From a virus, in the IMG/VR virus record IMGVR_UViG_3300025012_000055, positions 1 to 64,000 of that record: 64,000 nt of DNA, one strand, 5' to 3'. Below are positions 1 to 64,000 of the stretch, in pieces (positions within the stretch are counted from its first letter, which is position 1; the number at the start of each line of letters is the position of its first letter). A model generated the notes under the pieces. The model did no database searches and was not told the DNA's origin. It worked only from the letters and a program-made list of their open reading frames with translations. The translations under genes and the position numbers were made by a program.

Positions 1-1
1 C

Positions 2-487
2 TACAATGAAGGTAGTTATCAATATATGTGGGAAACCCCTAGCACAATTTTTGAAATTGGACCAAATGGGGTTATAACCTTAAAATTCAATAATTCTTTT
101 GGTATGATGGATATGGATGAGAGTGGTGAATTATCTCTTGAAATGCCAGAACCTATTAAAGAAGAAAAATGGGTTAATACTGGTGGATATCGTGGTCATA
201 CTGATTGGGTGTTAAATGATGGATTTGTTGAATATTCTGAAGGGTGGGTAACAGGTCATCCTAATGAAACAACAAAAAGAAAAGCAGAACTTTCTGAATT
301 ATATGATGATTTAAGAACTGGTAAATTAGTTCCGCCAGTTACAATTTGGTGGGTATTTGGAGTAACATCCAATATATTTTCCACTGCATCTTCTATAATT
401 ATAAAAAAGAAAGATATGAAAAAATTAGATAAGTGGCTGGAATCAATTGGACATTCAAAAGAAAGTATTGATTATCAGATGTCGTGA
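2..487 (+). CDS. Hypothetical protein, 5' partial, 3' end altered by insertion
   Basis: The frame is open from the window edge, so the true start is upstream; the first Met is at 26. About 161 residues are visible, with a Trp-rich WWVFG stretch near residue 118. The family is not recognised. The stop TGA at 485-487 lies inside the end of the IS200/IS605-type element (plus-strand GTGAAC), so the original C-terminus has probably been replaced by a stop supplied by the insertion. It is the only plus-strand gene left of the element, so no operon context can be given. Confidence 0.5.
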   Translation, partial: YNEGSYQYMWETPSTIFEIGPNGVITLKFNNSFGMMDMDESGELSLEMPEPIKEEKWVNTGGYRGHTDWVLNDGFVEYSEGWVTGHPNETTKRKAELSELYDDLRTGKLVPPVTIWWVFGVTSNIFSTASSIIIKKKDMKKLDKWLESIGHSKESIDYQMS

Positions 488-640
488 ACTACCCCTTGCC
501 TAAATAACTAAAGGCAAAGGGGCTTCGGAAGATAAAAAATGATGAACCATATCAGAACATACAGAATTACCAACCAAGTTGATACCCAACTTATGAATAT
601 TAATAGCAGCATTATGGTCTCTCGTAGTTTCAAACTCACA
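484..640 (-). ncRNA. Candidate omega (reRNA) guide scaffold of TnpB
   Basis: In known TnpB systems the guide scaffold RNA overlaps the 3' end of tnpB and ends at the element's right end, with the guide taken from flanking DNA. Here that would be the 3' end of tnpB plus the hairpin at 492-520, ending TTCAC at 484-488. The adjacent flank read on the minus strand (from 483 downward, beginning GACATCTGATAATC) would be the guide. The 5' limit is a guess from family size. Confidence 0.45.
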
Positions 641-1657
641 AGTAGTACACTTATGAGAGCGTTCATAGAGGGTTTTAGGTTCGAGAGTACCACAATTACT
701 GCATTTTATTGTTGTGCCTTTTGGATTTACTGCTATACAATAAGTACCAGCATCTTCCGCTTTGTACTTCAGCATAAAAATAAATGTACTCCAAGAGGCA
801 TCAGAAATATGTTTTTGAAGATTATATTTATTATCTTCAATCATTTGTTTAATTTTCAAATCTTCATAAGCAATAAGGTCAAAAGTATTTACCAACCTAT
901 AAGAAAGTTTATGCTGAAAATGATTTCTCTGTCTTGCAATTTTTCTATGAAGATTGGTAAGTTGTTTTTTAATTTTTTTACTTTTCCCTTTAGAGTATTT
1001 GCTCTGAATTTCTTTAAGTTTATCTTCAGATTGTTTCAAATATTTTGGATTGGCAATTTCTTCTCCATTGGAAAGTACTGCAAAATTAGTAAGTCCCAAA
1101 TCAATCCCAATTACATTAGTAATAACTTTCTTTTCTGGAATAGGATTAGAAAGTTTACAAGAGAAAATAACATACCATTGATTGCCTTCTCTCTTAATTG
1201 TGCAAGTTTTTATTTCACTATTCAAAGGAATTTGCCTGTGAAGTTTAATTTTTATAGATCCTATTTTAGAAAGTCTAACTTTTTTATTAATAATATCAAA
1301 TCCACTTTGAGGATAAGTAAAACTATCATATCTATCAAAACTTTTATAACGAGGAAAACCAGATTTTTCTCCTTTTTGTTTTATTCTGCGAAAGAAATTT
1401 TGATAAGCCAAATCAACCCGTTTAATTACATTCTGCAATACTTGGCTATGAATTTTATTATATTCAGGGAATTCATCTTTAATCGATGGCAATTCATTTT
1501 GTTGTTCATTATAAGAAATAGATTTTTGAGCAATACGATATGCTTCTCTGCGATGCTCCAATGCTGTATTATAGAGTTTGAAGCAAGAAAACAAAGTATC
1601 TTGCAAAACTTTTTTCTGTTTGGGGGTAGGATAAATTCTATATTTATAAGCTCTCAT
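500..1657 (-). CDS. tnpB: TnpB RNA-guided nuclease (IS200/IS605 family)
   Basis: About 385 residues, normal for TnpB. The N-terminus MRAYKYRIYPTPKQ is typical; an in-frame Met nine codons upstream (1684) is possible but less likely. RuvC-like catalytic residues are visible in GIDLGLTNFAV (Asp), AYEDLKI (Glu) and RDHNAAINI (Asp). A zinc ribbon CSNCG...HKCTTC lies between the last two. The C-terminal residues (EAPLPLVI) are translated from the element's right-end hairpin, as is common. TnpB cuts DNA guided by its reRNA and helps the element persist at its site. All key residues seem intact, so it may be active. Confidence 0.93.
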   Translation of the reverse strand: MRAYKYRIYPTPKQKKVLQDTLFSCFKLYNTALEHRREAYRIAQKSISYNEQQNELPSIKDEFPEYNKIHSQVLQNVIKRVDLAYQNFFRRIKQKGEKSGFPRYKSFDRYDSFTYPQSGFDIINKKVRLSKIGSIKIKLHRQIPLNSEIKTCTIKREGNQWYVIFSCKLSNPIPEKKVITNVIGIDLGLTNFAVLSNGEEIANPKYLKQSEDKLKEIQSKYSKGKSKKIKKQLTNLHRKIARQRNHFQHKLSYRLVNTFDLIAYEDLKIKQMIEDNKYNLQKHISDASWSTFIFMLKYKAEDAGTYCIAVNPKGTTIKCSNCGTLEPKTLYERSHKCTTCEFETTRDHNAAINIHKLGINLVGNSVCSDMVHHFLSSEAPLPLVI

Positions 1658-1730
1658 AATATAAATAAATATACCAATAAACAAAATTTATTTCAATATC
1701 CTAAAAGGTGGGGGATTTATTTTGTAAATA

Positions 1731-1785
1731 TTTTAAAACCCATTGAGCATTATTTGCTCATGCAGGTTCGAACCCTGCCTCTGGC
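1731..1785 (+). pseudogene. tRNA 3' half (Leu-like), broken at the anticodon loop
   Basis: A perfect T-arm (GCAGG TTCGAAC CCTGC at 1761-1777) is followed by an acceptor strand CTCTGGC and discriminator A (1785). A hairpin GAGCA/TGCTC (1744-1758) just before the T-arm would be the long variable arm of a class II tRNA. The TTTTAAAA at 1730-1737 resembles a UAA anticodon loop. No 5' half with GCCAGAG acceptor sequence is found upstream; the sequence turns into the left side of the TnpB element. Probably a tRNA-Leu remnant. Confidence 0.55.
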
Positions 1786-1800
1786 ACAAAAAATAAAATT

Positions 1801-2133
1801 ATGATTGTATATAGGGCAATGTCTAAAAAAGAAAGGGACTTAACTCTTGAACATAATGATTTTGCCTTTGACAAAAAACGTAAATATTTTTCATTTAATC
1901 TGGATTGGATAAAATCAAGAGTAATGGATGGAAATTTTAATAATTCCAAATTTAAAACAGAAAGATATAAGCATTTATTAAAATTTGAAATTGATGATGA
2001 ATATATAATTCAGTTTAGTAAAGTGGGGGAAAAAGAATTAATGTTACACAAATGGAAATCAAACTTTCCCATTAAAAATATCAGTGAAATTGAAAATGGC
2101 CCCGTAACTCAACAGGATAGAGTACTGCCATAA
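1801..2133 (+). CDS. Hypothetical protein fused at its end to a tRNA remnant
   Basis: 110 residues, family not recognised. The N-terminal YRAM and the DWIKSRVMDGNFNNSKF segment look well structured. The start lies 15 bases after the tRNA 3' half, and the last 11 codons (GPVTQQDRVLP) are translated from the 5' half of another tRNA (2098-2129), so the original C-terminus was probably lost in a rearrangement. No convincing upstream promoter is seen. Confidence 0.55.
   Translation: MIVYRAMSKKERDLTLEHNDFAFDKKRKYFSFNLDWIKSRVMDGNFNNSKFKTERYKHLLKFEIDDEYIIQFSKVGEKELMLHKWKSNFPIKNISEIENGPVTQQDRVLP
2098..2130 (+). pseudogene. tRNA 5' half, broken at the anticodon loop
   Basis: GGCCCCG acceptor strand, TA, a D-arm with ACTC/GAGT stem and AACAGGATA loop, A26 and an anticodon 5' strand CTGCC (2122-2129 region) appear in order, then homology stops. 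No matching CGGGGCC 3' strand is seen nearby. The acceptor does not pair with the 3' half at 1731-1785, so the two halves come from different tRNAs. Confidence 0.55.
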
Positions 2134-2188
2134 ATAATTTCGATTCTGTTAAAATTTATAATTTAAAAATGGAATTATTTAAATAACT

Positions 2189-2512
2189 ATGACAGAAGAA
2201 TGTAGAAAAGAAATTATAGATTATCTCACATTAAAAGATTGGATATTTCCTCATAGTGTTAAATTGTTTGGTGGTTCTAATACCTCTTTTTTAAGCACAA
2301 TAATCATATACTCAAAAAATGGTGTAAAAAAAAATATGGAAAACAAATTTGAAAAAAATAAAATTAATATGTCAAAATATTTCTTAGAATATATTGGTCA
2401 TTTTTTAAGAAAATATAAAATAGAAACTGTTAATTTTTTTCATAGCGAGCAGATTACTTATACATCAAAATCCTGGAAATTTAAAGAAATAAAAGAGTCT
2501 ATTGTTTTATAA
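2189..2512 (+). CDS. Small hypothetical protein (phage paralogue family)
   Basis: 107 residues, Lys-rich. The middle (residues 50-80, MSKYFLEYIGHFLRKYKIETVNFF) resembles the conserved part of other small proteins here (40971, 46741, 47597 and the frameshifted gene at 31877): an aromatic helix, then a KY-type turn and an I-x-F strand. Function unknown. It overlaps the end of the polymerase gene tail-to-tail by 14 bases. Confidence 0.55.
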   Translation: MTEECRKEIIDYLTLKDWIFPHSVKLFGGSNTSFLSTIIIYSKNGVKKNMENKFEKNKINMSKYFLEYIGHFLRKYKIETVNFFHSEQITYTSKSWKFKEIKESIVL

Positions 2513-5288
2513 CTTCCATTTCATCAATTTCTTTAAATTCCCCCCCGACTACCTCACTTAAAATCCATTTTTCTTCTCCATTTTCAATTTTAGGTAGTAT
2601 AACAAATTCTCCGTTATTATAATTTTCTTTATATGATTTTATATTTACCCCTTCTTTTTTAAATTTTCCTTTTAAATCTGATATTATATTATCATATCTT
2701 GTTATATCAAGTTGCCTGATACAATTGTTTGTGGTAAATCCATCAAATATTTCTCTTGGATTTTTCCCTATTTTATTCCAAAAATCTAACTCACGTTGGT
2801 CTATATTCATTGTCTCTTCAATTGTGTCCAAATCTTCCATTTGGAGTTTTAATTGTTTCTCAGTATAATATTGTTTATCTTTTGGATTTTTTACTAATAA
2901 TGTATCTCTGACTTCTTTTTGAAAACAAGTCAGCAATTGTTTTATCCTGTTATTTAAAATATTAACATATCTTAAAAAATTATAATGTCCATATTCTTCC
3001 TTTTCTGGATCAATTAATATTGAATTTCCAACATCCTGGTCTGAAACTTTATTTCCATTATTAACATAATAGACAATTTCCCCCAAGTTCTTATCAATGT
3101 TTTTTTCCACCAATAATTCCATATAGGCGAACCTTGGAAGTGGTTTTCCATTTTTATTTGTTTTTTGTAATCTTTTTTTATAATCTTGTTTTGATATTTT
3201 AACTTTAGCCTTATTTGCCATATAATTTAATGGTAATTGTTTATTATATATTTTTTCTATATACTCATAATAATATTCAACAAACTCTTTTGGTTTGTTG
3301 TTTAATAATAAATTAACACTTTTATCAATAAATTCTTCCAAATATCTTTGTATCTTATTTGATTTTAACGTATTCCCTGTAATTTCAGATTTTCCTTCAT
3401 AAGTCAAATTAACATAATTTTTTCTTTTCATATTAATTGAAGATTTCCATTTTTTGTCAATATCCAAATTCATGAATCCTTTCATATAAGTTTTATTAAA
3501 ATATTCAACCAATTCTTCAATTTTATTTTTATGACTGTCCGGTACTGAATAATTACCCCCATCTGTATCTGTTTGTAATAAAATAAAATCATTATCTACA
3601 AAATATTTTATCATTTTTCTAAGATATTGTCTTCCAGTACAAGTTATTCTTTCCCCACAATCCATATCACCCCAATTGAAAACTTCTGGAGCGCTTAAAG
3701 AACCAAAAAATCCATTATTTAATATTTTAAGTGGTAATTGTCTGACATTATAATAATTTGATAATTCTTCATTATTTTCTTTTTTATATTTTTCTTTTAA
3801 ATGTTTATATTTATTTCTTGTTTTACTAAAATAAGTTATCAATTTTTTCATAACATGATCAATATCACAATCTGGAAATACATCATGTTCAATCATAATT
3901 GAAGGATAAAGACTAGCAAAATCAAGTTTTACTATATTTTCTCCATATCCTATTTTAAATAATCTTGATAGTCCACCAACCATATCTCTTTTTTTATCAT
4001 TGTTTGGTATTGATATTTTATTTTCATAAGAATATGCCATCATAAGAATTTTCCAAGTAACTGCGGTTCCCATTGTCGATGTTCTTCCCAAAGAAGATGG
4101 TATCAATGAAGATAATAAAAAAGATGCCTGATTAAATATTTCATCTACTTGTTCTGTTTCCCATAAGTCATCCAAAAGATATTGACGTACTATTTCTTTT
4201 CCTGTTATTGTGTCTTCTGTTGAAGAAACATATTCATTATCTTTAATTAACTGATAATTATTAGTTTTTCTATCAATTTTATATCTTTTATTCTCTTTAT
4301 ATATTTGATAAATTTTATCACCATCAACATACATTCTATTTGGCTTATTTTTCTTTGCATATTTTGTAATATATTTTAATCCCCATGTTTTTATATCAGA
4401 ATTTATTGCCATTGTTCGTCTAACAGAATGAGCAACATCCGTTACATTGTATCCATACATTATTGTTTGAAAATATTCTTCTGTTTCTGATGCCATTTTT
4501 AAAAATCCTTTTTTCTTTCTTATTGGTTTTTTCTTATCCAAAGAAGTTAGAAAATCACAATTATTTAAATCAATACCCAATCTGTTACATCTTTCAATTA
4601 TAAAAGGAAAGTCAAAATTCTCACTATTATATCCACTTATAATTGAGGGTTTTATTTCATTTATTATTCTAAAAAACATTTCTATTCCTTCTATTTCAGA
4701 ATCATCATTATCATCAATTTCAATAACATGTTGAAAACCTCTGTTATCTTTTATTCCAATTAAAAATATTTTTTGTGTTTTTGGATCGATTCCAGTTGTT
4801 TCAAGGTCAAAATATAATTTATGAACATCTTTATAATATTCAAAACCTTTAAATAGTCTTTTCTCTGTTTGAATTAAAAATTGTTCTTCTGGTCTGTTTA
4901 TTATAAATAAATCTTTTCTTTCAAATGGGTCATATCCTCCTTTTTTAAAAAAATTAATTAATGCTCCAACAGATTTAGTACTGGTAACTAAATATTTAAA
5001 TCCGTTTTCCAATCTTAAATTATTATCTGTTCTTAATTTTTCTATTTTAATTCCATAATATTCTATTGCCTTATCTCTTATTTCTTTGGATTGATATAGT
5101 TGAATTTTATTTTGTTTTAAATCTTTCATAAAAAGATAGGGAGTATAATGATGTTTTTCAGTATATTTACCTTTTACTGGATCATCAATAAATAATGTAA
5201 CTGAATTGGTATAATAATCTCCCTCAACAGAAGTTATGTACCTTTGTGGGTCCTTTCCTTCTAAAAAAACTTCTATAAAATCTTTCAC
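2499..5288 (-). CDS. Family B DNA polymerase with 3'-5' exonuclease (gp43-like)
   Basis: 929 residues, the size of T4-type replicative polymerases. The exonuclease is marked by YFDLETTGIDP (Exo I, about residue 160) and GYNSENFDFPF (Exo II). Polymerase motif A is KLDFASLYPSIM (about 450), motif B is KILNNGFFGSLSA (about 525), motif C is LLQTDTDGGNY (about 575), and KRKNYVNL is the KxY region. Motif C has DTDG where most family members have DTDS. The start is fixed by a host-type promoter 27-57 bases upstream. It synthesises phage DNA with proofreading. Confidence 0.95.
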   Translation of the reverse strand: MKDFIEVFLEGKDPQRYITSVEGDYYTNSVTLFIDDPVKGKYTEKHHYTPYLFMKDLKQNKIQLYQSKEIRDKAIEYYGIKIEKLRTDNNLRLENGFKYLVTSTKSVGALINFFKKGGYDPFERKDLFIINRPEEQFLIQTEKRLFKGFEYYKDVHKLYFDLETTGIDPKTQKIFLIGIKDNRGFQHVIEIDDNDDSEIEGIEMFFRIINEIKPSIISGYNSENFDFPFIIERCNRLGIDLNNCDFLTSLDKKKPIRKKKGFLKMASETEEYFQTIMYGYNVTDVAHSVRRTMAINSDIKTWGLKYITKYAKKNKPNRMYVDGDKIYQIYKENKRYKIDRKTNNYQLIKDNEYVSSTEDTITGKEIVRQYLLDDLWETEQVDEIFNQASFLLSSLIPSSLGRTSTMGTAVTWKILMMAYSYENKISIPNNDKKRDMVGGLSRLFKIGYGENIVKLDFASLYPSIMIEHDVFPDCDIDHVMKKLITYFSKTRNKYKHLKEKYKKENNEELSNYYNVRQLPLKILNNGFFGSLSAPEVFNWGDMDCGERITCTGRQYLRKMIKYFVDNDFILLQTDTDGGNYSVPDSHKNKIEELVEYFNKTYMKGFMNLDIDKKWKSSINMKRKNYVNLTYEGKSEITGNTLKSNKIQRYLEEFIDKSVNLLLNNKPKEFVEYYYEYIEKIYNKQLPLNYMANKAKVKISKQDYKKRLQKTNKNGKPLPRFAYMELLVEKNIDKNLGEIVYYVNNGNKVSDQDVGNSILIDPEKEEYGHYNFLRYVNILNNRIKQLLTCFQKEVRDTLLVKNPKDKQYYTEKQLKLQMEDLDTIEETMNIDQRELDFWNKIGKNPREIFDGFTTNNCIRQLDITRYDNIISDLKGKFKKEGVNIKSYKENYNNGEFVILPKIENGEEKWILSEVVGGEFKEIDEMEVIKQ

Positions 5289-5314
5289 AATTTGAAAAAA
5301 CTTAAATTAATATA

Positions 5315-5345
5315 CAAAGATAATAAAAATTAACTAAAAAGTCAA
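5315..5345 (-). promoter_or_regulatory. Host-type promoter of the DNA polymerase
   Basis: On the minus strand TTG (5343-5345) is separated by 20 bases from TATCTTTG (5315-5322), the Bacteroidota TTG/TAnnTTTG arrangement, 27 bases before the polymerase start. Confidence 0.75.
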
Positions 5346-5367
5346 TGGTTTTAATCTTATTTTCATA

Positions 5368-5946
5368 TTATTTTATTATATCCCATTCACCTTCTTTATT
5401 TTTCATTTGAAATTTTCCTTTAATATTATATATCTGATAAGGAAATTCATTCATCCAGAATAATTCTTTTCCAAAATATACATCCCCAACATTATTTGTG
5501 AAATTAACGGAATTAATGTTAAACCATATAATTGAAGTTAACCATACATTATCTTTATTATTAAATATAATATTATTTCCCACCCCTTTAAGAAAAGGGA
5601 AATATACATAACCATCATTATTAAACTTAATATTATTTCCCATTTCTTTAAGAGAAGGTAAATCTACATAACCATTATTATTAAACACAATATTATTTCC
5701 CACCCCTTTAAGAAAAGGGAAATATACATAATCATCATTATTAAACACAACATTATCTGGAATATATGTTATTAATTTAGAATATATATTCTTACCACCA
5801 ATAATAATCTTATTGTCATTATTTATTTCATAAGAAATATTTTCCTGATTTAATATATCAATAAATTCTTTTCTTTTTGAATCTGATTCTAAAATAATAT
5901 TTTCAATTAATCTTTTAAATTGACTTTCTGTGATTATTATTTTCAT
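5368..5946 (-). CDS. Repeat protein with N-terminal ITESQFKRLIE motif
   Basis: 192 residues. After an N-terminal MKIIITESQFKRLIE helix comes a run of about 20-residue repeats built on NNIVFNNxGYVxLPxLKxMG (residues 66-145), which look like solenoid or beta-helix repeats. It is a paralogue of the gene at 48952, which lacks the N-terminal motif and has fewer repeats. The N-terminal motif recurs in the genes at 9910 and 61298 and ends in LIE, a form compatible with T4-type prohead protease sites. It starts 2 bases after the big tail gene ends. Possibly a virion protein; function unknown. Confidence 0.65.
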   Translation of the reverse strand: MKIIITESQFKRLIENIILESDSKRKEFIDILNQENISYEINNDNKIIIGGKNIYSKLITYIPDNVVFNNDDYVYFPFLKGVGNNIVFNNNGYVDLPSLKEMGNNIKFNNDGYVYFPFLKGVGNNIIFNNKDNVWLTSIIWFNINSVNFTNNVGDVYFGKELFWMNEFPYQIYNIKGKFQMKNKEGEWDIIK

Positions 5947-5947
5947 A

Positions 5948-8425
5948 TTAATCTATATGTTTACTTGAAAAGTTTGATTGCCAAAATCCTTCAGTATCAA
6001 CCAATGTCCCAGTATTTCCTTCTCTAACTGGTATATTCTTTCCTTCTATACAAAAAGTACATATTGAACCACTAATATCTTTTGGTTGATCTTCTTGAAA
6101 TTCTGATCCATCATTTATTCCATGCCTATAAACAAATTTTTGTCTGTTAAATACTGTATTTCTATATCTTTCACCGTTTTCCCATATTGTTGTTGATGGG
6201 ATTAACTGATCAATTAAATCAAACCAATAATTTTCCAATAAATCAATATATTTAATTACCTTTGGTACATTTAATGCTTTACTTTGTAAATTACCTTCAG
6301 TTTGACTTCTGTAATAATAATCAAAATAAAGTTTTCTTAATGTGGGATATCCACCACCCTTATTATCTGAAATTACTTTTCTGTTTTTTACATCAATAAA
6401 ATGAGAATATATTTTATTTATATATTGTGCAAAACTTAAATTGGCAACATTAAATTTTGTATATTTATCATCAGGATATGGATATGTTCTACCAGTGGGA
6501 GAAACTGGATAATCAAAAGATAATTTATTATAATTATAAACATCACATTCTATTGCTTTTGCAACATCCAAATTCATATCAACTTCTTTTGTGTTTAATA
6601 TTAATTCACTTCTTCCAGAATAATCTGCTTGTCTTGTTAAACTTCTATTATAAACTCTATGTTCATTATCTTTAGTTGAATAAACCCATGATTTTTTATC
6701 ATCTGGTACTTTATTAAGTTGAAATCCTGCTAATATATATGGTTCAAAGTAAGATTGTCCCCCATCATATGGTCCAAGATGAATTCCAACTGATTGATCT
6801 TTTTTGCCTAAAACATCAATTTCTTCTCTCCATCTTCCAAATTGTTGAAAATAATAATCTGGTTTATTCTCAGGTATTGCAGGAAATCCCTCATCATCAA
6901 AAAAATCTGTTAATCCAGATAATGATTGATCGTTTGGATTTATTTTACCAGAGACAAGATAAACATGTTCATTTATATCAATTAAACAATCTGGGGCCCC
7001 AATAAATTTAAGTAAAAATTCCAATACTTTTCTTGTCCCTTTTGATTTAAATAACCAATTAGTATTTAATACAATTCTTCTCCATAATTCAATATCCATC
7101 TCAGCTGGCGTGAAATTTTTTGAATGACCACTAAAAGATATTCTACTACTTGTTTTACCTAAAAATGAAGTTAATAAATCTTCTTCTCCAACACTTTTTA
7201 AAACCCCCCATCCTAATGTTTTTGCTAAATTTTTAACTAATTGATCTGGAATATTTTCTTTTTTATCATAAGTAATTCTATTGGCAAATGCAAGACCATC
7301 AATAAATGTTTTAACCTCATCAAATTCTCTACCATAAATTTTTAATAGTTTATCTATTTTTCCATCAGGAGTATCAAATTCTTTAAGCGCTGTTGTTGTA
7401 AAAAACCTTGCAACTAAATTTGTTTTATATGCGTCTTGCTTATCTGCCAGTAACAATAAACTTTCCAAATAATCTTTATAATTGTCTGTATCAATATCTA
7501 AATTATATCCATCTTTTACTGGCCAAGTAAATTGTTTGTTGATTAATACAATTCTACCACTTTCAGTTTCTATTGGGTCTTGAAATTCTGCAGTAAATTT
7601 TGGTTTTACTTCTCTGTTTAAAACATAACTTTCAAAATTACCTAAACCATTAAAAAATTCTTCAACATGTTGATATCTGGGTTTTATGTGATAAGTTGTT
7701 GATAGTGTAGTAGTTGTACCAGTAATGGAGGGAAAAACATTTCCTTTTGTTTTAAACCATAAATTTTTATCTGTGTCTGTACTTCCTGTAAATGAAATAA
7801 CATCAAATTCTTTATTATTACTATTTAAAACAGAATATCTTTTAAAATATTTTTTAATATTTTTAAAATTCTTTTCAGATTTGAAATCCGTTAAATTTGA
7901 TAAAGAATCAAAGGTTTCCAATGATTTTGAATCTTCTCTATAAATTAATTGAAATTTATTCTCAATAAAATCTGTGGGGGTTCTAAATGTTGCCTCATCT
8001 AATGTCTGATTATAAGAATAATTTAAAACAGTATTTTTTGTTTCTGTATTCTGGATATTATTTAGATATAATGCACCAGGGAATTTAAGTATAATTTCAG
8101 AAAGTGATACTCTAATAAATTCTCTGAGTGAACCAAAATAAGCATAATTTGATATATTACTTCTATCAATATTAAGAACTACATCTATATTATTTGAAAG
8201 TAGGGTTTTAGCTTCTTTTACATCATTTAATTTTAATGATTCTAATGTGATAGCAGTTGAAAAAATTCCAAGTTTCCCCTCATATTTTTTAGATACTTTG
8301 GGAGATAAATCTGTGGTTGTGGAAAAATTACCAATCTGTGATATTATACTACCTTCTGTAACTTTAAAATTAATTAAATTTGAATTATCAATATTTTTTC
8401 CTACTATCTTTGTCTTTTTTGCCAT
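5948..8425 (-). CDS. Large baseplate/tail structural protein
   Basis: 825 residues. Around residue 400-480 it has NLAKTLGWGVL, then WRRIVLNTNWLFKSKGTRKVLEFLLKFIG. The pattern 'NLA..LGW ... KGT..vle..l..iGaP' resembles the tail-protein I family of baseplates. Preceded by a late-type ATATTTATA motif and located in the virion block, it is most likely a baseplate wedge or peripheral protein. Family assignment is by motif only. Confidence 0.6.
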   Translation of the reverse strand: MAKKTKIVGKNIDNSNLINFKVTEGSIISQIGNFSTTTDLSPKVSKKYEGKLGIFSTAITLESLKLNDVKEAKTLLSNNIDVVLNIDRSNISNYAYFGSLREFIRVSLSEIILKFPGALYLNNIQNTETKNTVLNYSYNQTLDEATFRTPTDFIENKFQLIYREDSKSLETFDSLSNLTDFKSEKNFKNIKKYFKRYSVLNSNNKEFDVISFTGSTDTDKNLWFKTKGNVFPSITGTTTTLSTTYHIKPRYQHVEEFFNGLGNFESYVLNREVKPKFTAEFQDPIETESGRIVLINKQFTWPVKDGYNLDIDTDNYKDYLESLLLLADKQDAYKTNLVARFFTTTALKEFDTPDGKIDKLLKIYGREFDEVKTFIDGLAFANRITYDKKENIPDQLVKNLAKTLGWGVLKSVGEEDLLTSFLGKTSSRISFSGHSKNFTPAEMDIELWRRIVLNTNWLFKSKGTRKVLEFLLKFIGAPDCLIDINEHVYLVSGKINPNDQSLSGLTDFFDDEGFPAIPENKPDYYFQQFGRWREEIDVLGKKDQSVGIHLGPYDGGQSYFEPYILAGFQLNKVPDDKKSWVYSTKDNEHRVYNRSLTRQADYSGRSELILNTKEVDMNLDVAKAIECDVYNYNKLSFDYPVSPTGRTYPYPDDKYTKFNVANLSFAQYINKIYSHFIDVKNRKVISDNKGGGYPTLRKLYFDYYYRSQTEGNLQSKALNVPKVIKYIDLLENYWFDLIDQLIPSTTIWENGERYRNTVFNRQKFVYRHGINDGSEFQEDQPKDISGSICTFCIEGKNIPVREGNTGTLVDTEGFWQSNFSSKHID

Positions 8426-8444
8426 TTATCTAAAAGTATATTTT

Positions 8445-8459
8445 TTATATAAATATTTG
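8445..8459 (-). promoter_or_regulatory. Late-type promoter motif
   Basis: Minus-strand AATATTTATATAA lies about 22-34 bases before the start of the 825-residue tail protein. The same motif precedes most virion genes on both strands. Confidence 0.5.
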
Positions 8460-8512
8460 ATTTATCAAAAAACTAATTAAATATTCAATATGAGTTGAAA
8501 AACAAAAACTTA

Positions 8513-8953
8513 TTATTTAACCAAAACTAAAACAGTCAAAATCCCCACACCAACTATTAATACTTTATTGAAAAAAACATTTCTATTTAATTTCTTTTCA
8601 ATTTTCTTATTCTTATCAGTTAATTCACTTACAATTCCATCTTTTTCATTTATAATTTTACCTTTTAGTATTAATTGTTCTTTTAAATTATTTATAAGTT
8701 CCTTATCTTGAATAATAACTAATTCATAGTCAGATACTTGTCTATTTAAAGAATCAGTAAGTTCTTTATATTTATCTTTTTCTAATTTTAATACATTTAA
8801 TTTTTTAACCTGGTCAATAGTTAACAATAATAAAGTATCATTATTCTCACTAATATACAATTTAGGATACTCATTACTGGTTAATCCAGGTTGAGAAATA
8901 CTTAATTGTGCTATCAGTAGAAAGATTATTAATATCAGAAATTTTCTTATCAT
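8513..8953 (-). CDS. Signal-peptide coiled-coil protein with C-terminal TM (spanin-like)
   Basis: 146 residues: a hydrophobic signal-like N-terminus (residues 3-20), a long charged coiled coil (50-115), and a C-terminal membrane segment (VFFNKVLIVGVGILTVLVLVK). It overlaps the 3' end of the preceding gene by 80 bases in another frame, as outer spanin genes overlap inner spanin genes. There is no lipobox cysteine, so a classic outer-membrane lipoprotein spanin is not supported. A role in envelope disruption at lysis is an inference from layout and topology. Confidence 0.6.
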   Translation of the reverse strand: MIRKFLILIIFLLIAQLSISQPGLTSNEYPKLYISENNDTLLLLTIDQVKKLNVLKLEKDKYKELTDSLNRQVSDYELVIIQDKELINNLKEQLILKGKIINEKDGIVSELTDKNKKIEKKLNRNVFFNKVLIVGVGILTVLVLVK

Positions 8954-9218
8954 AATTTTTATATATTATTTTTATATTTTCTTTTCTTGTTTCGATATTA
9001 AAAAGTGAACTATCTCTTTGTTTTTCCAAAATATTATAAATGGAATCCTTTTCATTTATTTGTTTTTCTAATAATTTTATTTTTTCTTCTTGTTTTGATA
9101 TCTCAATATCATATTTATCATATTTTGGATTATACTTATATAAGAAAAAATATCCCAAAGCACACATCCCAATAATAACTAAAATATATTTAGCGTCTTT
9201 ATTTAATTCAATTTTCAT
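8874..9218 (-). CDS. TM-anchored coiled-coil protein (inner spanin-like)
   Basis: 114 residues: an N-terminal membrane segment (YILVIIGMCALGYFFLY, residues 11-27) followed by a Lys/Glu-rich coiled coil. This is the topology of Rz-type inner spanins, and the overlapping downstream gene fits the partner. No endolysin is recognised next to it, so the lysis role is inferred. Confidence 0.6.
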   Translation of the reverse strand: MKIELNKDAKYILVIIGMCALGYFFLYKYNPKYDKYDIEISKQEEKIKLLEKQINEKDSIYNILEKQRDSSLFNIETRKENIKIIYKNYDKKISDINNLSTDSTIKYFSTWINQ

Positions 9219-9864
9219 TATTTTTAACCCAATTTAACTTATTACTTTTTTGTCTATTATCTTCAGTACTTAATGGTTGTAAATTTGTCCAATGAAAACA
9301 TTTTTTTTGTTCCTCTTCAATTGAAAAATTAAAGGAACTACAAGGTATGATATGGTCTACTTCCCAGTATGAACCATAGTTATCCCAACTCATACTTTCA
9401 TCAAATTGATTTTCCAAATATATTTTTAAATCTTTGATTGAAGATCCAATTAAATTAATAGTTGAATTTGACTTTATATTTCTTTTTAATGCATTACTTA
9501 ATCTGTTCCGTAGGTTATATGTTAATTTGAAGGTGGGATCTTCTTTTCTTCTTTTTTTATTATAATTTTTATTTCTTTCTTTTACTTTATCAAGGTTGTT
9601 CAAATAATATTTTTTATTATAATCTGGATTATTTTCCTTCCATTTTTTCTTAATTTCTTTATTTTTTTCAGGATTATTCAATACCCATTTTTTACGTTTT
9701 TCTTTTAATTTTTCAGGGTTATTTAAATAATATTTTTTATTTATTTCTTTAATGCAATTTTTGCAAGTATTAAAATAACAACCCTTCGTTTTATTATAAT
9801 AATAATCTTCAATTGGTTTTTCAACATCACACTTAATACATTGTTTTAATCCACTATTATACAT
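9208..9864 (-). CDS. HNH homing endonuclease
   Basis: 218 residues. An N-terminal CxxC...CxxC zinc module (residues 9-37) is followed by tandem YYLNNPEKxKEKRKKW-type repeats (residues 44-95) and a C-terminal HNH domain WEVDHIIPCSSF...NLQPLSTEDNRQKSNK. The layout matches free-standing phage HNH endonucleases that spread by homing. It overlaps the inner-spanin-like gene start by 11 bases. Confidence 0.88.
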   Translation of the reverse strand: MYNSGLKQCIKCDVEKPIEDYYYNKTKGCYFNTCKNCIKEINKKYYLNNPEKLKEKRKKWVLNNPEKNKEIKKKWKENNPDYNKKYYLNNLDKVKERNKNYNKKRRKEDPTFKLTYNLRNRLSNALKRNIKSNSTINLIGSSIKDLKIYLENQFDESMSWDNYGSYWEVDHIIPCSSFNFSIEEEQKKCFHWTNLQPLSTEDNRQKSNKLNWVKNNEN

Positions 9865-9909
9865 AATTTATTTTTTCCTTTTTACGTTATTTAATTCAAT
9901 TTTCATATT

Positions 9910-10881
9910 TTATAAAAATAAATCATATAATCTAAACAATTTTCTTCTTAATTTTTCTCCCTGTTTATTAATAAATAATTGATATTTTTTCATTAGGGAA
10001 TTAACTTGTTCTTCTGTTAAAATATTATATCCAATATCCAATCTATTTGTTGAGGTTAATTTAAAAAAATTCCATAAATATTTAATTTTGTCAATTAAAT
10101 TTAATTTTATTATATAATTTTTAGATTCTTCCATAATTGTAAAAAATATTCTTTTATCATAATTATCAACACCTTTTAAATTACTATTATCAAATTCTTT
10201 AAAAATATTATAATGAATCATAATTATTGAAGTTTTATACCCATCCGTATTTTTAATATATTCTGAAAACCAATTATTAAATTGTTGATTATTTTTAATC
10301 ATTCCCTTTGTCCATCCTTGTTGTTCTAATAGTGATTTTAATTCTCCATATATTCCAGACACCTTAGAATTAATTTCGCTTTCTATTGATCTGTCCAAAA
10401 TATCTACAAATTTATCTACAACTTCTCTATTTTTTTTAATAAATCTTCTTGAAAAATTTGATGCCTCTATTGGTCTTAATCTATCTGCTGTTTTCCTTTT
10501 TCCAAGCATAAAAAATTGTAATGCATGATTAACTTCATGGGGTATATCTTCTAATAAATTATTATTAATAATATTAAAAAATAATATGGTGTTATTATTT
10601 GTTTTTTTAGATTTTCTAATATCAAAATAACTCGCCTGACTTTTATCATTATAATCAATAATAATTTTATTTATTTTAACATTTTCTAATTCTGGCAATT
10701 GATTCTTATTAATTGCGTATTGCCCATATTGTTTATCTTTTAAATAATTTATTAAAAATTTTGATAATATATCAACATCAATATTGGCCCCCAATTTTTC
10801 ATTTAACATTTGAAATACCTTATCTTCTATAAACATTTTAAATTGTTGTTCATTTAATCTTATAATTTTCATATTATGCAC
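9910..10881 (-). CDS. Putative HExxH metallopeptidase, virion-associated
   Basis: 323 residues from the first Met; Met 4 (10872), giving MKIIRLNEQQFKMFIE, is the likelier start because it matches the N-terminal motif of other genes here. The motif HEVNHALQFF (about residue 116) fits a zinc metallopeptidase HExxH; the Glu in PIEAS about 25 residues later could be the third ligand. The N-terminal helix ending FIE could be a capsid-targeting segment, which would make this an internal virion protein. Substrate unknown. Confidence 0.6.
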   Translation of the reverse strand: MHNMKIIRLNEQQFKMFIEDKVFQMLNEKLGANIDVDILSKFLINYLKDKQYGQYAINKNQLPELENVKINKIIIDYNDKSQASYFDIRKSKKTNNNTILFFNIINNNLLEDIPHEVNHALQFFMLGKRKTADRLRPIEASNFSRRFIKKNREVVDKFVDILDRSIESEINSKVSGIYGELKSLLEQQGWTKGMIKNNQQFNNWFSEYIKNTDGYKTSIIMIHYNIFKEFDNSNLKGVDNYDKRIFFTIMEESKNYIIKLNLIDKIKYLWNFFKLTSTNRLDIGYNILTEEQVNSLMKKYQLFINKQGEKLRRKLFRLYDLFL

Positions 10882-11356
10882 TTATTTCCTTAGACCATTT
10901 TTCTGACCATATTGTCCAATATGATTTTAATTTTTGAAGTGTTTCAATAACAGAATCTGTTAAATGTAATTGTTCTGATGTTATATAAACTGATTCTATA
11001 TCATCTAATGAATAAATCCATGAAATATTTTCTTTTATAAGTTTACCACTCCACTCCACATTATCACCATAAATTTTAAATTCTCCATATTCAACTGGAG
11101 AAGAAACAGAAGATTCAAATTGTTCTTTTTCTTCTTGTAATTCTTCATCCGTTAATTCTTCATCATCTTCTCTTATAAGTGATTGTTGTTTTTCACCAAA
11201 TAAAAGATTATCTTCTTTTTTTTCATTGTTACTATCATTATAATCCTCTTTAATTAATTGAGATTGAGGTTGGTTTTTAGTTTTATTATATTCTTTCATT
11301 TTTTTGATAAGAGATTTCATTTCATCATATCCATTAATGGTGTTAGTGTTTTTCAT
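10874..11356 (-). CDS. Hypothetical acidic protein of the virion block
   Basis: 160 residues with a Lys-rich N-terminus, a very acidic middle (residues 60-95, DDEELTDEELQEEKEQ) and a Trp-rich C-terminus (SYWTIWSEKWSKE). No family recognised. It sits directly upstream of the metallopeptidase and behind a late-type motif at 11371-11383, so it is probably expressed late. Confidence 0.55.
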   Translation of the reverse strand: MKNTNTINGYDEMKSLIKKMKEYNKTKNQPQSQLIKEDYNDSNNEKKEDNLLFGEKQQSLIREDDEELTDEELQEEKEQFESSVSSPVEYGEFKIYGDNVEWSGKLIKENISWIYSLDDIESVYITSEQLHLTDSVIETLQKLKSYWTIWSEKWSKEISA

Positions 11357-11370
11357 AATATTTTGTATTT

Positions 11371-11384
11371 TTTATATAAATATC
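11371..11384 (-). promoter_or_regulatory. Late-type promoter motif
   Basis: Minus-strand ATATTTATATAAA about 15-28 bases before the start at 11356. Confidence 0.5.
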
Positions 11385-11410
11385 CCTTAAAACTAAAATA
11401 ATTCATTTTT

Positions 11411-11448
11411 TATTTGGATATATCAAATATTTTACTTACCTTTGTATT
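11411..11448 (+). promoter_or_regulatory. Host-type promoter
   Basis: TTTGG near 11413 and TACCTTTG ending at 11444, inside the conserved TTTACTTACCTTTGTATT block that recurs before many plus-strand genes. Confidence 0.75.
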
Positions 11449-11471
11449 ATTAAACTTAAAACTTAAAAACA

Positions 11472-11948
11472 ATGAAAAACAAAATGATAACAAATCAAAC
11501 ATTAAACGCAATTAAAGAAAACATAATTAATGGGGCCAAAGAAAATTTTATTAATGATGGATACCTTGCCCCTGTTGCCATTATTCTTCCCAAAATAGGC
11601 GAATTGAAAATGATTCTTTTAAATCTCTCCACCATTGAAGAAAAAGAAAAAACAGAGTTATTTCTTAAAGAATATGTTATAAATAATAATGCTTTAATGA
11701 TAATGACCATTTCGGAATGCTGGATGAAAAAAATGGATAAAAAAGAATTTGAACTTATTGGGGGGTCATTAAAAAATGTTGAGGATAAAACAGAGGGGGT
11801 TATTATTACATTTGAAACTGCATTTACCTGTGAATTAATTCAATTTGAAATTGATAAAGAAAAACAAATTTTACATAATGAAATGAGAAGCACAGAATAT
11901 GAAGGTAGATTTTCAAATATTCTCAAAAAACCAATAAATGAAAATTAA
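11472..11948 (+). CDS. Conserved-looking hypothetical protein
   Basis: 158 residues, mixed alpha/beta; a second Met (residue 5) could be the start. It has its own host-type promoter and is an isolated plus-strand gene inside the minus-strand virion block, suggesting early or middle expression. No family recognised. Confidence 0.6.
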   Translation: MKNKMITNQTLNAIKENIINGAKENFINDGYLAPVAIILPKIGELKMILLNLSTIEEKEKTELFLKEYVINNNALMIMTISECWMKKMDKKEFELIGGSLKNVEDKTEGVIITFETAFTCELIQFEIDKEKQILHNEMRSTEYEGRFSNILKKPINEN

Positions 11949-11994
11949 TCAATAGTTAAATTGGAAAGAAAATAAATGATATTGGGATTTTAAA

Positions 11995-12058
11995 TGCTTA
12001 TTTTTTTAACTATTATTTATTTAAATCATCCACTATATAAATACCTGTTAAATAAGCA
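11995..12058. repeat. Long inverted repeat in a convergent intergenic region
   Basis: TGCTTATTT...TTAAC at 11995-12010 is complementary to GTTAAATAAGCA at 12047-12058, apart from a small T bulge. It lies between the ends of two converging genes and may act as a processing or termination hairpin. Little else is seen between 11949 and 12089. Confidence 0.4.
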
Positions 12059-12089
12059 AAAGACTAATTATTTTTAAAAAAAATTTAGA

Positions 12090-12989
12090 TTAGAGTCCCT
12101 CTATTATTGTAGAAAATAATTGTGAAGTATCAATTACTTCTTTAATTTGTCTTACTTCATGTGTTGGCTCATTAAAGTTTGGTGAAAGTATTTCAAATTC
12201 ATTAAATTGTTTATAAATATTCTCATCAAAATCATAAATTGTTCTCATCCCAGAACTTAAATCTTTAACTTGATTCCCATATAAACCTATGGCCAAAGTA
12301 TCAATAGAGTGTGAAGTTAATTCTACTTCGATCATCAATGGATTAAAGAAAGTATTTGATATAATTATATCAGTATTTGGTTGCCCTATAATTGGAATTG
12401 CATTGCTTTTTATGCTTGGTGCAGAACTCGGAGTTAATGTACAAAAAACTAAACTACCTGTAGAAGTAAAGCGATATTTCACTGCTTTTTGTGTAACTGT
12501 TTCCAAATTTTCGGTTACAGGCTCGCAACGATTATTCGATGTTATTATCCTAAATAAATTAGGAATTTTACTGCCATCTGGATTTAAATATTCGATCCTA
12601 TATCCAACTAATTGTTGATCAGAAAGTTTATTTTGAAAATCAGATAAATCAGATCTATTAGAATCTAAAATAATTCCTTTAACATCAGGAATTGAACTCA
12701 AATTTCCACAATCAACAATTTTTGTTTTAAATTCTTTTGGTCTTATAACAATATTATAAAATCCTTTTATATTGAAATTTGCTGCTGGTAATTTTAAGCC
12801 ATATAAACCTCCCAATATTTGATTTGGTTGATCTGGGTGATTTACAGGAGTTAAAACATCATTTGGGTCCAATCTGTTCACAGAGCCCAGAATTACACTT
12901 TCTCTTGATGGGGAGAAAGTATAAAATATTTCTACGGATGAGATATCGGGATTTGCACTACGAATTACGCCATAAGATCCAGTTGACAT
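12090..12989 (-). CDS. Virion structural protein (baseplate/tail region)
   Basis: 299 residues rich in beta-forming residues, Ser, Thr and Asn. No named family recognised. It lies in a run of virion genes (12090-19104) all read leftward and has a late-type motif at 13003-13015 just upstream. The assignment as structural rests on context and composition. Confidence 0.55.
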   Translation of the reverse strand: MSTGSYGVIRSANPDISSVEIFYTFSPSRESVILGSVNRLDPNDVLTPVNHPDQPNQILGGLYGLKLPAANFNIKGFYNIVIRPKEFKTKIVDCGNLSSIPDVKGIILDSNRSDLSDFQNKLSDQQLVGYRIEYLNPDGSKIPNLFRIITSNNRCEPVTENLETVTQKAVKYRFTSTGSLVFCTLTPSSAPSIKSNAIPIIGQPNTDIIISNTFFNPLMIEVELTSHSIDTLAIGLYGNQVKDLSSGMRTIYDFDENIYKQFNEFEILSPNFNEPTHEVRQIKEVIDTSQLFSTIIEGL

Positions 12990-13001
12990 TTTAAGTATAT
13001 T

Positions 13002-13016
13002 TTTATATAAATATTA
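13002..13016 (-). promoter_or_regulatory. Late-type promoter motif
   Basis: Minus-strand AATATTTATATAAAA about 14-27 bases before the start at 12989. Confidence 0.5.
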
Positions 13017-13027
13017 TCTAAATTAAT

Positions 13028-14071
13028 TTATTGTTCTGAAATTATAAAATATTTTCTTTGATATTTTATTAAATGCCCCACCCCCATTATTTCTGCTAAT
13101 CTATAATGATTTTCAAAAACACTCAATTCGTTTCTATCAATAAAAATATCACTATCTATTTTAGGTAATTGAACCAACCCCATTTTAATTTCTTCTTTTA
13201 TTGCTGGAAGTAAAGTGGTATTATATATATTCCAACCAGAAAATACGGTTATATTTGATGGAAGAAAATCAGATGGTATTTTAAAATTTGTTTCATTATT
13301 ATCTATAAATGTTTTATAATCGATTGGGGTAAGAGTATAGTCAATAAATCCTCTGTTAGTATTGATATCTGTTCCACTAAATCTTACCCACTTATTTCCC
13401 GGTTCTGGTTTATTTACAATAAATGGATCAAGTAATTGAAATCTTTTTACTTCATTTAATTTACTGTCGGTTTCACCTGTTATAACATAATTTTGATTTG
13501 TAATAAAATCACTTAATTGAAAATTTTGTGATATCCCTGTTGTTATAATTATTCCAGAACCACTATTATCAGTACCACTATATTCTGATAAAATAACATC
13601 AGTTATTTGCCCAGTAGTAATATTTACTATATCAGCAAAATTTAACCCAGGAATTGATTTATTTATTTTATATACTGTTTTATCAAAATTGGGATTTGGT
13701 TTTGGCATAATCATCTGTACAATAACAGTATCTATTATATTACCAAAAGATATATTTAATTCTGTTCCTATTTGTATTTCAGGAAATAAAACTGAATTAT
13801 CTTCAATTCTTATAAAAAAATTACCAAATACCCCCAGATACATACCAATATCTGAAAATATCTGACCATCACCTTTTGCCAGTTGATTACAATTACCAAA
13901 TATTTCCTTATTAATTTCTTCAGTTATATCAGTATAAAGTCCAATATTATCATATGATTGTTTTAAAAATATTCCAATCTTCAAATCTGGTTGAATAAAA
14001 TTTGGTGGAAATATTGTATTCCCAGATATTGTTAAACCATTTAATATTATTTTTCTTTTTATAAGTTCCAT
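13028..14071 (-). CDS. Virion structural protein
   Basis: 347 residues with many Ile, Asn, Gly and Thr and no membrane segments, as expected for a beta-rich virion protein. It follows the 248-residue gene after 3 bases, so the genes at 14821, 14071 and 12989 are likely co-transcribed. No family recognised. Confidence 0.55.
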   Translation of the reverse strand: MELIKRKIILNGLTISGNTIFPPNFIQPDLKIGIFLKQSYDNIGLYTDITEEINKEIFGNCNQLAKGDGQIFSDIGMYLGVFGNFFIRIEDNSVLFPEIQIGTELNISFGNIIDTVIVQMIMPKPNPNFDKTVYKINKSIPGLNFADIVNITTGQITDVILSEYSGTDNSGSGIIITTGISQNFQLSDFITNQNYVITGETDSKLNEVKRFQLLDPFIVNKPEPGNKWVRFSGTDINTNRGFIDYTLTPIDYKTFIDNNETNFKIPSDFLPSNITVFSGWNIYNTTLLPAIKEEIKMGLVQLPKIDSDIFIDRNELSVFENHYRLAEIMGVGHLIKYQRKYFIISEQ

Positions 14072-14074
14072 TTT

Positions 14075-14821
14075 TTAATTATTGTCTATTACAACTTCAA
14101 TTATTGTCAAACGACTTACTGGTTTACTTTGAAAAGTAGATTGAACAGCATCTATAATTTCATAAGTATTATTTTTATTAAATATAAATTTAAAATATAA
14201 AAATTCATCTTTATAATCATTAGCATTAACTTTACCAGAACCACTTTTTACAGGATTAAAAAAGGATATTCTTTTCCCTGTTTTAGCATTAAAAAAAGTT
14301 AATTTCATAAAAATATCTTTTGGAAAATCAATATCTTTTAAATAATATAAAAAATAACCCTCATCTCCAGGATTAATTAAAAATCTGGATATAATTGATA
14401 TTCTGTCTATATTTTGATTAATAGGTATTGTAGGAATAATGGTACTAAATAATTTAGTTTGTGTTCTTGAATCCATTGAATCATAAAAATCCATCACATA
14501 AAAACTATTTGAAAATACCTTTTTTAATCTGTCATCATTTGAAGTTCCATCAGTGTTAAAACCAATATATTTATAATCAAGATAAAAAGTTTCAGTATCA
14601 CAATCATAAAAATTAATACGGAATTGAATTGGTTTTGGAAATAAAATAGGTGAATATCTAACTTTTTCTAAATCTTTATTTATATTTACAGATTTTCTCT
14701 TTTCTTTTCTTATAAGTTCTTCAATTATTTCTGAATTATCCATCGGGTCAAATTCCAAATTTAATGGAATTATTATATTTGTATCTCCACTTGCGGTTAA
14801 TATTTTATATTTTAAACTCAT
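14075..14821 (-). CDS. Virion structural protein
   Basis: 248 residues. The N-terminus (MSLKYKILTASGDTNIIIPLNLEFDP) looks like a beta-rich tail component; the sequence includes DFYDSMDSRTQTKLFSTIIPT. It is tightly packed between two other virion genes. No family recognised. Confidence 0.55.
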   Translation of the reverse strand: MSLKYKILTASGDTNIIIPLNLEFDPMDNSEIIEELIRKEKRKSVNINKDLEKVRYSPILFPKPIQFRINFYDCDTETFYLDYKYIGFNTDGTSNDDRLKKVFSNSFYVMDFYDSMDSRTQTKLFSTIIPTIPINQNIDRISIISRFLINPGDEGYFLYYLKDIDFPKDIFMKLTFFNAKTGKRISFFNPVKSGSGKVNANDYKDEFLYFKFIFNKNNTYEIIDAVQSTFQSKPVSRLTIIEVVIDNN

Positions 14822-14827
14822 GTTAAA

Positions 14828-16873
14828 TTAACATTTTTTTGGATCATTATTATCAGTTTGATTTTTATTTTCCTCATCTTTGGAACTTGTTCCTGGGCCA
14901 CTTGGCCCTGGTTCGGGTGTAGATTTATCACCTTCTGCAATACATTTATCTTTTGCATCCAATGGGGACCCCGTTCCACTTCCAAATTTATTGGTAACTT
15001 CAATTGTAGTAGAATCAATTGGTTTTATTGTCATAAACTTCCCACCACCAAAATCAACATTATTAATTGGTGATACCTTTCTCACATATAAATTATAATT
15101 ATCATATAAATAATGATGATCATTAATAAATGGATAATCAACACCATCTCCATCTTCTATTTGACCAATATCTAATAAATCTTTCCATTTCATATTTCCC
15201 TCATTATCTACTTTACTTGCATAAGTTGGAATTCCAATTGTTGTCCCAGTATTTCCTATTTCAATATTGCTAGAAAATTTTTTAATATCTATTTTATAAA
15301 ATGGTTTATAATATTTTATGCTTCCAGTTTCTAAATAAACAATAATATTATCAATAACAACAGAATCTCTAGAAATCCCATTACTATTAAAAGTAAAATC
15401 AAATCCCAAATTTCCGTTTTCTGTACATTGTAAAACCTCTGTATATGTTCCAACTAATGTTCTAATAGTACCTAGGTTATTACCACATTTTACTCTTACT
15501 TCTAATTGTCCATATGATGGATTTGGAACGCTAGTTATATCAAAACTAATTGTATAAAATTTATCTATTTCTAGTTTATTAATACTAACAGAACCTGCCC
15601 AAATTCCCGATGTATTACCATATATATAAAATAATGAATTATTAAGTATTAATATAGTATTTAATGATGTGACTGGATTCAATAATTTCAACCACCCCTT
15701 ATCATAATTATTATCAAAACTATCTTCAAATATAAGATCACCACATTCATTATATCCAAATTTATGAAATCTTGTACTGACAATTTCTTGAGTTAACAAA
15801 TTATGATCAAATAATACTTCATCCCCAATATATGATTCTCCTATATTTTTTGTAAAATTACTAACTGAATCAGTATAAACCCTATTAAATCCTTCTTCTA
15901 ACTCAATCATTTTTGTTGATCCAGATTTAACAATACCTAAATATAAGTCTGAAATTGGTCTTCCCAAATAATCTTTTAATCCAGATATTTCAATATCCTT
16001 ATTAAAAATAAATTGAACGATTTGATCATTAAAAATATTTTTTTCAAACCCAGATTTAAAAACACTATAATCATTAACATCTGTTAATATTTTAAATAAT
16101 CTTCTGTATTTCTTTTTTGATAAACTTTTAGTTTTTATAACTATATTATCAATATCTAAATCATTTCCTATCCCATTTTGAAAACTAAAAGCTATAACAT
16201 TATTAAATGTAGGAATTAATCTTTCGCTATATACTCCATTTGCACTTCTAAAAGTTCCAACAGTATTTCCAAATCGCACTCTTACTCTTCCATTATTTTT
16301 AAGATTTTTTACTTCATATGTGATTTCATATTCTATATCAATATCAATAATGTTTTCTATTACAGCAATAGGACTATTATTAACTCCACTATATCTCATT
16401 ACTCCGTCAATTATTTGTAATGCCGATGTATTTTGTCCAGCAAATCCCCACCCTTTATTGACATTATTATAAAATGTATCTTCAAAAATAATTTCATCAA
16501 ATCCATCGCTTATTGTATCAGAACTAAAAGGATAAAGAATCTGTATTACCCAATTATTCTTGTCTAATAAAGTAATATCATTATTTGATATTTCTTTAAA
16601 TTTTTTAGTAAAAAATATAGTATCCTCTGGGCTTGATGAATTAATATTAGTAATTTTTGTAATTTCATCATATGTTAATAAATTTATTTTACCATATATT
16701 CTATATTGTGTTGACCTTTGCCTTTCAATATTAAATTGTTCATCAAGATTAAATAATGAATTAATATCCCCCTCTCTTAATAATCTATTTTTACTTTCAA
16801 GATTTAATTTAATTTGAAAATCTTGATCCGTAGATAATAAATGTTTTTTACTGGATAATAGATGCTGAGTCAT
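14828..16873 (-). CDS. Virion protein with two carbohydrate-binding-like modules
   Basis: 681 residues. Two related segments of about 130 residues begin IIFEDTFYNNVNKGW (about residue 127) and LIFEDSFDNNYDKGW (about 378). Each continues to a ...VRFGNTVGT / VKCGNNLGT strand and ends in ...DIDNIVIKT / VIDNIIVYL. This is the look of jelly-roll carbohydrate-binding modules duplicated within a tail protein. The C-terminus is low-complexity (GPSGPGTSSKDEENK). The stop of the upstream gene overlaps this start (TAATG). Likely a receptor-facing baseplate or tail component. Confidence 0.6.
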   Translation of the reverse strand: MTQHLLSSKKHLLSTDQDFQIKLNLESKNRLLREGDINSLFNLDEQFNIERQRSTQYRIYGKINLLTYDEITKITNINSSSPEDTIFFTKKFKEISNNDITLLDKNNWVIQILYPFSSDTISDGFDEIIFEDTFYNNVNKGWGFAGQNTSALQIIDGVMRYSGVNNSPIAVIENIIDIDIEYEITYEVKNLKNNGRVRVRFGNTVGTFRSANGVYSERLIPTFNNVIAFSFQNGIGNDLDIDNIVIKTKSLSKKKYRRLFKILTDVNDYSVFKSGFEKNIFNDQIVQFIFNKDIEISGLKDYLGRPISDLYLGIVKSGSTKMIELEEGFNRVYTDSVSNFTKNIGESYIGDEVLFDHNLLTQEIVSTRFHKFGYNECGDLIFEDSFDNNYDKGWLKLLNPVTSLNTILILNNSLFYIYGNTSGIWAGSVSINKLEIDKFYTISFDITSVPNPSYGQLEVRVKCGNNLGTIRTLVGTYTEVLQCTENGNLGFDFTFNSNGISRDSVVIDNIIVYLETGSIKYYKPFYKIDIKKFSSNIEIGNTGTTIGIPTYASKVDNEGNMKWKDLLDIGQIEDGDGVDYPFINDHHYLYDNYNLYVRKVSPINNVDFGGGKFMTIKPIDSTTIEVTNKFGSGTGSPLDAKDKCIAEGDKSTPEPGPSGPGTSSKDEENKNQTDNNDPKKC

Positions 16874-19104
16874 TATGAAAAAAATTTTTGTTTAACTAAA
16901 TCTAAAGAATTCGTGGTTCCTCCACCCATTCCAAAATAAAAATAAAAAGAAAATTTTGAATTATTGGTAGAATTATATAATGTTTTCATATTACTACCTT
17001 TATGTGTAATAGATGAATCATAATTACCTCCACCATTATTTTCACACAGCCATTTTCTAATATTATCATCAAAAGTTTCTGATGTTATATCTCCATTTGA
17101 ATTTATAGTTATTTCTTGTCCAATTTCACAAGTTCTTGTAATTATTTCTTCTCTTCCAGATTTTACTATTTGACCACTAATGCCTGTTCCATCAATATCG
17201 GTATTGGTCTCAAAAAATCCTTCATTTTCATAACCTGGCAATTTATAACTGCTGTATGGTAATTTATCAAATAAAAATAAAGCATCTGGATTACTAAATT
17301 CTTCTGTATCTTTAGTTATACTACCCAAATCAGTTATATTTGTTGCAAATAAAAAAACATTTGGGGCAGAACCCGCATGAGAAGCATAAAATGGATTTGT
17401 ACCTCCTGGAACCCAATCAATAAAACCACCATTAGGACCAAAATTATATTGAGTGGCAGAATTGTTTTCAGTAAATCCAGAGTTATCTATGATAAACTTA
17501 TAACCTTGGGGAGATCGGAAACTAAACCATGAGTTCGCATCACTACCATTAGATGGAAGTGTTTTAAAAATAAATGAATATAATGAACCATTAACCCAAT
17601 TATTATAAAAATCATAAGATTTTTCATAACTCTCACTTATAAATTCACTAAGAGAATCATTTACAATAGCGCCTGCATCATATTTAAATGCAACATATGT
17701 TGGAATTGAATATCTGATATTATCCTTTATTCCTGTTAAATTAGTATTAATTCTATTAAATGGAAATTTTAATGACCAAGGGCACTCATTGCCTCTTTGA
17801 ATTCCTAAAAACCTTCTTATTCGTATTAAATTGCTTGAACCATTATATCTAGGAATATATTGCCTAACAGTATATAATCTTTTCCATTTCATTCTATAAT
17901 ACTCTGCGTCATTCTCCCCAAAATGATTACCCATATTTGGGATGCGATAATATCCAAATCTTTTATCCCCAATTAAATCATTCGGATGATTTTTTTCAAA
18001 TCTTATTACAAATCTAACATCTATCTCTGTGGGAAGACCTTTAAATACATCTGATGAATCCACTAATTTACCAAATTCATCTGTAAATTTTCTAGATCTA
18101 TTCATTGGTATAGAAAATGCCCAGTCTCCATGTCTTCCATTTATGCCAAAATCTTGGGTAGGAAGAGATTCTATAGTACCATCTTCTAATTTTGTTGCAG
18201 CAAATACCTTACCAAAACGAGGATCTGGATGAATATGGCATGCATTATTTCTTTCCCCCCATTTATCTGCGTCCGGTTGAAATACGTCTCCATCTGTTTC
18301 AATATAATTATTCTCATGATCAGCATAAATGCTACCAAAAAATATGGAACTTGGTGTTATTTCAAAATTTTGAATATCAAAATCTGTTCTGACAATTCCT
18401 ATTTCACATTGTTCTGAATTACCCCAAAATGGTAATATTTCCACAGATTTATTCTGTGTAACTATTTGTGTTAATTCATTTAAATTTGTTGATTTTTTAA
18501 ACCTTGTATTACTTTCAAATAAATTTTCACTATATCCTTTTTCAATTAATTCAGATGGAGTTGAACTGACAAAACCAATATCACTAAAATCCACATCCAT
18601 ATGAATTGTGTGTGTACCAACTGGAATCCCCATTATCATATAATCCCCAGAACTATTTGTTGTTGTAGTAAATTTATAATATTTTTCATATACTTCCAAA
18701 ACAAGGTCATTGTCCAAAATTTCTCTTTTTGACGGAAATGTTCCAACTGGTTGATGAGTTGTTCTTTGTTTTTCTTTGGATAATAAATTATATCTTATGC
18801 CATCTTCATTTTTATCTGTAACCCCTTTATATGGATATAAAAAATTAATTAATTGATTATTTTCATCTTCTTCTGATAATGGAATAAAAACAGATATTTT
18901 ACAATTTGGAATACCAAAACTTTTTGTTGAAACTCTTCCCACAATACAGCCATAATCTGCACACATGCTTCTAAAAACATCTTCTTGTCTTAATTTTATA
19001 GATAATATATCTAAAGTATCAAAATCACTTGTTAGATATACCTTAATATATTTATCTGGACCATTTGGGGTGGTCCTGATTCTTATGGATTTATTTTCCT
19101 TCAT
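16873..19104 (-). CDS. Large baseplate/tail protein with carboxypeptidase-regulatory-like domain
   Basis: 743 residues. The N-terminal part contains GRVSTKSFGIPNCKISVFI, followed after an insertion by SSGDYMIMGIPVGTHTIHMD, the two halves of a carboxypeptidase-regulatory-like beta-sandwich, common in tail proteins. The rest is Asn/Gly/Phe-rich with no recognised enzyme motif. It heads the 12-19 kb leftward run and has a late-type motif at 19119-19133. Structural role inferred. Confidence 0.6.
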   Translation of the reverse strand: MKENKSIRIRTTPNGPDKYIKVYLTSDFDTLDILSIKLRQEDVFRSMCADYGCIVGRVSTKSFGIPNCKISVFIPLSEEDENNQLINFLYPYKGVTDKNEDGIRYNLLSKEKQRTTHQPVGTFPSKREILDNDLVLEVYEKYYKFTTTTNSSGDYMIMGIPVGTHTIHMDVDFSDIGFVSSTPSELIEKGYSENLFESNTRFKKSTNLNELTQIVTQNKSVEILPFWGNSEQCEIGIVRTDFDIQNFEITPSSIFFGSIYADHENNYIETDGDVFQPDADKWGERNNACHIHPDPRFGKVFAATKLEDGTIESLPTQDFGINGRHGDWAFSIPMNRSRKFTDEFGKLVDSSDVFKGLPTEIDVRFVIRFEKNHPNDLIGDKRFGYYRIPNMGNHFGENDAEYYRMKWKRLYTVRQYIPRYNGSSNLIRIRRFLGIQRGNECPWSLKFPFNRINTNLTGIKDNIRYSIPTYVAFKYDAGAIVNDSLSEFISESYEKSYDFYNNWVNGSLYSFIFKTLPSNGSDANSWFSFRSPQGYKFIIDNSGFTENNSATQYNFGPNGGFIDWVPGGTNPFYASHAGSAPNVFLFATNITDLGSITKDTEEFSNPDALFLFDKLPYSSYKLPGYENEGFFETNTDIDGTGISGQIVKSGREEIITRTCEIGQEITINSNGDITSETFDDNIRKWLCENNGGGNYDSSITHKGSNMKTLYNSTNNSKFSFYFYFGMGGGTTNSLDLVKQKFFS

Positions 19105-19117
19105 ATATGATTGTTTT

Positions 19118-19134
19118 TTATATATAAATATTTC
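19118..19134 (-). promoter_or_regulatory. Late-type promoter motif
   Basis: Minus-strand AATATTTATATATAAA about 15-29 bases before the start at 19104. Confidence 0.5.
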
Positions 19135-19159
19135 AAATTTAATAATTTTTAATAAGGAC

Positions 19160-19213
19160 TATTGACTTTTTCAAATATTATGTTTATCTTTGTATTATAT
19201 ATTAAAAAAATAA
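19160..19213 (+). repeat. 54-bp promoter repeat, left copy
   Basis: Identical over 54 bases to the reverse complement of 21082-21135. It contains a complete host-type promoter: TTG (19162-19164), 20 bases, TATCTTTG (19185-19192). In this copy it reads rightward toward the gene at 19271. Confidence 0.9.
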
Positions 19214-19270
19214 AGAACAATAAAATGAAATTTTTATTGCTATTCTATAATTTTTAAAATTAAATAAATT

Positions 19271-19582
19271 ATGAAGAATATATTAAATAAAATTGGAATG
19301 TTTTTGACCAAAAAACTTCATTTATTGTTAGTTGTTTGTAATTTTTTTAAAAAAACAGTTTATTTCTTTGACACATATTTTAAAAAGATACAGTACAAAC
19401 AATTTACAGAGTTATATTTAGAAACAATTTCTCACTCGACATCTTTAAGTATGTTGGTATATACTGACAAACCAGACAAAGAAAAAATAGAAGAGATAAG
19501 AAAAATGAGTGATGATTTTGTTAAACTTACACAGAAATATTCAAAAAAATACAACTTACCAAAATCTATATTACCTTCCTGA
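19271..19582 (+). CDS. Small hypothetical protein with hydrophobic N-terminus
   Basis: 103 residues; residues 8-30 (GMFLTKKLHLLLVVCNFF) are hydrophobic and could anchor it in the membrane, followed by a charged helical part. Driven by the promoter in the 54-bp repeat. Its end overlaps the minus-strand gene at 19571 tail-to-tail. Function unknown. Confidence 0.5.
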   Translation: MKNILNKIGMFLTKKLHLLLVVCNFFKKTVYFFDTYFKKIQYKQFTELYLETISHSTSLSMLVYTDKPDKEKIEEIRKMSDDFVKLTQKYSKKYNLPKSILPS

Positions 19583-19855
19583 CAAGTAAACGTATACAAA
19601 GTTTCCTTCATCATCATTATTATCACTTATTGCTAGACCCCTGACAGTAATGTTTTCCTTAATTTTCTTTGATTCTTCTATTGTTGAACATTCTATTACA
19701 GTTTTTGGATCTGGCAATTTATTATATTCATCAATATTGTTAGATAAACTTATTTTCCAAGTTCTCTGTACTTGACCTATTTTATGATGATTATGAATAA
19801 ATCCCACCAGGACCAATAAATTATAATTCATATTACTTTTTTTATTCAGGGACAC
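19571..19855 (-). CDS. Small hypothetical protein
   Basis: 94 residues from the first Met; the Met at residue 9 (MNYNLLVLVGFIHNHHKIG) may be the real start. C-terminal strand-like NFVYVYLSGR. It overlaps the upstream lipoprotein-like gene by 10 bases, so the two are probably co-translated. Function unknown. Confidence 0.5.
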   Translation of the reverse strand: MSLNKKSNMNYNLLVLVGFIHNHHKIGQVQRTWKISLSNNIDEYNKLPDPKTVIECSTIEESKKIKENITVRGLAISDNNDDEGNFVYVYLSGR

Positions 19856-20115
19856 GGATATTCTCCATCACATTTTTTACATTTATAATCATATTCTTTT
19901 TGTCGATGAGTCCATTCTATTAATTCTTGTTCAGTTTGTGATTCATGACGTTGAATCTCAATACTTGACCCACTACCGTGACTTAATTTACCATCAGTAC
20001 AAAAGGTTAACCAATATCCATCCTTTTCACATATATAACATACTTTTTTAACACATCCTGGACTAATAATCAAAATAATTATCAACCCTGAAAACAAGAT
20101 TTTTATTTTTTTCAT
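19846..20115 (-). CDS. Putative lipoprotein with cysteine pairs
   Basis: 89 residues. The N-terminus MKKIKILFSGLIIILIISPGC is a lipoprotein-type signal with a cysteine at residue 21. The mature part has paired cysteines (CYIC, CKKCDGEYPC) that could bind metal or form disulfides. Phage lipoproteins of this size can act in superinfection exclusion, but nothing here proves that. Confidence 0.55.
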   Translation of the reverse strand: MKKIKILFSGLIIILIISPGCVKKVCYICEKDGYWLTFCTDGKLSHGSGSSIEIQRHESQTEQELIEWTHRQKEYDYKCKKCDGEYPCP

Positions 20116-20160
20116 AACAATAGGATATTATAATTATTAATTGACAAAGTAATTCATTAT

Positions 20161-20192
20161 TTGTGAATTATCAAAATAAAATATTATTTTTG
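20161..20192 (+). promoter_or_regulatory. Probable host-type promoter
   Basis: TTG at 20161 and TATTTTTG ending at 20192, with a 21-base spacer, one longer than the usual 20. Confidence 0.45.
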
Positions 20193-20256
20193 TAAGATTT
20201 ATTTTATTCTTTTATGTTTCGAAATTACAAACTCACTCAAAAAAACATATTAGACT

Positions 20257-20688
20257 ATGACAAATATTAAAATAACTGAATGTCCCTACTGTAAAGAGGA
20301 AATTAAAGAGGGTGCCATAAAATGTAAACATTGTGGATCTGAATTAGAGACAATTAAAGATTATTCTGGGGGTAGTTATAGTACTATGATAATAAGGGTA
20401 ATATTCATTACTTTATTTAACCTTCTTTTATCTTGGGGTATTATAACATGGTTAGCCAGTGATGGAAGTAAAAATAATATTTTAAGTACTGTTAAACCAG
20501 TATATTCGGTTACTAATGACTTAATTGGTTATTATTCTGATTGGTCACCTTTTTTGGGACACTATGCACATTTATCTATTATAGGTTGGTTTTTAATGTT
20601 GTTAATTTTTAGTGGTTTAGAATATTTTTGGGTATATAAAAAAATACGCAGATTTACGCAAAAAAGAGAGGGATTAAAAACCGAATGA
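20257..20688 (+). CDS. Zinc-ribbon membrane protein
   Basis: 143 residues. An N-terminal zinc ribbon CPYCKEEIKEGAIKCKHCG (residues 8-27) is followed by two membrane segments (about 47-65 and 108-125). Zinc-ribbon plus membrane proteins of this type are common in Bacteroidota; their role is unclear. The stop overlaps the next start (ATGA). Confidence 0.6.
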   Translation: MTNIKITECPYCKEEIKEGAIKCKHCGSELETIKDYSGGSYSTMIIRVIFITLFNLLLSWGIITWLASDGSKNNILSTVKPVYSVTNDLIGYYSDWSPFLGHYAHLSIIGWFLMLLIFSGLEYFWVYKKIRRFTQKREGLKTE

Positions 20689-20930
20689 ATCAAAGACAGA
20701 TTTACAACAAATTCCTGGAAAGTATAAGAAATAAATTTAGAATAAATATTAAACCAGTTAAACCTGATTATTCATCTGAATCTGAACGATTAAGAAATTT
20801 ACCTAAAAAATATCCTACGGAAATACCAAATAAAAATGTACTCAACCACATAAAGAATTTAACATTAAGTGAATGGATTACAATTATTATTGGAATAATA
20901 TCACTCATACTTATGACCATATTTTATTAA
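20685..20930 (+). CDS. Small C-terminally anchored protein
   Basis: 81 residues, basic N-terminal half and one C-terminal membrane segment (WITIIIGIISLILMTIFY). Translationally coupled to the zinc-ribbon membrane protein, so they may form a pair. Function unknown. Confidence 0.55.
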   Translation: MNQRQIYNKFLESIRNKFRINIKPVKPDYSSESERLRNLPKKYPTEIPNKNVLNHIKNLTLSEWITIIIGIISLILMTIFY

Positions 20931-20944
20931 TAAACATTTCGGTA

Positions 20945-21085
20945 TAAAAAACTACAAACAACAAAGGGTTTAAGAAATGGTGGGGACCGTGGTTGTATTA
21001 AGTTTTGTAATTTCTATTTAATTTTGTTCGTTTGACTGGATTGTGAGTTTTTAAACCACCACTTCTCAAACCCTTAAAACGTTAT
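20945..21085 (-). ncRNA. Candidate small RNA with a 20-bp closing stem
   Basis: The arms 21056-21075 and 20964-20983 form a 20-bp stem. Its two imperfect positions are A.C on the plus strand but G.U on the minus strand, which points to a minus-strand RNA. A host-type promoter in the 54-bp repeat (21082-21135) reads into it, and a T-rich run follows the 3' arm (20945-20951). No ORF is present. The 72-base loop has no obvious further stem. Function unknown. Confidence 0.6.
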
Positions 21086-21135
21086 TTTTTTAATATATAA
21101 TACAAAGATAAACATAATATTTGAAAAAGTCAATA
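21082..21135 (-). repeat. 54-bp promoter repeat, right copy (inverted)
   Basis: Exact inverted copy of 19160-19213. On the minus strand it carries TTG, 20 bases, TATCTTTG and reads leftward into the hairpin RNA. Confidence 0.9.
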
Positions 21136-21144
21136 TCTTTAAAA

Positions 21145-21384
21145 TTATTTTTTTCTTACTTTTGGAACTCTCCAATTTGGGGAAGAACTTGATTTTGACC
21201 TATTCATTGCCTTCTCCTCTTGTTTTTTAATTTCATCATTTTCTTCAATTAAATGATTGATAAAAAACTTTCTTTCATGGACTGGCATATTCATAACATC
21301 CGAATATGAGAAATTTCCATGTTTTACCAGAGCATAAATCTCTTTCCAAATATAAACTTTATATTCATCACTTCTTAAGAAGGA
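21145..21384 (-). CDS. gp51-like domain, probably made by -1 frameshift
   Basis: An open frame without a good early start follows the gp26-like gene. It begins at a T10 run (minus strand, 21393-21384) where a -1 slip turns ...TTT TTT CCT TCT TAA into ...TTT TTT TCC TTC TTA. The translated part (KEIYALVKHGNFSYSDVMNM, then PVHERKFFINHLIEEN) looks like T4-type gp51, a baseplate hub assembly factor: 'iy.l..hg.fs...v.nmP...r.f....l.e'. The result would be a gp26-gp51 fusion alongside gp26 alone. Confidence 0.65.
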   Translation of the reverse strand, partial: SFLRSDEYKVYIWKEIYALVKHGNFSYSDVMNMPVHERKFFINHLIEENDEIKKQEEKAMNRSKSSSSPNWRVPKVRKK

Positions 21385-22172
21385 AAAAAAAAATCTATGC
21401 TCATTGGAACTTGTTGTTTAAAAACATTACCATTTGGAGATTCAAACTCATATGTAAAGTCAACTCCAGGTTCAATTTTATCAATATATTTTCTAAATGC
21501 CAAAGAATCTGATGCTGGCATATTTTCAACGAATTGAGATATCCAGATTTTATCTGTTTTATCCTCAACTCTTGTTATCATTGTTGATAATCTTGTTGTT
21601 AATAAATTTGATATTCCATTGGAATTTTTACTTAATTTTGAAAGACTTTCAATCGTTTTAAGTATTTGTTGCTCCAGTCCTGCAGTTAATAGCTTAAATT
21701 TAATTTTTTTCTTTAATTTAGGGAGGGTGAAATCAAATTCCATATTTTCATCTGGTTCTGCCCCCAATCCTTTTGTTTTTAATTTTGATAAATCAACTTC
21801 AGTTTCAAACTCCTCTCCACTATTGGGGTCAGTGACTTTAACAGGATATTTTTCACCATAACCAGTACATCTGAGAAACACCATTATTGCATTTCTATCA
21901 CCAACCAATAAATCAGAAGGTTTAATATCCTTGTCTATAATACACACTTCTAAAAGTTTATCAAAAACAGTTCCGCTTCGGACCAAATTTGGTGATGTTA
22001 AGATATTCTCGCATTTAGTTGTCATAAATGCTACCTTTATTCTATCTTTTTTATTTGGATATAATATCCCATCCGATGGAAGTGGGACAATATCATACAT
22101 TTTTTCAAATTCATTTTCTGGTTCCGTAAAATATTGTTTTGATTGTGGTACTAATTTTTCTGCTGTTTCCAT
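21375..22172 (-). CDS. Baseplate hub protein, gp26-like
   Basis: 265 residues. YDIVPLPSDGILYPNKKDRIKV, the MTTKCENIL segment, LLVGDRNAIMVFLRCTGYGEKYPV and the DPNSGEEFETEVDLSKL segment follow the order seen in the T4 gp26 baseplate-hub family. The gene ends at a stop just after a T10 run; a -1 slip there would extend it by about 80 residues into a gp51-like domain. A late-type motif lies at 22204-22217. It probably acts in hub assembly at the tail tip. Confidence 0.7.
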   Translation of the reverse strand: METAEKLVPQSKQYFTEPENEFEKMYDIVPLPSDGILYPNKKDRIKVAFMTTKCENILTSPNLVRSGTVFDKLLEVCIIDKDIKPSDLLVGDRNAIMVFLRCTGYGEKYPVKVTDPNSGEEFETEVDLSKLKTKGLGAEPDENMEFDFTLPKLKKKIKFKLLTAGLEQQILKTIESLSKLSKNSNGISNLLTTRLSTMITRVEDKTDKIWISQFVENMPASDSLAFRKYIDKIEPGVDFTYEFESPNGNVFKQQVPMSIDFFFPS

Positions 22173-22202
22173 GTTTTTTAATATTTAGTATTATAGTTAT
22201 TA

Positions 22203-22218
22203 TATGTATAAATATATC
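22203..22218 (-). promoter_or_regulatory. Late-type promoter motif
   Basis: Minus-strand GATATATTTATACATA about 32-46 bases upstream of the hub gene. Confidence 0.4.
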
Positions 22219-22236
22219 AACATTAAATTTTTTTAA

Positions 22237-22698
22237 CTAATTTTTATTAATATCAAATTTTCTTAATGATGTTTTATCACCCCTTACCCACGAATTTTTG
22301 TATCTTTCCTCTTTGTTTGAACAACTTTCACATAATGTAACAATCCATCCTGTCGTATGTCCGACATTTTCTGTTGTCCCACATTTTTCACAAATATGAT
22401 ATGACATATTCTCTGCAAGTTGAATCATTCCATCTATACGATTATCCCCACCATTTGTATAAAAACATAAAGCACCGAACTTTTCCTTCACTTGGACTGC
22501 CTCAACTTGTGGAATCTTTAAATGTTCATTTAAATCAATATAACTTTGAATTGAATTACATAATTGATCCAATAAAAAAAACCAACCTTCATCAGTATCA
22601 ATGCCCCAGCACATGCAAGTTTCCATCATTGACAAATCCTTTTGTCTGAATATTTTAGGATATTTGTTAAATAATTTTTCTTGTAATTCTTTAGTCAT
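22237..22698 (-). CDS. Hypothetical zinc-ribbon protein
   Basis: 153 residues. The N-terminal part contains CWGIDTDEGWFFLLDQLC and VKEKFGALCFYTNGG; the C-terminal part has a treble-clef-like CEKCGTTENVGHTTGWIVTLCESC (residues 113-136). Proteins with this order of motifs are frequent in phages and plasmids, but the function is not known to me. Probable host-type promoter at 22704-22735. Confidence 0.6.
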   Translation of the reverse strand: MTKELQEKLFNKYPKIFRQKDLSMMETCMCWGIDTDEGWFFLLDQLCNSIQSYIDLNEHLKIPQVEAVQVKEKFGALCFYTNGGDNRIDGMIQLAENMSYHICEKCGTTENVGHTTGWIVTLCESCSNKEERYKNSWVRGDKTSLRKFDINKN

Positions 22699-22703
22699 AA
22701 TAT

Positions 22704-22735
22704 TTAAATTTAATATAAAGATAAATAGTTTTTTG
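22704..22735 (-). promoter_or_regulatory. Weak host-type promoter
   Basis: Minus-strand TATCTTTA close to the start at 22698, with a poor -33 element. Confidence 0.35.
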
Positions 22736-22756
22736 AAAAAAGTAAAGAATAACTGA

Positions 22757-23788
22757 TTATTTTAATTCTTTTATCAGTTGTTCAACAACCTGAGTTCTAT
22801 TATTTTTTATATCATTTTCCCAAAATCTTAATAATTTGATATTATTATTTTTACATAATTTATTTTTATATTTATCATTTCTCAATGTTTGTTTTTGTAT
22901 ATTATATTTGGGTTCTGGATGAATATTTGGGTTACAGTGATACCAATCACCATCAACTTCAATTAAAATATCTTTATTTGGGATATAATAATCAAACAAG
23001 CTATTATTCAAATTATATTGATTTATAAATTCTATATTTAATGTTTTTAATATTTTATCAAATTCTTTTTCAAGATTACTTTTCTTTTTATGCTGTTTAG
23101 AACGAAACCATTTTATTCTTCTCTTTCTTGCATCATCTCTGTTTTTAGGGTCTGACCAATATTTTATTACTCCTACTCTAGTCTTTTCTATTTGTTCTTT
23201 GGTTCTTTTAATACCAGTTAATGCTATTGATAATTTTCTTGATCTTTCTGGGGTATTTATTTTTTCAGAATATAGTTTAACTCTTTCATCTGTTTCTTTT
23301 GTTAAACCTTTATTCCATATAACAATTTCTCCAGATTCATGCATTTTTCTTTGTGTATTTGCTGATTTTATTTTTTCTTCTGGTGTATGTTTTAAATTAC
23401 ATTTAATTCTTGCAATATGCCCTCGTTTATATTCTCTAAAACCACTTTTATCACCTAAAAATTTAGTGATCTCACCACACCCACACTTACAAGTTGGAGA
23501 TATATTATTTAATTTGAATTGAATATATGTTTGTTTTGATGAAATTTTATGTGATCTTGATCTGTGCCGCCTTAAACTACTATATTTTTTAAAACCAATA
23601 TTACATTCTGGACATTTATACGGATAATTTATTCCTTCTTTTTTTAATTTTCTTTTTATATGATTTTTTGTTCTACATTTACTAGAACAATATTTGGCAA
23701 CGCTTATTCTTGATAAAAATTCATCGTTACAAACTATACAAATACATTTAAATCTGAGTGAATATCTATCTTCTTTTTTATTTTCCAT
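22757..23788 (-). CDS. Homing endonuclease, Vsr-like C-terminal nuclease
   Basis: 343 residues. Zinc motifs CIVCNDEF...CSSKC (residues 16-37) and a C2H2 finger CPECNIGFKKYSSLRRHRSRSH come first. A middle part rich in KxTPExR / KRTKEQIEKTR elements resembles NUMOD3-type DNA-binding helices. The C-terminal nuclease FDYYIPNKDILIEVDGDWYH followed by NDKYKNKLCKNNNIKLLRFW matches the Vsr-like PD-(D/E)XK fold. This is a typical free-standing phage homing enzyme, inserted between hub and tube genes. Confidence 0.85.
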   Translation of the reverse strand: MENKKEDRYSLRFKCICIVCNDEFLSRISVAKYCSSKCRTKNHIKRKLKKEGINYPYKCPECNIGFKKYSSLRRHRSRSHKISSKQTYIQFKLNNISPTCKCGCGEITKFLGDKSGFREYKRGHIARIKCNLKHTPEEKIKSANTQRKMHESGEIVIWNKGLTKETDERVKLYSEKINTPERSRKLSIALTGIKRTKEQIEKTRVGVIKYWSDPKNRDDARKRRIKWFRSKQHKKKSNLEKEFDKILKTLNIEFINQYNLNNSLFDYYIPNKDILIEVDGDWYHCNPNIHPEPKYNIQKQTLRNDKYKNKLCKNNNIKLLRFWENDIKNNRTQVVEQLIKELK

Positions 23789-23884
23789 AAATCCTTTTTA
23801 TTATAAATAGTTGAATATAACAAAAAGGAATGGTTATTGTGGAGAAATTTTTAAATTAATTTTATAAAAAAACCAGTTGGAAAA

Positions 23885-24373
23885 TCAATAATTCGCAATA
23901 GCCCTAAAGTACCGGAGCGTAATTTGCACATCCATTAATCCGTCATCTTCATAACTTAAATCTCCAAAATCTGCTGATTGAACCCATGCATTTTCCAACA
24001 ACCATTTTTCAATTTCAATTCCTGTTGGGTCTAATCCTTTTAACACAATATTTTTCATATAACCAGCAGCATATCCCATTCTACCTGTAACAGATTCAGT
24101 ACACAACCTTATCCATTCCATTATTTTTTGAGATGAACTTGGGCCAATTGGGTCAATAAAAGTAATATCTATTGGCTCCCATAAGTACCTGCCAGCAACC
24201 CAAGTAGAAGTATTCATATATGGAATTTCTACTTCATTAACAGTATATTTTGGTCTTCCACCAGATCTAACTACCCAGTGATCAATTATAGAACCATTAT
24301 CAAATTCAAAAACAAATCTATTTTTCCTTTTTGGCTCGTAATCTATAGGAACTCGGGTAAATAATTGTGCCAT
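23885..24373 (-). CDS. Tail tube protein, gp19-like
   Basis: 162 residues, the size of T4 gp19 (163). Features include an N-terminal RKNRFVFEF strand, IPYMNTSTWVAGRYLWEPI and IDITFIDPIGPSSSQ, then a TESVTGRMGYAAGYMKNIVL segment and the C-terminal ITLRYFRAIANY. These fit the tube protein that polymerises inside the sheath. A late-type motif lies at 24409-24422. Confidence 0.88.
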   Translation of the reverse strand: MAQLFTRVPIDYEPKRKNRFVFEFDNGSIIDHWVVRSGGRPKYTVNEVEIPYMNTSTWVAGRYLWEPIDITFIDPIGPSSSQKIMEWIRLCTESVTGRMGYAAGYMKNIVLKGLDPTGIEIEKWLLENAWVQSADFGDLSYEDDGLMDVQITLRYFRAIANY

Positions 24374-24407
24374 GTTATTATAATTTTAATTTAAATATTA
24401 TTATTCT

Positions 24408-24423
24408 TAATTATAAATATCAT
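24408..24423 (-). promoter_or_regulatory. Late-type promoter motif
   Basis: Minus-strand GATATTTATAATTAAG about 36-50 bases before the tail tube start. Confidence 0.45.
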
Positions 24424-24436
24424 CAAGTTAAAAAAA

Positions 24437-25348
24437 TTACAAAATATTTTTATTATATTCTTCAATTAATTGTTTTAATATTTGATTCCTATTGTCAAAT
24501 CTTTTAAATAATTCTTCTTTTGTTATGGAACACTTATCATGTTTGCCAATATTTTTCTTATACGGTAACATATCAAGATTAACAATATCACCAATAATAT
24601 AAATAGGAATATTTTCTTTAAATCCGGCATTTCTTGAAAACATATGTTCTAACCAATATCCTCTGTTTGCCCTTTTTTCATTATTTTTTAATAAATATAA
24701 AGGCTGAGTTCTACTATAACTATCAATTCTTTTTCTATATAATTTAAAATCTGGCATTTGTTTAATATATTTATCATATGGTATTCCAGTTACTGACTCT
24801 ATCATTTGTATTCTATTATTATAATTTTTATTTCCATATTTTTTTAACTTTGTTTCCTCTGATTGTTCTCTATTATTATAATTTTTATCACCATGATTTT
24901 TTAATTTTGTTTGTTTGGATTTTGTTTTAACTTCTTCTAATTGAGCAGGGAGTTTCCCATCATATTTTTCTAAACAATTTTTTTGATAAGTTTCAACCAT
25001 TTCATTCCACCTTCCTTCCATTGTTTTTAAAAATTGTACTCTATTATTAAATGTCTCATTATCATAGCGTTCTTTTTTAGTTAATTTACATTTAAAAGAT
25101 GAGCATTTTGGAGAACAAGAATATTTACCATATCTATTGATACTTTGAATATAAGTATTATATCTTATTTCTTTTTCTTTTTTACAAATATCACATTTAA
25201 CTTTTATTTTTGATGGACTTTTTTCCATTAAATGTTCAGGCAAAACTTCTATTCTATCTTTTACATTAACACTATATCCCAATTTTATAAAATGATACAA
25301 ATTTGTAGAAACAATTCCTATTTCTATTTTTTGATTTGGTATAATCAT
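24437..25348 (-). CDS. Homing endonuclease-like protein (paralogue of 59295)
   Basis: 303 residues. Order: N-terminal MIIPNQKIEIGIV...LGY, a zinc knuckle KVKCDICKKEKEI...CSPKCSSF, two KLKNHGDKNYNNR / KLKKYGNKNYNNR repeats, and a C-terminal nuclease-like segment YWLEHMFSRNAGFKENI...GDIVNLDMLPYKKNIGKHDKCSI. The 59295 paralogue has HIDHKFS where this has WLEHMFS, so the usual HNH Asp-His is here Glu-His. The 5' UTR carries a conserved pseudoknot-like structure (25365-25481). Confidence 0.75.
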   Translation of the reverse strand: MIIPNQKIEIGIVSTNLYHFIKLGYSVNVKDRIEVLPEHLMEKSPSKIKVKCDICKKEKEIRYNTYIQSINRYGKYSCSPKCSSFKCKLTKKERYDNETFNNRVQFLKTMEGRWNEMVETYQKNCLEKYDGKLPAQLEEVKTKSKQTKLKNHGDKNYNNREQSEETKLKKYGNKNYNNRIQMIESVTGIPYDKYIKQMPDFKLYRKRIDSYSRTQPLYLLKNNEKRANRGYWLEHMFSRNAGFKENIPIYIIGDIVNLDMLPYKKNIGKHDKCSITKEELFKRFDNRNQILKQLIEEYNKNIL

Positions 25349-25364
25349 AATTCTTTTTTTAAAT

Positions 25365-25481
25365 AAAACCCCCCACTATATCCATTGAACACTTTGCTAA
25401 CATAGATAGATAGGAAAGATGAATATAAGAAGGGTTTTTAATATGTTATTTTCACCTATGTTTTTATTAAAAGTGTTCAAT
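25365..25481 (-). promoter_or_regulatory. Pseudoknot-like 5' UTR element of homing endonuclease
   Basis: On the minus strand: P1 is ATTGAACACTTT (25481-25470) with AAAGTGTTCAAT (25395-25384). P2 is AACATAG (25462-25456) with CTATGTT (25405-25399). The loop has ATATTAAAAACCC (25444-25432), whose AAAACCC can pair with GGGTTTT (25371-25365) beyond P1. The paralogue at 59295 has the same order with different stem sequences. Confidence 0.65.
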
Positions 25482-25495
25482 ATATAAATATCATC
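25480..25495 (-). promoter_or_regulatory. Late-type promoter motif
   Basis: Minus-strand GATATTTATATATTG directly before the structured UTR of the homing endonuclease gene. Confidence 0.45.
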
Positions 25496-25519
25496 AAATT
25501 AAAAATATTTGATAAAATA

Positions 25520-25556
25520 TTAGGAAATGTCATTTATTTTACTTACCTTTGTATTA
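25520..25556 (+). promoter_or_regulatory. Host-type promoter
   Basis: Conserved TTTATTTTACTTACCTTTG block with TACCTTTG at 25544-25551, 29 bases before the MTHFR-like gene. Confidence 0.7.
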
Positions 25557-25579
25557 TATTTCATATAAAACAATAATAA

Positions 25580-26302
25580 ATGTATCAAATACAGTACAAT
25601 AAGATGAAAAACCAAATAGAAATAACGTCCAAAACAAACATAGATAATCTTTCAGGTTATAATGATATTTTTATAACCTGGCTACCCAATGAATCCTTTA
25701 TTAATATCTTAAATAAGGTAATAGAACTTAAAAACAAGGGATTTAACCCAATTCCTCACATTCCAGTTCTAAAAATTAAAAATAAAAAAGAACTTAAATT
25801 TATATCTCATATTTTATCTAAATACACAAATACTTTATTACTTATAAGAGGTTCAGGAAAACAAGAAGGAGAATTCAATACCGTTGAATCTGTCATAAAA
25901 ACAGGGATTTTAAATAATTTTAAAATTGGGGTTGCTGGGTTTCCTGAAGGAAATGGTAATCTTGACTATAATCAAACTTTAAATATTTTAAAACAAAAGT
26001 CATCATACAGTGATTTTGTTGTTACACAATGGTCATTAAATAAAAAATCTATTAAGAGATTTTTGGATGAATCACCATTACCAGTTTATCTTGGTATCCC
26101 CAATAAATGTAATTTAAAACAATTATTAAAATTCAGTAAATTATGTGGTATTGAAAATAGTATTAAATATTATATTAATAATTCTAAAATTAATTTATTA
26201 AAATTAATGATTAATGGATTTAATCCTTCTGATATTATTAACGAATTTAAAAATCATAAAAATTTAAAAGGATTTCATATATATAGTTTTGGAAAAATAT
26301 AA
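25580..26302 (+). CDS. Methylenetetrahydrofolate reductase-like protein
   Basis: 240 residues, shorter than bacterial MetF (about 290). A TIM-barrel order matching MTHFR is visible: DIFITWLPNES, GFNPIPHIP (about residue 60), LLLIRGSGKQEGEF (about 92), KIGVAGFPEGNGN (about 116), SDFVVTQWSLN (about 138), YLGIPNKCNLKQLL, and the C-terminal FHIYSFGK, like the FHFYTLN end of MetF. The usual GD after the third strand is RGSGKQ here, so cofactor use may differ. Start could also be Met 9. It shares a promoter with the HisRS-like gene 13 bases downstream. A metabolic or tRNA-linked role is unproven. Confidence 0.7.
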   Translation: MYQIQYNKMKNQIEITSKTNIDNLSGYNDIFITWLPNESFINILNKVIELKNKGFNPIPHIPVLKIKNKKELKFISHILSKYTNTLLLIRGSGKQEGEFNTVESVIKTGILNNFKIGVAGFPEGNGNLDYNQTLNILKQKSSYSDFVVTQWSLNKKSIKRFLDESPLPVYLGIPNKCNLKQLLKFSKLCGIENSIKYYINNSKINLLKLMINGFNPSDIINEFKNHKNLKGFHIYSFGKI

Positions 26303-26315
26303 AAATATTAAGTAA

Positions 26316-26951
26316 ATGAAAACTATTAAAGAAACATGTTACAAAGGAACAAGAATACTTGTAGGTAATGAAAAAAGAATCATAATAAACAAAATGTGTG
26401 ATTACTTAATCAAAAAAAATTATGAGGAAATCTCAATTCCCATTATTCAGATGCAAGAAATATTTGCAAATAAAATTGGCAAAGAAAATAACAATCTAAT
26501 GTTTAATTTTAGTGATAATGGAAATAGAAATATTTGCTTATCTCCAGAATATACTGCAGTAATTCAAAAATTATCAAACACTCAATTCAAATTTCAAAAC
26601 GACATAAAGTTATTTTATATCCAAGAATGTTTTAGGGGTGAAAAACCTCAAGCAGGAAGATACAGACAATTCACTCAATTAGGTGTGGAAATTATTAATC
26701 CTAAAAAAAACTATTTGGAAGAATTAATAGTTATTGCAAGCGATTTAATAGAATATTTTAAAATAAATGAATTTAAGATAAACAGAAATGTTACAAGAGG
26801 GTTAGAATATTACAAAGAAGGAAAAGGTTTTGAGATTTATTATGATAAATTAGGAAATTCAAAACAAATATGTGGTGGTGGGGAATATAATGGTGGGGTT
26901 GGTTTTGCTATTGGAATTGATAGATTAATTTCTTTTTTTATAAAAAATTAG
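26316..26951 (+). CDS. Histidyl-tRNA synthetase-like catalytic core
   Basis: 211 residues, about half of HisRS. Class II core motifs are present: YKGTRIL near the start, LSPEYTAVIQKL, motif 2 ECFRGEKPQAGRYRQFTQLGVEII, the His-specific RGLEYYKEGKGFEIY, then ICGGGEYNG and motif 3 GFAIGIDRL. The C-terminal anticodon-binding domain and the insertion domain are missing. HisRS identity rests mainly on G-1:C73 of tRNA-His, which the phage tRNA-His at 56608 carries, so charging without an anticodon domain is conceivable. A HisZ-like regulatory role is the alternative. Confidence 0.82.
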   Translation: MKTIKETCYKGTRILVGNEKRIIINKMCDYLIKKNYEEISIPIIQMQEIFANKIGKENNNLMFNFSDNGNRNICLSPEYTAVIQKLSNTQFKFQNDIKLFYIQECFRGEKPQAGRYRQFTQLGVEIINPKKNYLEELIVIASDLIEYFKINEFKINRNVTRGLEYYKEGKGFEIYYDKLGNSKQICGGGEYNGGVGFAIGIDRLISFFIKN

Positions 26952-26971
26952 TTTTAAAATATTAAAAAAGT

Positions 26972-27376
26972 TTAAATAACAAATAATAGTCCCACCGATA
27001 TTAAAAATAATATTGTTCTGTTTAATGGTGTCATGTATTTGGTCCAAAAAGATGTTGATGTTGTTGATTGCGCAAACCATTTTTTTGAATATAAATTATC
27101 ATAATTATATATTTTCTTTTTTAATATGTGCCTTGTTGTATAATATGACCCATTATGGAAAAATGAAAAATTCAAAATTAATGACAATAATAATAAAAAA
27201 TTAAAATCTGATAAATAAAATAGCATAAAACACACCATAGATCTTTGAATAACGAATATGATGTGTTCGTTAAATAATTTTTCTGAATAAAGATTATAAT
27301 GATGATAAAATATAGCATCTCTAATTCCCTCTACAATTGAATATAATACCCAAATTATAAAACAAATATAAATCAT
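26972..27376 (-). CDS. Polytopic membrane protein
   Basis: 134 residues with about four hydrophobic segments (2-15, 42-60, 60-75, 115-133) and an aromatic-rich loop. No family recognised. Its start overlaps the stop of a 59-residue membrane peptide gene (TAATG), part of a minus-strand run from 28142 to 26972. Confidence 0.6.
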   Translation of the reverse strand: MIYICFIIWVLYSIVEGIRDAIFYHHYNLYSEKLFNEHIIFVIQRSMVCFMLFYLSDFNFLLLLSLILNFSFFHNGSYYTTRHILKKKIYNYDNLYSKKWFAQSTTSTSFWTKYMTPLNRTILFLISVGLLFVI

Positions 27377-27555
27377 TATCTATTTTTTTTAAGTGATTTG
27401 AATAATGAAACAATCAATTTAATTAAAATAATTAATGCGAAAGCAATAAAAACCCCAAATCCAATCATGTGTAATCCTGATAATGATAGGACTAAAGATA
27501 ATAGTGCCAGCCATAATTCAGGATAAAGTAGAAATATTTCTTTAATTATTTTCAT
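27376..27555 (-). CDS. Small membrane peptide, 59 residues
   Basis: Starts ATG at 27555 (MKIIKEIFLLYPELWLALL) and ends at TAA overlapping the next ATG. One long or two short hydrophobic segments fill residues 8-50, with a basic tail (KSLKKNR). It overlaps the gene upstream by 14 bases and the gene downstream by 1, so the tight spacing supports a real gene. Function unknown. Confidence 0.6.
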   Translation of the reverse strand: MKIIKEIFLLYPELWLALLSLVLSLSGLHMIGFGVFIAFALIILIKLIVSLFKSLKKNR

Positions 27556-27898
27556 TATTATTAATTTTTTTATTTTCTTCTTCTGTTTTAATAAATCTTC
27601 TTACTGCTTCCATTGTGAGTTCTTTTCTATGTTGCCAATATGCATCATCCTTTTTAATTTTTGAAATATCAAATTCTTCATAACCTTCTATTAAATTTTG
27701 TTTTGATTTTTTAACAAATTTCCAAAAATATTTTTTTTTATCATGTGATATTCCCTCCCTTTCTAAAACATATCCATGATCTAATATTATGGGAATTAAA
27801 TTTCTATAAGGGTTTAATAATTTTTCATCTATATAATCCTCATAAGTTTCAATAAAAAATATATCTGGTGTTTCCATTGTTATTAATTTTTTAAACAT
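27542..27898 (-). CDS. Hypothetical protein, paralogue of the C-terminal half of 57445
   Basis: 118 residues. KLITMETPDIFFIETYEDYI, LLNPYRNLIPIIL, the EGISHDKKKYFWKFVKK segment and DDAYW match the gene at 57445 from its residue 128 on, almost word for word. Probably a copy that lost the N-terminal domain. Function unknown. Confidence 0.6.
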   Translation of the reverse strand: MFKKLITMETPDIFFIETYEDYIDEKLLNPYRNLIPIILDHGYVLEREGISHDKKKYFWKFVKKSKQNLIEGYEEFDISKIKKDDAYWQHRKELTMEAVRRFIKTEEENKKINNNENN

Positions 27899-27911
27899 TT
27901 CTTTTCTTTTA

Positions 27912-28142
27912 TTATATTTTTTTAGATTTTATTGATGTATTATTTTTTATATTTTTATAAAAATATTTACCTTTACTGGGATTTTTTAAAAAATTAAGAT
28001 ATTGTTGTAAGCTCACTGGACTATATTTATAAACCCCCCCATGATGAAATTTTAATACCAATGTTTTTAATTCTTCATCATATCCAATTTCTTTTATGTT
28101 TGAAGACCTGGGAACAGAAACCATTTTTATGTTATTTTCCAT
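27912..28142 (-). CDS. KTSC-domain protein
   Basis: 76 residues. VPRSSNIKEIGYDEELKTLV, LKFHHGGVYKYSPV and NPSKGKYFYKNIK follow the KTSC domain (short domain named after Lys-tRNA synthetase C-termini, also found alone in phages). The fit covers nearly the whole protein. Met 7 could also be the start. Function of stand-alone KTSC proteins is not settled; RNA binding has been suggested. Confidence 0.8.
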   Translation of the reverse strand: MENNIKMVSVPRSSNIKEIGYDEELKTLVLKFHHGGVYKYSPVSLQQYLNFLKNPSKGKYFYKNIKNNTSIKSKKI

Positions 28143-28191
28143 GTTATTAATTTTTATTTTATTATATCGTAATGATTATAATTTTCATATT

Positions 28192-28207
28192 CTTATATAA
28201 ATATTTA
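28192..28207 (-). promoter_or_regulatory. Late-type promoter motif
   Basis: Minus-strand AAATATTTATATAAG about 50-65 bases before the KTSC gene. Confidence 0.4.
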
Positions 28208-28234
28208 CTTATATTAAAAAAATTTAATAAAATA

Positions 28235-28270
28235 TTTGGTTTTCTCATTTATTTTATTTACCTTTGTGAT
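28235..28270 (+). promoter_or_regulatory. Host-type promoter
   Basis: TTTG at 28235-28238, 20-base spacer, TACCTTTG at 28259-28266; 44 bases before the LemA-like gene. Confidence 0.75.
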
Positions 28271-28309
28271 TAATTAACTTAAATTATTAACTAAAACACT
28301 AAAAAAATT

Positions 28310-28873
28310 ATGAAAAAAGGACTATTAATATCCCTAATTATTACAGTAATAGTGGGGGGTGGATTGTTTTTCTCTTATACGGGGGCTAACAACAAAGAAA
28401 TAAAATTACGTAAAAATGTTGAGGCGCAACAAGATGTTTGCAAATCAAATTTTGATAAAATGTTTAAAACAATAGCAAAAATGGCACAAGTTCCGACAAA
28501 ATTTATGGAAGATGCCAAAGAAGCATTTAAAGAAATCTATCCCAGCTTAATTGCTGGAAGATATGATAATTCAAGAGGTGGGGCATTAATGTCATGGGTA
28601 CATGAACAAAATCCACAATTTGATATGAAAGCAGCTGGAGTATTATATGAAAATCTACAGATTGCAATTGAATCAAATCAACAGGAATTCTTTTATGAAC
28701 AAAAAAAACTTATTGATTATAAAAGAGAACATTCAACATTTATTAATATGTGGTGGAATAGTCATGTTTGGAAATTATCTTCAAGAGGTGATGTTGAGAT
28801 AACAACCATTACTTCTGATAAAACTGAAGATGTATATAAAACAGGTAAAGATAATGATTTAAATGTATTTTAA
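28310..28873 (+). CDS. LemA-family protein
   Basis: 187 residues: an N-terminal membrane anchor (LLISLIITVIVGGGLFFSY), then helices with NNKEIKLRKNVEAQQDVCKSNFDKMFKTI and a later YENLQIAIESNQQEFFYEQKKLIDYKREHSTF, the usual LemA coiled-coil order with the 'R..V..a.....' and 'L....R..yN' regions replaced by phage variants. LemA proteins are membrane-tethered and of unclear function; phage copies are frequent. Confidence 0.75.
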   Translation: MKKGLLISLIITVIVGGGLFFSYTGANNKEIKLRKNVEAQQDVCKSNFDKMFKTIAKMAQVPTKFMEDAKEAFKEIYPSLIAGRYDNSRGGALMSWVHEQNPQFDMKAAGVLYENLQIAIESNQQEFFYEQKKLIDYKREHSTFINMWWNSHVWKLSSRGDVEITTITSDKTEDVYKTGKDNDLNVF

Positions 28874-28932
28874 TTAATTTATTTTAATATTTAAAATTAT
28901 GAAAAAAAATTGCAGATAACTCTCACAGGAAG

Positions 28933-29148
28933 ATGGCAAAACATTTAAAAATAAAGACAGAAAGTGATAATGATGTCCATTTTAATGGAGTATTTGATGA
29001 CCATACATTATGCGGATTAGACACGAATGGTGATAGCCATTTAAGAATAGGGATACCAATTGAGGTTAAAACAAAAGTAAATTGCAAGCAGTGTATATCG
29101 TTAATATCATACTGTTATTCTATAAAAAAGAGCGAATGGATAAACTAA
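28933..29148 (+). CDS. Small hypothetical protein
   Basis: 71 residues. It contains HFNGVFDDHTLCGLD and VNCKQCISLISYC, so His/Cys pairs could bind a metal; the form 'H...CG....g.......V.C..C' resembles small phage zinc proteins. It follows the LemA-like gene in the same run. Function unknown. Confidence 0.5.
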   Translation: MAKHLKIKTESDNDVHFNGVFDDHTLCGLDTNGDSHLRIGIPIEVKTKVNCKQCISLISYCYSIKKSEWIN

Positions 29149-29179
29149 TAACACCCCCTGTTGATTTACCATAAATAAA

Positions 29180-30301
29180 ATGGATTTTCAATTTATATTT
29201 CTTGCATTACTTATTCCATTATTTACTGCCATAATTTTATGGTTTTGGTTTAAACATCAAACTGTATGGTGGGAGTTTTTTATTCCATTTGCTGCATCAA
29301 TTATAATAATTCTTATATTCAAATTTACAGCAGAATGGTCAAGAACAAGAGATATTGAATATTGGGGAAGTTCAGTAGTAATTGCAGAATATTATGAAGA
29401 TTGGAATGAATACATTCATCGAACTTGTACATGTTGTTGTGATGATGAGGGCAATAATTGTTCAACTTATGATTGTTCTTATGTTGATTATCATTCTGAA
29501 TATTGGATAATAACAGATTCTAATGGAGAATCAATAAGAATAACTGAAAAACAATATAAAGAACTTGTTAATAAATTTAAAAATGAAATATTTGTTAATC
29601 TTAATAGACATTATTATACCAATGATGGAGATAGATATGTTTCTACATGGGATAAAACAGATGAAAAATTAGAACCTGTCATTACAGTACATAATTATGA
29701 AAATAGGGTCCAAGTATCAAATAGTGTTTTTAATTACCCGGAAGTGTCTAAAAACGATATTAAAGAGTATAAATTATATGAGTATCCAGAAATATATGAA
29801 AATTATAAACAAAAATGTATTTTGGGTAAAAGTGATGATAGTATTCAAAATTTAGCTGAAAGAAAATTACAAATATTAAATTCAAAACTTAGTTTAAAAA
29901 AACAAGTTAAAGTTTTTATTCTTTTATATAATAATTTACCTGTTATATCAGCAAATTTACAAGAATCATATTGGAAAGGTGGTAATAAAAATGAATTTAT
30001 TATTACCATTGGAATTGATGATAAAATGAATGTTAAATGGTGTAAACCATTTTCATGGACAGAAGTTGCTGAAATTAAAATAAGAGTTAGAAATTTTGTT
30101 GAAAAACAAGATAAATTAAATTTAAATGAATTAAGTGATTTTTTATATAAAGAAATAGATGATAAATTTATCAGAAAACAATTTAAAGAATTTTCTTATT
30201 TATCTGTTGAACCAACAGATGGTCAAACTATTGCTGCATTTATAGTAACATTGATTATAAATATATTATGTTCGTTATTCGTTATTAAAAATGAAATTTG
30301 A
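29180..30301 (+). CDS. Membrane protein with central soluble domain
   Basis: 373 residues: two membrane segments at the N-terminus (4-24 and 35-52) and one at the C-terminus (350-370). Residues 75-100 carry a Cys cluster RTCTCCCDDEGNNCSTYDC. The soluble middle is Lys/Asn-rich with no recognised fold. Expressed in the same direction as the LemA-like gene. Function unknown. Confidence 0.6.
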   Translation: MDFQFIFLALLIPLFTAIILWFWFKHQTVWWEFFIPFAASIIIILIFKFTAEWSRTRDIEYWGSSVVIAEYYEDWNEYIHRTCTCCCDDEGNNCSTYDCSYVDYHSEYWIITDSNGESIRITEKQYKELVNKFKNEIFVNLNRHYYTNDGDRYVSTWDKTDEKLEPVITVHNYENRVQVSNSVFNYPEVSKNDIKEYKLYEYPEIYENYKQKCILGKSDDSIQNLAERKLQILNSKLSLKKQVKVFILLYNNLPVISANLQESYWKGGNKNEFIITIGIDDKMNVKWCKPFSWTEVAEIKIRVRNFVEKQDKLNLNELSDFLYKEIDDKFIRKQFKEFSYLSVEPTDGQTIAAFIVTLIINILCSLFVIKNEI

Positions 30302-30308
30302 TAAAATA

Positions 30309-30346
30309 TTTGTTTATTTCAATTATTTTACTTACCTTTGTATTCT
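30309..30346 (+). promoter_or_regulatory. Host-type promoter
   Basis: TTTG at 30309-30312, 20-base spacer, TACCTTTG at 30333-30340. Confidence 0.78.
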
Positions 30347-30383
30347 AATTAACTTAAATTACTTAACTTAAAACTTAAAAATT

Positions 30384-30737
30384 ATGACAACATTATTAAT
30401 CGTTTTGTTAATATTAACAATAAGTAATATTATTTGGCTTATTTTAGATTTAACATTAAATGATGGCAAATTGTGCCAAATTCCAAGTGTTATTTTAATG
30501 TTCATAGTGATTATTGGTTGGGGGTTAGGCGCCCTTTTACCCATAAAAACAGAGGAAGTTAAAATAACTACTCCCATTGAAATAATAAAATCTTCAACAA
30601 AAGTATATGTTGAAGTTGATAATAAATCGTGGGAATATAATACTATAAATGATAGTACAGTATTTTATTATTTAATAGATTATAATATGTATGGTGGAGA
30701 ACTGTATAGAGAATTAAAATATAGAATTAAAAGATGA
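30384..30737 (+). CDS. Small membrane protein
   Basis: 117 residues, two N-terminal membrane segments (3-23 and 33-52) with a short loop, then a soluble C-terminus. First gene after its own host-type promoter. Function unknown. Confidence 0.58.
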   Translation: MTTLLIVLLILTISNIIWLILDLTLNDGKLCQIPSVILMFIVIIGWGLGALLPIKTEEVKITTPIEIIKSSTKVYVEVDNKSWEYNTINDSTVFYYLIDYNMYGGELYRELKYRIKR

Positions 30738-30783
30738 GATATTAAGAGAAGGTTGGGGTAAATTTACAAGATTTCATTGTAAA

Positions 30784-31020
30784 GTGGGGTATGTTGATAG
30801 ATGGATAGGAGATTGCATTAATCATCCAAATAATGAAACAAAACATCAATGGCAATTAAATTCTTTTGATACATATTATCGGTTAAATGGTGGTGAGTGG
30901 GTTAATGATAGGGAAATTGGAAGAGATATTTATATTAATTTACAACAATTTAGGGAAGAATTTTCAGCTGATGAAATTTGGGATATAACATTAAAAGAAA
31001 CATTAAAAAATGATAAATAA
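30784..31020 (+). CDS. Hypothetical protein with uncertain start
   Basis: 78 residues from a GTG at 30784. The frame stays open upstream to 30718 and reads plausibly (KDEILREGWGKFTRFHCK), but has no ATG, GTG or TTG there, so either an unusual start is used or the 5' end was lost. Contains DRWIGDCINHPNNETKHQW. Function unknown. Confidence 0.45.
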   Translation: MGYVDRWIGDCINHPNNETKHQWQLNSFDTYYRLNGGEWVNDREIGRDIYINLQQFREEFSADEIWDITLKETLKNDK

Positions 31021-31038
31021 TTTAAACCTTATAAAATT

Positions 31039-31632
31039 ATGGAAAAATCACATGAAATAATATATATTGATGATTATGCAATAATTGTCAGTGATGACGA
31101 TATTGAAATTGGAGATAGGAGATTGGATTTATTTAACATGACAATAGGTTTTTGCATTAATGAAAAAGACAAAACTTTTCTAAATAAACGCCTTAAAGGT
31201 GTTGTTGTATTTAAGAAAATTATTGCATCAACTAAATTAACTTGGATACCTGAAACTCCATTGTTTAGTTTACCTAATGAAATTAATAAATTAATCAGAG
31301 AATATTTTAATGGAAGCAATTCAATCAATTTAGATATTTATGAAAATAAAGATTTTGCTGAATTTATTTACAAAGCAGTACAAAAAAAGTATTCAGAAGA
31401 AGATTTGAGAGATGCCATTATGTATGGTTATCAAACTTGCATGAGAGGAGGAAATATTGATAAAGATAAATATGTTGAATCTCTCAATAAATCTAAAAAA
31501 CCTATAAGTTGTATAGTTGAATATGAAACTATTTGGGCAAGAAATACAGATAGGAATGTACCCACAGAAGCAGATTTTGATTATAAACCAAAAATAGAAA
31601 ATGGTAAACTTGTAATAACGAAATTTAATTGA
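31039..31632 (+). CDS. Conserved-looking hypothetical phage protein
   Basis: 197 residues. IYIDDYAIIVSDDDIEIGD at the N-terminus, a middle KGVVVFKKIIASTKL strand region, helical YSEEDLRDAIMYGYQTCMRG and a C-terminal KPKIENGKLVITKFN. I recall similar small proteins in phages of Bacteroidota, without a known function. The stop overlaps the region before the next start. Confidence 0.55.
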   Translation: MEKSHEIIYIDDYAIIVSDDDIEIGDRRLDLFNMTIGFCINEKDKTFLNKRLKGVVVFKKIIASTKLTWIPETPLFSLPNEINKLIREYFNGSNSINLDIYENKDFAEFIYKAVQKKYSEEDLRDAIMYGYQTCMRGGNIDKDKYVESLNKSKKPISCIVEYETIWARNTDRNVPTEADFDYKPKIENGKLVITKFN

Positions 31633-31637
31633 AAAAA

Positions 31638-31823
31638 ATGATAAACTTTAAACAAAAATTTTCAACAGGAGATAATATAAAAGTATTATCTGGTATTGAA
31701 CCTCTTTTCACTAAAATAACTAGAGTTAAATGGAATGATAAAAATAAAACATATTTCTATTATTTTTTAGATGAAGAAGGTAAAGAATGGCATGAAGATG
31801 AAAGTACAATAGAACTTGTTTAA
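31638..31823 (+). CDS. Small hypothetical protein
   Basis: 61 residues from the ATG at 31638 (a TTG at 31629 is possible). INFKQKFSTGDNIKVLSGIEPLFTKIT looks like a small beta-barrel (SH3/KOW-like GDxV pattern) ending EWHEDESTIELV. Function unknown. Confidence 0.5.
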   Translation: MINFKQKFSTGDNIKVLSGIEPLFTKITRVKWNDKNKTYFYYFLDEEGKEWHEDESTIELV

Positions 31824-31876
31824 TTAAATATAAAAATGTTTATTAACCTGGCAAAACTGTAATTAAAACTTAAAAA

Positions 31877-32160
31877 ATGAAAAATGATTTAATAGTGTCA
31901 TCACATAAATTGTGTTTAAAGTTGAGAACTAAATTTAACGAAAATACTACTTTTTGGCATAGGAATGAAAACTCTATAGAAATTTATGTAGATACTTTTT
32001 TTTATGGAATAAATTATTAGATTCTGGAAAATATACAGAAAATGAATTGATTAGTTATTTTATTGAAATGTTAAAGAAAAAATATTTTGAATATATAAAA
32101 GGTAAATCAATTACATTTAAAAGAAACAATACAACCTTTTCTAAGCATTCTTTTTTTTAA
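31877..32160 (+). CDS. Small paralogue-family protein split by a T8 run (-1 frameshift)
   Basis: Frame 0 runs from ATG 31877 to TAG 32018-32020 (47 residues). At T8 (31996-32003) a -1 shift continues to TAA at 32158-32160 through LWNKLLDSGKYTENELISYF, EMLKKKYFEYI and SITFKR. This second part matches the conserved region of the family seen at 40971 (WEKLLNSKKYIKEQLENYL) and 47597 (WNDLLKKYRHEQLIDYF). So this is one gene: broken, programmed to shift, or affected by a homopolymer reading error. Confidence 0.55.
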
Positions 32161-32165
32161 AAAAA

Positions 32166-32867
32166 ATGAAGCCAGGCGAATACGAAAAATTAATTATTAA
32201 TTGTGGTGAAACAGCATTTTCAATTATTTCATTTATTAAAAATACAAGAAATAAATATAATATCCCTTTCAAAGATAAACTCATATTACATATTGATATG
32301 TTGTCAAAGGAGTTAGAAATGAGGGACATACAAGTATGCAGATGGGAAGGAAATATATCAAAATCTAATATGGGTAATCTATCAAAAATTGAATATGATT
32401 TATATGAATTATTTAAAAATGATATTTTTTTTGATTATATAAATATAGATGGTTATAATGTTTATTTAGAACTCCCCACAATAGAAAAAAAATTACAATT
32501 AAATCTATACATTAATGAAATAAAAAGATTGGAAGGTCAAAAAATAAAATATCAAAATAAATTATCCAATAAGAATTTTGTATTAAAAGCACAAACCCAC
32601 ATAGTGGAAGCAGAACAAAAAAAATTAACTGATACTGAGAATAAAATACAAAGTTTAAAATCCATTATTTTAATGTTTAATTGTGGAAAAGAACATTATG
32701 ACTTGTTAGTAGAATTAGGTAATCATGAACAAATTAGTTGGGAGATACAATATGGGCGAGAATTACAATCAAAAATTGAAAAATATGAACCAGAATGGTT
32801 TGATGAAATTTATAATGAGCAAATAAATGAAGATGAAATTAAATTACTGCATCGTAAATTTTTTTAA
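32166..32867 (+). CDS. Stand-alone ValRS C-terminal-like protein
   Basis: 233 residues. Residues 13-40 (GETAFSIISFIKNTRNKYNI) resemble the last part of the valyl-tRNA synthetase anticodon-binding domain, MGNLSKIEYD its following turn, and VYLELPTIEKKLQLNLYINE, then IKRLEGQKIKYQNKLSNKNF and VLKAQTHIVEAEQKKLTDTE, match the ValRS C-terminal coiled-coil arm ('L.L....d...El.rLek.l.k....l..KLsN..Fv..Ap..vv..e..kl'). There is no catalytic domain. An additional 60-residue tail follows. Possible tRNA-Val binding or ValRS-modulating factor; inference only. Confidence 0.72.
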   Translation: MKPGEYEKLIINCGETAFSIISFIKNTRNKYNIPFKDKLILHIDMLSKELEMRDIQVCRWEGNISKSNMGNLSKIEYDLYELFKNDIFFDYINIDGYNVYLELPTIEKKLQLNLYINEIKRLEGQKIKYQNKLSNKNFVLKAQTHIVEAEQKKLTDTENKIQSLKSIILMFNCGKEHYDLLVELGNHEQISWEIQYGRELQSKIEKYEPEWFDEIYNEQINEDEIKLLHRKFF

Positions 32868-32880
32868 ATAATAACATATT

Positions 32881-33204
32881 ATGAAATTAATTATACTTTT
32901 CTTTATTATATTATTAATTAGTTTTAATAATATAAAAACTGATGTTGATGACATTTATGAAATTAACGGAACGGTTATTGAAACATCATATAATCTCCCC
33001 GCCATAAACAGGGAAAGTAGATATATTTTATTAATATTATATAATGATATGAAAATTATAATAGATGTAAAAGATGGGAATAACATTAAAAAAGAACATA
33101 TGATGATACTAATAGATAAAAAAACAAAAATTAAAGTTTTGGCCAAAATGATCAATTTTAGGACTTATACGTGTTATGCTGATAAAATTAAAATAATTGA
33201 ATAA
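32881..33204 (+). CDS. Small secreted/periplasmic hypothetical protein
   Basis: 107 residues with a hydrophobic signal-like N-terminus (LIILFFIILLISFNNIK), then a beta-rich domain. Last gene of the run before the bidirectional terminator. Function unknown. Confidence 0.55.
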   Translation: MKLIILFFIILLISFNNIKTDVDDIYEINGTVIETSYNLPAINRESRYILLILYNDMKIIIDVKDGNNIKKEHMMILIDKKTKIKVLAKMINFRTYTCYADKIKIIE

Positions 33205-33234
33205 AATTATTAAAAATATTTTTTTAAGCATAAA

Positions 33235-33261
33235 AAAAAGGAAGACAAAATCTTCCTTTTT
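33235..33261. terminator. Bidirectional intrinsic terminator
   Basis: AAAAAGGAAGA (33235-33245) and TCTTCCTTTTT (33251-33261) form an 11-bp stem with a 5-base loop; A and T tracts flank both sides. It separates converging genes ending at 33204 and 33282. Confidence 0.88.
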
Positions 33262-33281
33262 AGTATAAAATTTAATAATTA

Positions 33282-36194
33282 TTAGATATTTTCAAAAGCA
33301 GCACCGCTAGCCATAACGTTAAAGTCTAAAATTATAAATTCCGCAGATTTTACTGGTTTTAACCATATAGAACCCCTCAGTTCATTTCTATCAATACTTT
33401 CTGAAGTATTATTTGTATCGTCCATTACAACCTTAAATTCTACAAGTCCTCTTTGTTGTTTAATTCCATCAAGTATCGGATTAACTAAACTTAAAAATTG
33501 ATCTCTTAATTCCTGGTCATTTTGTTCAAATACCAATCTAATTGCTATTGCAGATATTAATTTACGAGTTTGTAACAACAATCTTCTAACATTGACTCTA
33601 TCAAGAGCACTTTCTTTAACTTGTAAAGTTTTCTGTCCCCAGATTGTTACACCAACATCACTAAAAGTTGCAATTGGGTTAATTCTTCCTTTATATAAAG
33701 TATCTCTATCTTCTTGAGTTAATTTTCTTTTTGCTCTTTTTGCTTTAGTTAAACCTCTTGTCATACCTGCTGGTGCGAACCAAGGAAATGCAATATTGTC
33801 GGTTAAAGCAATATTTCTAACAACCTCACCTGTTGGTGGCAAATAAATATTAACACCATTTTCATTATCTCTCATTTGAATCCAAGGATAATAAGTTGCC
33901 GAATATGAACTATCAATATCAGCAGCATCTAATAAATCAACAGTATCGTCTGCTAATGTTGAACTATCATCAGCATCAGGTGTAGTTACAATATATAAAC
34001 TATCTGCTCTATCATCTTCAATCATATCAATCGCTTCATTGACAAGAGCCAAATGATCACTGAAATTAATTCCAGGAGTGGCAAATAAGTTAATATTAAC
34101 ACTTTCAGGATTTTTAAAGGTATTAATACCTGTTAAATAAGCATAATAATCACTTTCTGCTATTTCTTCATTTGTAGTATTAGTAAATAATCCATTAGTT
34201 ATTTCATTATTATATCCAGTTTGTCCTATTCTATAGGTATCTTTATTTGTTCTGGAAGTACGGAAAACATCCCAACCATCAAATCCACCAGCAGGAACTA
34301 ATGTAAATTTCCTACTTTGACGTTTTTCATAATAAGTGTCAGCACCAACATCTGAAGTGGTTCTTATTTTGGCTGCTCCCTGATCAAATGTATGAGTATT
34401 TGCAGTTATACCACTTGCACCTTCATCTAAGTGAAATCCTTTTGTTAATCCAGTCCAAGTTCCTTCACCCTGATAAATAAAATGTGATTTATCAATTCCC
34501 TTACCTTTTTTACTTGATTTTATAGTTTTATTATATGCAGTTTCAGAAATTCCAAGATAAGTTTTACTTAATTTTCTTGTAGAACTTTTTTCATCAGATG
34601 TATATGTTTGTTTATAAAGAATCGGGGGTTTTGTTTGACCGGAATAATTATGTTGTACATATCCCTCAAATCCTGCAGGAAACGCATCGTTAGGATGTTT
34701 TTCATCAAGTTCCAGCATAATATAATTAGATCTTAAAGTATAATCTAAATCATCAGTTCCTATTCTTTTAGCAACATAATTATTAAGAGTTGGTTCCATT
34801 ATACATCTTGTAAATCTTTCAAGAATAACAGGGTTATCGTCAGTATCAGTAAAGTCCCTGACAATTACATCAAATTCTTTTGTTTCAAGATTAATATTTT
34901 GGATTGAAATTTTAATTTCTTCATTAGCAAAATCACCATCTGAAATAGATATAATCTTAAATAATCTATTTACAGTATTTCCCCTCACTTCTGAAACAAC
35001 CCAAGGAGTTTCAGGCGTGTTCCATTTTCTCTTATAATCTGTAAGATCAAAAGATTGCAATAAAGTAGATCTAAGACCATATAATCTATTATCATCATCT
35101 AATTTCTTAATCAATTCAGGATAATGCTCTTCAACATATATTTTTGTTGATTTATCTGTAGGTTCTTTACCTAATACTTTTGTAATATAATTTTCATTTG
35201 TATCAAGCAATGAAACTTTATAAGTTTCACTTGTTCTTGTATCTGTACCTGCAGATATCGTAAATTCACCAAAAGGATCAGCGTTATCTGAATCGGTACT
35301 GTAAATATTTGAAGAATCAGAAAATGTTACGCCAGTTACGTTTTTTGTGAGAGTGTCGCCATTATAAGAACCTCTTGATCTTATTGTTGCAACAACAATA
35401 TCTTCATATGCTGATTGTGAAGAACCAGAATAAGTTATTACAGTTCCGCTTGCAGTTCCGCTTAACACACTATTATTACTTGTTACAGTAGAAGAAGTAA
35501 CAGTTATAGTAAATGCAATACCACTAAAACTATTTGTACCATTTCCCTCTGATTTATCCCATGTATTATAATAATTAGTAGTTGTATTGGCACTAAAAGA
35601 TTGTGTCGTACCAGAATTGGATGCGGTTATTTGTGTTAAAAATTGATTTGCTTTTGTTTCAATATCTTTTGATATATTTATAGTATCAAGTGTAAGACCT
35701 TCTGCTGTAATTCCTGAAAATCTCCAAGTTGCGCCAGAAAAATATGCCATATCAACAGTAGTATTAGATGGGAACGCAATATCTTTTCCTGTTGTCCCTC
35801 CACTATGTGCAAACACTGTACTATTTGAAGTTTGTCCAGTTTTAGTTTTATCAACATTTGCTTCTGTACTTATAATCCAAGATCTACCAGCATCATATCC
35901 TGATAAACCAAGAATCCTTGTTACAAACAATTGATTTGATTCTGTTAAATATTGTCTTGCAATATATGACAATTCATATTTTGGAGCTCCGCCAAATTGT
36001 TTTTGATCTAAATTTCCAAATTTCTTTTTGAAATCATCCCAATTGCTTACTGCAACTGCTTCCATTGCTGGTCCTTTTTTTGTTTCACCCGCAAGCCCAA
36101 GTGTAGTGACTGCCACAGTTGACGTTACAAATGATAAATCATTTTCTCTTACAAAAATTCCCGGACTCACGAAGGTTGTTTTTTCTTTTGCCAT
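33282..36194 (-). CDS. Contractile tail sheath protein, gp18-like
   Basis: 970 residues, larger than T4 gp18. The N-terminus FVSPGIFVRENDLS and GLAGETKKGPAMEAVAVSNW, DFKKKFG, YIARQYLTESNQLFVTRIL are typical of sheath proteins, as is the C-terminal NVRRLLLQTRKLISAIAIRL with LRGSIWLKPVKSAEFIILDF. A Ser/Thr-rich stretch (residues about 130-330) looks like an inserted surface domain. It forms the contracting outer layer of the tail. Confidence 0.93.
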   Translation of the reverse strand: MAKEKTTFVSPGIFVRENDLSFVTSTVAVTTLGLAGETKKGPAMEAVAVSNWDDFKKKFGNLDQKQFGGAPKYELSYIARQYLTESNQLFVTRILGLSGYDAGRSWIISTEANVDKTKTGQTSNSTVFAHSGGTTGKDIAFPSNTTVDMAYFSGATWRFSGITAEGLTLDTINISKDIETKANQFLTQITASNSGTTQSFSANTTTNYYNTWDKSEGNGTNSFSGIAFTITVTSSTVTSNNSVLSGTASGTVITYSGSSQSAYEDIVVATIRSRGSYNGDTLTKNVTGVTFSDSSNIYSTDSDNADPFGEFTISAGTDTRTSETYKVSLLDTNENYITKVLGKEPTDKSTKIYVEEHYPELIKKLDDDNRLYGLRSTLLQSFDLTDYKRKWNTPETPWVVSEVRGNTVNRLFKIISISDGDFANEEIKISIQNINLETKEFDVIVRDFTDTDDNPVILERFTRCIMEPTLNNYVAKRIGTDDLDYTLRSNYIMLELDEKHPNDAFPAGFEGYVQHNYSGQTKPPILYKQTYTSDEKSSTRKLSKTYLGISETAYNKTIKSSKKGKGIDKSHFIYQGEGTWTGLTKGFHLDEGASGITANTHTFDQGAAKIRTTSDVGADTYYEKRQSRKFTLVPAGGFDGWDVFRTSRTNKDTYRIGQTGYNNEITNGLFTNTTNEEIAESDYYAYLTGINTFKNPESVNINLFATPGINFSDHLALVNEAIDMIEDDRADSLYIVTTPDADDSSTLADDTVDLLDAADIDSSYSATYYPWIQMRDNENGVNIYLPPTGEVVRNIALTDNIAFPWFAPAGMTRGLTKAKRAKRKLTQEDRDTLYKGRINPIATFSDVGVTIWGQKTLQVKESALDRVNVRRLLLQTRKLISAIAIRLVFEQNDQELRDQFLSLVNPILDGIKQQRGLVEFKVVMDDTNNTSESIDRNELRGSIWLKPVKSAEFIILDFNVMASGAAFENI

Positions 36195-36221
36195 AATTTA
36201 AATAATTTTATTTTTTATTTT

Positions 36222-36238
36222 ATATTAATAAATATATG
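36222..36238 (-). promoter_or_regulatory. Late-type promoter motif
   Basis: Minus-strand CATATATTTATTAATAT about 28-44 bases before the sheath gene. Confidence 0.4.
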
Positions 36239-36343
36239 AAACATTACTAAAAGTCATAATTTCTAATATTTTATTAAAATTATCTTTTTCTGGTATTTTT
36301 GGATAATTTTTTAATTTCTTGTTCAAATAATAATTCTTTTTTA

Positions 36344-36381
36344 TTTGGATATGTCAATTATTTTACTTACCTTTGTATTAA
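36344..36381 (+). promoter_or_regulatory. Host-type promoter
   Basis: TTTG at 36344-36347, 20-base spacer, TACCTTTG at 36368-36375, 22 bases before the ArgRS-like gene. Confidence 0.8.
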
Positions 36382-36396
36382 TTAAATTAAAATACT

Positions 36397-37575
36397 ATGA
36401 AAATAGATATAAATAAAATAAAAACAACACCACCCAATTTTGGATTTAATTTTTCTATTTTTGGAAAACCATCTGATGAAATTAAAGAATGGTGTAAATA
36501 TTGGAAGTTGGGTATGGCAGATTCTGGTCCTTATACAAATATTATTATCAATGATAATTTTGATATATCACAAGCCTTTAATAGTCATAAAATATATGAT
36601 TATATTGATGGATTTAGTCCAAATTTAAATAAACACTTACATGTTGGTCACTTATCCAATTTAGTTATTGCTAATGCTTTTCAGAAATTGGGAATTGGTA
36701 ATAAATTTATTGCTATTCTTGGTGATACATTAGATGGTCAAATTAAAAAAAAGGATGCCTTAAATTCGTTTTTAAATAATTGTAAGGATTTTGGATACAA
36801 AGTGGATGATATTTATTATGCTTCAAAAATGGAATTAGAGGATAACTCACTATTAATAGACGGTGATAATGATTATATTGGATCTAAGGTTTTCGATTTA
36901 GGTGATGAGAAGCTAGTTGGAATTAAAAATTCTGGATTCACTACATATTTCTATCAAGATGTTGCCTTGGCTAGTAAATTAAATTCATCAACTTTATATC
37001 TAACTGGATTTGAACAGGATAACCATTTTAAGAGTTTAAAAAAACTATATCCAAAAACAAGTCATATGGGTTTAGGGTTAGTTCTATTAGATGGTAAAAA
37101 AATGTCCAATAGCAAGGGTAATATCATCTACCTTAAAGATTTTATTGACAATTTAATGAATCTATTCAATAATGATATTAAGCTCGTATATAACATAATT
37201 GCTGGTCAAATTTTAAAATCGGCCCCCCCCACAAATAAATCAATAGATACAAAACTAATTGATAATCCTAAATTATCTCTTGGACTTTATTTAAGCTACA
37301 CGCTGGCACATATAAAGAGTTGTGGGGTATCTACTCAAAATAATGACTCATTCTACTCAAAAGAGTTAGAATTTTATGAGTTAAAATCCAAATGTAACCT
37401 ATCTCCAAATTTATTATTTAAGTCATTATCCAATCATTGTAAGTATATTAATAAATTATATGAAAGTAATTATATAAGGGGTAATGATAAAAATATTAAA
37501 ATATTTTCTGACCTAATATCAGATTTAGAATTGGGAATGAGTAAACTTGGATTATTTTCAATAGATAAAGTTTAA
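36397..37575 (+). CDS. Arginyl-tRNA synthetase-like protein, minimal
   Basis: 392 residues against about 550-580 for bacterial ArgRS. Class I motifs: FSPNLNKHLHVGHLSN (HIGH, about residue 76), GFTTYFYQDVALASKL, LTGFEQDNHFKSL, SHMGLGLVLLDGKKMSNSKG (KMSKS, about 230). A C-terminal helical part (NPKLSLGLYLSYTLAHIKS ... SDLELGMSKLGL) fits a DALR anticodon-binding domain. The N-terminal Add-1 domain and other parts are missing. The phage also has a tRNA-Arg (ACG) at 56520. It has its own promoter and precedes TyrRS by 24 bases. Confidence 0.82.
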   Translation: MKIDINKIKTTPPNFGFNFSIFGKPSDEIKEWCKYWKLGMADSGPYTNIIINDNFDISQAFNSHKIYDYIDGFSPNLNKHLHVGHLSNLVIANAFQKLGIGNKFIAILGDTLDGQIKKKDALNSFLNNCKDFGYKVDDIYYASKMELEDNSLLIDGDNDYIGSKVFDLGDEKLVGIKNSGFTTYFYQDVALASKLNSSTLYLTGFEQDNHFKSLKKLYPKTSHMGLGLVLLDGKKMSNSKGNIIYLKDFIDNLMNLFNNDIKLVYNIIAGQILKSAPPTNKSIDTKLIDNPKLSLGLYLSYTLAHIKSCGVSTQNNDSFYSKELEFYELKSKCNLSPNLLFKSLSNHCKYINKLYESNYIRGNDKNIKIFSDLISDLELGMSKLGLFSIDKV

Positions 37576-37599
37576 TATATAATCATAATTATAATAATT

Positions 37600-38667
37600 A
37601 TGGATATTTTTCCACAAAATAGTAACTTGGAAAATTTAACCAGAGTTAAATTTGGCATTGATCCCACATTCTCCAAACTTCATTTGGGACATTTTGTTCC
37701 ATTAAGAACTATTAAAAAATTACAAGAACAAGGCAAAGAAATAACAATAGTGCTTGGAACGTTTACTGCTCAAATGGGTGATCCATCAGGTAAAGATAAA
37801 ACCAGACCAATTCTTTCTGAAAAAGAAGTTAAAAATAATAGTGAACAAATATTAGAACAAATTAAATCTGTTCTTGACCCAGGATTTAAAATATTTAAAA
37901 ATGTAGATTTGTTTAATTCCATGACCGTTCCTGAATTATTATTAACATTTTCTAAATTTACTATACAAAATTTATTAAGTAGGGAATCATTCCAAAAAAG
38001 AATAGAAAATAATCAAAGCATTGGACTTCATGAATTAATTGTTCCTATTTTACAAGGAAAGGATTCACTTCATTTAAAAAGTGAAATAGAGGTTGGTGGT
38101 AGTGATCAGTTATTTAATTTTCAAATTACACGTAAATTACAAGAATTAAATAATCAAATTCCTGAAGTATGTATAATGACACCAATTATTAATGGAATCG
38201 ATGGTAAAAAAATGAGTAAAAGTTTAGGAAATTGTATTTTTTTAGATGAACCAACTAAAGATATTTTTGGTAAATGTATGAGTATTTCAGATAAAACTAT
38301 GGAAGAATGGATTCCTTTATTAACAGATCTTGATAATTTACCTAAAAATCCAATGGAACGTAAAAAAACAATGGCTTTTGATATTATTAGACAATTAAGA
38401 GGCAAAGAAGAAGCCATCTGGGCAATTAAAGATTTTGAAAAAACCATTCAAAATAGAAGTTTACCAGAAAATATAAAAAAAATCCCCATTTCTGATTTGA
38501 TTTCTTGTATACAAAAAATAAAAAATTGTAGTAAAAATGAATCGAGAAGATTAATAAAATCTGGTGCTGTTAGTATTATTGATAGTGGTAAAATTGATGA
38601 AACTTTTGAATTGAAAATAGGTCAAATTCTAAAAATTGGGAAAAGAAATTTTGGTAAATTAGCTTAA
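37600..38667 (+). CDS. tyrS: Tyrosyl-tRNA synthetase
   Basis: 355 residues. KFGIDPTFSKLHLGHFVPLR (HIGH-type), GTFTAQMGDPSGKDKTRPIL, GLHELIVPILQGKDS, EVGGSDQLFNF and GIDGKKMSKSLGN (KMSKS) follow class Ic TyrRS, and a C-terminal S4-like domain (SRRLIKSGAVSIIDSGKI) completes it. All signature motifs are intact, so it can probably charge tRNA-Tyr, although no tRNA-Tyr lies in this window. It is shorter than cellular TyrRS by about 50 residues. Confidence 0.93.
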   Translation: MDIFPQNSNLENLTRVKFGIDPTFSKLHLGHFVPLRTIKKLQEQGKEITIVLGTFTAQMGDPSGKDKTRPILSEKEVKNNSEQILEQIKSVLDPGFKIFKNVDLFNSMTVPELLLTFSKFTIQNLLSRESFQKRIENNQSIGLHELIVPILQGKDSLHLKSEIEVGGSDQLFNFQITRKLQELNNQIPEVCIMTPIINGIDGKKMSKSLGNCIFLDEPTKDIFGKCMSISDKTMEEWIPLLTDLDNLPKNPMERKKTMAFDIIRQLRGKEEAIWAIKDFEKTIQNRSLPENIKKIPISDLISCIQKIKNCSKNESRRLIKSGAVSIIDSGKIDETFELKIGQILKIGKRNFGKLA

Positions 38668-38691
38668 TTTGCTTAAAGATTTCATTTATTT

Positions 38692-39471
38692 TTATTCTCC
38701 AGATAAAACTGTATTTCCTGATAATGTTATAAAATCACTATCTACCTCTTGAAACATTATAATTTTTTGTACTGCAGGTTTTATTTCAAATTCATCTTCG
38801 TTTTGAATATAGCCCATAAGATTAAAATTATAAACCTGTTTATAAAACCTATCACCACTAAAATCTTCAATTGTTGATTCATCACTTGGGTCATCTTCTA
38901 AAATTATTGGCATATAAAAATTTTTTATTTTTGTATAAGATTGCCTTGAAGAAAAATCAGTTAAAATTAATTCAGCGAATTTATTTATGTCCTGAATATA
39001 TTTTGAAAGAAAAAATAATTGGAAGCGGCAGTCGACCTGAATTGGTTGTGGTATCTTATAAATATCTGCTCCTCGATAAGATGAAAAGGTTGGTACTCTC
39101 ATATAAGTAAACGTTTTACGTCCAGGAATATTATATAGTTTATTTAATGATGTCCCAGGTGCTGGTGGAGATGATCTTCTTATACTAATAAGTGGCATAA
39201 TTGGATTTTTATCTTTATCAAGATATTTCCACGATTTAGAAAATTCGGCCCAGCGTTCAGATGGTAAAAAAACAACTGGAATTTTCTTACCATCTAATGT
39301 AAAATTTAATTCTTCAATAAATTCTTTAAATCCATTTTCCAGATCTTTAATAGAAATACCAGGGGGAAAATAGGATGTTTTAGGATCTACCGAATTAAGT
39401 AATTCGTCTATACGCTCTTGGCCACGTTTAGCTGGCGATATATTAACTTGACGCTTTTTTGGCATACTCAT
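38692..39471 (-). CDS. Neck/tail protein, possibly gp15-like sheath stabiliser
   Basis: 259 residues, near the 272 of T4 gp15. The middle part IPQPIQVDCRFQLFFLSKYI, then DINKFAELILTDFSSRQSY has the 'P..i..d...q.f.k...d..ki.EqIl..f.p' character of gp15-type proteins, but similarity is weak by eye. It stands alone on the minus strand behind a late-type motif (39478-39492). Virion role likely, identity uncertain. Confidence 0.5.
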   Translation of the reverse strand: MSMPKKRQVNISPAKRGQERIDELLNSVDPKTSYFPPGISIKDLENGFKEFIEELNFTLDGKKIPVVFLPSERWAEFSKSWKYLDKDKNPIMPLISIRRSSPPAPGTSLNKLYNIPGRKTFTYMRVPTFSSYRGADIYKIPQPIQVDCRFQLFFLSKYIQDINKFAELILTDFSSRQSYTKIKNFYMPIILEDDPSDESTIEDFSGDRFYKQVYNFNLMGYIQNEDEFEIKPAVQKIIMFQEVDSDFITLSGNTVLSGE

Positions 39472-39477
39472 AAATAA

Positions 39478-39494
39478 TATCTTTTATTTATTAA
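39478..39494 (-). promoter_or_regulatory. Late-type promoter motif
   Basis: Minus-strand TATTTATTAATAAATA shortly before the start at 39471. Confidence 0.35.
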
Positions 39495-39501
39495 TAAATA
39501 C

Positions 39502-39538
39502 TTGTTTATTTCAATTATTTTACTTACCTTTGTATTCT
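39502..39538 (+). promoter_or_regulatory. Host-type promoter
   Basis: TTG at 39502-39504, 20-base spacer, TACCTTTG at 39525-39532. Confidence 0.78.
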
Positions 39539-39553
39539 AAAACTTAAAATAAA

Positions 39554-39687
39554 ATGGAAGATCAATTACTAAAGAAAAATTAATCAAGGATAGTATTGAA
39601 AGAAATTTTTGGGTTATTTATCCTGCATGGAAATTTACTCAAAATAAAGATAAACTATTGAATTTAATTCCTGAATATCCAGAATAA
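39554..39687 (+). pseudogene. Remnant of a small gene
   Basis: ATG at 39554 opens a 9-codon frame; a different frame from about 39557 to TAA 39685-39687 reads GRSITKEKLIKDSIERNFWV then a coherent protein end (IYPAWKFTQNKDKLLNLIPE). A small indel near the start would join them. It is the first reading frame after the promoter. Confidence 0.35.
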
Positions 39688-39690
39688 ATT

Positions 39691-40062
39691 ATGAAAAAAA
39701 GAAAATATAAAATAGGAGATAAAGTTATTTTAATTGATAATCCTAGAGAGCTTGGTGAATCAAATAAATTTTACAAAGATAAAGTATATAAAATAACAGA
39801 TATTAAAATTGCCTATCAAAATAATACACAAATAATTAATTCTTTAGATAATTTAAACTGTTGTTTAGTAAATACAAGATTTGAATATTATTATGAAAAA
39901 TCATTAGATACCCTATCTACTAAAATATTTATTAGTACATCCTCAGGATATGGGGATTATAATATAATAAAAAAATTTATTGAAAAAGAAGAAACTTTGA
40001 CACATGAAGAGCTCAAACAATGTGCTTTAATTTGGGAAAAATATAATAAAAATGAAAGATAA
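39691..40062 (+). CDS. Small hypothetical protein, paralogue of 44623
   Basis: 123 residues: N-terminal KYKIGDKVILIDNPRELG (KOW/SH3-like barrel), then EYYYEKSLDTL and C-terminal KFIEKEETLTHEELKQCALI followed by WEKYNKN. The gene at 44623 shares the same start (NYKPGDKVIIL) and the same C-terminus (NKEETLTNEEIKQCALIWEK). Function unknown. Its end overlaps the pseT-like start by 11 bases. Confidence 0.6.
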   Translation: MKKRKYKIGDKVILIDNPRELGESNKFYKDKVYKITDIKIAYQNNTQIINSLDNLNCCLVNTRFEYYYEKSLDTLSTKIFISTSSGYGDYNIIKKFIEKEETLTHEELKQCALIWEKYNKNER

Positions 40063-40960
40063 TCTAAAAGTAATCATACTAATTGGCATAAGCGGTGCCG
40101 GTAAATCAACATGGGCAAAAGATTTTATTTCCAAAAATCAAAATTATGTCAGAGTTTCCAGAGATGAATTCAGATACATGTTAAAAAACCAACAAATATG
40201 TGAAAACAAAATTGAAAATTTAATAACTGAATTATGTGAAGATGTTATAATAAAAAGTTTAATTAAAAAACAAAATGTTATTATTGATAATACCAATCTT
40301 AAATTAAAATATATCAATAATTTTATTAAACTTGTTCAGGATTATGCAGATATTGAATATATATTATTTGATACATCAGTGGAAAAATGTATAGAAAGAG
40401 ATAAAAATAGAGAAAAACAAGTGGGAGAAAAAATAATTAATAAAATGAACAATGATTTAAAAATTTTAAAAGAAAATTTTAATTTTCAATATGTTAAGAA
40501 AAATAAAACTAGAAAAATTATAAAACCTGATTTTAATTCTGAATTACCTAACGTAATTTGTTTTGATATAGATGGAACCTTAGCATTAATGGGGGATAGA
40601 AGTCCATATGATTGGGATAAAATTAGTATTGATTCTCTTAATGAAATTGTTGCTGAACAAATTGAGTTTCATAGATATATGAAAAGAAAAATAATTATTT
40701 TATCTGGCAGAGATTCTTCTTGTAAAGAATTAACAGAAAAATGGTTAAAAACAAATGGAATTAAATATGATTATATTTTTATGAGAAAAGAAAATGATTT
40801 TAGAAAAGACAGTATTATCAAAAAAGAATTATATGAAGAAAATATAAAAGATAAATTTAATTTATTATGTGTTTATGATGACAGAATTTCTATAATTAAG
40901 ATGTGGGCCGAATTGGGAATATTTTGTTTTAGTGTGAATCAAGATTTAAAATTTTATTAG
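40052..40960 (+). CDS. pseT: Polynucleotide kinase-phosphatase (PseT/T4 Pnkp-like)
   Basis: 302 residues, like T4 Pnkp (301). N-terminal kinase: P-loop GISGAGKSTWA (residues 11-21), VSRDEFRYML and IIDNTNLK. C-terminal phosphatase: FDIDGTLALMGDRSPYDW (DxDGT, about residue 170), IILSGRDSSCKELTEKWL and VYDDR. T4 Pnkp heals 5'-OH and 2',3'-cyclic phosphate ends of tRNAs cut by host anticodon nucleases before RNA ligase seals them. No RNA ligase is seen in the window. Confidence 0.93.
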   Translation: MKDNLKVIILIGISGAGKSTWAKDFISKNQNYVRVSRDEFRYMLKNQQICENKIENLITELCEDVIIKSLIKKQNVIIDNTNLKLKYINNFIKLVQDYADIEYILFDTSVEKCIERDKNREKQVGEKIINKMNNDLKILKENFNFQYVKKNKTRKIIKPDFNSELPNVICFDIDGTLALMGDRSPYDWDKISIDSLNEIVAEQIEFHRYMKRKIIILSGRDSSCKELTEKWLKTNGIKYDYIFMRKENDFRKDSIIKKELYEENIKDKFNLLCVYDDRISIIKMWAELGIFCFSVNQDLKFY

Positions 40961-40970
40961 AATTTTAATT

Positions 40971-41309
40971 ATGAATAAAAAACAAATAAAAAAAATTATA
41001 GAAAAAATAAATATTGATAATTGGAATAACTGGGATTTAAAATCTGGTAAAATTTTAACTCGATTTAATCCTTTTTATTTTGATAATAATAATGTTAAAA
41101 ATAGAATAGTAATCCTTACAGAATTAATAGGAAATTGGGAAAAATTATTAAATTCTAAAAAATATATAAAGGAACAATTAGAAAATTATTTAAAAGAGAT
41201 TATTATAAAAAAATACTTTAAAAATAATGAAAAAATTACAATAAAATATGAACATGATATTCATTTTACGGATATAAGTAACAACAAAGAAATAAATGAA
41301 CAAGAATAA
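40971..41309 (+). CDS. Small paralogue-family protein
   Basis: 112 residues. The conserved core WEKLLNSKKYIKEQLENYL followed by KKYFKNNEKITIKY is shared with 31877, 47597 and, more weakly, 46741 and 2189. Ends overlapping the phosphoesterase start by 14 bases. Function unknown. Confidence 0.55.
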   Translation: MNKKQIKKIIEKINIDNWNNWDLKSGKILTRFNPFYFDNNNVKNRIVILTELIGNWEKLLNSKKYIKEQLENYLKEIIIKKYFKNNEKITIKYEHDIHFTDISNNKEINEQE

Positions 41310-41883
41310 AAAATATAATTCATCAGAAATAAATGTTTTTTTCAGCTCTGATTTTCACCACAGTCATGTAAACATAGTTAAAGGAACAACTGTTTGGCCA
41401 GATACCTCTAGTTGCAGAAATTTTAATAGTATTCAAGAAATGAACCAAACAATTATTAATGGAATAAATAATAAAGTTGGAGAAAATGATATTTTATATA
41501 ATTTAGGGGATTGGTCATTTGGACATCCATCGAATATTCAATATTTCAGAAATCAAATTATCTGTAAAAATATTCATCTAATATTGGGGAATCATGACAA
41601 ATATATAAGAAAAAATAAAGATGATATTCAAAATATATTTTCTTCTGTTCAGAATTATGCAGAAATACAAATTGATAATCAAAGAATAATATTATTTCAT
41701 TATCCCATTGTTAGTTGGGCAGGAATGAAAAGGGAAACAATTCACCTATTCGGACACGTTCATTCAAAATATCAAGGACAAGGAAAATCCTTGGACGTTG
41801 GAATTGATAATTATTATAAATTATTTGGTACTTATGAGCCTTTCTCATATAAAGAAATTTTAAAAATAACTGAAAATAAATAA
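41296..41883 (+). CDS. Metallophosphoesterase (calcineurin-like)
   Basis: 195 residues. FFSSDFHHSHVNI (DxH), DILYNLGDWSFG (GDxx), LILGNHDKYI (GNHD), ILFHYPIVSW (H) and LFGHVHSKY (GHxH) are the five metal-binding blocks in order. Substrate unknown; it follows pseT and may act on nucleotides or cyclic phosphates. It is not a gp47/Mre11 partner by size. Confidence 0.9.
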   Translation: MNKNKKYNSSEINVFFSSDFHHSHVNIVKGTTVWPDTSSCRNFNSIQEMNQTIINGINNKVGENDILYNLGDWSFGHPSNIQYFRNQIICKNIHLILGNHDKYIRKNKDDIQNIFSSVQNYAEIQIDNQRIILFHYPIVSWAGMKRETIHLFGHVHSKYQGQGKSLDVGIDNYYKLFGTYEPFSYKEILKITENK

Positions 41884-41888
41884 CAAAA

Positions 41889-42098
41889 ATGGCTTATACA
41901 AAACAAGATATTAAAGATTTTCTTGAAGATTACATATATGATAAGGGAGTTATTATTAATCATTTACCTAAAATGGATTATAAAGATAAAATTATTGAAG
42001 ATTGGCTTGAATTTGAAGATATCTGGGAAATATCCAAAATAACAAGAAAAACACCAACCCAAATTGTTAGTATATTAAAAAATTGTGGGATATATTGA
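41889..42098 (+). CDS. Small hypothetical protein
   Basis: 69 residues, acidic, helical; the C-terminal half (WEISKITRKTPTQIVSILKN) could be a helix-turn-helix. Last gene of the 39.7-42.1 kb run. Function unknown. Confidence 0.5.
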   Translation: MAYTKQDIKDFLEDYIYDKGVIINHLPKMDYKDKIIEDWLEFEDIWEISKITRKTPTQIVSILKNCGIY

Positions 42099-42119
42099 AA
42101 AAAAATAATTCACTTTTTA

Positions 42120-42156
42120 TTTGGATATGTCATTTATTTTACTTACCTTTGTATTA
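42120..42156 (+). promoter_or_regulatory. Host-type promoter
   Basis: TTTG at 42120-42123, 20-base spacer, TACCTTTG at 42144-42151. Confidence 0.8.
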
Positions 42157-42182
42157 TTAAAATATATTAAAACTTAAAAACA

Positions 42183-42557
42183 ATGAAAAAATTAATAATA
42201 TTCTTACTTGTTATTTTAACATTAAATGTTAATGCACAAACATTTTATAACAAATATACAAGTTTTAATCCATATAATGGCCAATCTCAAACATATAATA
42301 ATAAAGAAAGAAATGATGATAATGATGGAAGGGATAGAAGATTTGAACTTGGAATTATTATTATGGGTGTTGGCCTAGTTACAATGTTAGCAGCAACATA
42401 TTCTTACACTTCCTACAGTTATAATCAAAATTATTATAATTATGGATATAGTTATGCAAGAGAAACTGATAGATATGTGTTTTTTACTGGTGTTGGATTA
42501 TCTGTAACAGGCTTAACTATTTCTTTAGCTAATAGTGGGAAAAAATCAAGAAGATAA
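42183..42557 (+). CDS. Secreted/membrane hypothetical protein
   Basis: 124 residues with a signal peptide (MKKLIIFLLVILTLNVNAQ, cleavage after NAQ likely), a Tyr/Asn-rich middle and two hydrophobic stretches (51-66 and 96-112). Function unknown. Its last bases overlap the start of a 63-base repeat also present at 49978. Confidence 0.6.
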   Translation: MKKLIIFLLVILTLNVNAQTFYNKYTSFNPYNGQSQTYNNKERNDDNDGRDRRFELGIIIMGVGLVTMLAATYSYTSYSYNQNYYNYGYSYARETDRYVFFTGVGLSVTGLTISLANSGKKSRR

Positions 42558-42605
42558 CAACTGACCTGTTGGAAGAACATTTAAAATTGAAGGGAGTAAC
42601 AACTA
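42543..42605 (+). repeat. 63-bp dispersed repeat, copy 1
   Basis: Identical over 63 bases to 49978-50040, and in part (23 bases) to 50069-50091. Here it is mostly non-coding; in copy 2 it encodes the C-terminal KKITTDLLEEHLKLKGVTT of a gene. Confidence 0.9.
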
Positions 42606-42621
42606 AATAAATTAAAATATC

Positions 42622-44610
42622 ATGTCTTGGTTTAATAAACAATTTGGAAATATGGAAACATCATTTGGTGAAAGAACCAAATCAACAAAAGGAAACAAAG
42701 GAACAAGTTTTTGGGGAAAAAGATTATTTGATTTTAATAATAATGATAAAGAACCCACAATTCTTGAAAGAACTAAACTTCTTAAATCTGTAAGAAATTT
42801 TGTTAAAATATTAACTGGAAAGGATATTCCTGTTAGATATTCTTCTGAAGGGGAGGATAAAAGTTTTACTGATAGTAAAACAATTACTATTTCTGGAAAT
42901 GTATCAAAAGAATTTGATGCTACCTGTGGACTAGCAATGCATGAAGGAACTCATATTGTTTTAACTGATTTTGAAATTTTACATCAAATAATGGATGAAA
43001 AACAAAGGAAACAATTATTAGATAAAAAATATTTGAATTATATTGGGTTAATTAAAGATTTGTTAAATATTATAGAGGACAGAAGAATTGACGATTGGCA
43101 ATATAAAGAATCCCCAGGATATAAAATATATTATCAGGAAATGTATAAGAAATATTTTGAATCAGATAAAATTAATGAATTAATAAACAACAAATTTGTA
43201 GTTTGTGAAGAAACAAAACAAAAAATAGATTTAACTGAAGAAACGGTACAAAACTATATGTTTTATGTTATCAATATAACTAACCCAAAAGTTAAAATGA
43301 ATGAATTAAAAGGACTTCCAGAAATATGGAAATTAGTTGATATTAAAAATATTGATAGACTGGGTGATAATAAAAAAGGAACTAAAAAGGCATTGGGTGT
43401 TGCACTTAAAATTTTTGATATTATTGAAAAATATGTTACAAAAGAAGATATGAAAAAAAATGAGGGTGATAAAAGTAAAGATAATGAACCAATTGAATAT
43501 GATGGGCCATTAAAAGATTTAAAATCAGGAAATGGTAAAGGAGGAAAACTTGTTAAATTGGGACCAAATGCACTTAAAGAACTACAGAATTTATTAAAAA
43601 AACAAAAAGATTTTTTAAAAAGTTTGGTTAAAAAACAAAAAGTTGATTCTGAAACAAATAATAAAATTAATGTTTTAATAGAATCAGATACAGAAGAAAT
43701 TGAAATAAAAAAACAACAAGATAGAGAATCCAATGATGGGGAACACAAAGTTATTACTGTCAATAACATTACAATGAATACAATCCAATCAAACATATAT
43801 AAAATATTTAATTATTATAATTCTTATCAGGATGAAAATGTTAATCGGGGGATAATGCTTGGAACCATGCTGGGGAAAAAACTTCAAACAAGGCAAGAAG
43901 AAAGAACTTTAATAACACCCAGATTAAATATCGGGAAAATTGATAAAAGAAGATTATCAAATTGCGGTTATGGTTCAGATGATATATTTTTTACCAAAAC
44001 TACAGATAAATATGGAGATATATCAGTTCATATTTCATTAGATTTAAGTGGTTCAATGACTGGTAATAAATGGACAAATACAATGATTTCTGCTATTGCT
44101 ATTGCAAAAGCAGCATCAATGACAAAAGGAATAAGAGTTCAAATATCATTGAGATATTCTGATGGTATTAATGATAACCAACCTGAGCAAGCAATTGTTA
44201 TTAATTTTTATGACTCAAAAATTGATAGTCCTAATAAATTGAAATGGTTTAAATATGTTTCACCTCATGGTTGTACTCCAGAAGGATTATGTTATGAGGC
44301 ACTTATGACTAAAATTATGAAACCACTTTTAAATAAAAATTCTTTATTTATTAATTATTCTGATGGATATCCTGGAATGTGTACTATGGGAACACAAGAG
44401 GGAATAATAATTACAAAACAAGCAGTTAATAAAATAAGAAATTCTGGGGTTGAAATACTGTCTTTCTTTATTAATGAAAATGGTTTAGATGATATGAATT
44501 CATTTAAAGAAATGTATGGAAAAGGTACAACAAATATTAATGTTACAAGTTTAATACCGTTAGCAAAAGAATTAAATAAGAAATTTCTTCAAATGGGAAA
44601 ACTTAATTAA
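42622..44610 (+). CDS. VWA-domain protein with HExxH metallopeptidase-like region
   Basis: 662 residues. The N-terminal half has LAMHEGTHIVLTDFEIL (HExTH, about residue 112) and a downstream IIEDRRIDDW that could supply a metal ligand. The C-terminal half is a von Willebrand A domain with MIDAS HISLDLSGSMTGNKW (about 475) and NYSDGYPGM. This CobT-like plan usually works with a MoxR-type AAA+ ATPase, and one follows at 45274. Together they may form a protein-remodelling machine; the target is unknown. Confidence 0.78.
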   Translation: MSWFNKQFGNMETSFGERTKSTKGNKGTSFWGKRLFDFNNNDKEPTILERTKLLKSVRNFVKILTGKDIPVRYSSEGEDKSFTDSKTITISGNVSKEFDATCGLAMHEGTHIVLTDFEILHQIMDEKQRKQLLDKKYLNYIGLIKDLLNIIEDRRIDDWQYKESPGYKIYYQEMYKKYFESDKINELINNKFVVCEETKQKIDLTEETVQNYMFYVINITNPKVKMNELKGLPEIWKLVDIKNIDRLGDNKKGTKKALGVALKIFDIIEKYVTKEDMKKNEGDKSKDNEPIEYDGPLKDLKSGNGKGGKLVKLGPNALKELQNLLKKQKDFLKSLVKKQKVDSETNNKINVLIESDTEEIEIKKQQDRESNDGEHKVITVNNITMNTIQSNIYKIFNYYNSYQDENVNRGIMLGTMLGKKLQTRQEERTLITPRLNIGKIDKRRLSNCGYGSDDIFFTKTTDKYGDISVHISLDLSGSMTGNKWTNTMISAIAIAKAASMTKGIRVQISLRYSDGINDNQPEQAIVINFYDSKIDSPNKLKWFKYVSPHGCTPEGLCYEALMTKIMKPLLNKNSLFINYSDGYPGMCTMGTQEGIIITKQAVNKIRNSGVEILSFFINENGLDDMNSFKEMYGKGTTNINVTSLIPLAKELNKKFLQMGKLN

Positions 44611-44622
44611 TTATTTTTAATA

Positions 44623-45063
44623 ATGAATAAAAAAATAAGAAATTATAAACCTGGAGATAAAGTTATCATTTTAAAAAATAATTATTGTAATCATAAGGTG
44701 GGAGATGTTGGATTTATCATAATGCAAAATCCAAATCCGGGTTTTAATAATTGTTGGGTTGTTGATGTAAAAAGAAAAATAAGTATATCTGGAAACTGGA
44801 CACCTTATGTTTCCTATTTAGATGAAAATATTGAATATTATTATGAAAAACCATTAAAAGAATTAAGAAATAAAATATATAATGATTATTATAACACTTT
44901 ATTTTTGGCTAAGGGAATTAAAATAAATAAAGATGTTTATGGAACAATAAGTAATTTTATTAATAAAGAAGAAACTTTAACAAATGAAGAGATTAAACAA
45001 TGTGCATTAATTTGGGAAAAATATAATAAAAATTATGAAAAAATCAAAAAAAATAAAAAGTGA
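44623..45063 (+). CDS. Small hypothetical protein, paralogue of 39691
   Basis: 146 residues: KPGDKVIILKNNYCNHKVGD barrel-like start, EYYYEKPLKEL, and the C-terminal NKEETLTNEEIKQCALIWEK shared with 39691. Lies between the VWA gene and its ATPase. Function unknown. Confidence 0.6.
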   Translation: MNKKIRNYKPGDKVIILKNNYCNHKVGDVGFIIMQNPNPGFNNCWVVDVKRKISISGNWTPYVSYLDENIEYYYEKPLKELRNKIYNDYYNTLFLAKGIKINKDVYGTISNFINKEETLTNEEIKQCALIWEKYNKNYEKIKKNKK

Positions 45064-45196
45064 AAAAGAGCCAATGGAAGAAATTCCAGTCATAAATCTT
45101 GATGAAATTGAAATTAATGAAGAAAAAGAAACCAAACAAGAAGATAATAATGATAATAATATTTCAGAAAATAATCCATTTGTTAGCAATAATTAA
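45035..45196 (+). CDS. Small acidic protein with C-terminal NNPFVSNN
   Basis: 53 residues, ATG at 45035 overlapping the end of 44623 in another frame. Basic start (MKKSKKIKSEKEP), then an acidic Asn-rich tail. The last residues NNPFVSNN match the tails of the next two genes (ENPFTTNN and ENPFAKNN). That shared tail is the best evidence that this short ORF is real. Confidence 0.6.
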   Translation: MKKSKKIKSEKEPMEEIPVINLDEIEINEEKETKQEDNNDNNISENNPFVSNN

Positions 45197-45203
45197 TTTT
45201 TTA

Positions 45204-45241
45204 TTTGGATATGTCAATTATTTTACTTACTTTTGTATTCT
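45204..45241 (+). promoter_or_regulatory. Host-type promoter
   Basis: TTTG at 45204-45207, 20-base spacer, TACTTTTG at 45228-45235. Confidence 0.75.
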
Positions 45242-45273
45242 AATTAATAACTTAATTTATTAACTTAAAAAAA

Positions 45274-46503
45274 ATGAAAAAATTAAAAAAAGAAATGGAA
45301 AATCCACCCCAATTAACCAAAACTAAAAAACAAGTTCCAGAAACTAAAAATACTTATCAACCAATTGAAGGTGATATTATTAAAGTAACAAAACAAGATG
45401 ATGGTAGAGTTTATTTTGCAAGCATTGTTGGAACAAATAGTGATGTTACTGACCATATTGATTTAGATATTAGAAAACAATCATATGAAAAAGGAAAGAA
45501 TATTATTTTTGAAAACGGAGAATATCAATTAGTTGATAAAGATTATGTACCACAAATACCAGAAAATCAAATATTTGATATGAGTTTTGTACATAACAGT
45601 TATAAATATAAACCTAAAAAGCTTTTTATTAATGAATTAAAATGGAAATATCTTATAAGAAATATACTTAAGTCAAAGAATATTATTATGACTGGCCTCT
45701 CCGGTTCAGGAAAAACTATAAGTGCTTTTCATGCTGCCAGTACTTTAAAAAGAAAATTATTTAATATTCCTTTAGGTTCTACGCAGGACCCACGGGCAGC
45801 ACTTATTGGAAATACTTTTTATAACAAAGAAAAAGGAACATTTTTTAATGAAAGCACATTTGTTCAGGCAATTCAAACAGAAAATGCTGTTATTCTCTTG
45901 GAAGAATTATCAAGAGCACATCCTGAAGCATGGAATATTCTTATGCCTGTCTTGGACAAAGAACAAAACTTTTTAAAATTGGACGAAGCAGAAGGGCAGC
46001 CAGTAATTAAAGTTGCAAAGGGGGTTTCTTTTATTGCTACTGCAAATGTTGGAAGTGAATATACTTCAACAAGAGTATTTGATAGAGCACTATCTGACAG
46101 GTTTACAACTATTGAAATGGATGTACTTAACAAGGATGAAGAAGTTGAATTACTTACAATGTTATATCCAGATATTAATAAAAAAACAATTGAAGCCCTT
46201 GCTAAAATAACACATGAAACAAGAAAAGATCAAGAATCAGAATCCCCCAAATTAAACACTGCAATTAGTACACGAATGTCAGTTGAAATGGGAGAAATTA
46301 TTAATGATGGATTTTCATTACTGGAAGCAATGGAAGTATGTGTTCTTCCGTTTTATAATTTATCTGGGGGCGCAGAATCAGAAAGAGAGTACATTATGCA
46401 ACTCATTCAGAAACATTTGCCTAATGATGAAGATGATAAAGAATTAGTTGGTGATAAAAATGATGAACGAGAGAATGAAAATCCATTTACTACTAATAAT
46501 TAA
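45274..46503 (+). CDS. MoxR-type AAA+ ATPase
   Basis: 409 residues. Walker A GLSGSGKTISA (about residue 145), Walker B AVILLEELSRAHPEAWNIL, sensor-type ATANVGSEY and arginine-finger region FDRALSDRFTTIEMDVL give a MoxR/CobS-like ATPase. An N-terminal 120-residue extension precedes it. Partner of the VWA protein at 42622 by family precedent. The C-terminus ends ENPFTTNN, like its two small neighbours. Confidence 0.85.
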   Translation: MKKLKKEMENPPQLTKTKKQVPETKNTYQPIEGDIIKVTKQDDGRVYFASIVGTNSDVTDHIDLDIRKQSYEKGKNIIFENGEYQLVDKDYVPQIPENQIFDMSFVHNSYKYKPKKLFINELKWKYLIRNILKSKNIIMTGLSGSGKTISAFHAASTLKRKLFNIPLGSTQDPRAALIGNTFYNKEKGTFFNESTFVQAIQTENAVILLEELSRAHPEAWNILMPVLDKEQNFLKLDEAEGQPVIKVAKGVSFIATANVGSEYTSTRVFDRALSDRFTTIEMDVLNKDEEVELLTMLYPDINKKTIEALAKITHETRKDQESESPKLNTAISTRMSVEMGEIINDGFSLLEAMEVCVLPFYNLSGGAESEREYIMQLIQKHLPNDEDDKELVGDKNDERENENPFTTNN

Positions 46504-46530
46504 ATTATTAATATTTTAAAAAAAAATAAA

Positions 46531-46731
46531 ATGAAAAAAGCTAAAAGATATTTTCCCTTTGATAATCAAAAATTATCTAAATGTCATAATGTTCCTTTTA
46601 TTGAGGGAACAAATTTATGTATTTTCTGTAAAAAACCTTCTCTTACAGTAATATCAGAAAAAAAGGAAGAAATCGTAGATTTAAAAAGGGATAATATTTC
46701 AAAAGAAAATCCTTTTGCTAAAAATAACTAA
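46531..46731 (+). CDS. Small Cys-rich protein with C-terminal ENPFAKNN
   Basis: 66 residues. CHNVPFIEGTNLCIFCKK may bind zinc. The C-terminus ENPFAKNN matches the tails of the genes at 45035 and 45274. It directly follows the MoxR-type ATPase. Function unknown; possible adaptor. Confidence 0.6.
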   Translation: MKKAKRYFPFDNQKLSKCHNVPFIEGTNLCIFCKKPSLTVISEKKEEIVDLKRDNISKENPFAKNN

Positions 46732-46740
46732 ATGTGAAAA

Positions 46741-47043
46741 ATGACAACGGAGATACAAATTATAAAAGAACTTAATGTAATTTTTTATAAAAGAGGATGG
46801 AAATTATTGCCCCCAGATAATATCTATCAGAATGATAGTGAGCTTACATGGTATAAGGTTATTCTCAGTGATGTTTATTTAGATAGAAGTTTTATACCTT
46901 ATAAAAAACATTTAAATAAATTTACAATTGAAGAATTAGATAATTACGTTGTTGAATTTATTAACCCAGTATGTAAAAAATATAAAATTGATAATATACA
47001 TTTTGCTGATGAAGGAAAACCAAATAGTATACAAATTAAATGA
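46741..47043 (+). CDS. Small paralogue-family protein
   Basis: 100 residues: LTWYKVILSDVYLDRSFIPY, then FTIEELDNYVVEFINPVCKK followed by KIDNIHF. The L..Y....I...K..i..I.F pattern recalls the small-protein family (40971, 47597). Ends overlapping the next start (ATGA). Function unknown. Confidence 0.55.
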   Translation: MTTEIQIIKELNVIFYKRGWKLLPPDNIYQNDSELTWYKVILSDVYLDRSFIPYKKHLNKFTIEELDNYVVEFINPVCKKYKIDNIHFADEGKPNSIQIK

Positions 47044-47600
47044 AAAACATTAAAGTTTCTGATGAAACACATAAAGAATTAATTGAATGGGTTACTCATA
47101 AAGAAATAAAAATAATAGATATTATTGATAGTCTCATTAATACTGGGCTAATGACAGAAAAATATGGGCTATCTTTTTTTCAAACCATAATAAAGAAAGA
47201 AGGATTTGTTTCAAAAAACGAACTCAGTAATTTGGAATCTGATTTAAAAAAAGAATTTTTTGATAATGGGTATGACAAAGGACTTAAAATAGGAGAAGAA
47301 AATGGTTATAAAAAAGGTTATAAAGAATCACAAGAACTAAAAGATAAATTTGTTAGGCCCAAAAGTAAAAATAATAAAGAAGAAAATATAATAATAAAAG
47401 AAATTGTTAAGGAAAAAATTATTGAAAAAGAACCTTCTTTTGAAAACTTGTTATTATATTTTGGAAATAAGGATTTAACACATGAAGAACAAAGACAAGT
47501 TTCAGATTTTATAAGAATGTTTAGAATGAAATATGAGGATATTTATGGTGAAGAAAAAAATACAAGATTTGTTAGACTGGAACAAAAAAGGAAAAAATGA
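47040..47600 (+). CDS. Hypothetical coiled-coil protein
   Basis: 186 residues. N-terminal MKNIKVSDETHKELIEWVTH resembles a ribbon-helix-helix start. A Gly/Tyr-spaced helix (YDKGLKIGEENGYKKGYKES) and a charged helix follow, ending in a compact C-terminal part. Possibly DNA-binding; not established. Coupled by overlap to genes on both sides. Confidence 0.55.
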   Translation: MKNIKVSDETHKELIEWVTHKEIKIIDIIDSLINTGLMTEKYGLSFFQTIIKKEGFVSKNELSNLESDLKKEFFDNGYDKGLKIGEENGYKKGYKESQELKDKFVRPKSKNNKEENIIIKEIVKEKIIEKEPSFENLLLYFGNKDLTHEEQRQVSDFIRMFRMKYEDIYGEEKNTRFVRLEQKRKK

Positions 47601-47914
47601 AAGAAATAGGGGAAGAAAAAATAAAGTTTAAAAGATTTGAAAATTGGTTAATAAAAAATTATACAAATTTTTTAGATAATAAAGAATATATGCTTAAAGT
47701 AAATCATTTTTATTGTACATATTCTGGTGTAGGTACTCATCTTAGGTTACTAACTAATATATTTCCAAAATGGAATGATTTATTAAAAAAATATAGACAT
47801 GAACAATTGATTGATTATTTTATGGGAGTGGTTAGAATAAAATTACCACAATTAAAAGGAACAAAATTGATATTCACATCAAATAAAGAAAAAGAAATAA
47901 ATGTAATAATTTAA
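47597..47914 (+). CDS. Small paralogue-family protein
   Basis: 105 residues. FCTYSG-type middle (HFYCTYSGVGTHLRLLTNIF) then WNDLLKKYRHEQLIDYFMGV and a C-terminal LIFTSNKEKEI strand: the family core seen at 40971 and 31877. Precedes dnaJ by 6 bases. Function unknown. Confidence 0.55.
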   Translation: MKEIGEEKIKFKRFENWLIKNYTNFLDNKEYMLKVNHFYCTYSGVGTHLRLLTNIFPKWNDLLKKYRHEQLIDYFMGVVRIKLPQLKGTKLIFTSNKEKEINVII

Positions 47915-47920
47915 AAATTA

Positions 47921-48943
47921 ATGAATAAAGACCCATATCAAATATTAGGACTTAATAAAGATGCATCACAAGATGAAATTAAAAAGGCTTTTAGAAAAAA
48001 AGCAATACAACATCACCCAGATAAGGGGGGGGATGAAGAAAAATTCAAAGAAATTAATTGGGCAAACTCAATTCTCTCTGATTCACAAAAAAAAGAACAA
48101 TATGATAACTTAGGTCATGTTGGAAAAGGACAAGAATTTGAGGGGTTTAATATGAATGATATATTTTCTCATTTTGAAAATATGTTTGGTTTCAGAAGAA
48201 ACAGGCAAGGATATAATAATCAAAATAAAGGTACTAATTTAAGAATTAAAATTAAAGTAAATTTAAAAGAAGTATTAGAAGGAACTCAGAGAAAAATTAA
48301 AATAAATAGACATGTTAAGTGTGATAGTTGTTCTGGAAGGGGTGGAACAGGGGAAATAACATGTTTAAATTGTAAAGGTTCTGGGCAACTAACAAATTCA
48401 CAAAGAACAGCATTTGGTATGTTCCAACAAACAATAATATGTTATATTTGTAATGGTTCTGGTAAAATAATTCAAAATAAATGTCATAATTGTTCTGGAG
48501 AAGGAATAATACCGAAACAAGAATATCTTGGAATAGAAATACCAAAAGGTGTGGAAGAAGGAATGCAATTAAATATGCCAGGATATGGGAATTGTGGGAA
48601 AAATAATGGTCCAAATGGAGATTTATTAATATTAATAGAAGAAGAAAAACATCCTCACTTAATAAGAGAAGGTTTAAATGTTATTTATAATTTAGATTTA
48701 AATTATGTTGATGCTTGTTTGGGATCAAATATTGAAATACCTACAATATTAAATAATACTAAAATTGATATTAAATCTGGAACACAACCTGGAAAAGTAT
48801 TAAAATTAAAAAGAAAAGGATTACCAAATATAAATAATTCTTATGAGGTTGGAGACCAATTAATAAACATAAACGTAATTATTCCAAACAATCTAAAATC
48901 TGAAGAAAAACATTTATTAGAACAAATAAAAGAATTAAAATAA
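47921..48943 (+). CDS. dnaJ: DnaJ/Hsp40 co-chaperone, full type I
   Basis: 340 residues. J domain DPYQILGLNKDASQDEIKKA with the HPD motif in HHPDKGG; short G/F region (GFNMNDIFSHFENMFGF); four zinc repeats CDSCSGRG, CLNCKGSG, CYICNGSG, CHNCSGEG; C-terminal client-binding domain ending in a helix. All type I parts are present. In the cell it would deliver clients to host DnaK; phages may redirect host Hsp70 with such proteins. It is near the MoxR/VWA genes. Confidence 0.95.
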   Translation: MNKDPYQILGLNKDASQDEIKKAFRKKAIQHHPDKGGDEEKFKEINWANSILSDSQKKEQYDNLGHVGKGQEFEGFNMNDIFSHFENMFGFRRNRQGYNNQNKGTNLRIKIKVNLKEVLEGTQRKIKINRHVKCDSCSGRGGTGEITCLNCKGSGQLTNSQRTAFGMFQQTIICYICNGSGKIIQNKCHNCSGEGIIPKQEYLGIEIPKGVEEGMQLNMPGYGNCGKNNGPNGDLLILIEEEKHPHLIREGLNVIYNLDLNYVDACLGSNIEIPTILNNTKIDIKSGTQPGKVLKLKRKGLPNINNSYEVGDQLININVIIPNNLKSEEKHLLEQIKELK

Positions 48944-48951
48944 ATAATTTA

Positions 48952-49407
48952 ATGAAAACTATTCTAAAAACAAAAAGACAAGAATTCATTGATATTTTAA
49001 ATAAAGAAGATATTCCTTATAAAATAACTCCCCCCTTTCGGGGGGTTATGAAAAACAATAAATCCTCCCCCTCGGGAGGTTATAAGATTATTATTGATGG
49101 TTCTTATATAAATTCTAAATTAATAACATATATTCCAGATAATGTTGAATTTAATAATAAAAGTTTTGTAAGTTTATCTTCTCTTAAAAAAATGGGAAAT
49201 AATATTAAGTTTAATAATAAGCATAATGTGTGGCTAATTTCAATTTTTTATTTTAATACATTTTCTGTTAATTTCACAAATAATATTCATGATGTATTTT
49301 TTGGAAAAGAAACATACTGGATGAATTTATTTCCTTATGAATTATATAATATTGGGGGAAATTTTCATATAATAAATAAAAAAAATGAATATAAAATAAT
49401 AAAATAA
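48952..49407 (+). CDS. Repeat protein, paralogue of 5368, with hairpin-coded insertion
   Basis: 151 residues. KRQEFIDILNKEDIPYKI, LITYIPDNVEFNN and MGNNIKFNN align with the 5368 protein, as does the C-terminal VNFTNNIHDVFFGKETYWMN. It lacks the ITESQFKRLIE N-terminus. Between residues 25 and 45 it has an extra TPPFRGVMKNNKSSPSGG coded by two GC-rich hairpins (49030-49079), absent from the paralogue. Function unknown. Confidence 0.6.
   Translation: MKTILKTKRQEFIDILNKEDIPYKITPPFRGVMKNNKSSPSGGYKIIIDGSYINSKLITYIPDNVEFNNKSFVSLSSLKKMGNNIKFNNKHNVWLISIFYFNTFSVNFTNNIHDVFFGKETYWMNLFPYELYNIGGNFHIINKKNEYKIIK
49030..49079. repeat. Two tandem GC-rich palindromes inside a gene
   Basis: CCCCCC TTTC GGGGGG (49030-49045) and CCTCCC CCTC GGGAGG (49064-49079), both followed by TTAT, stand out in very AT-rich DNA. 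They are in frame and add about 18 residues to the 48952 product. Confidence 0.85.
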
Positions 49408-49658
49408 AAAAAACTATAAAATTAGAAGTCGGTAAAACATATAAAAATTATGGTGTGTATCTTGGAATTACCACAGTTTACGAATATAGTGGAAAAGTAC
49501 ATGAAGAACATAGATTTAGGTCTAATGAAACTGAAAATGATTTTGATGGATTTGATAATATTCCAGTGATTAAAGAAATCAGGACAGATGATGAAAAGAT
49601 ATTGAAGAGAATAGAACATGAAAATCAAATTAATTATAAAAAAAATCATTATAAATAA
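49404..49658 (+). CDS. Small hypothetical protein with unclear start
   Basis: 84 codons if it starts at ATA 49404 (IKKTIKLEVGKTYKNYGVYL), 67 if at GTG 49455. The N-terminal stretch from 49413 reads like a normal protein start, so either ATA serves as start or an ATG was lost by one base. It contains a GKTYKNYG barrel-like start and YSGKVHEEHRF. Function unknown. Confidence 0.45.
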   Translation: MKKTIKLEVGKTYKNYGVYLGITTVYEYSGKVHEEHRFRSNETENDFDGFDNIPVIKEIRTDDEKILKRIEHENQINYKKNHYK

Positions 49659-49782
49659 ACGACCAGAAAAATGGGGTAGTGGATTATGGACAAAAAAACA
49701 TACAATATATCTTTTATTTGGAATATTTCCAATTTGGCATGATTATTATTATTATATTAAAAAAATAAATAATAAAAAATGA
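49618..49782 (+). CDS. Small basic/aromatic protein, 54 residues
   Basis: ATG at 49618, overlapping the end of the preceding frame; stop TGA 49780-49782 overlaps the next ATG. It contains RPEKWGSGLWTKKHTIYLLF followed by GIFPIWHDYYYY, possibly membrane-associating. ATGA coupling supports it. Function unknown. Confidence 0.5.
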   Translation: MKIKLIIKKIIINKRPEKWGSGLWTKKHTIYLLFGIFPIWHDYYYYIKKINNKK

Positions 49783-50063
49783 AATCAAAAGAAGATTATT
49801 TTATTGAGTTATTAAAAGTTTTAAAACCAAAAACTCTTAATGAACATCCAGATTATATATTTTATGTTTATAAAGATAAACTTTATATTGAATATAATAA
49901 AAAAACTAACCATGCCTGGGTAGATTATAATAGAATATGGAAAATTTTTTCATCCAAATATCATTGTAATTCTCAGGAAATCAAGAAGATAACAACTGAC
50001 CTGTTGGAAGAACATTTAAAATTGAAGGGAGTAACAACTATGGGCTTTGTCCATATTTTCTGA
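49779..50063 (+). CDS. Small hypothetical protein ending in a repeated segment
   Basis: 94 residues. The C-terminal codons (KKITTDLLEEHLKLKGVTT) lie in the 63-bp repeat that also occurs at 42543. The N-terminal IELLKVLKPKTLNEHPDYIF is unremarkable. The final MGFVHIF seems to be added after the repeat end. Function unknown. Confidence 0.55.
   Translation: MKSKEDYFIELLKVLKPKTLNEHPDYIFYVYKDKLYIEYNKKTNHAWVDYNRIWKIFSSKYHCNSQEIKKITTDLLEEHLKLKGVTTMGFVHIF
49978..50040 (+). repeat. 63-bp dispersed repeat, copy 2
   Basis: Identical to 42543-42605. A third partial copy (GTTGGAAGAACATTTAAAAT plus TGA) is at 50069-50091, 28 bases downstream. Confidence 0.9.
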
Positions 50064-50095
50064 CTGCCGTTGGAAGAACATTTAAAATTGATAAG

Positions 50096-52252
50096 ATGAT
50101 AAAAACAATAACATATAAAAAATACAAAGATTTATTAAAACAGAATCTTAATGGGTCCCCAGTAAATATAATAGAACATAGCAATTTTGTAAAAAATTTA
50201 TTTAAATTAGACAAAAAAGTTAATGACCAATTACAAAATAAAAAATATTCAAATAGTTCATGGTCAATTAGAAAACTTGAAATTGATAATTTTTTAAGTT
50301 ATGGAAAAAATAATGTTATTGAGTTTGATAAATTAAATGGATTAGTAGGAATTTTTTCTAAAAATTTTATGGGGAAAACGGTGCTGTGTATCGATTCTTT
50401 ATTGTTTTTATTTTTCAATACAACAACCAGAACATCAAAAAGTGAAGAAATTTTTAATTTATATACAAAGGATGATATTGTAAAAGTAAAAGGTTATATA
50501 AAAATTGATAATTCAAATTATATTATTGAAAGAGAAATAATAAGAAAATGGAAAAAAGATGGGACACCAAATTGTAGTACTGAATTAAATTTTTATAAGG
50601 AATTAGATAATGATATAATAGAAAATTTGGAGGGGGAACAAAGACAAGAAACTGATAAAATAATCAAAAGTAAAATTGGAGATATGGAAGATTTTATTAT
50701 GACTATTTTTACCACTGGTGATAATCTTATGAATTTTATTGAAACAAAACCCACAGAAAGAGGATTATTGTTGTGTAAATTCCTTGGTTTAAATATATTC
50801 AAAGAGAAAGAAGAAATATGTAAAACAATATTTAATGATTGGAAAACAACATTAAAATCAAATTTATATAATATTCCGACTTTAAAAAGTGAAATAGAAG
50901 AATTACAATCAGAAATAAAACAAAAAGAAACTCAGTTAAAAGAAAATAAAGATAAGTTAGTTATTGTTGAAAAAAACATAAAAGATACAAAAGAAACAAA
51001 GGATTCTTTATTATCTTCATTACATCAGGATATTGATGACAAATTATTAAAATCAGATCCTTTATTAATTGAAAATAAAATAAGTGCAATAGAAAAAGAT
51101 GTAACTAATAAAAAAAATGAATTAAAAGAAATTAAATTTAAAATTGATAATATTAAAGTAACATATAGTAAAATAGAACATGAAAAATTAATACAAAAAG
51201 AAAGAGAACTATCCTCAAACGTAACAATATTAAAAAATGATATTGAAAGATTAGAAAAAGATATAAAAGAATTAAAAGAAGGAGAAATTTGTTCCAAATG
51301 TGGTCAATCATTAAAAGGTATTGATCATTCAAAAGAAATAAAAGAATTAAAAATTAAATTAGAATCAAATAATTTATCATATAAAAAATATAAAGAAGAT
51401 TTGAATGGTACAGGACAACAATTAAAAGAATATAATGAAAATAAAGATAAAATAGAACAAAGAGATAAACTCCAACTTAAATTTGATAGAACCGAAATTG
51501 AAATAGATTTATCAAATATAAATTTACAAAAAGAAAATGATAATTTAAAAAACTATCATAAAAATATTGATAAAATTAATCAAAATAATAAAACAAATGA
51601 GAAGATAAGAGATATTAATTTTAAGGTTCATCAACAAGAAACAGATGAAAAAGAATTAATATCAATAATTAGAGAATTTGAAAATATTATTTTAAATAAT
51701 AATAAGGATATTGAAGATAAAATAAAAATAGGAAAAGAAATAAGAGAAGAAGAAAAAATTTATAAAGTTTTTACTATCTATTTAAGTTTGATGGGAAAAA
51801 ATGGAATTTCCAAATCAATTTTACGTGATATGATTCCAAAATTAAATAATGAACTATCCAAATTATTGGAAGGAGTTGCAGAATTCACAGTTGAAGTATC
51901 AATCAATGAAAACAACCAGGAAATGGTATTGGATATGAAAGACAATAAAACTGGACTGATTAAATCATTAAAAACGGGTTCTGGATATGAAAGAACCATT
52001 GCCTCACTTGCATTAAGAGTAGTTTTAAATAAAATAAATTCTCTACCAAAACCAAATTTTATTATTTTTGATGAGCCGTTTGAAAAAGTATCAGAAGAGA
52101 ATTTACAGGAGATGAGTTATTTTCTGGATAGAATAAAAAAGTATTATGATTTAATATTTTTGGTAACATTTAATTCTTTGGTAAAAGATTGGGTATCAAA
52201 TGTTATAACAATAGAAAAAATAAATAATATTTCTACAATTAATTTGAATTAA
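50096..52252 (+). CDS. Rad50/SbcC-like ATPase, gp46-like
   Basis: 718 residues. N-terminal FLSYGKNNVIEFDKLNGLVG then IFSKNFMGKTVLCIDSLLF (Walker A GIFSKNFMGKT, about residue 90). A long coiled coil with a zinc hook CSKCGQSL (about 400) follows. The C-terminal ABC part has the signature KTGSGYERTIASLALRVVL and Walker B NFIIFDEPFEKVSEENL. With gp47-type nuclease it processes DNA ends for recombination-dependent replication. No gp47 homologue is seen in this window. Confidence 0.9.
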   Translation: MIKTITYKKYKDLLKQNLNGSPVNIIEHSNFVKNLFKLDKKVNDQLQNKKYSNSSWSIRKLEIDNFLSYGKNNVIEFDKLNGLVGIFSKNFMGKTVLCIDSLLFLFFNTTTRTSKSEEIFNLYTKDDIVKVKGYIKIDNSNYIIEREIIRKWKKDGTPNCSTELNFYKELDNDIIENLEGEQRQETDKIIKSKIGDMEDFIMTIFTTGDNLMNFIETKPTERGLLLCKFLGLNIFKEKEEICKTIFNDWKTTLKSNLYNIPTLKSEIEELQSEIKQKETQLKENKDKLVIVEKNIKDTKETKDSLLSSLHQDIDDKLLKSDPLLIENKISAIEKDVTNKKNELKEIKFKIDNIKVTYSKIEHEKLIQKERELSSNVTILKNDIERLEKDIKELKEGEICSKCGQSLKGIDHSKEIKELKIKLESNNLSYKKYKEDLNGTGQQLKEYNENKDKIEQRDKLQLKFDRTEIEIDLSNINLQKENDNLKNYHKNIDKINQNNKTNEKIRDINFKVHQQETDEKELISIIREFENIILNNNKDIEDKIKIGKEIREEEKIYKVFTIYLSLMGKNGISKSILRDMIPKLNNELSKLLEGVAEFTVEVSINENNQEMVLDMKDNKTGLIKSLKTGSGYERTIASLALRVVLNKINSLPKPNFIIFDEPFEKVSEENLQEMSYFLDRIKKYYDLIFLVTFNSLVKDWVSNVITIEKINNISTINLN

Positions 52253-52262
52253 AAATAAACTA

Positions 52263-52293
52263 TTGACTTTTTAATTTATTTTATTTATATTTG
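52263..52293 (+). promoter_or_regulatory. Host-type promoter of the tmRNA transcript
   Basis: TTG at 52263-52265, 20-base spacer, TATATTTG at 52286-52293, about 190 bases before the tmRNA. Confidence 0.75.
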
Positions 52294-52401
52294 TAATTTA
52301 GATTATATTTATAAACAAGTTCTTTGAAATTAAAAGATATTATTTATTTAAGTGTTGGTCTTGGAATAATCCAGAAGTAATATAATAGGAGAAACTTAAT
52401 T

Positions 52402-52458
52402 GTGTTATCCCTTCCCATCAACCGTAGTACGTAGTATTACAACGAAGGATAAAAACAC
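52402..52458 (+). ncRNA. Structured leader between promoter and tmRNA
   Basis: Outer stem GTGTTATCCCTTC (52402-52414) with GAAGGATAAAAACAC (52444-52458), allowing small bulges; inner hairpin GTAGTAC/GTATTAC (52424-52440) with a GTA loop. No ORF is present between promoter and tmRNA, so the 190-base leader may be a separate small RNA or a processing element. Confidence 0.45.
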
Positions 52459-52484
52459 AGCTAAAATAAATAATTATATCATAT

Positions 52485-52895
52485 GGGGATGACAGGCATT
52501 GACGTGATCAAAGTAGTCATAAAATATGTGTTTGGCATTCTGGAAAAGACAGAAGAATCGCTTAAATGGCGAATCAAACAAAGGACTCTCAAATGAGATT
52601 GCAAGGTTCTTGGTGTCAGATGAAAATCTGATTTTCAAAAATCAAGAAATTGAATTTGAAATTGCTTAACAAGGTTAAGTCAATTATATTGGAAACAGGA
52701 TAGAGTTAAACTGAATAATCGGGAACAGATTTTAACTGAACATGTTTGTATAATCCAAACAATAAAATAAATCCTGATTAGTTTAGGGTAAAAGTTTGGG
52801 AACGATTCTTTAAAAATTGAACAAAAAATAACACTAAAAAAATATTTTATGTTGAAAGATTAACGGACCCGGTTTTCGAATTACCGGCATCTCCA
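52485..52895 (+). ncRNA. ssrA: Transfer-messenger RNA (tmRNA)
   Basis: The 5' GGGGATG (52485-52491) pairs with CATCTCC (52888-52894), with a G-U third pair as in the alanine-tRNA identity, and discriminator A. GACAGGCATTGACG follows as in tmRNAs; a T-arm-like CCGGT...TTCGAATT...ACCGG is at 52869-52887. The resume site fits TAAAT then GGC (52568), with A at -4. The tag frame runs GESNKGLS... to ...EIEFEIA and TAA (52667-52669), 33 codons. The stop lies in a stem-loop (52660-52686) like helix 5. It rescues stalled ribosomes with host SmpB. No CCA encoded. Confidence 0.85.
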
Positions 52896-52904
52896 CTTTT
52901 TAAT

Positions 52905-52937
52905 CCTTAACGATTAGGCTTGTTAGAGGTTTTTATT
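52905..52937 (+). terminator. Probable terminator of tmRNA
   Basis: CCTTAAC...GTTAGAGG forms a 7-bp stem with one bulge, followed by TTTTTATTT. Confidence 0.55.
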
Positions 52938-52964
52938 TAAAATAATTCACTTTTTATTGATAAT

Positions 52965-53552
52965 ATGAAAGTAGAACCAATATTAAATCAAATACTTGCA
53001 GAATCATCATTATCAAGAGTATGGAATCATACAAATAATGATGATACTTTTGGTATTATTTCTGCATTCAAATTAGATAATTATTGGGTTGAAAATATAA
53101 TTTTACATAGTAATTTAAAAAAAGAAATTAAAAGTAAAGGATATGGTTTCATAGAGTTAGATAGTGGATATAGTTATCTTGATAATACTAATGAGGAAAT
53201 ATCGGTTAGAGAAAGATCATATTTTATTCCAAAAATTACATTTAAAGATATTACTGAATTAGGTAAAAAATATGAACAAGAAACTATTATATTTAAAGAT
53301 AATGAATTTTTTATTTTAGTTAAACCAGATGGTACTATAGAAAAAACATTTTTAAAAGGAAACGGTTATAATTTTAAACCAGAGAATTTAAAAAACGCAT
53401 GGAGTCAATTTATTAGAAGTAAAAACAAAAATGCAATTAAAAAATTTACTTTTAATGTCCAAGAAAGAATTATACCATCAAGAACCGATTCTTATAAAAT
53501 GTTAGGAGAAAATAAAGGTTTAGCAAAAGTAAAATATATTAATTTATTTTAA
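52965..53552 (+). CDS. Widespread phage protein of unknown function
   Basis: 195 residues. ILAESSLSRVWNHTNNDDTF, GIISAFKLDN, LKKEIKSKGYGFIELDSGYS and a C-terminal LGENKGLAK match a pattern I know from many phages ('aL.RVW.H......G.isA.r......N..l...i...GyG.....G.y'). Function unknown. First gene after the tmRNA terminator. Confidence 0.6.
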   Translation: MKVEPILNQILAESSLSRVWNHTNNDDTFGIISAFKLDNYWVENIILHSNLKKEIKSKGYGFIELDSGYSYLDNTNEEISVRERSYFIPKITFKDITELGKKYEQETIIFKDNEFFILVKPDGTIEKTFLKGNGYNFKPENLKNAWSQFIRSKNKNAIKKFTFNVQERIIPSRTDSYKMLGENKGLAKVKYINLF

Positions 53553-53558
53553 AATTTT

Positions 53559-54176
53559 ATGAATAATTTTTTAAAAAATTTTAGAAGATTATCTGGAATT
53601 AAAGAACTTTCATTAACTGAAGAATTTACTGGTTTCAAAAGAATTCATGTTTTAGAAACCGTTGGCAGAGGAATATCCTCTTTACAGCTTAACGGTATTT
53701 CTATTAACAGAGATAATTCAAAAGATAATGTAATAAATTATCAAATAAAAGAAGGAATATTAACAGAAGAAAAAGAATTTGTTTTCCCGGAAAATCAAAA
53801 AGGTGGAATTATTGTTTTTTCTATTGATGTTAATAAAAAGTTTGAATATAAAAATTTAATTGATAAAATTAAAGAATGGTTTAAACAAAAATATCAATCA
53901 TTATTAAACAGAATATTTAAAGATAAAAAATTATCAAAAATTATAAGTAAACATGAAGAAATAACTGGATTTAGCATCGGTAAATTTTTTAAAGGAAGAT
54001 ATAAATCTCCTAATGGAAAACATTATGATGAAACAAGTACATCAATTGAAATAATTGGTATTGGTTCTGAATTATTGGAAATTGTTGCATCAAAAATTGC
54101 TAGTGAATTTAATCAGGAAAGTGTATTAGTAAAAGATTATATAAAAAATGAAATATATTTAGCAAATAAAAAATAA
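53559..54176 (+). CDS. Hypothetical protein with LSGI N-terminal motif
   Basis: 205 residues. The N-terminal NNFLKNFRRLSGIKELSLTE resembles YYDRLRVLSGIPLKEE of the gene at 62736, suggesting a common sorting or assembly signal. Later VFSIDVNKKFEYKNLIDKIK and a C-terminal TSIEIIGIGSELLEIVASKI are typical of the 52965-type neighbours in phages. Function unknown; 6 bases after the upstream gene. Confidence 0.55.
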   Translation: MNNFLKNFRRLSGIKELSLTEEFTGFKRIHVLETVGRGISSLQLNGISINRDNSKDNVINYQIKEGILTEEKEFVFPENQKGGIIVFSIDVNKKFEYKNLIDKIKEWFKQKYQSLLNRIFKDKKLSKIISKHEEITGFSIGKFFKGRYKSPNGKHYDETSTSIEIIGIGSELLEIVASKIASEFNQESVLVKDYIKNEIYLANKK

Positions 54177-54187
54177 TTGATAAATAA

Positions 54188-54225
54188 TTTGGATATGTCA
54201 TTTATTTTACTTACCTTTGTATTTT
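54188..54225 (+). promoter_or_regulatory. Host-type promoter
   Basis: TTTG at 54188-54191, 20-base spacer, TACCTTTG at 54212-54219. Confidence 0.8.
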
Positions 54226-54250
54226 AAAATTAAAATTAACTATTATTTTT

Positions 54251-54451
54251 ATGGATACAAATATAAAAGAACAAATTGATAATATGGATTATGAATCAAT
54301 GTTAAGATTATGGAGATTTAGTCCTGCTGGCCATTCATTATTTCAAGGAGAATCTGGTGAATATTTCAGTAAAAATATGAAAGAAAAACGTGATAAATTA
54401 CCAAATGAAGAACATCCAATCATATCAAAAAGAATAGGTTGGGAAAAATAA
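54251..54451 (+). CDS. Small hypothetical phage protein
   Basis: 66 residues: MDYESMLRLWRFSPAGHSLF then QGESGEYFSKNMKEKRDKL. This 'm...lR..p.gdp.f.g..g.yf...m..kr' pattern is familiar from small phage proteins of unknown function. Own promoter. Confidence 0.6.
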   Translation: MDTNIKEQIDNMDYESMLRLWRFSPAGHSLFQGESGEYFSKNMKEKRDKLPNEEHPIISKRIGWEK

Positions 54452-54463
54452 TTCATTTTATAC

Positions 54464-54500
54464 TTGTTTATTTTAATTATTTTACTTACTTTTGTATCTT
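54464..54500 (+). promoter_or_regulatory. Host-type promoter of tRNA array 1
   Basis: TTG at 54464-54466, 20-base spacer, TACTTTTG at 54487-54494, 25 bases before the leader ORF. Confidence 0.75.
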
Positions 54501-54518
54501 GAAAGTATTTATAATAAA

Positions 54519-54590
54519 ATGAAAAACATAAATTTACATAATCTCCCACAGCTACCCAGTAATAAACATTGGGGTGGAAAACTTATGTAA
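54519..54590 (+). CDS. Leader peptide of tRNA array 1 (candidate attenuator)
   Basis: 23 codons, MKN start and TAA at 54588-54590. Codons 9-13 (54543-54557) are CTC CCA CAG CTA CCC, i.e. Leu-Pro-Gln-Leu-Pro, matching the three tRNAs downstream (Pro UGG, Leu UAG, Gln UUG). Codons 17-19 (CATTGGGGT, 54567-54575) can pair over 9 bases, two of them G.U, with the terminator 5' arm ACCCTGATG (54620-54628). A ribosome stalled on the LPQLP codons would leave that pairing free; one that reaches the stop would block it. Confidence 0.7.
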   Translation: MKNINLHNLPQLPSNKHWGGKLM

Positions 54591-54617
54591 AAAAATTAAA
54601 AAAATACAATAGATTAT

Positions 54618-54657
54618 AAACCCTGATGTTCAATAAAAAAGTCATCAGGGTTTTTTT
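54618..54657 (+). terminator. Intrinsic terminator/attenuator before tRNA array 1
   Basis: AAACCCTGATG (54618-54628) and CATCAGGGTTT (54643-54653) form an 11-bp stem followed by T7. It lies between the leader ORF and the first tRNA. Confidence 0.9.
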
Positions 54658-54676
54658 ATTGATAAAAAATTAAAAT

Positions 54677-54748
54677 ATGGTGTTAGTTCAGAGGCAGAAC
54701 GCTACATTTGGGATGTAGAGGTCGAGATATCATAATTCTCACACCATA
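54677..54748 (+). tRNA. tRNA-Pro (UGG)
   Basis: Acceptor ATGGTGT/ACACCAT pairs fully; D stem GTTC/GAAC; anticodon stem CTACA/TGTAG with loop TTTGGGA. The T-arm is degenerate (GAGAT/TTCTC, loop ATCATAA). No CCA encoded. Confidence 0.8.
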
Positions 54749-54765
54749 CAAAAAAATTAAAAAAT

Positions 54766-54839
54766 ATTCCAGTATCCCAATTGGTAGAGGATATAGTATT
54801 AGAAACTATAAAGTGAGAGTTCGAATCTCTCCTGGAGTA
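54766..54839 (+). tRNA. tRNA with UAG anticodon (Leu expected)
   Basis: Acceptor ATTCCAG/CTGGAGT; anticodon stem ATAGT/ACTAT, loop ATTAGAA; T-arm GAGAG TTCGAAT CTCTC. The variable loop is short, unlike normal tRNA-Leu. One base separates it from the next tRNA. Confidence 0.75.
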
Positions 54840-54840
54840 C

Positions 54841-54914
54841 TACCGGATCTTCTAATTTTGGCAGGAAAGCACCCTTTGAAGGTGATAATATAGGTTAGAT
54901 CCCTACTCTGGTAA
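54841..54914 (+). tRNA. tRNA-Gln (UUG)
   Basis: Acceptor TACCGGA/TCTGGTA (one G.U); D stem TTCT/GGAA; anticodon stem CACC/GGTG with loop CTTTGAA; T-loop TTAGATC. Confidence 0.78.
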
Positions 54915-54945
54915 CTACAAAAATTAAAAAAATATTAGATAATAC

Positions 54946-54982
54946 TTGTTTATTTCAATTATTTTACTTACCTTTGTATTCT
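54946..54982 (+). promoter_or_regulatory. Host-type promoter
   Basis: TTG at 54946-54948, 20-base spacer, TACCTTTG at 54969-54976. Confidence 0.8.
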
Positions 54983-55018
54983 AAATATCTGAATTAATAA
55001 CTTAAAAACCTAAAAAAA

Positions 55019-55225
55019 ATGAAAGATAAACCACAAAAGCCGAAATTGAATACTACTGTTGTTGGCGGTAGTTTTTATTGGGTTAGACCATTTCAAGGAG
55101 ATGAATTTGAACCTGCAAAGGCTAGAGATAGATATGAGAATGGAGAGCTATATTTCTGCTTTACAAACGGTAGTGTGTTGGAAGTAGAGCGCGCTTGGGA
55201 GGTTGAGCCATTAAATTTCAGCTAA
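55019..55225 (+). CDS. Small hypothetical protein (less AT-rich cassette)
   Basis: 68 residues: VVGGSFYWVRPFQGDEFEPA, then ARDRYENGELYFCFTNGSVL. Codon use is visibly less AT-rich than neighbours. Its stop lies in a repeated intergenic element (GCTAACGG...TTACG). Reads like a small phage/plasmid protein of unknown function. Confidence 0.6.
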   Translation: MKDKPQKPKLNTTVVGGSFYWVRPFQGDEFEPAKARDRYENGELYFCFTNGSVLEVERAWEVEPLNFS

Positions 55226-55578
55226 CGGTTTTGGGATTGCTGTCAGGTTTCTTACGGATTAACAACTAAAATATAATTATATGAACGAAGAATTAAGAGT
55301 GATATCACAAAGCTATTGCGGAATGACACCGAAAGATAAAGGATGCAAAACTTGGGCTGAGATGCAACAGAAAATGGCAGATGAATTGGAATGTGTAGTA
55401 AAAAATTATATTGTCCAAGCAAATGTTAGCGGACACTTGTGCCAATGTGGAAATCCGATTGCCAGAACGGAGTGCGATGATTGTTTAGACAATAGAATTA
55501 GATGCAAGTTAGAAAATTAGGTACAATTTCCGCTAACGCATCGGAGATTTATGAAGGATTTTTTACGACTTAAACTAC
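55208..55578. repeat. Repeated intergenic element flanking the 55281 gene
   Basis: 55216-55275 and 55519-55580 share ATTTC-GCTAACG, a GG..ATT middle, TTACG and a CTA-AA end. Copy 1 sits between the 55019 and 55281 genes, copy 2 between the 55281 and 55603 genes. This suggests a modular cassette. Confidence 0.5.
55281..55520 (+). CDS. Small Cys-rich hypothetical protein
   Basis: 79 residues. C-terminal zinc-ribbon-like CQCGNPIARTECDDC. The N-terminal half has SYCGMTPKDKGCKTWAEMQQ. Same less AT-rich composition as the two flanking genes. Function unknown. Confidence 0.6.
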   Translation: MNEELRVISQSYCGMTPKDKGCKTWAEMQQKMADELECVVKNYIVQANVSGHLCQCGNPIARTECDDCLDNRIRCKLEN

Positions 55579-55602
55579 AAATTTAAAAATATAAAAAACA
55601 CA

Positions 55603-55845
55603 ATGACAAAAGAAGAATTGATTACAAAGCAACAACTGGAAATAGAGCAGTATCAAATTGCAATAGAAGAAAACAAAAAACTGCTGAAAAAGATAAAACT
55701 AAATTTCATTGCGATAGGGATGCCGTTAAATGATAACCTATTGCAATTTGATAAGAAGCAGATAAAATGGTGCTTGGAAACATTAGAAATGATTGAACAA
55801 ATTAACTGTACTGTGCTTGACTATGAGGGTGTGTGGGCGGGTTAA
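55603..55845 (+). CDS. Small coiled-coil hypothetical protein
   Basis: 80 residues, N-terminal coiled coil (KQQLEIEQYQIAIEENKKLL), then a short globular part. Third gene of the cassette. Function unknown. Confidence 0.55.
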   Translation: MTKEELITKQQLEIEQYQIAIEENKKLLKKIKLNFIAIGMPLNDNLLQFDKKQIKWCLETLEMIEQINCTVLDYEGVWAG

Positions 55846-55882
55846 AAAGTTTGCGTATAAGTAGGGGATTGTCGCAATATTA

Positions 55883-55919
55883 TTGATTTTTTAAAATATT
55901 TTACTTATATTTGTACTTT
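55883..55919 (+). promoter_or_regulatory. Host-type promoter of tRNA array 2
   Basis: TTG at 55883-55885, 20-base spacer, TATATTTG at 55906-55913, 26 bases before the leader ORF. Confidence 0.75.
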
Positions 55920-55938
55920 GAAACTATTTATTAAGAAA

Positions 55939-56019
55939 ATGAAAAACTGGTTAAACATATCAATTCATAGTAATAGTCGTAATATTATACGACCTGGAAG
56001 GGGTATGTTTATACAATAA
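55939..56019 (+). CDS. Leader peptide of tRNA array 2 (candidate attenuator)
   Basis: 26 codons, MKN start, TAA at 56017-56019. Residues 3-18 are NWLNISIHSNSRNIIR. Thirteen of its 25 post-start codons are read by the seven downstream tRNAs: AAC/AAT (Asn), TGG (Trp), TCA (Ser UGA), ATT (Ile), CAT (His), AGT (Ser GCU), CGT/CGA (Arg). Codons 8-16 (55960-55986) are all cognate, nine in a row. The later segment AAGGGGT (55998-56004) is complementary to ACCCCTT (56044-56050) of the terminator 5' arm, so it can form an antiterminator when the ribosome stalls upstream. Confidence 0.75.
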   Translation: MKNWLNISIHSNSRNIIRPGRGMFIQ

Positions 56020-56040
56020 TCATTTTTAAAAGATATATAA

Positions 56041-56075
56041 AAAACCCCTTGGATTAAGTTTTTAAGGGGTTTTTT
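56041..56075 (+). terminator. Intrinsic terminator/attenuator before tRNA array 2
   Basis: AAAACCCCTT (56041-56050) and AAGGGGTTTT (56064-56073) form a 10-bp stem followed by more T. It separates the leader ORF from tRNA-Asn. Confidence 0.9.
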
Positions 56076-56080
56076 AATTT

Positions 56081-56154
56081 TGGTCTGTAACTCAGAAGTT
56101 TAGAGTGCCAAGCCGTTAACTTGGAAGCCGGGATGGCAGAATTCCCCAGACCAG
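56081..56154 (+). tRNA. tRNA-Asn (GUU)
   Basis: Acceptor TGGTCTG/CAGACCA; D stem ACTC/GAGT; anticodon stem CCAAG/CTTGG with loop CCGTTAA, so position 33 is C rather than the near-universal U. T-arm GGGAT/TTCCC with odd loop GGCAGAA; discriminator G. Confidence 0.75.
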
Positions 56155-56170
56155 CTGGAAATATAAAAAA

Positions 56171-56254
56171 GGAAAAGGACTGGCATGGACGAAGAGATAG
56201 TCTTGAAAACTATTGTGTGTAAAAACATCGTGAGTTCGATTCTCACCTTTTCCG
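56171..56254 (+). tRNA. tRNA-Ser (UGA)
   Basis: Acceptor GGAAAAG/CTTTTCC; anticodon stem ATAGT/ACTAT, loop CTTGAAA; long variable arm; T-arm GTGAG TTCGATT CTCAC; discriminator G as expected for Ser. Confidence 0.88.
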
Positions 56255-56268
56255 CTTTTTTAAAAAAC

Positions 56269-56339
56269 AGGTTCTTGGTGTAATGGCAGCATCTGAAATT
56301 CCAAACTTCAGGGTATGGGTTCGAATCCTATAAAACTTG
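56269..56339 (+). tRNA. tRNA-Trp (CCA)
   Basis: AGGTTCT/AAAACTT acceptor with one mismatch; anticodon loop TTCCAAA; T-arm ATGGG TTCGAAT CCTAT; discriminator G as in bacterial tRNA-Trp. Its last base is shared with the next tRNA. Confidence 0.75.
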
Positions 56340-56428
56340 CGGAAAATAAACCAATCAGGGTATTGGGCCTATTTGCTAAATAGTGCGTTCTGTAAAAAGA
56401 ATGTGTTTCAAATACTCTGTCCTCCGCA
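56339..56428 (+). tRNA. tRNA-Ser (GCU), imperfect
   Basis: GCGGA/TCCGC closes the acceptor but the inner pairs are weak; anticodon stem CTAT/ATAG with loop TTGCTAA; variable arm GTTCT/AGAAT; T-loop TTCAAAT with a poor stem. May be degenerate. Confidence 0.6.
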
Positions 56429-56437
56429 AAATTATAT

Positions 56438-56510
56438 TGACCAGTAGCTCAATTGGTGGAGCAACATTCTGATGAAATGAAGGTCGAAGGTTCAAATCCT
56501 TCCTGGTCAA
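56438..56510 (+). tRNA. tRNA-Ile (GAU)
   Basis: Acceptor TGACCAG/CTGGTCA; D stem GCTC/GAGC; anticodon stem CATT/AATG with loop CTGATGA; T-arm GAAGG TTCAAAT CCTTC; discriminator A. Confidence 0.9.
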
Positions 56511-56519
56511 CAAAAAACT

Positions 56520-56592
56520 ATTTTCTTAGTTTAACTGGATAAAATATTTGGCTACGAACCAAAAGATGAGAGTTCGAATCTTTCAGAAAATA
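56520..56592 (+). tRNA. tRNA-Arg (ACG)
   Basis: Acceptor ATTTTCT/AGAAAAT; anticodon stem TTTGG/CCAAA with loop CTACGAA; T-arm GAGAG TTCGAAT CTTTC; discriminator A. Needs A34-to-I editing to read CGC/CGA. Confidence 0.9.
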
Positions 56593-56607
56593 CATTATAA
56601 TTAATAT

Positions 56608-56682
56608 GGTGCTATTGTTGTAAATTGGTGAGCATAGAAAACTGTGAATTTTCAGGTAAAGGTTCAATTCCTTTATGGCACC
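56608..56682 (+). tRNA. tRNA-His (GUG)
   Basis: Anticodon stem GAAAA/TTTTC with loop CTGTGAA; T-arm AAAGG TTCAATT CCTTT. Acceptor GTGCTAT/ATGGCAC with an encoded G-1 (56608) facing C73 (56682), the HisRS identity pair. Confidence 0.88.
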
Positions 56683-56690
56683 CAATAATC

Positions 56691-57383
56691 TTAATTTAAT
56701 AATTCAAAAACTTCTTTTATTCCTTCACTAGCTTTTTTATTAATATAAGTAATTTCCATTCCAATTTTACTTAAACTTTTAACTGGGTTTGGATCAATAA
56801 AAAATACTTCACAAGATAATTTTATATAAGTTAACATTTGAAAACAATAATGGATAAATAAAGAAGTTCCAATTATTATTAAATAATCACATTTTTCAAT
56901 TGTTTTATATGATTCTTCAATATTACAAGGATATTCCCCAAACCAAACAACATGAGGTCTTAATTGTGAGCCATTTTCACATTTATCACCCAACTTTATA
57001 TCATTATAACCACAATCATATATTAAATCTTCATCTGATGAGCTTTGAGATTTTGTAAGTTCCCCATGAATGTGAATAACATTTGAAGAGCCACCCCTTT
57101 CATGTAAATTATCAACATTTTGAGTTATCACGGTAACATCAAAATTATTTTCAAGTTCTGCAATTAATTTATGCGCCAGATTTGGTTTTACATTTTCCAG
57201 TTGCCTTCTTCTTTCGTTATAAAAATCTAAAACTTTTTGTTTATCTTTGTGCCATGCACTTATTGTTGCAACATCATCTATTTTATGGTTTAACCATAAA
57301 CCATTTTTTCCTGTCCTGAATGTTGGGATGCCAGATTCCTCACTTACGCCCGCACCAGTAAAAACAACTATTTTCTTTTTCAT
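56691..57383 (-). CDS. Sirtuin (Sir2/CobB-type NAD-dependent deacylase)
   Basis: 230 residues, CobB size. VVFTGAGVSEESGIPTFR (NAD site), FYNERRRQLENVKPNLAHKL with the Tyr-x-x-Arg of desuccinylase-type sirtuins, TQNVDNLHERGG, catalytic IHIHGEL, then LRPHVVWFGEYP and IGTSLFIHY. The usual four zinc cysteines are not kept (only DKCENG remains of the second pair). It could remove acyl marks from host or phage proteins, or affect NAD-based defence; target unknown. Confidence 0.9.
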   Translation of the reverse strand: MKKKIVVFTGAGVSEESGIPTFRTGKNGLWLNHKIDDVATISAWHKDKQKVLDFYNERRRQLENVKPNLAHKLIAELENNFDVTVITQNVDNLHERGGSSNVIHIHGELTKSQSSSDEDLIYDCGYNDIKLGDKCENGSQLRPHVVWFGEYPCNIEESYKTIEKCDYLIIIGTSLFIHYCFQMLTYIKLSCEVFFIDPNPVKSLSKIGMEITYINKKASEGIKEVFELLN

Positions 57384-57387
57384 TTAT

Positions 57388-57412
57388 TTGTTTTTTTAAT
57401 AAATATTTATAA
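57388..57412 (-). promoter_or_regulatory. Late-type promoter motif
   Basis: Minus-strand TATTTATAAATATTTATTAA shortly before the sirtuin start at 57383. Confidence 0.35.
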
Positions 57413-57418
57413 ATAAGA

Positions 57419-57432
57419 ATATATTTATATAA
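57419..57432 (+). promoter_or_regulatory. Late-type promoter motif
   Basis: ATATATTTATATAA 13-26 bases before the gene at 57445. Confidence 0.5.
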
Positions 57433-57444
57433 TGATATAATAAC

Positions 57445-58143
57445 ATGAAAGATCAAATATCCAGAATGAAAGAATTGATTAATTATAATATTAATTATGG
57501 TTATATTAATGAAGAAATGGAAACTTCTGATAATTTTATAAATAATACATTTCAAGAATATAAAGAAAAAAATGCAATTGCAGTTGAGGTTAGCATTGAT
57601 TCAGAAAATGATGTTGATTACAGATTAGCACTTATATTAAGATTTACAAATGTTAGTGGATATGATGAATTAGTATTTTATTTTTCATTAATAGATAAAA
57701 ATAATCAGTTTGTAAAAGGAAAAGAAAGTATTTATAATAGAGAAGAAGCAAATAAATATTTACCAAAAAAATTACAAGGTAGTATTTCTTTTTTTACTAA
57801 ACTAAAAGAAATGTTTAAAAAATTAATAAATATGGAAACACCAGATATATTTTTTATGGAAACATATGAAGATTTTATAAGTGAAAGATTATTAAATCCT
57901 TATAGAAATTTAATTCCATTAATATTGGAAAATGGATATCTTTTGGAAAAAGAAGGAATATCCCATGATAAAAAGAAATATTATTGGAAATTTGTAAAAA
58001 AAACAAATCAACAAATAAAAGAAGATAAGGAATTTGAATATTTTATAAATAATTTTAAAAAAGATGATGAATATTGGGAAAAATTTAATAAAGAATCAAG
58101 AATAATTATTGAGAAAATGTATGGAAATAAAAAAATTATTTAA
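57445..58143 (+). CDS. Hypothetical protein of the right-hand virion block
   Basis: 232 residues. N-terminal MKDQISRMKELINYNINYGY (short helix as in other late genes). From residue 128 on (KLINMETPDIFFMETYEDFI, NPYRNLIPLILENGYLLEKE, GISHDKKKYYWKFVKK) it matches the 118-residue protein at 27542. Function unknown; behind a late-type motif, so possibly virion. Confidence 0.6.
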   Translation: MKDQISRMKELINYNINYGYINEEMETSDNFINNTFQEYKEKNAIAVEVSIDSENDVDYRLALILRFTNVSGYDELVFYFSLIDKNNQFVKGKESIYNREEANKYLPKKLQGSISFFTKLKEMFKKLINMETPDIFFMETYEDFISERLLNPYRNLIPLILENGYLLEKEGISHDKKKYYWKFVKKTNQQIKEDKEFEYFINNFKKDDEYWEKFNKESRIIIEKMYGNKKII

Positions 58144-58146
58144 AAA

Positions 58147-59124
58147 ATGAAAACTTTAAAATCCGTTGGTGAGTTCCCAAATATAAGAAAAGGAGAAATC
58201 AAAAAAGGAAATAATAATATCTTGTCTTCCCTCAAAATTAAAAATGATTTAAACAGAGATATTTGGGATGAAAATGATCAACTAAAAGAAAATATAAAAA
58301 AAAATCTTTTGGAAGTTGGAAAAGATTTCTTTGATTATCTTGAATTAACCACAGAAATTAAAGATATAATAATAACAGGTTCTCTTTCAAATTATAATTG
58401 GTCCAAATATTCGGATATTGATTTACATGTTATTTTTGATTTTAATGATGTCAAAGAATCTGATGATATAGAATTTATAAAAGAATACAGCAATGCAAAA
58501 AAATCAATTTGGAATGATACCCACAATATAAAAATAAAAGGATTCGAGGTAGAAATATATGGGCAAGATAAAAATGAGGTTCATAAATCTAATGGTATTT
58601 ATTCTGTTTTAAATAATAAATGGATAATAAAACCAATAAAAAAAGAATTTAAAGTTGACTATGAATTAATTAAAAATAAAGCAAATCAATTAATGAAAGA
58701 AATTGATAATTTATCTTCTGATAATAATTTAATAAAAAAAATTGATAAGATTAAAGATAAAATAAAACGTATGAGAGAATGTGGTCTTGAACAGGGTGGG
58801 GAATATTCCATTGAAAATTTAACTTTTAAAATGTTAAAAAGAAGTGGTTATTTAAAAAAACTAAATGATATTAAAAATAAATCTTATGATAATGAACTCT
58901 CAATTAAAGAAAAGTTAAATACAGAAGAATCTGATATGGGTCCAACTATTGGAGAACCAAAGGATAAACATGGATATGATGATTCTGGGAATGAAAATGC
59001 AATGGGTTGGTGGGGATTGGAAGGTGGTGGAAGTTCCGATTATTCCTCATCTTCCTTTGATTCAAGTTCCGATATTTTTGATTTAAAAGAATCATTAAAA
59101 AAAGAATTAAGAAAATATTTATAA
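58147..59124 (+). CDS. Nucleotidyltransferase-domain protein
   Basis: 325 residues. ITGSLSNYNWSKYSDIDLHV (GS...YSDIDLHV, about residue 75-95) is the catalytic GS/DxD core of the pol-beta nucleotidyltransferase superfamily, with a third carboxylate possible in IKGFEVEIYGQD. The C-terminal half is helical, then Gly/Ser-rich (GWWGLEGGGSSDYSSSS). Such proteins occur in T4-like phages as late products; substrate unknown. Confidence 0.72.
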   Translation: MKTLKSVGEFPNIRKGEIKKGNNNILSSLKIKNDLNRDIWDENDQLKENIKKNLLEVGKDFFDYLELTTEIKDIIITGSLSNYNWSKYSDIDLHVIFDFNDVKESDDIEFIKEYSNAKKSIWNDTHNIKIKGFEVEIYGQDKNEVHKSNGIYSVLNNKWIIKPIKKEFKVDYELIKNKANQLMKEIDNLSSDNNLIKKIDKIKDKIKRMRECGLEQGGEYSIENLTFKMLKRSGYLKKLNDIKNKSYDNELSIKEKLNTEESDMGPTIGEPKDKHGYDDSGNENAMGWWGLEGGGSSDYSSSSFDSSSDIFDLKESLKKELRKYL

Positions 59125-59137
59125 CTTTTCTTTTTAT

Positions 59138-59152
59138 GTAATATTTATATAA
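59138..59152 (+). promoter_or_regulatory. Late-type promoter motif
   Basis: GTAATATTTATATAA directly before the structured UTR of the 59295 gene. Confidence 0.45.
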
Positions 59153-59153
59153 T

Positions 59154-59268
59154 GAAGTTTGTTTAAATTGGTTAATAAAATAATCAATAAAATATTAAAA
59201 ACCCAATACCATTCATTTTTTTCCAATATTAATCAATTGGCAAACTTCAAAATGGGTGTGAGGGTTTT
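59154..59268 (+). promoter_or_regulatory. Pseudoknot-like 5' UTR element of homing endonuclease
   Basis: P1 GAAGTTTG (59154-59161) with CAAACTTC (59241-59248); P2 TTGGTTAAT (59168-59176) with ATTAATCAA (59228-59236); loop ATATTAAAAACCC (59192-59204), whose AAAACCC can pair with GGGTTTT (59262-59268) downstream of P1. Same order and loop as 25365-25481, with different stems. Confidence 0.65.
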
Positions 59269-59294
59269 ATATTTTTTTAAAAAAATAAACTTAT

Positions 59295-60308
59295 ATGATA
59301 ATAACAAAATTTATAAAAATAAAAATTGGGGGTGGAAATATAAAACATTTTAAAAATTTAGGATATAAAATAAAGCGATTGGATATTATTACAATACCTA
59401 TTGAACACCTACAAAAAGGAAGTCATCAAAAGATTAAAGTAAAATGTGATGTTTGTAATATAGAAAAAGAAATAGAACATAGATTATATTTAAAAAATAC
59501 TAAAAATTATACTATTGAATATTCTTGTTCTCAAAAATGTGCTTATAATATAGGTAAAAATCAAAAAACTTGTTTAAAAAAATATGGAGTGGAATTTACA
59601 TCTCAAATAAAAGAACATAAGGAATTAGTAATAGAAACATGGAATAACAAATCAGAAAAAGAGTTAGAAGAAATAAATAATAAACGTAATAATACTAAAA
59701 AAGAACTTTATGGAGATAAGTATTATAATAATATGGATAAAAATAAACAAACAAAATTAAAAAACCATGGAGATGAAAATTATAATAACAGAAATAAATT
59801 TATAAAAACTTGTTTAAAAAAATATGGAGTAGAAAATGTTTTTCAAGTGGAAGAAATTAAAGAAATATCTAACCAAACTATATTAAACACTTATGGTGTT
59901 AAACATGTCATGCATTCAGATAAAATTAAAAATAAAGCATTTGAAACTAGATATGGAATAACTCATGAAAAATTTATTGAAAGATTATCTGATTTCTTAA
60001 AATATAGAAAAAAAATTTTAAAAATAACAAATCAGCAATTATTATTTTTATTAAAAAATTATAATAAAAGAGGAAATACTAAAATAAAAGGATCTTATCA
60101 TATTGATCATAAATTTTCAATTTTTGAGGGGTTTGTACAAAACATATCTCCACACATTATCGGTAATATAGTTAATCTTGAAATGTTAACTTGGGAAGAT
60201 AATTGTAGTAAACATACTAAGTGTTCATTAACAAAAAAAGAATTGTTTAATTTATATGACAATAAAAATAAAATATTGAAACAACTAGAAAAAGAATATA
60301 AAAAATAA
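59295..60308 (+). CDS. HNH-type homing endonuclease (paralogue of 24437)
   Basis: 337 residues. Order as in the paralogue: N-terminal MIITKFIKIKIG...LGYKIKRLD, zinc knuckle KVKCDVCNIEKEI...CSQKCAYN, repeats KLKNHGDENYNNR and KYGVENVFQ, then HIDHKFSIFEGFVQNI and IVNLEMLTWEDNCSKHTKCS, an HNH-like nuclease with the Asp-His intact. It lies between two late genes and probably spreads by homing. The start is set by alignment with the paralogue. Confidence 0.82.
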   Translation: MIITKFIKIKIGGGNIKHFKNLGYKIKRLDIITIPIEHLQKGSHQKIKVKCDVCNIEKEIEHRLYLKNTKNYTIEYSCSQKCAYNIGKNQKTCLKKYGVEFTSQIKEHKELVIETWNNKSEKELEEINNKRNNTKKELYGDKYYNNMDKNKQTKLKNHGDENYNNRNKFIKTCLKKYGVENVFQVEEIKEISNQTILNTYGVKHVMHSDKIKNKAFETRYGITHEKFIERLSDFLKYRKKILKITNQQLLFLLKNYNKRGNTKIKGSYHIDHKFSIFEGFVQNISPHIIGNIVNLEMLTWEDNCSKHTKCSLTKKELFNLYDNKNKILKQLEKEYKK

Positions 60309-60333
60309 TAAAATATAAATTTTTTTCTATTTA

Positions 60334-60350
60334 ACTAATATTTATAATAA
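60334..60350 (+). promoter_or_regulatory. Late-type promoter motif
   Basis: CTAATATTTATAATAAA 15-31 bases before the gene at 60365. Confidence 0.5.
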
Positions 60351-60364
60351 AAATATAAAAAATT

Positions 60365-61258
60365 ATGCCAAATTATTCAGAACAATATTTTAATCAAGAT
60401 GCAGGGCAACCTGCAGGTTTTTCTGATCAGGACAGAACAATTATAAAAGAAATTGAAGTTAGTGGGGATTCCACCAATAAAAAGTACATGGCCCAGCTTG
60501 TTGTTGTAAGGGGTGCTGGGGTTTCTCTTTCTACAGGAGATATTAATGTGGAATTATCACATTCAACCGATAGTGTTAGATTGGGAGATGCAACCACATT
60601 AACAAAAGTTGCTACTGGTGGATTTCTACTTGTTTCTGGGCAAACGGAAATAAAAAATGTTTCAACTGCTGCTGGCGGATTTTTACTTGTTTCTGGGCAA
60701 ACATCAATAAAAGATGTTGCAGTTTCTGGCAGTAGTTTACAGGTAATTTTGACTGATAATGAAGGTATGATCGGTTCTGTTGTGGGAAAATCTAAAAAAC
60801 CACAAATTTCCATAACTCGCCCATCCAATACTACTACCTATTCGATTTTGGATACAATTAATTCTGGAACTACCGTTATGGAAAGATTTAATATTGCCAG
60901 ATCAAATAACAAACTAGTGTGGTGTTTGGGGGGACATATGTCAAGTTCCGTTTCCGCAGCAACTTCTTTAAATTGTGATCTTCATATATTTTCATCTGGA
61001 TTAACCGTAACATCAGATAATACTTTATGGCAACCAAATGTTAATGAATTAACACATCATTTAGGTGTTGTATCATTTTCAAGTTGGAAAGTTTTAGGAA
61101 ATAGATCTGTTTCTGAAGGTAGTATTGAACAACCTTTTCTTTTAACTCCAGACCCAGATAATCCCTCTTCCGTTTGGAGTGAACTTATTGCCAGAAATGC
61201 TTATGTTCCTTCAAGTGCCGAAATATTAACTGCCAGTTTGGATATTTCACAAGATTAA
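60365..61258 (+). CDS. Virion/tail fibre-like protein
   Basis: 297 residues, Ser/Thr/Gly/Val-rich. It carries tandem copies of GGFLLVSGQTxIKxV (residues 76-120), typical of beta-structured fibre or decoration proteins. It has a late-type motif upstream and is less AT-rich than neighbouring small genes. No enzyme motif seen. Confidence 0.6.
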   Translation: MPNYSEQYFNQDAGQPAGFSDQDRTIIKEIEVSGDSTNKKYMAQLVVVRGAGVSLSTGDINVELSHSTDSVRLGDATTLTKVATGGFLLVSGQTEIKNVSTAAGGFLLVSGQTSIKDVAVSGSSLQVILTDNEGMIGSVVGKSKKPQISITRPSNTTTYSILDTINSGTTVMERFNIARSNNKLVWCLGGHMSSSVSAATSLNCDLHIFSSGLTVTSDNTLWQPNVNELTHHLGVVSFSSWKVLGNRSVSEGSIEQPFLLTPDPDNPSSVWSELIARNAYVPSSAEILTASLDISQD

Positions 61259-61297
61259 TCGGAAAAATTATTTGAATTTAAATTAAATATTTAAAAT

Positions 61298-61552
61298 GTG
61301 AAAAATAAAATAATTAGATTAACAGAATCAGAACTTAAACAAATTATTGAACACCAGGTTTATTCAAATGTTTGGAAAAAGGATTTTTATGGATATATTA
61401 AAAGATTGAAGGGTTTAATTGATGGAATTAATAAATCATTTGATTCAATGGATGATATTTCTTTTGATGATGAGATTAAGGAAAACTTTATTGAGGATTT
61501 AAAAAATGTTGGAAAAATGGTTAAGATTTCTGTGGATAAATTGGAAAAATAA
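61298..61552 (+). CDS. Small late protein with N-terminal LTESELKQIIE motif
   Basis: 84 residues from GTG at 61298: KNKIIRLTESELKQIIEHQV, then a helical acidic part. The N-terminus matches MKIIITESQFKRLIE (5368) and MKIIRLNEQQFKMFIE (9910). The ending I-I-E is a plausible T4-type prohead protease site, so it may be packaged inside the capsid. Function unknown. Confidence 0.6.
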   Translation: MKNKIIRLTESELKQIIEHQVYSNVWKKDFYGYIKRLKGLIDGINKSFDSMDDISFDDEIKENFIEDLKNVGKMVKISVDKLEK

Positions 61553-61574
61553 TTTTTAAAAATATAATTAACTA

Positions 61575-62303
61575 ATGAACCCCAGACTAAGAAAAACTCT
61601 TTTATTCAATACTAAGAAATTTAAGAATCAATATAGCTTTCTCTTTGATGGAATTAATGAATATATTGAAAGAAATAATGCAATAATCAATGGAACTCCT
61701 GCAACTTTTAGTGCGTGGATAAAGTTAAGTAGTTTAAATTTAGTTCAAAGAATAACCACAATAAATCAAAAATCTACTACTACTAATGTATTATCAATCT
61801 TTATTGATGCAAATAATAAGGCCAATGCACAGCATTTTGATGTGGATGGTGTAGCGGCATTAAGTACAACTGTTTTGACAACCAATACTTGGTATCATAT
61901 AGTCGGGGTTTTTACAAGTGATTCTTCAAGAACTATTTACGTAAATGGGGTTTCGGAAAATACAAATACAACAGTTCAATCCGCAATGACTGGATTAGAT
62001 TACACATCTTTTGGTTATATTGCTTGGACCACTAATATTCAGTTTTTTAATGGAAATATTGATGAAGTAGGTTTTTTTAACACCAATTTAACCGCAGCAC
62101 AAATAACTGAAATATATAATAATGGCAAGCCCAAAGACTTAAAAAAACATAGTATGGTAAATAATCTTGTTAGCTATTTTAGAATGGGAGATAAATCAAC
62201 ATGGGATGGAACAAATTGGACATTAGTGGATCAAAAAGGAACTAATAATGGAACAAGTGTGAACATGGAATATAATGACAGGAGTCTTGATGTAAAATTA
62301 TAA
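61575..62303 (+). CDS. LamG/ConA-like lectin domain protein (tail fibre or surface)
   Basis: 242 residues. YSFLFDGINEYIERNNAIIN, PATFSAWIKLSSL, TNTWYHIVGVFTSDSSRTIY, VNGVSENTN, FFNGNIDEVGFFNTNLTAAQ, ITEIYNNGKP is the full concanavalin A-like (LamG) order. Such domains bind sugars; in a late virion block this suggests host-surface attachment. Confidence 0.85.
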   Translation: MNPRLRKTLLFNTKKFKNQYSFLFDGINEYIERNNAIINGTPATFSAWIKLSSLNLVQRITTINQKSTTTNVLSIFIDANNKANAQHFDVDGVAALSTTVLTTNTWYHIVGVFTSDSSRTIYVNGVSENTNTTVQSAMTGLDYTSFGYIAWTTNIQFFNGNIDEVGFFNTNLTAAQITEIYNNGKPKDLKKHSMVNNLVSYFRMGDKSTWDGTNWTLVDQKGTNNGTSVNMEYNDRSLDVKL

Positions 62304-62323
62304 TGATAAAAAATAAATTTTTA

Positions 62324-62340
62324 ACTTAATATTTATAAAT
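62324..62340 (+). promoter_or_regulatory. Late-type promoter motif
   Basis: CTTAATATTTATAAATA 12-28 bases before the gene at 62352. Confidence 0.5.
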
Positions 62341-62351
62341 AAAATAATAAC

Positions 62352-62618
62352 ATGGTAGAAAATCTATATAAAATATTACCAATAACATCTGTTAGGCCAG
62401 AATGGTTTGGTGTTGCTACTGTTGAAAAATCATTAGAAAATTGTAGAAAAAATAATGATGGAACCAAGGTTATATTGAAAATCCCAGTTGGAGTCAAAGA
62501 TATTAATGATGTTCCTGACAAATGGAAACAAGATTTTATAAACAGTTCACCTTTTATGAATCATTCTCAAATTTTAATTGAAATGAGTAAACCTGAATGG
62601 GTCTCTAATATGATTTAA
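62352..62618 (+). CDS. Small hypothetical late protein
   Basis: 88 residues: YKILPITSVRPEWFGVATVE, then VILKIPVGVKDINDVPDKWK. No family recognised. Own late-type motif. Confidence 0.55.
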   Translation: MVENLYKILPITSVRPEWFGVATVEKSLENCRKNNDGTKVILKIPVGVKDINDVPDKWKQDFINSSPFMNHSQILIEMSKPEWVSNMI

Positions 62619-62640
62619 TTAATTTTTAAAAAAAATAAAC

Positions 62641-62695
62641 ATATATTTATAATAAAATATAAACTTTTTTAAACTTACGTATATTTATAATAAAA
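62641..62695 (+). promoter_or_regulatory. Two late-type promoter motifs
   Basis: ATATATTTATAATAAAA at 62641 and GTATATTTATAATAAAA at 62679 lie in tandem before the gene at 62736. Nothing else is seen in 62619-62735. Confidence 0.5.
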
Positions 62696-62735
62696 AAATA
62701 AGAAATAAAAAATAATAATATTTAAATAAAAAATT

Positions 62736-63944
62736 ATGAACGACAAATCACAAAATTCAGAAAAAATAGTAGGAAAAGAATACTATGACAGATTAAGGGT
62801 TTTATCTGGAATACCACTGAAAGAAGAAAAAGAAAATAAAGATAATACAAAAACTGTTATAAAAGAAGGTATTATTAGTTCTCCAGAACTTATAAAAGAT
62901 TCTATTAAAAAAGCATGGGGTAAAAATTATTCAATACTTCGTGAGAATCATAAATATTTTATCAAGACAGCCACTGGAACTAAAAAACCTGAACAATTAG
63001 ACGAATCAGATTTTACATATATTGGTGGACTTGGAAATAAACTTAAATATAGATATGATTCATTGGCTGAGGCACAAAAACAACTTAACTTTATAATGAA
63101 ATCTCTTAATGAAGCATATAATTGGGTTAGCCCAGACACAATGGTAAAAGAACAAGTAATTGGTGGTGAAGAAGAAAAACCAGATGAAGAAGAACCTATT
63201 GCTGAACCAGAAACAGAAGTATCGCCAGAAGCATCTGCAGGGGTGGAAGAACCTGTTGGTGATAATATTCCATCAGCAGAACCAGAAGGTGGAGTTGCTC
63301 CAGATGCTGGTTTGGATGAACCATTAGCAGAACCAGAAGTGTCAGCAGAACCAGAAGTTTCTGATGATTTGGGTGATGATTTAGGTGATGATTTAGAAGA
63401 TGATCCAGTTCAATTAATTCAATCATTAAAAGGAAAATTGGCACAAAAAATAAGGATGACCGAATTAACACCAGAAGCAACCAAGGACGTTTTAAATACT
63501 ATTATATCCGCTCTTGATTTACAACAAGTGGATCCAGATGATAGATTATCAATAGCAAAAAAAGTTAGAAAGGGTGGTTCTGTAGAAAAAGAAGTAGAAC
63601 TCCAAGAAGATTTTGGTGATAAATCAAAAGGAACACAAACTGTTGGGAAAGGAAAAGTTACAAGTACGGCTGGTGGTGGAACTACAGAAAAGAAAAAAGG
63701 TGAATTTGGTAAATCTGCCAAAGGAACTCAGTCAATGGGTAAGGGTAGATTAAAAGCAGAAAGTGTTGAACTTATTGAAAAATTGGTAAAGGAATCATTG
63801 CTCAAATATAGAAAACCTGTTGTTAATCAACAACCTGTTAAAAAAGTAGTTTCTGAAAATAAAAATAGAACTTTTACTTCAGAAAGGTCAGATTTAAAAA
63901 GGATTGAAAATCTTATTGAATCTGTTCTTAAAAAAAAAGCCTAG
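62736..63944 (+). CDS. Late protein with acidic Pro/Glu/Ala-rich linker
   Basis: 402 residues. N-terminal KEYYDRLRVLSGIPLKEEKE resembles the start of 53559. A globular part (residues 45-150) is followed by a repetitive linker (EEPIAEPETEVSPEASAGVE onwards, with DDLGDDLGDDLEDD). Then come a helical part (LIQSLKGKLAQKIRMTELTP) and two similar KGTQTVGKGK / KGTQSMGKGR segments. C-terminal SDLKRIENLIESVLKKK. Probably a scaffold, prohead core or internal virion protein; this is inference from composition and late motifs. Confidence 0.6.
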   Translation: MNDKSQNSEKIVGKEYYDRLRVLSGIPLKEEKENKDNTKTVIKEGIISSPELIKDSIKKAWGKNYSILRENHKYFIKTATGTKKPEQLDESDFTYIGGLGNKLKYRYDSLAEAQKQLNFIMKSLNEAYNWVSPDTMVKEQVIGGEEEKPDEEEPIAEPETEVSPEASAGVEEPVGDNIPSAEPEGGVAPDAGLDEPLAEPEVSAEPEVSDDLGDDLGDDLEDDPVQLIQSLKGKLAQKIRMTELTPEATKDVLNTIISALDLQQVDPDDRLSIAKKVRKGGSVEKEVELQEDFGDKSKGTQTVGKGKVTSTAGGGTTEKKKGEFGKSAKGTQSMGKGRLKAESVELIEKLVKESLLKYRKPVVNQQPVKKVVSENKNRTFTSERSDLKRIENLIESVLKKKA

Positions 63945-64000
63945 CGCTAAGCAACAAATAAAGGAAAGTATTGCCCCAAACGAAATTCTTACAATGTTTG
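63903..64000 (+). CDS. Possible next gene, 3' partial
   Basis: A frame different from the 62736 gene stays open from about 63903 (TTG) to the window end, reading KPSAKQQIKESIAPNEILTM from 63939. It has no ATG until 63994. It may be the start of the next gene with a non-ATG start; weak. Confidence 0.25.

Follow-up and report, generated by a model that had tools for sequence, protein, structure and literature searches.

A folded leader RNA with crossing helices precedes homing-endonuclease genes of three families in two T4-like phages

We identified a folded leader RNA of about 120 bases that fronts homing-nuclease genes of three different families, with eight copies (A to H) found in two related T4-like phages. 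The RNA has four covarying helices in a crossing topology, and the late-promoter-like motif TATTTATA opens all eight copies. In seven of them the start codon of a homing endonuclease lies 16–33 nt past helix P3a, while for copy G only the gene start is present on the contig. The best overall explanation, to which we assign a probability of about 0.5, is that of a cis-acting attenuating leader RNA of free-standing phage homing-endonuclease genes. We are fairly confident that the element is a cis-regulatory leader; attenuation as its mechanism is a more tentative proposal.

The stretch of DNA that we analyzed (64,000 nucleotides, hereafter the window) is part of a 91,380-base virus record (G000). 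The tail sheath and tube proteins encoded there are similar to those of Flavobacterium phage immuto, Microcystis phage Mel-JY01 and Rhodothermus phage RM378, which makes the phage a T4-like myovirus, probably with a host in the Bacteroidota. A segment of 300–600 bp is repeated at 81–89% identity in the window (5360–5960 and 49082–49408) and in L072 (7948–8487), L132 (17098–17576) and L133 (4012–4346), and overlapping contigs of the same phage (G001 and G003) diverge from the contig of the window at the repeats (5364 and ~49830). The divergence at these repeats may reflect either a wrong join in the window or recombination of the phage at these places. Elsewhere in the window, a Sir2-family gene (56691–57383, minus strand) adjoins a tRNA gene cluster (54677–56683, plus strand).

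Within the window, the initial annotation had described a UTR layout shared by copies A and B, consisting of late motif, P1, P2, a loop, the closing strands of P2 and P1 and a tail complementary to the loop. We found this layout in both copies (Table 1). The described core stands, with a slightly larger span, from the promoter to the start codon (25490–25349 in copy A), and a fourth helix, P3b. From 5' to 3', the element opens with TATTTATA, P1 and P2, after which comes a conserved loop containing the P3a 5' strand. A short internal loop separates this strand from the P3b 5' strand, and a UUUCC-like linker leads on to P2', P1' and P3b'. A second short internal loop then precedes P3a', which is followed by a U-rich tract and the AUG, so that P1+P2 and P3a+P3b cross. 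P1 has 7–14 bp and P2 8–12 bp, the loops L2 and L1 measure 7–12 and 11–23 nt, and in all copies with a measured P3b the distance between P1' and P3b' ranges from −2 to +1 nt. Copies A and B have the same loop, AUAUUAAAAACCC, which is able to pair with the downstream GGGUUUU. A hairpin loop that can pair with downstream sequence, with both helices conserved, is the arrangement of an H-type pseudoknot. The loop sequence (AUAUUUAAAANCCCAAUAYCAUUCAUUUCUUUCC) is far better conserved than P1 and P2 (alignments A4 and A8).

Table 1. Positions of the leader RNA copies, their parts and the genes behind A and B (window coordinates unless a contig is named)
Feature	Position	Strand	Remarks
Copy A, whole element	25349..25490	-	Late motif, structured leader, to ATG at 25348; R2 99.5 bits, training member
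A late-promoter-like motif	25483..25490	-	TATTTATA
A P1 5' strand	25470..25481	-	AUUGAACACUUU, pairs with AAAGUGUUCAAU; predicted +1 4 nt inside
A P2 5' strand	25453..25462	-	AACAUAGGUG, pairs with UAUCUAUGUU
A P3a 5' strand	25429..25438	-	AAAACCCUUC
A P3b 5' strand	25419..25427	-	UAUAUUCAU, pairs with AUGGAUAUA
A P2 3' strand	25399..25408	-	UAUCUAUGUU
A P1 3' strand	25384..25395	-	AAAGUGUUCAAU
A P3b 3' strand	25377..25385	-	Immediately past P1 3' strand
A P3a 3' strand	25365..25374	-	GGGGGGUUUU, then AUUU
Gene A	24437..25348	-	Homing-endonuclease-like, 303 aa, phrog_5104; HNH-like motif WLEH
Copy B, whole element	59142..59294	+	Late motif, leader, to ATG at 59295
B P1 5' strand	59153..59161	+	UGAAGUUUG, pairs with CAAACUUCA; predicted +1 two bases in
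B P2 5' strand	59166..59177	+	AAUUGGUUAAUA, pairs with UAUUAAUCAAUU
B P3a 5' strand	59198..59204	+	AAAACCC
B P3b 5' strand	59211..59219	+	
B P2 3' strand	59227..59238	+	
B P1 3' strand	59241..59249	+	
B P3b 3' strand	59249..59257	+	
B P3a 3' strand	59262..59268	+	GGGUUUU, then AUAUUUUUUU
Gene B	59295..60308	+	Homing-endonuclease-like, 337 aa, DUF7487/phrog_5104, HNH-like HIDH motif
Copy C	11925..12043	-	Orphan, partly decayed; R2 46.1 bits, 4e-6 (training member in part)
Copy D	G001:38274-38414 (L092)		In a contig overlapping the window, just outside the window; found with a model built from B

The leaders of A and B span 142 and 153 nt, versus mostly 20–46 nt for other late genes in the window. 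The motif TATTTATA is found before many late-type genes of the phage, mostly at that shorter distance, and likely acts as a late promoter. When the +1 is placed by the T4 spacing (octamer at −13 to −6, with its first base at −13; PMC2988020), it falls 0–4 nt inside P1 in the copies measured and 5 nt inside in C, so the predicted transcript begins within the opening bases of P1. The AUG, at its fixed range beyond P3a in every copy measured, is covered by neither fold. Regarding the encoded proteins, the WLEH of nuclease A, compared to the HIDH of B, indicates that the HNH-like active site of A may be degenerate; its leader is intact.

The structural evidence rests on covariation. P1 and P2 have almost no sequence in common between A and B and nevertheless pair, which had been read as covariation from these two copies. 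That reading was borne out, with 21 of 23 pairs changed on both sides and 92.7% of 178 cells paired, versus 32–43% in slid controls, counts that are inflated because alignment A8 was fitted to the P1/P2 structure. The covariation score of P1/P2 was 0.753, compared to 0.235 in shuffles, and none of 500 shuffles scored as high. Because MAFFT misaligns P1 and P3 when given the whole leader, the P3 counts come from alignments restricted to the P3 strands, which were connected by an artificial linker. In this setup, P3b was 98% paired (22–57% in slid controls), with four of seven pairs changed on both sides. P3a was 100% paired, with five double-change cells and two pairs changed on both sides, and its covariation score was reached by one of 500 shuffles. 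Further homologues with compensatory changes were looked for and exist, and the proposed partners, loop and tail, also covary (AAAACCC/GGGUUUU, AAAAUCCC/GGGAUUUU and AAAACCUU/AAGGUUUU). Free of any column alignment, a strand-swap test in which each 5' strand was paired with the 3' strand of every copy (A, B, D, F, G and H) ranked the native pairing first among all 720 permutations in each helix system, and swapping destroyed both. In most copies, the single-sequence folding energy did not stand out (z −0.7 to −3.9), and it is therefore covariation, not stability, that supports the structure.

We scanned both strands of the 64 kb with a descriptor composed of late motif, P1, P2 and crossing P3. 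Copies A and B were the top two matches (67.0 and 62.5), and the other two scored 50 and 47.5. The match at 50 corresponds to copy C, which the descriptor paired wrongly. Sequence homology links copies A, B and C, with local alignment scores of 71–85 versus maxima of 49–66 in 500 shuffles each (for C with A and B, 71 and 85 versus 51 and 66). Copy C sits between convergent genes, without a nuclease gene behind it. It retains the promoter, a P1 with many G-U pairs and an intact P2, while P3 is decayed: AAAAUCCC is present, but the 3' strand reads GGUUUUUU, and P3b is lost. The gene behind copy D encodes a homing endonuclease with GIY-YIG and NUMOD1 domains.

Copy E was found by a pattern scan of genome contigs, in which it was the only convincing one of 35 matches (L200), on a contig from a MAG labelled Wolfebacteria. 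This contig carries T4-like tail genes (128 of 162 tail tube residues and 690 of 953 aligned sheath positions identical to those of the window) and is therefore phage sequence. The same MAG, which is mis-binned, also holds copies F, G and H, and all four copies belong to a second T4-like phage. The genes behind E and F are of the phrog_5104/DUF7487 type. Behind G, at a contig end, lies a gene start reading MIITK..., and the family of this gene is unproven because only its start is available. The gene following H matches phrog_1035, an endonuclease VII family (endonuclease-VII-like HNH), and H itself scored 52.5 bits with model R2 (E 2.4e-6), though it is outside the R2 training set. Directly upstream of G, L229:175-2379 looks, from its translation, like a T4 gp20-type portal with an intein containing an HNH-like region. 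Assembly G019 (NVTD01000038.1 and other contigs; GTDB Wolfebacteria NORP124) contains several contigs of a T4-like phage (sheath, tube and many homing endonucleases), a case of mis-binning.

In these two phages, at least seven other homing endonucleases are preceded instead by a short late leader of the ordinary kind or by a small ORF. Related nuclease genes thus manage without the leader, which is not obligatory but a module of some cassettes. The site before the tail tube gene is occupied by different nuclease genes in the two phages, A with the leader and L230:8490 without it. We dropped the idea that the leader marks HNH and GIY-YIG but not PD-(D/E)XK-like nucleases, as a GIY-YIG gene resembling that of D (L259) has an ordinary short late leader. 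A second DUF7487 type, with a PD-(D/E)XK/Vsr-like C-terminus, recurs in both phages without a structured leader, each time after a small DNA-binding-like ORF (L132:13863-15017 minus, L200:1236-2267 minus and L230:1885-3108 plus).

Exact-motif scans of IMG/VR returned only this phage and chance matches. One IMG/VR pattern scan missed D, though the contig of D is listed there; coverage was thus incomplete, and absence is weak evidence. A candidate in L047 (TATTTATA, an 8-bp P1 and AAAACCC/GGGTTTT before a 134-aa ORF) was supported by neither model, and weak R1 matches in relatives (L093–L095) lay around coding sequence, with no R2 recurrence in G014 and G015. At E <= 1, R2 found nothing in eight phage genomes (RM378, immuto, PTm5, Mel-JY01, CP21, Lak-A1 and two huge phages). 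In Tenacibaculum phage PTm5, a stretch next to a baseplate gene (AP019525.1 23734–24177, minus strand; L235) is homing-endonuclease-like but carries no annotation. R2 was likewise negative for 379 further genomes from the G019 phylum and for 396 from the phylum to which a Chitinophagaceae MAG belongs. Lytic phages are rarely present in host genomes, so these host-genome negatives say little. Rfam 15 gave no family above the gathering threshold for the window, and none for D, B and A in a relaxed-threshold search. We found no such motif in the open-access literature. Leader control of phage homing endonucleases is already known; what is new, as far as could be found, is that three nuclease families have in common one covarying RNA whose two helix systems cross.

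How might such an RNA act? With an L2 of 7–12 nt and P3b' joined directly to P1', we estimate that forming all four helices fully and together would be sterically difficult. The loop lengths argue against coexistence of all helices without being proof of a switch, and they make a bistable switch or a partial pseudoknot the likely state of the RNA. When folded before P3a' was complete, D, F, G and H adopted P1+P2, and so did A and B without P3a'. With P3a' present, A, B and E switched to the P3 hairpin, and the two states of D lay within about 1.3 kcal/mol. These predicted folds agree with a switch. We infer that the late promoter within the element would initiate transcription at the base of P1, and that P1 and P2 would fold first as the RNA emerges, holding the P3 5' strand in their loop. 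As the tail emerges, P3b and P3a could form with the held strand. The complete P3b+P3a hairpin, running into the U-rich tract, would then compete with P1+P2 as a leaky transcription attenuator just before the gene, and the late-expressed DNA nuclease would be kept low or conditional. It is this hairpin followed by U residues that suggests attenuation: every copy has 6–8 T in the first nine bases past the G-rich part of P3a (background 8%). The stems are A/U-rich, most U-tracts are interrupted by A, and that of E is weak (UUUUAUAAU). The P3 hairpin has a loop of at least 30 nt, unlike textbook terminators, and a consensus terminator scan, which covered loops of 3–8 only, did not flag the P3 hairpin of B.

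The initial annotation had seen a structured RNA accompanying homing-endonuclease genes, which stands, and had suggested that it might block translation from early read-through transcripts, which our results do not support. Such a block, by sequestration of the start region and relieved in late transcripts, has precedents in I-TevI, I-TevII, I-TevIII, SegB and mobE (PMC2988022; PMC3014915). The T4 and Aeh1 hairpins share with our element a structured 5' leader and a late promoter, here adjoining the structure, before a homing-endonuclease gene of a T4-like phage (PMC2988022). Theirs, however, sequester the RBS, and the T4 late transcript starts inside the hairpin, without its 5' strand (PMC2988022). 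In our case, the predicted start at the first bases of P1 means that the late RNA would carry all the helices, the AUG is free in both folds, which speaks against start-site sequestration, and one homologous fold serves three nuclease families. Moreover, A and H are immediately adjoined upstream by an opposite-strand gene, leaving no nearby read-through. We therefore regard this mode of control as very improbable. The hairpin of seg43(25) in Aeromonas phage 25 likewise precedes the initiation region and leaves it unsequestered (PMC2988022), but it is single, and crossing helices have not been described for it.

An AUG never covered by the structure would also suit a stabiliser or insulator of the late mRNA, in which the first bases, paired in P1 abutting P3b, are shielded from 5'-end-dependent decay without any switching. 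The predicted start just inside P1 and the minimal gap between P1 and P3b fit this reading, which we consider rather unlikely: it leaves unexplained the U-tract and the maintenance of P3b+P3a as a long helix competing with P1+P2, and other late genes lack the element. Alternatively, a phage protein or ligand could bind the loop or the P1/P3 pseudoknot and set translation, as at the T4 gene 32 operator. The strong conservation of the loop fits such binding, and the A/U-rich region before the AUG recalls the T4/T2/RB69 gene 32 leader, an H-type pseudoknot followed by A/U-rich unstructured RNA (PMC3014915). Yet that pseudoknot is small, autoregulates an SSB gene and has no tie to nuclease genes, whereas our element is much larger and its binding partner hypothetical, which makes this an improbable explanation. 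Most far-fetched seems a direct role of the RNA, as a ribozyme, guide-type or mobility RNA, in how the nuclease cassette is processed or spreads. The leader is common to non-homologous nuclease genes and C survives without one, but recombination between leaders can explain the sharing, and Rfam gave no match even at the relaxed threshold. The topology also differs from that of HDV-like ribozymes. Guide-like use was not supported, as the rest of the phage contains no long match to the variable part beyond chance expectation. Among known RNAs of T4-like phages, manA and wcaG of cyanophages are likewise conserved and structured in putative 5' UTRs (PMC2864571), but they go with metabolic genes, and our element matched no Rfam family.

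An attenuating leader remains our preferred reading. A further reading, possible although we would bet against it, is a nuclease-agnostic regulatory cassette: a bistable late-leader riboregulator acquired and exchanged by selfish homing-endonuclease genes of unrelated families, whose two exclusive folds would gate late nuclease expression, perhaps through a phage factor on the conserved loop.

Homing endonucleases must not damage their carrier phage, and those of T4 are restrained by hairpins peculiar to each gene. The predicted helices, together with the natural compensatory variants, make the mechanism of the leader directly testable with reporters. In the two phages studied here, HNH-like, GIY-YIG and endonuclease-VII-like genes all make use of a single conserved RNA motif, suggesting that selfish genes can have their control RNA as a portable module.
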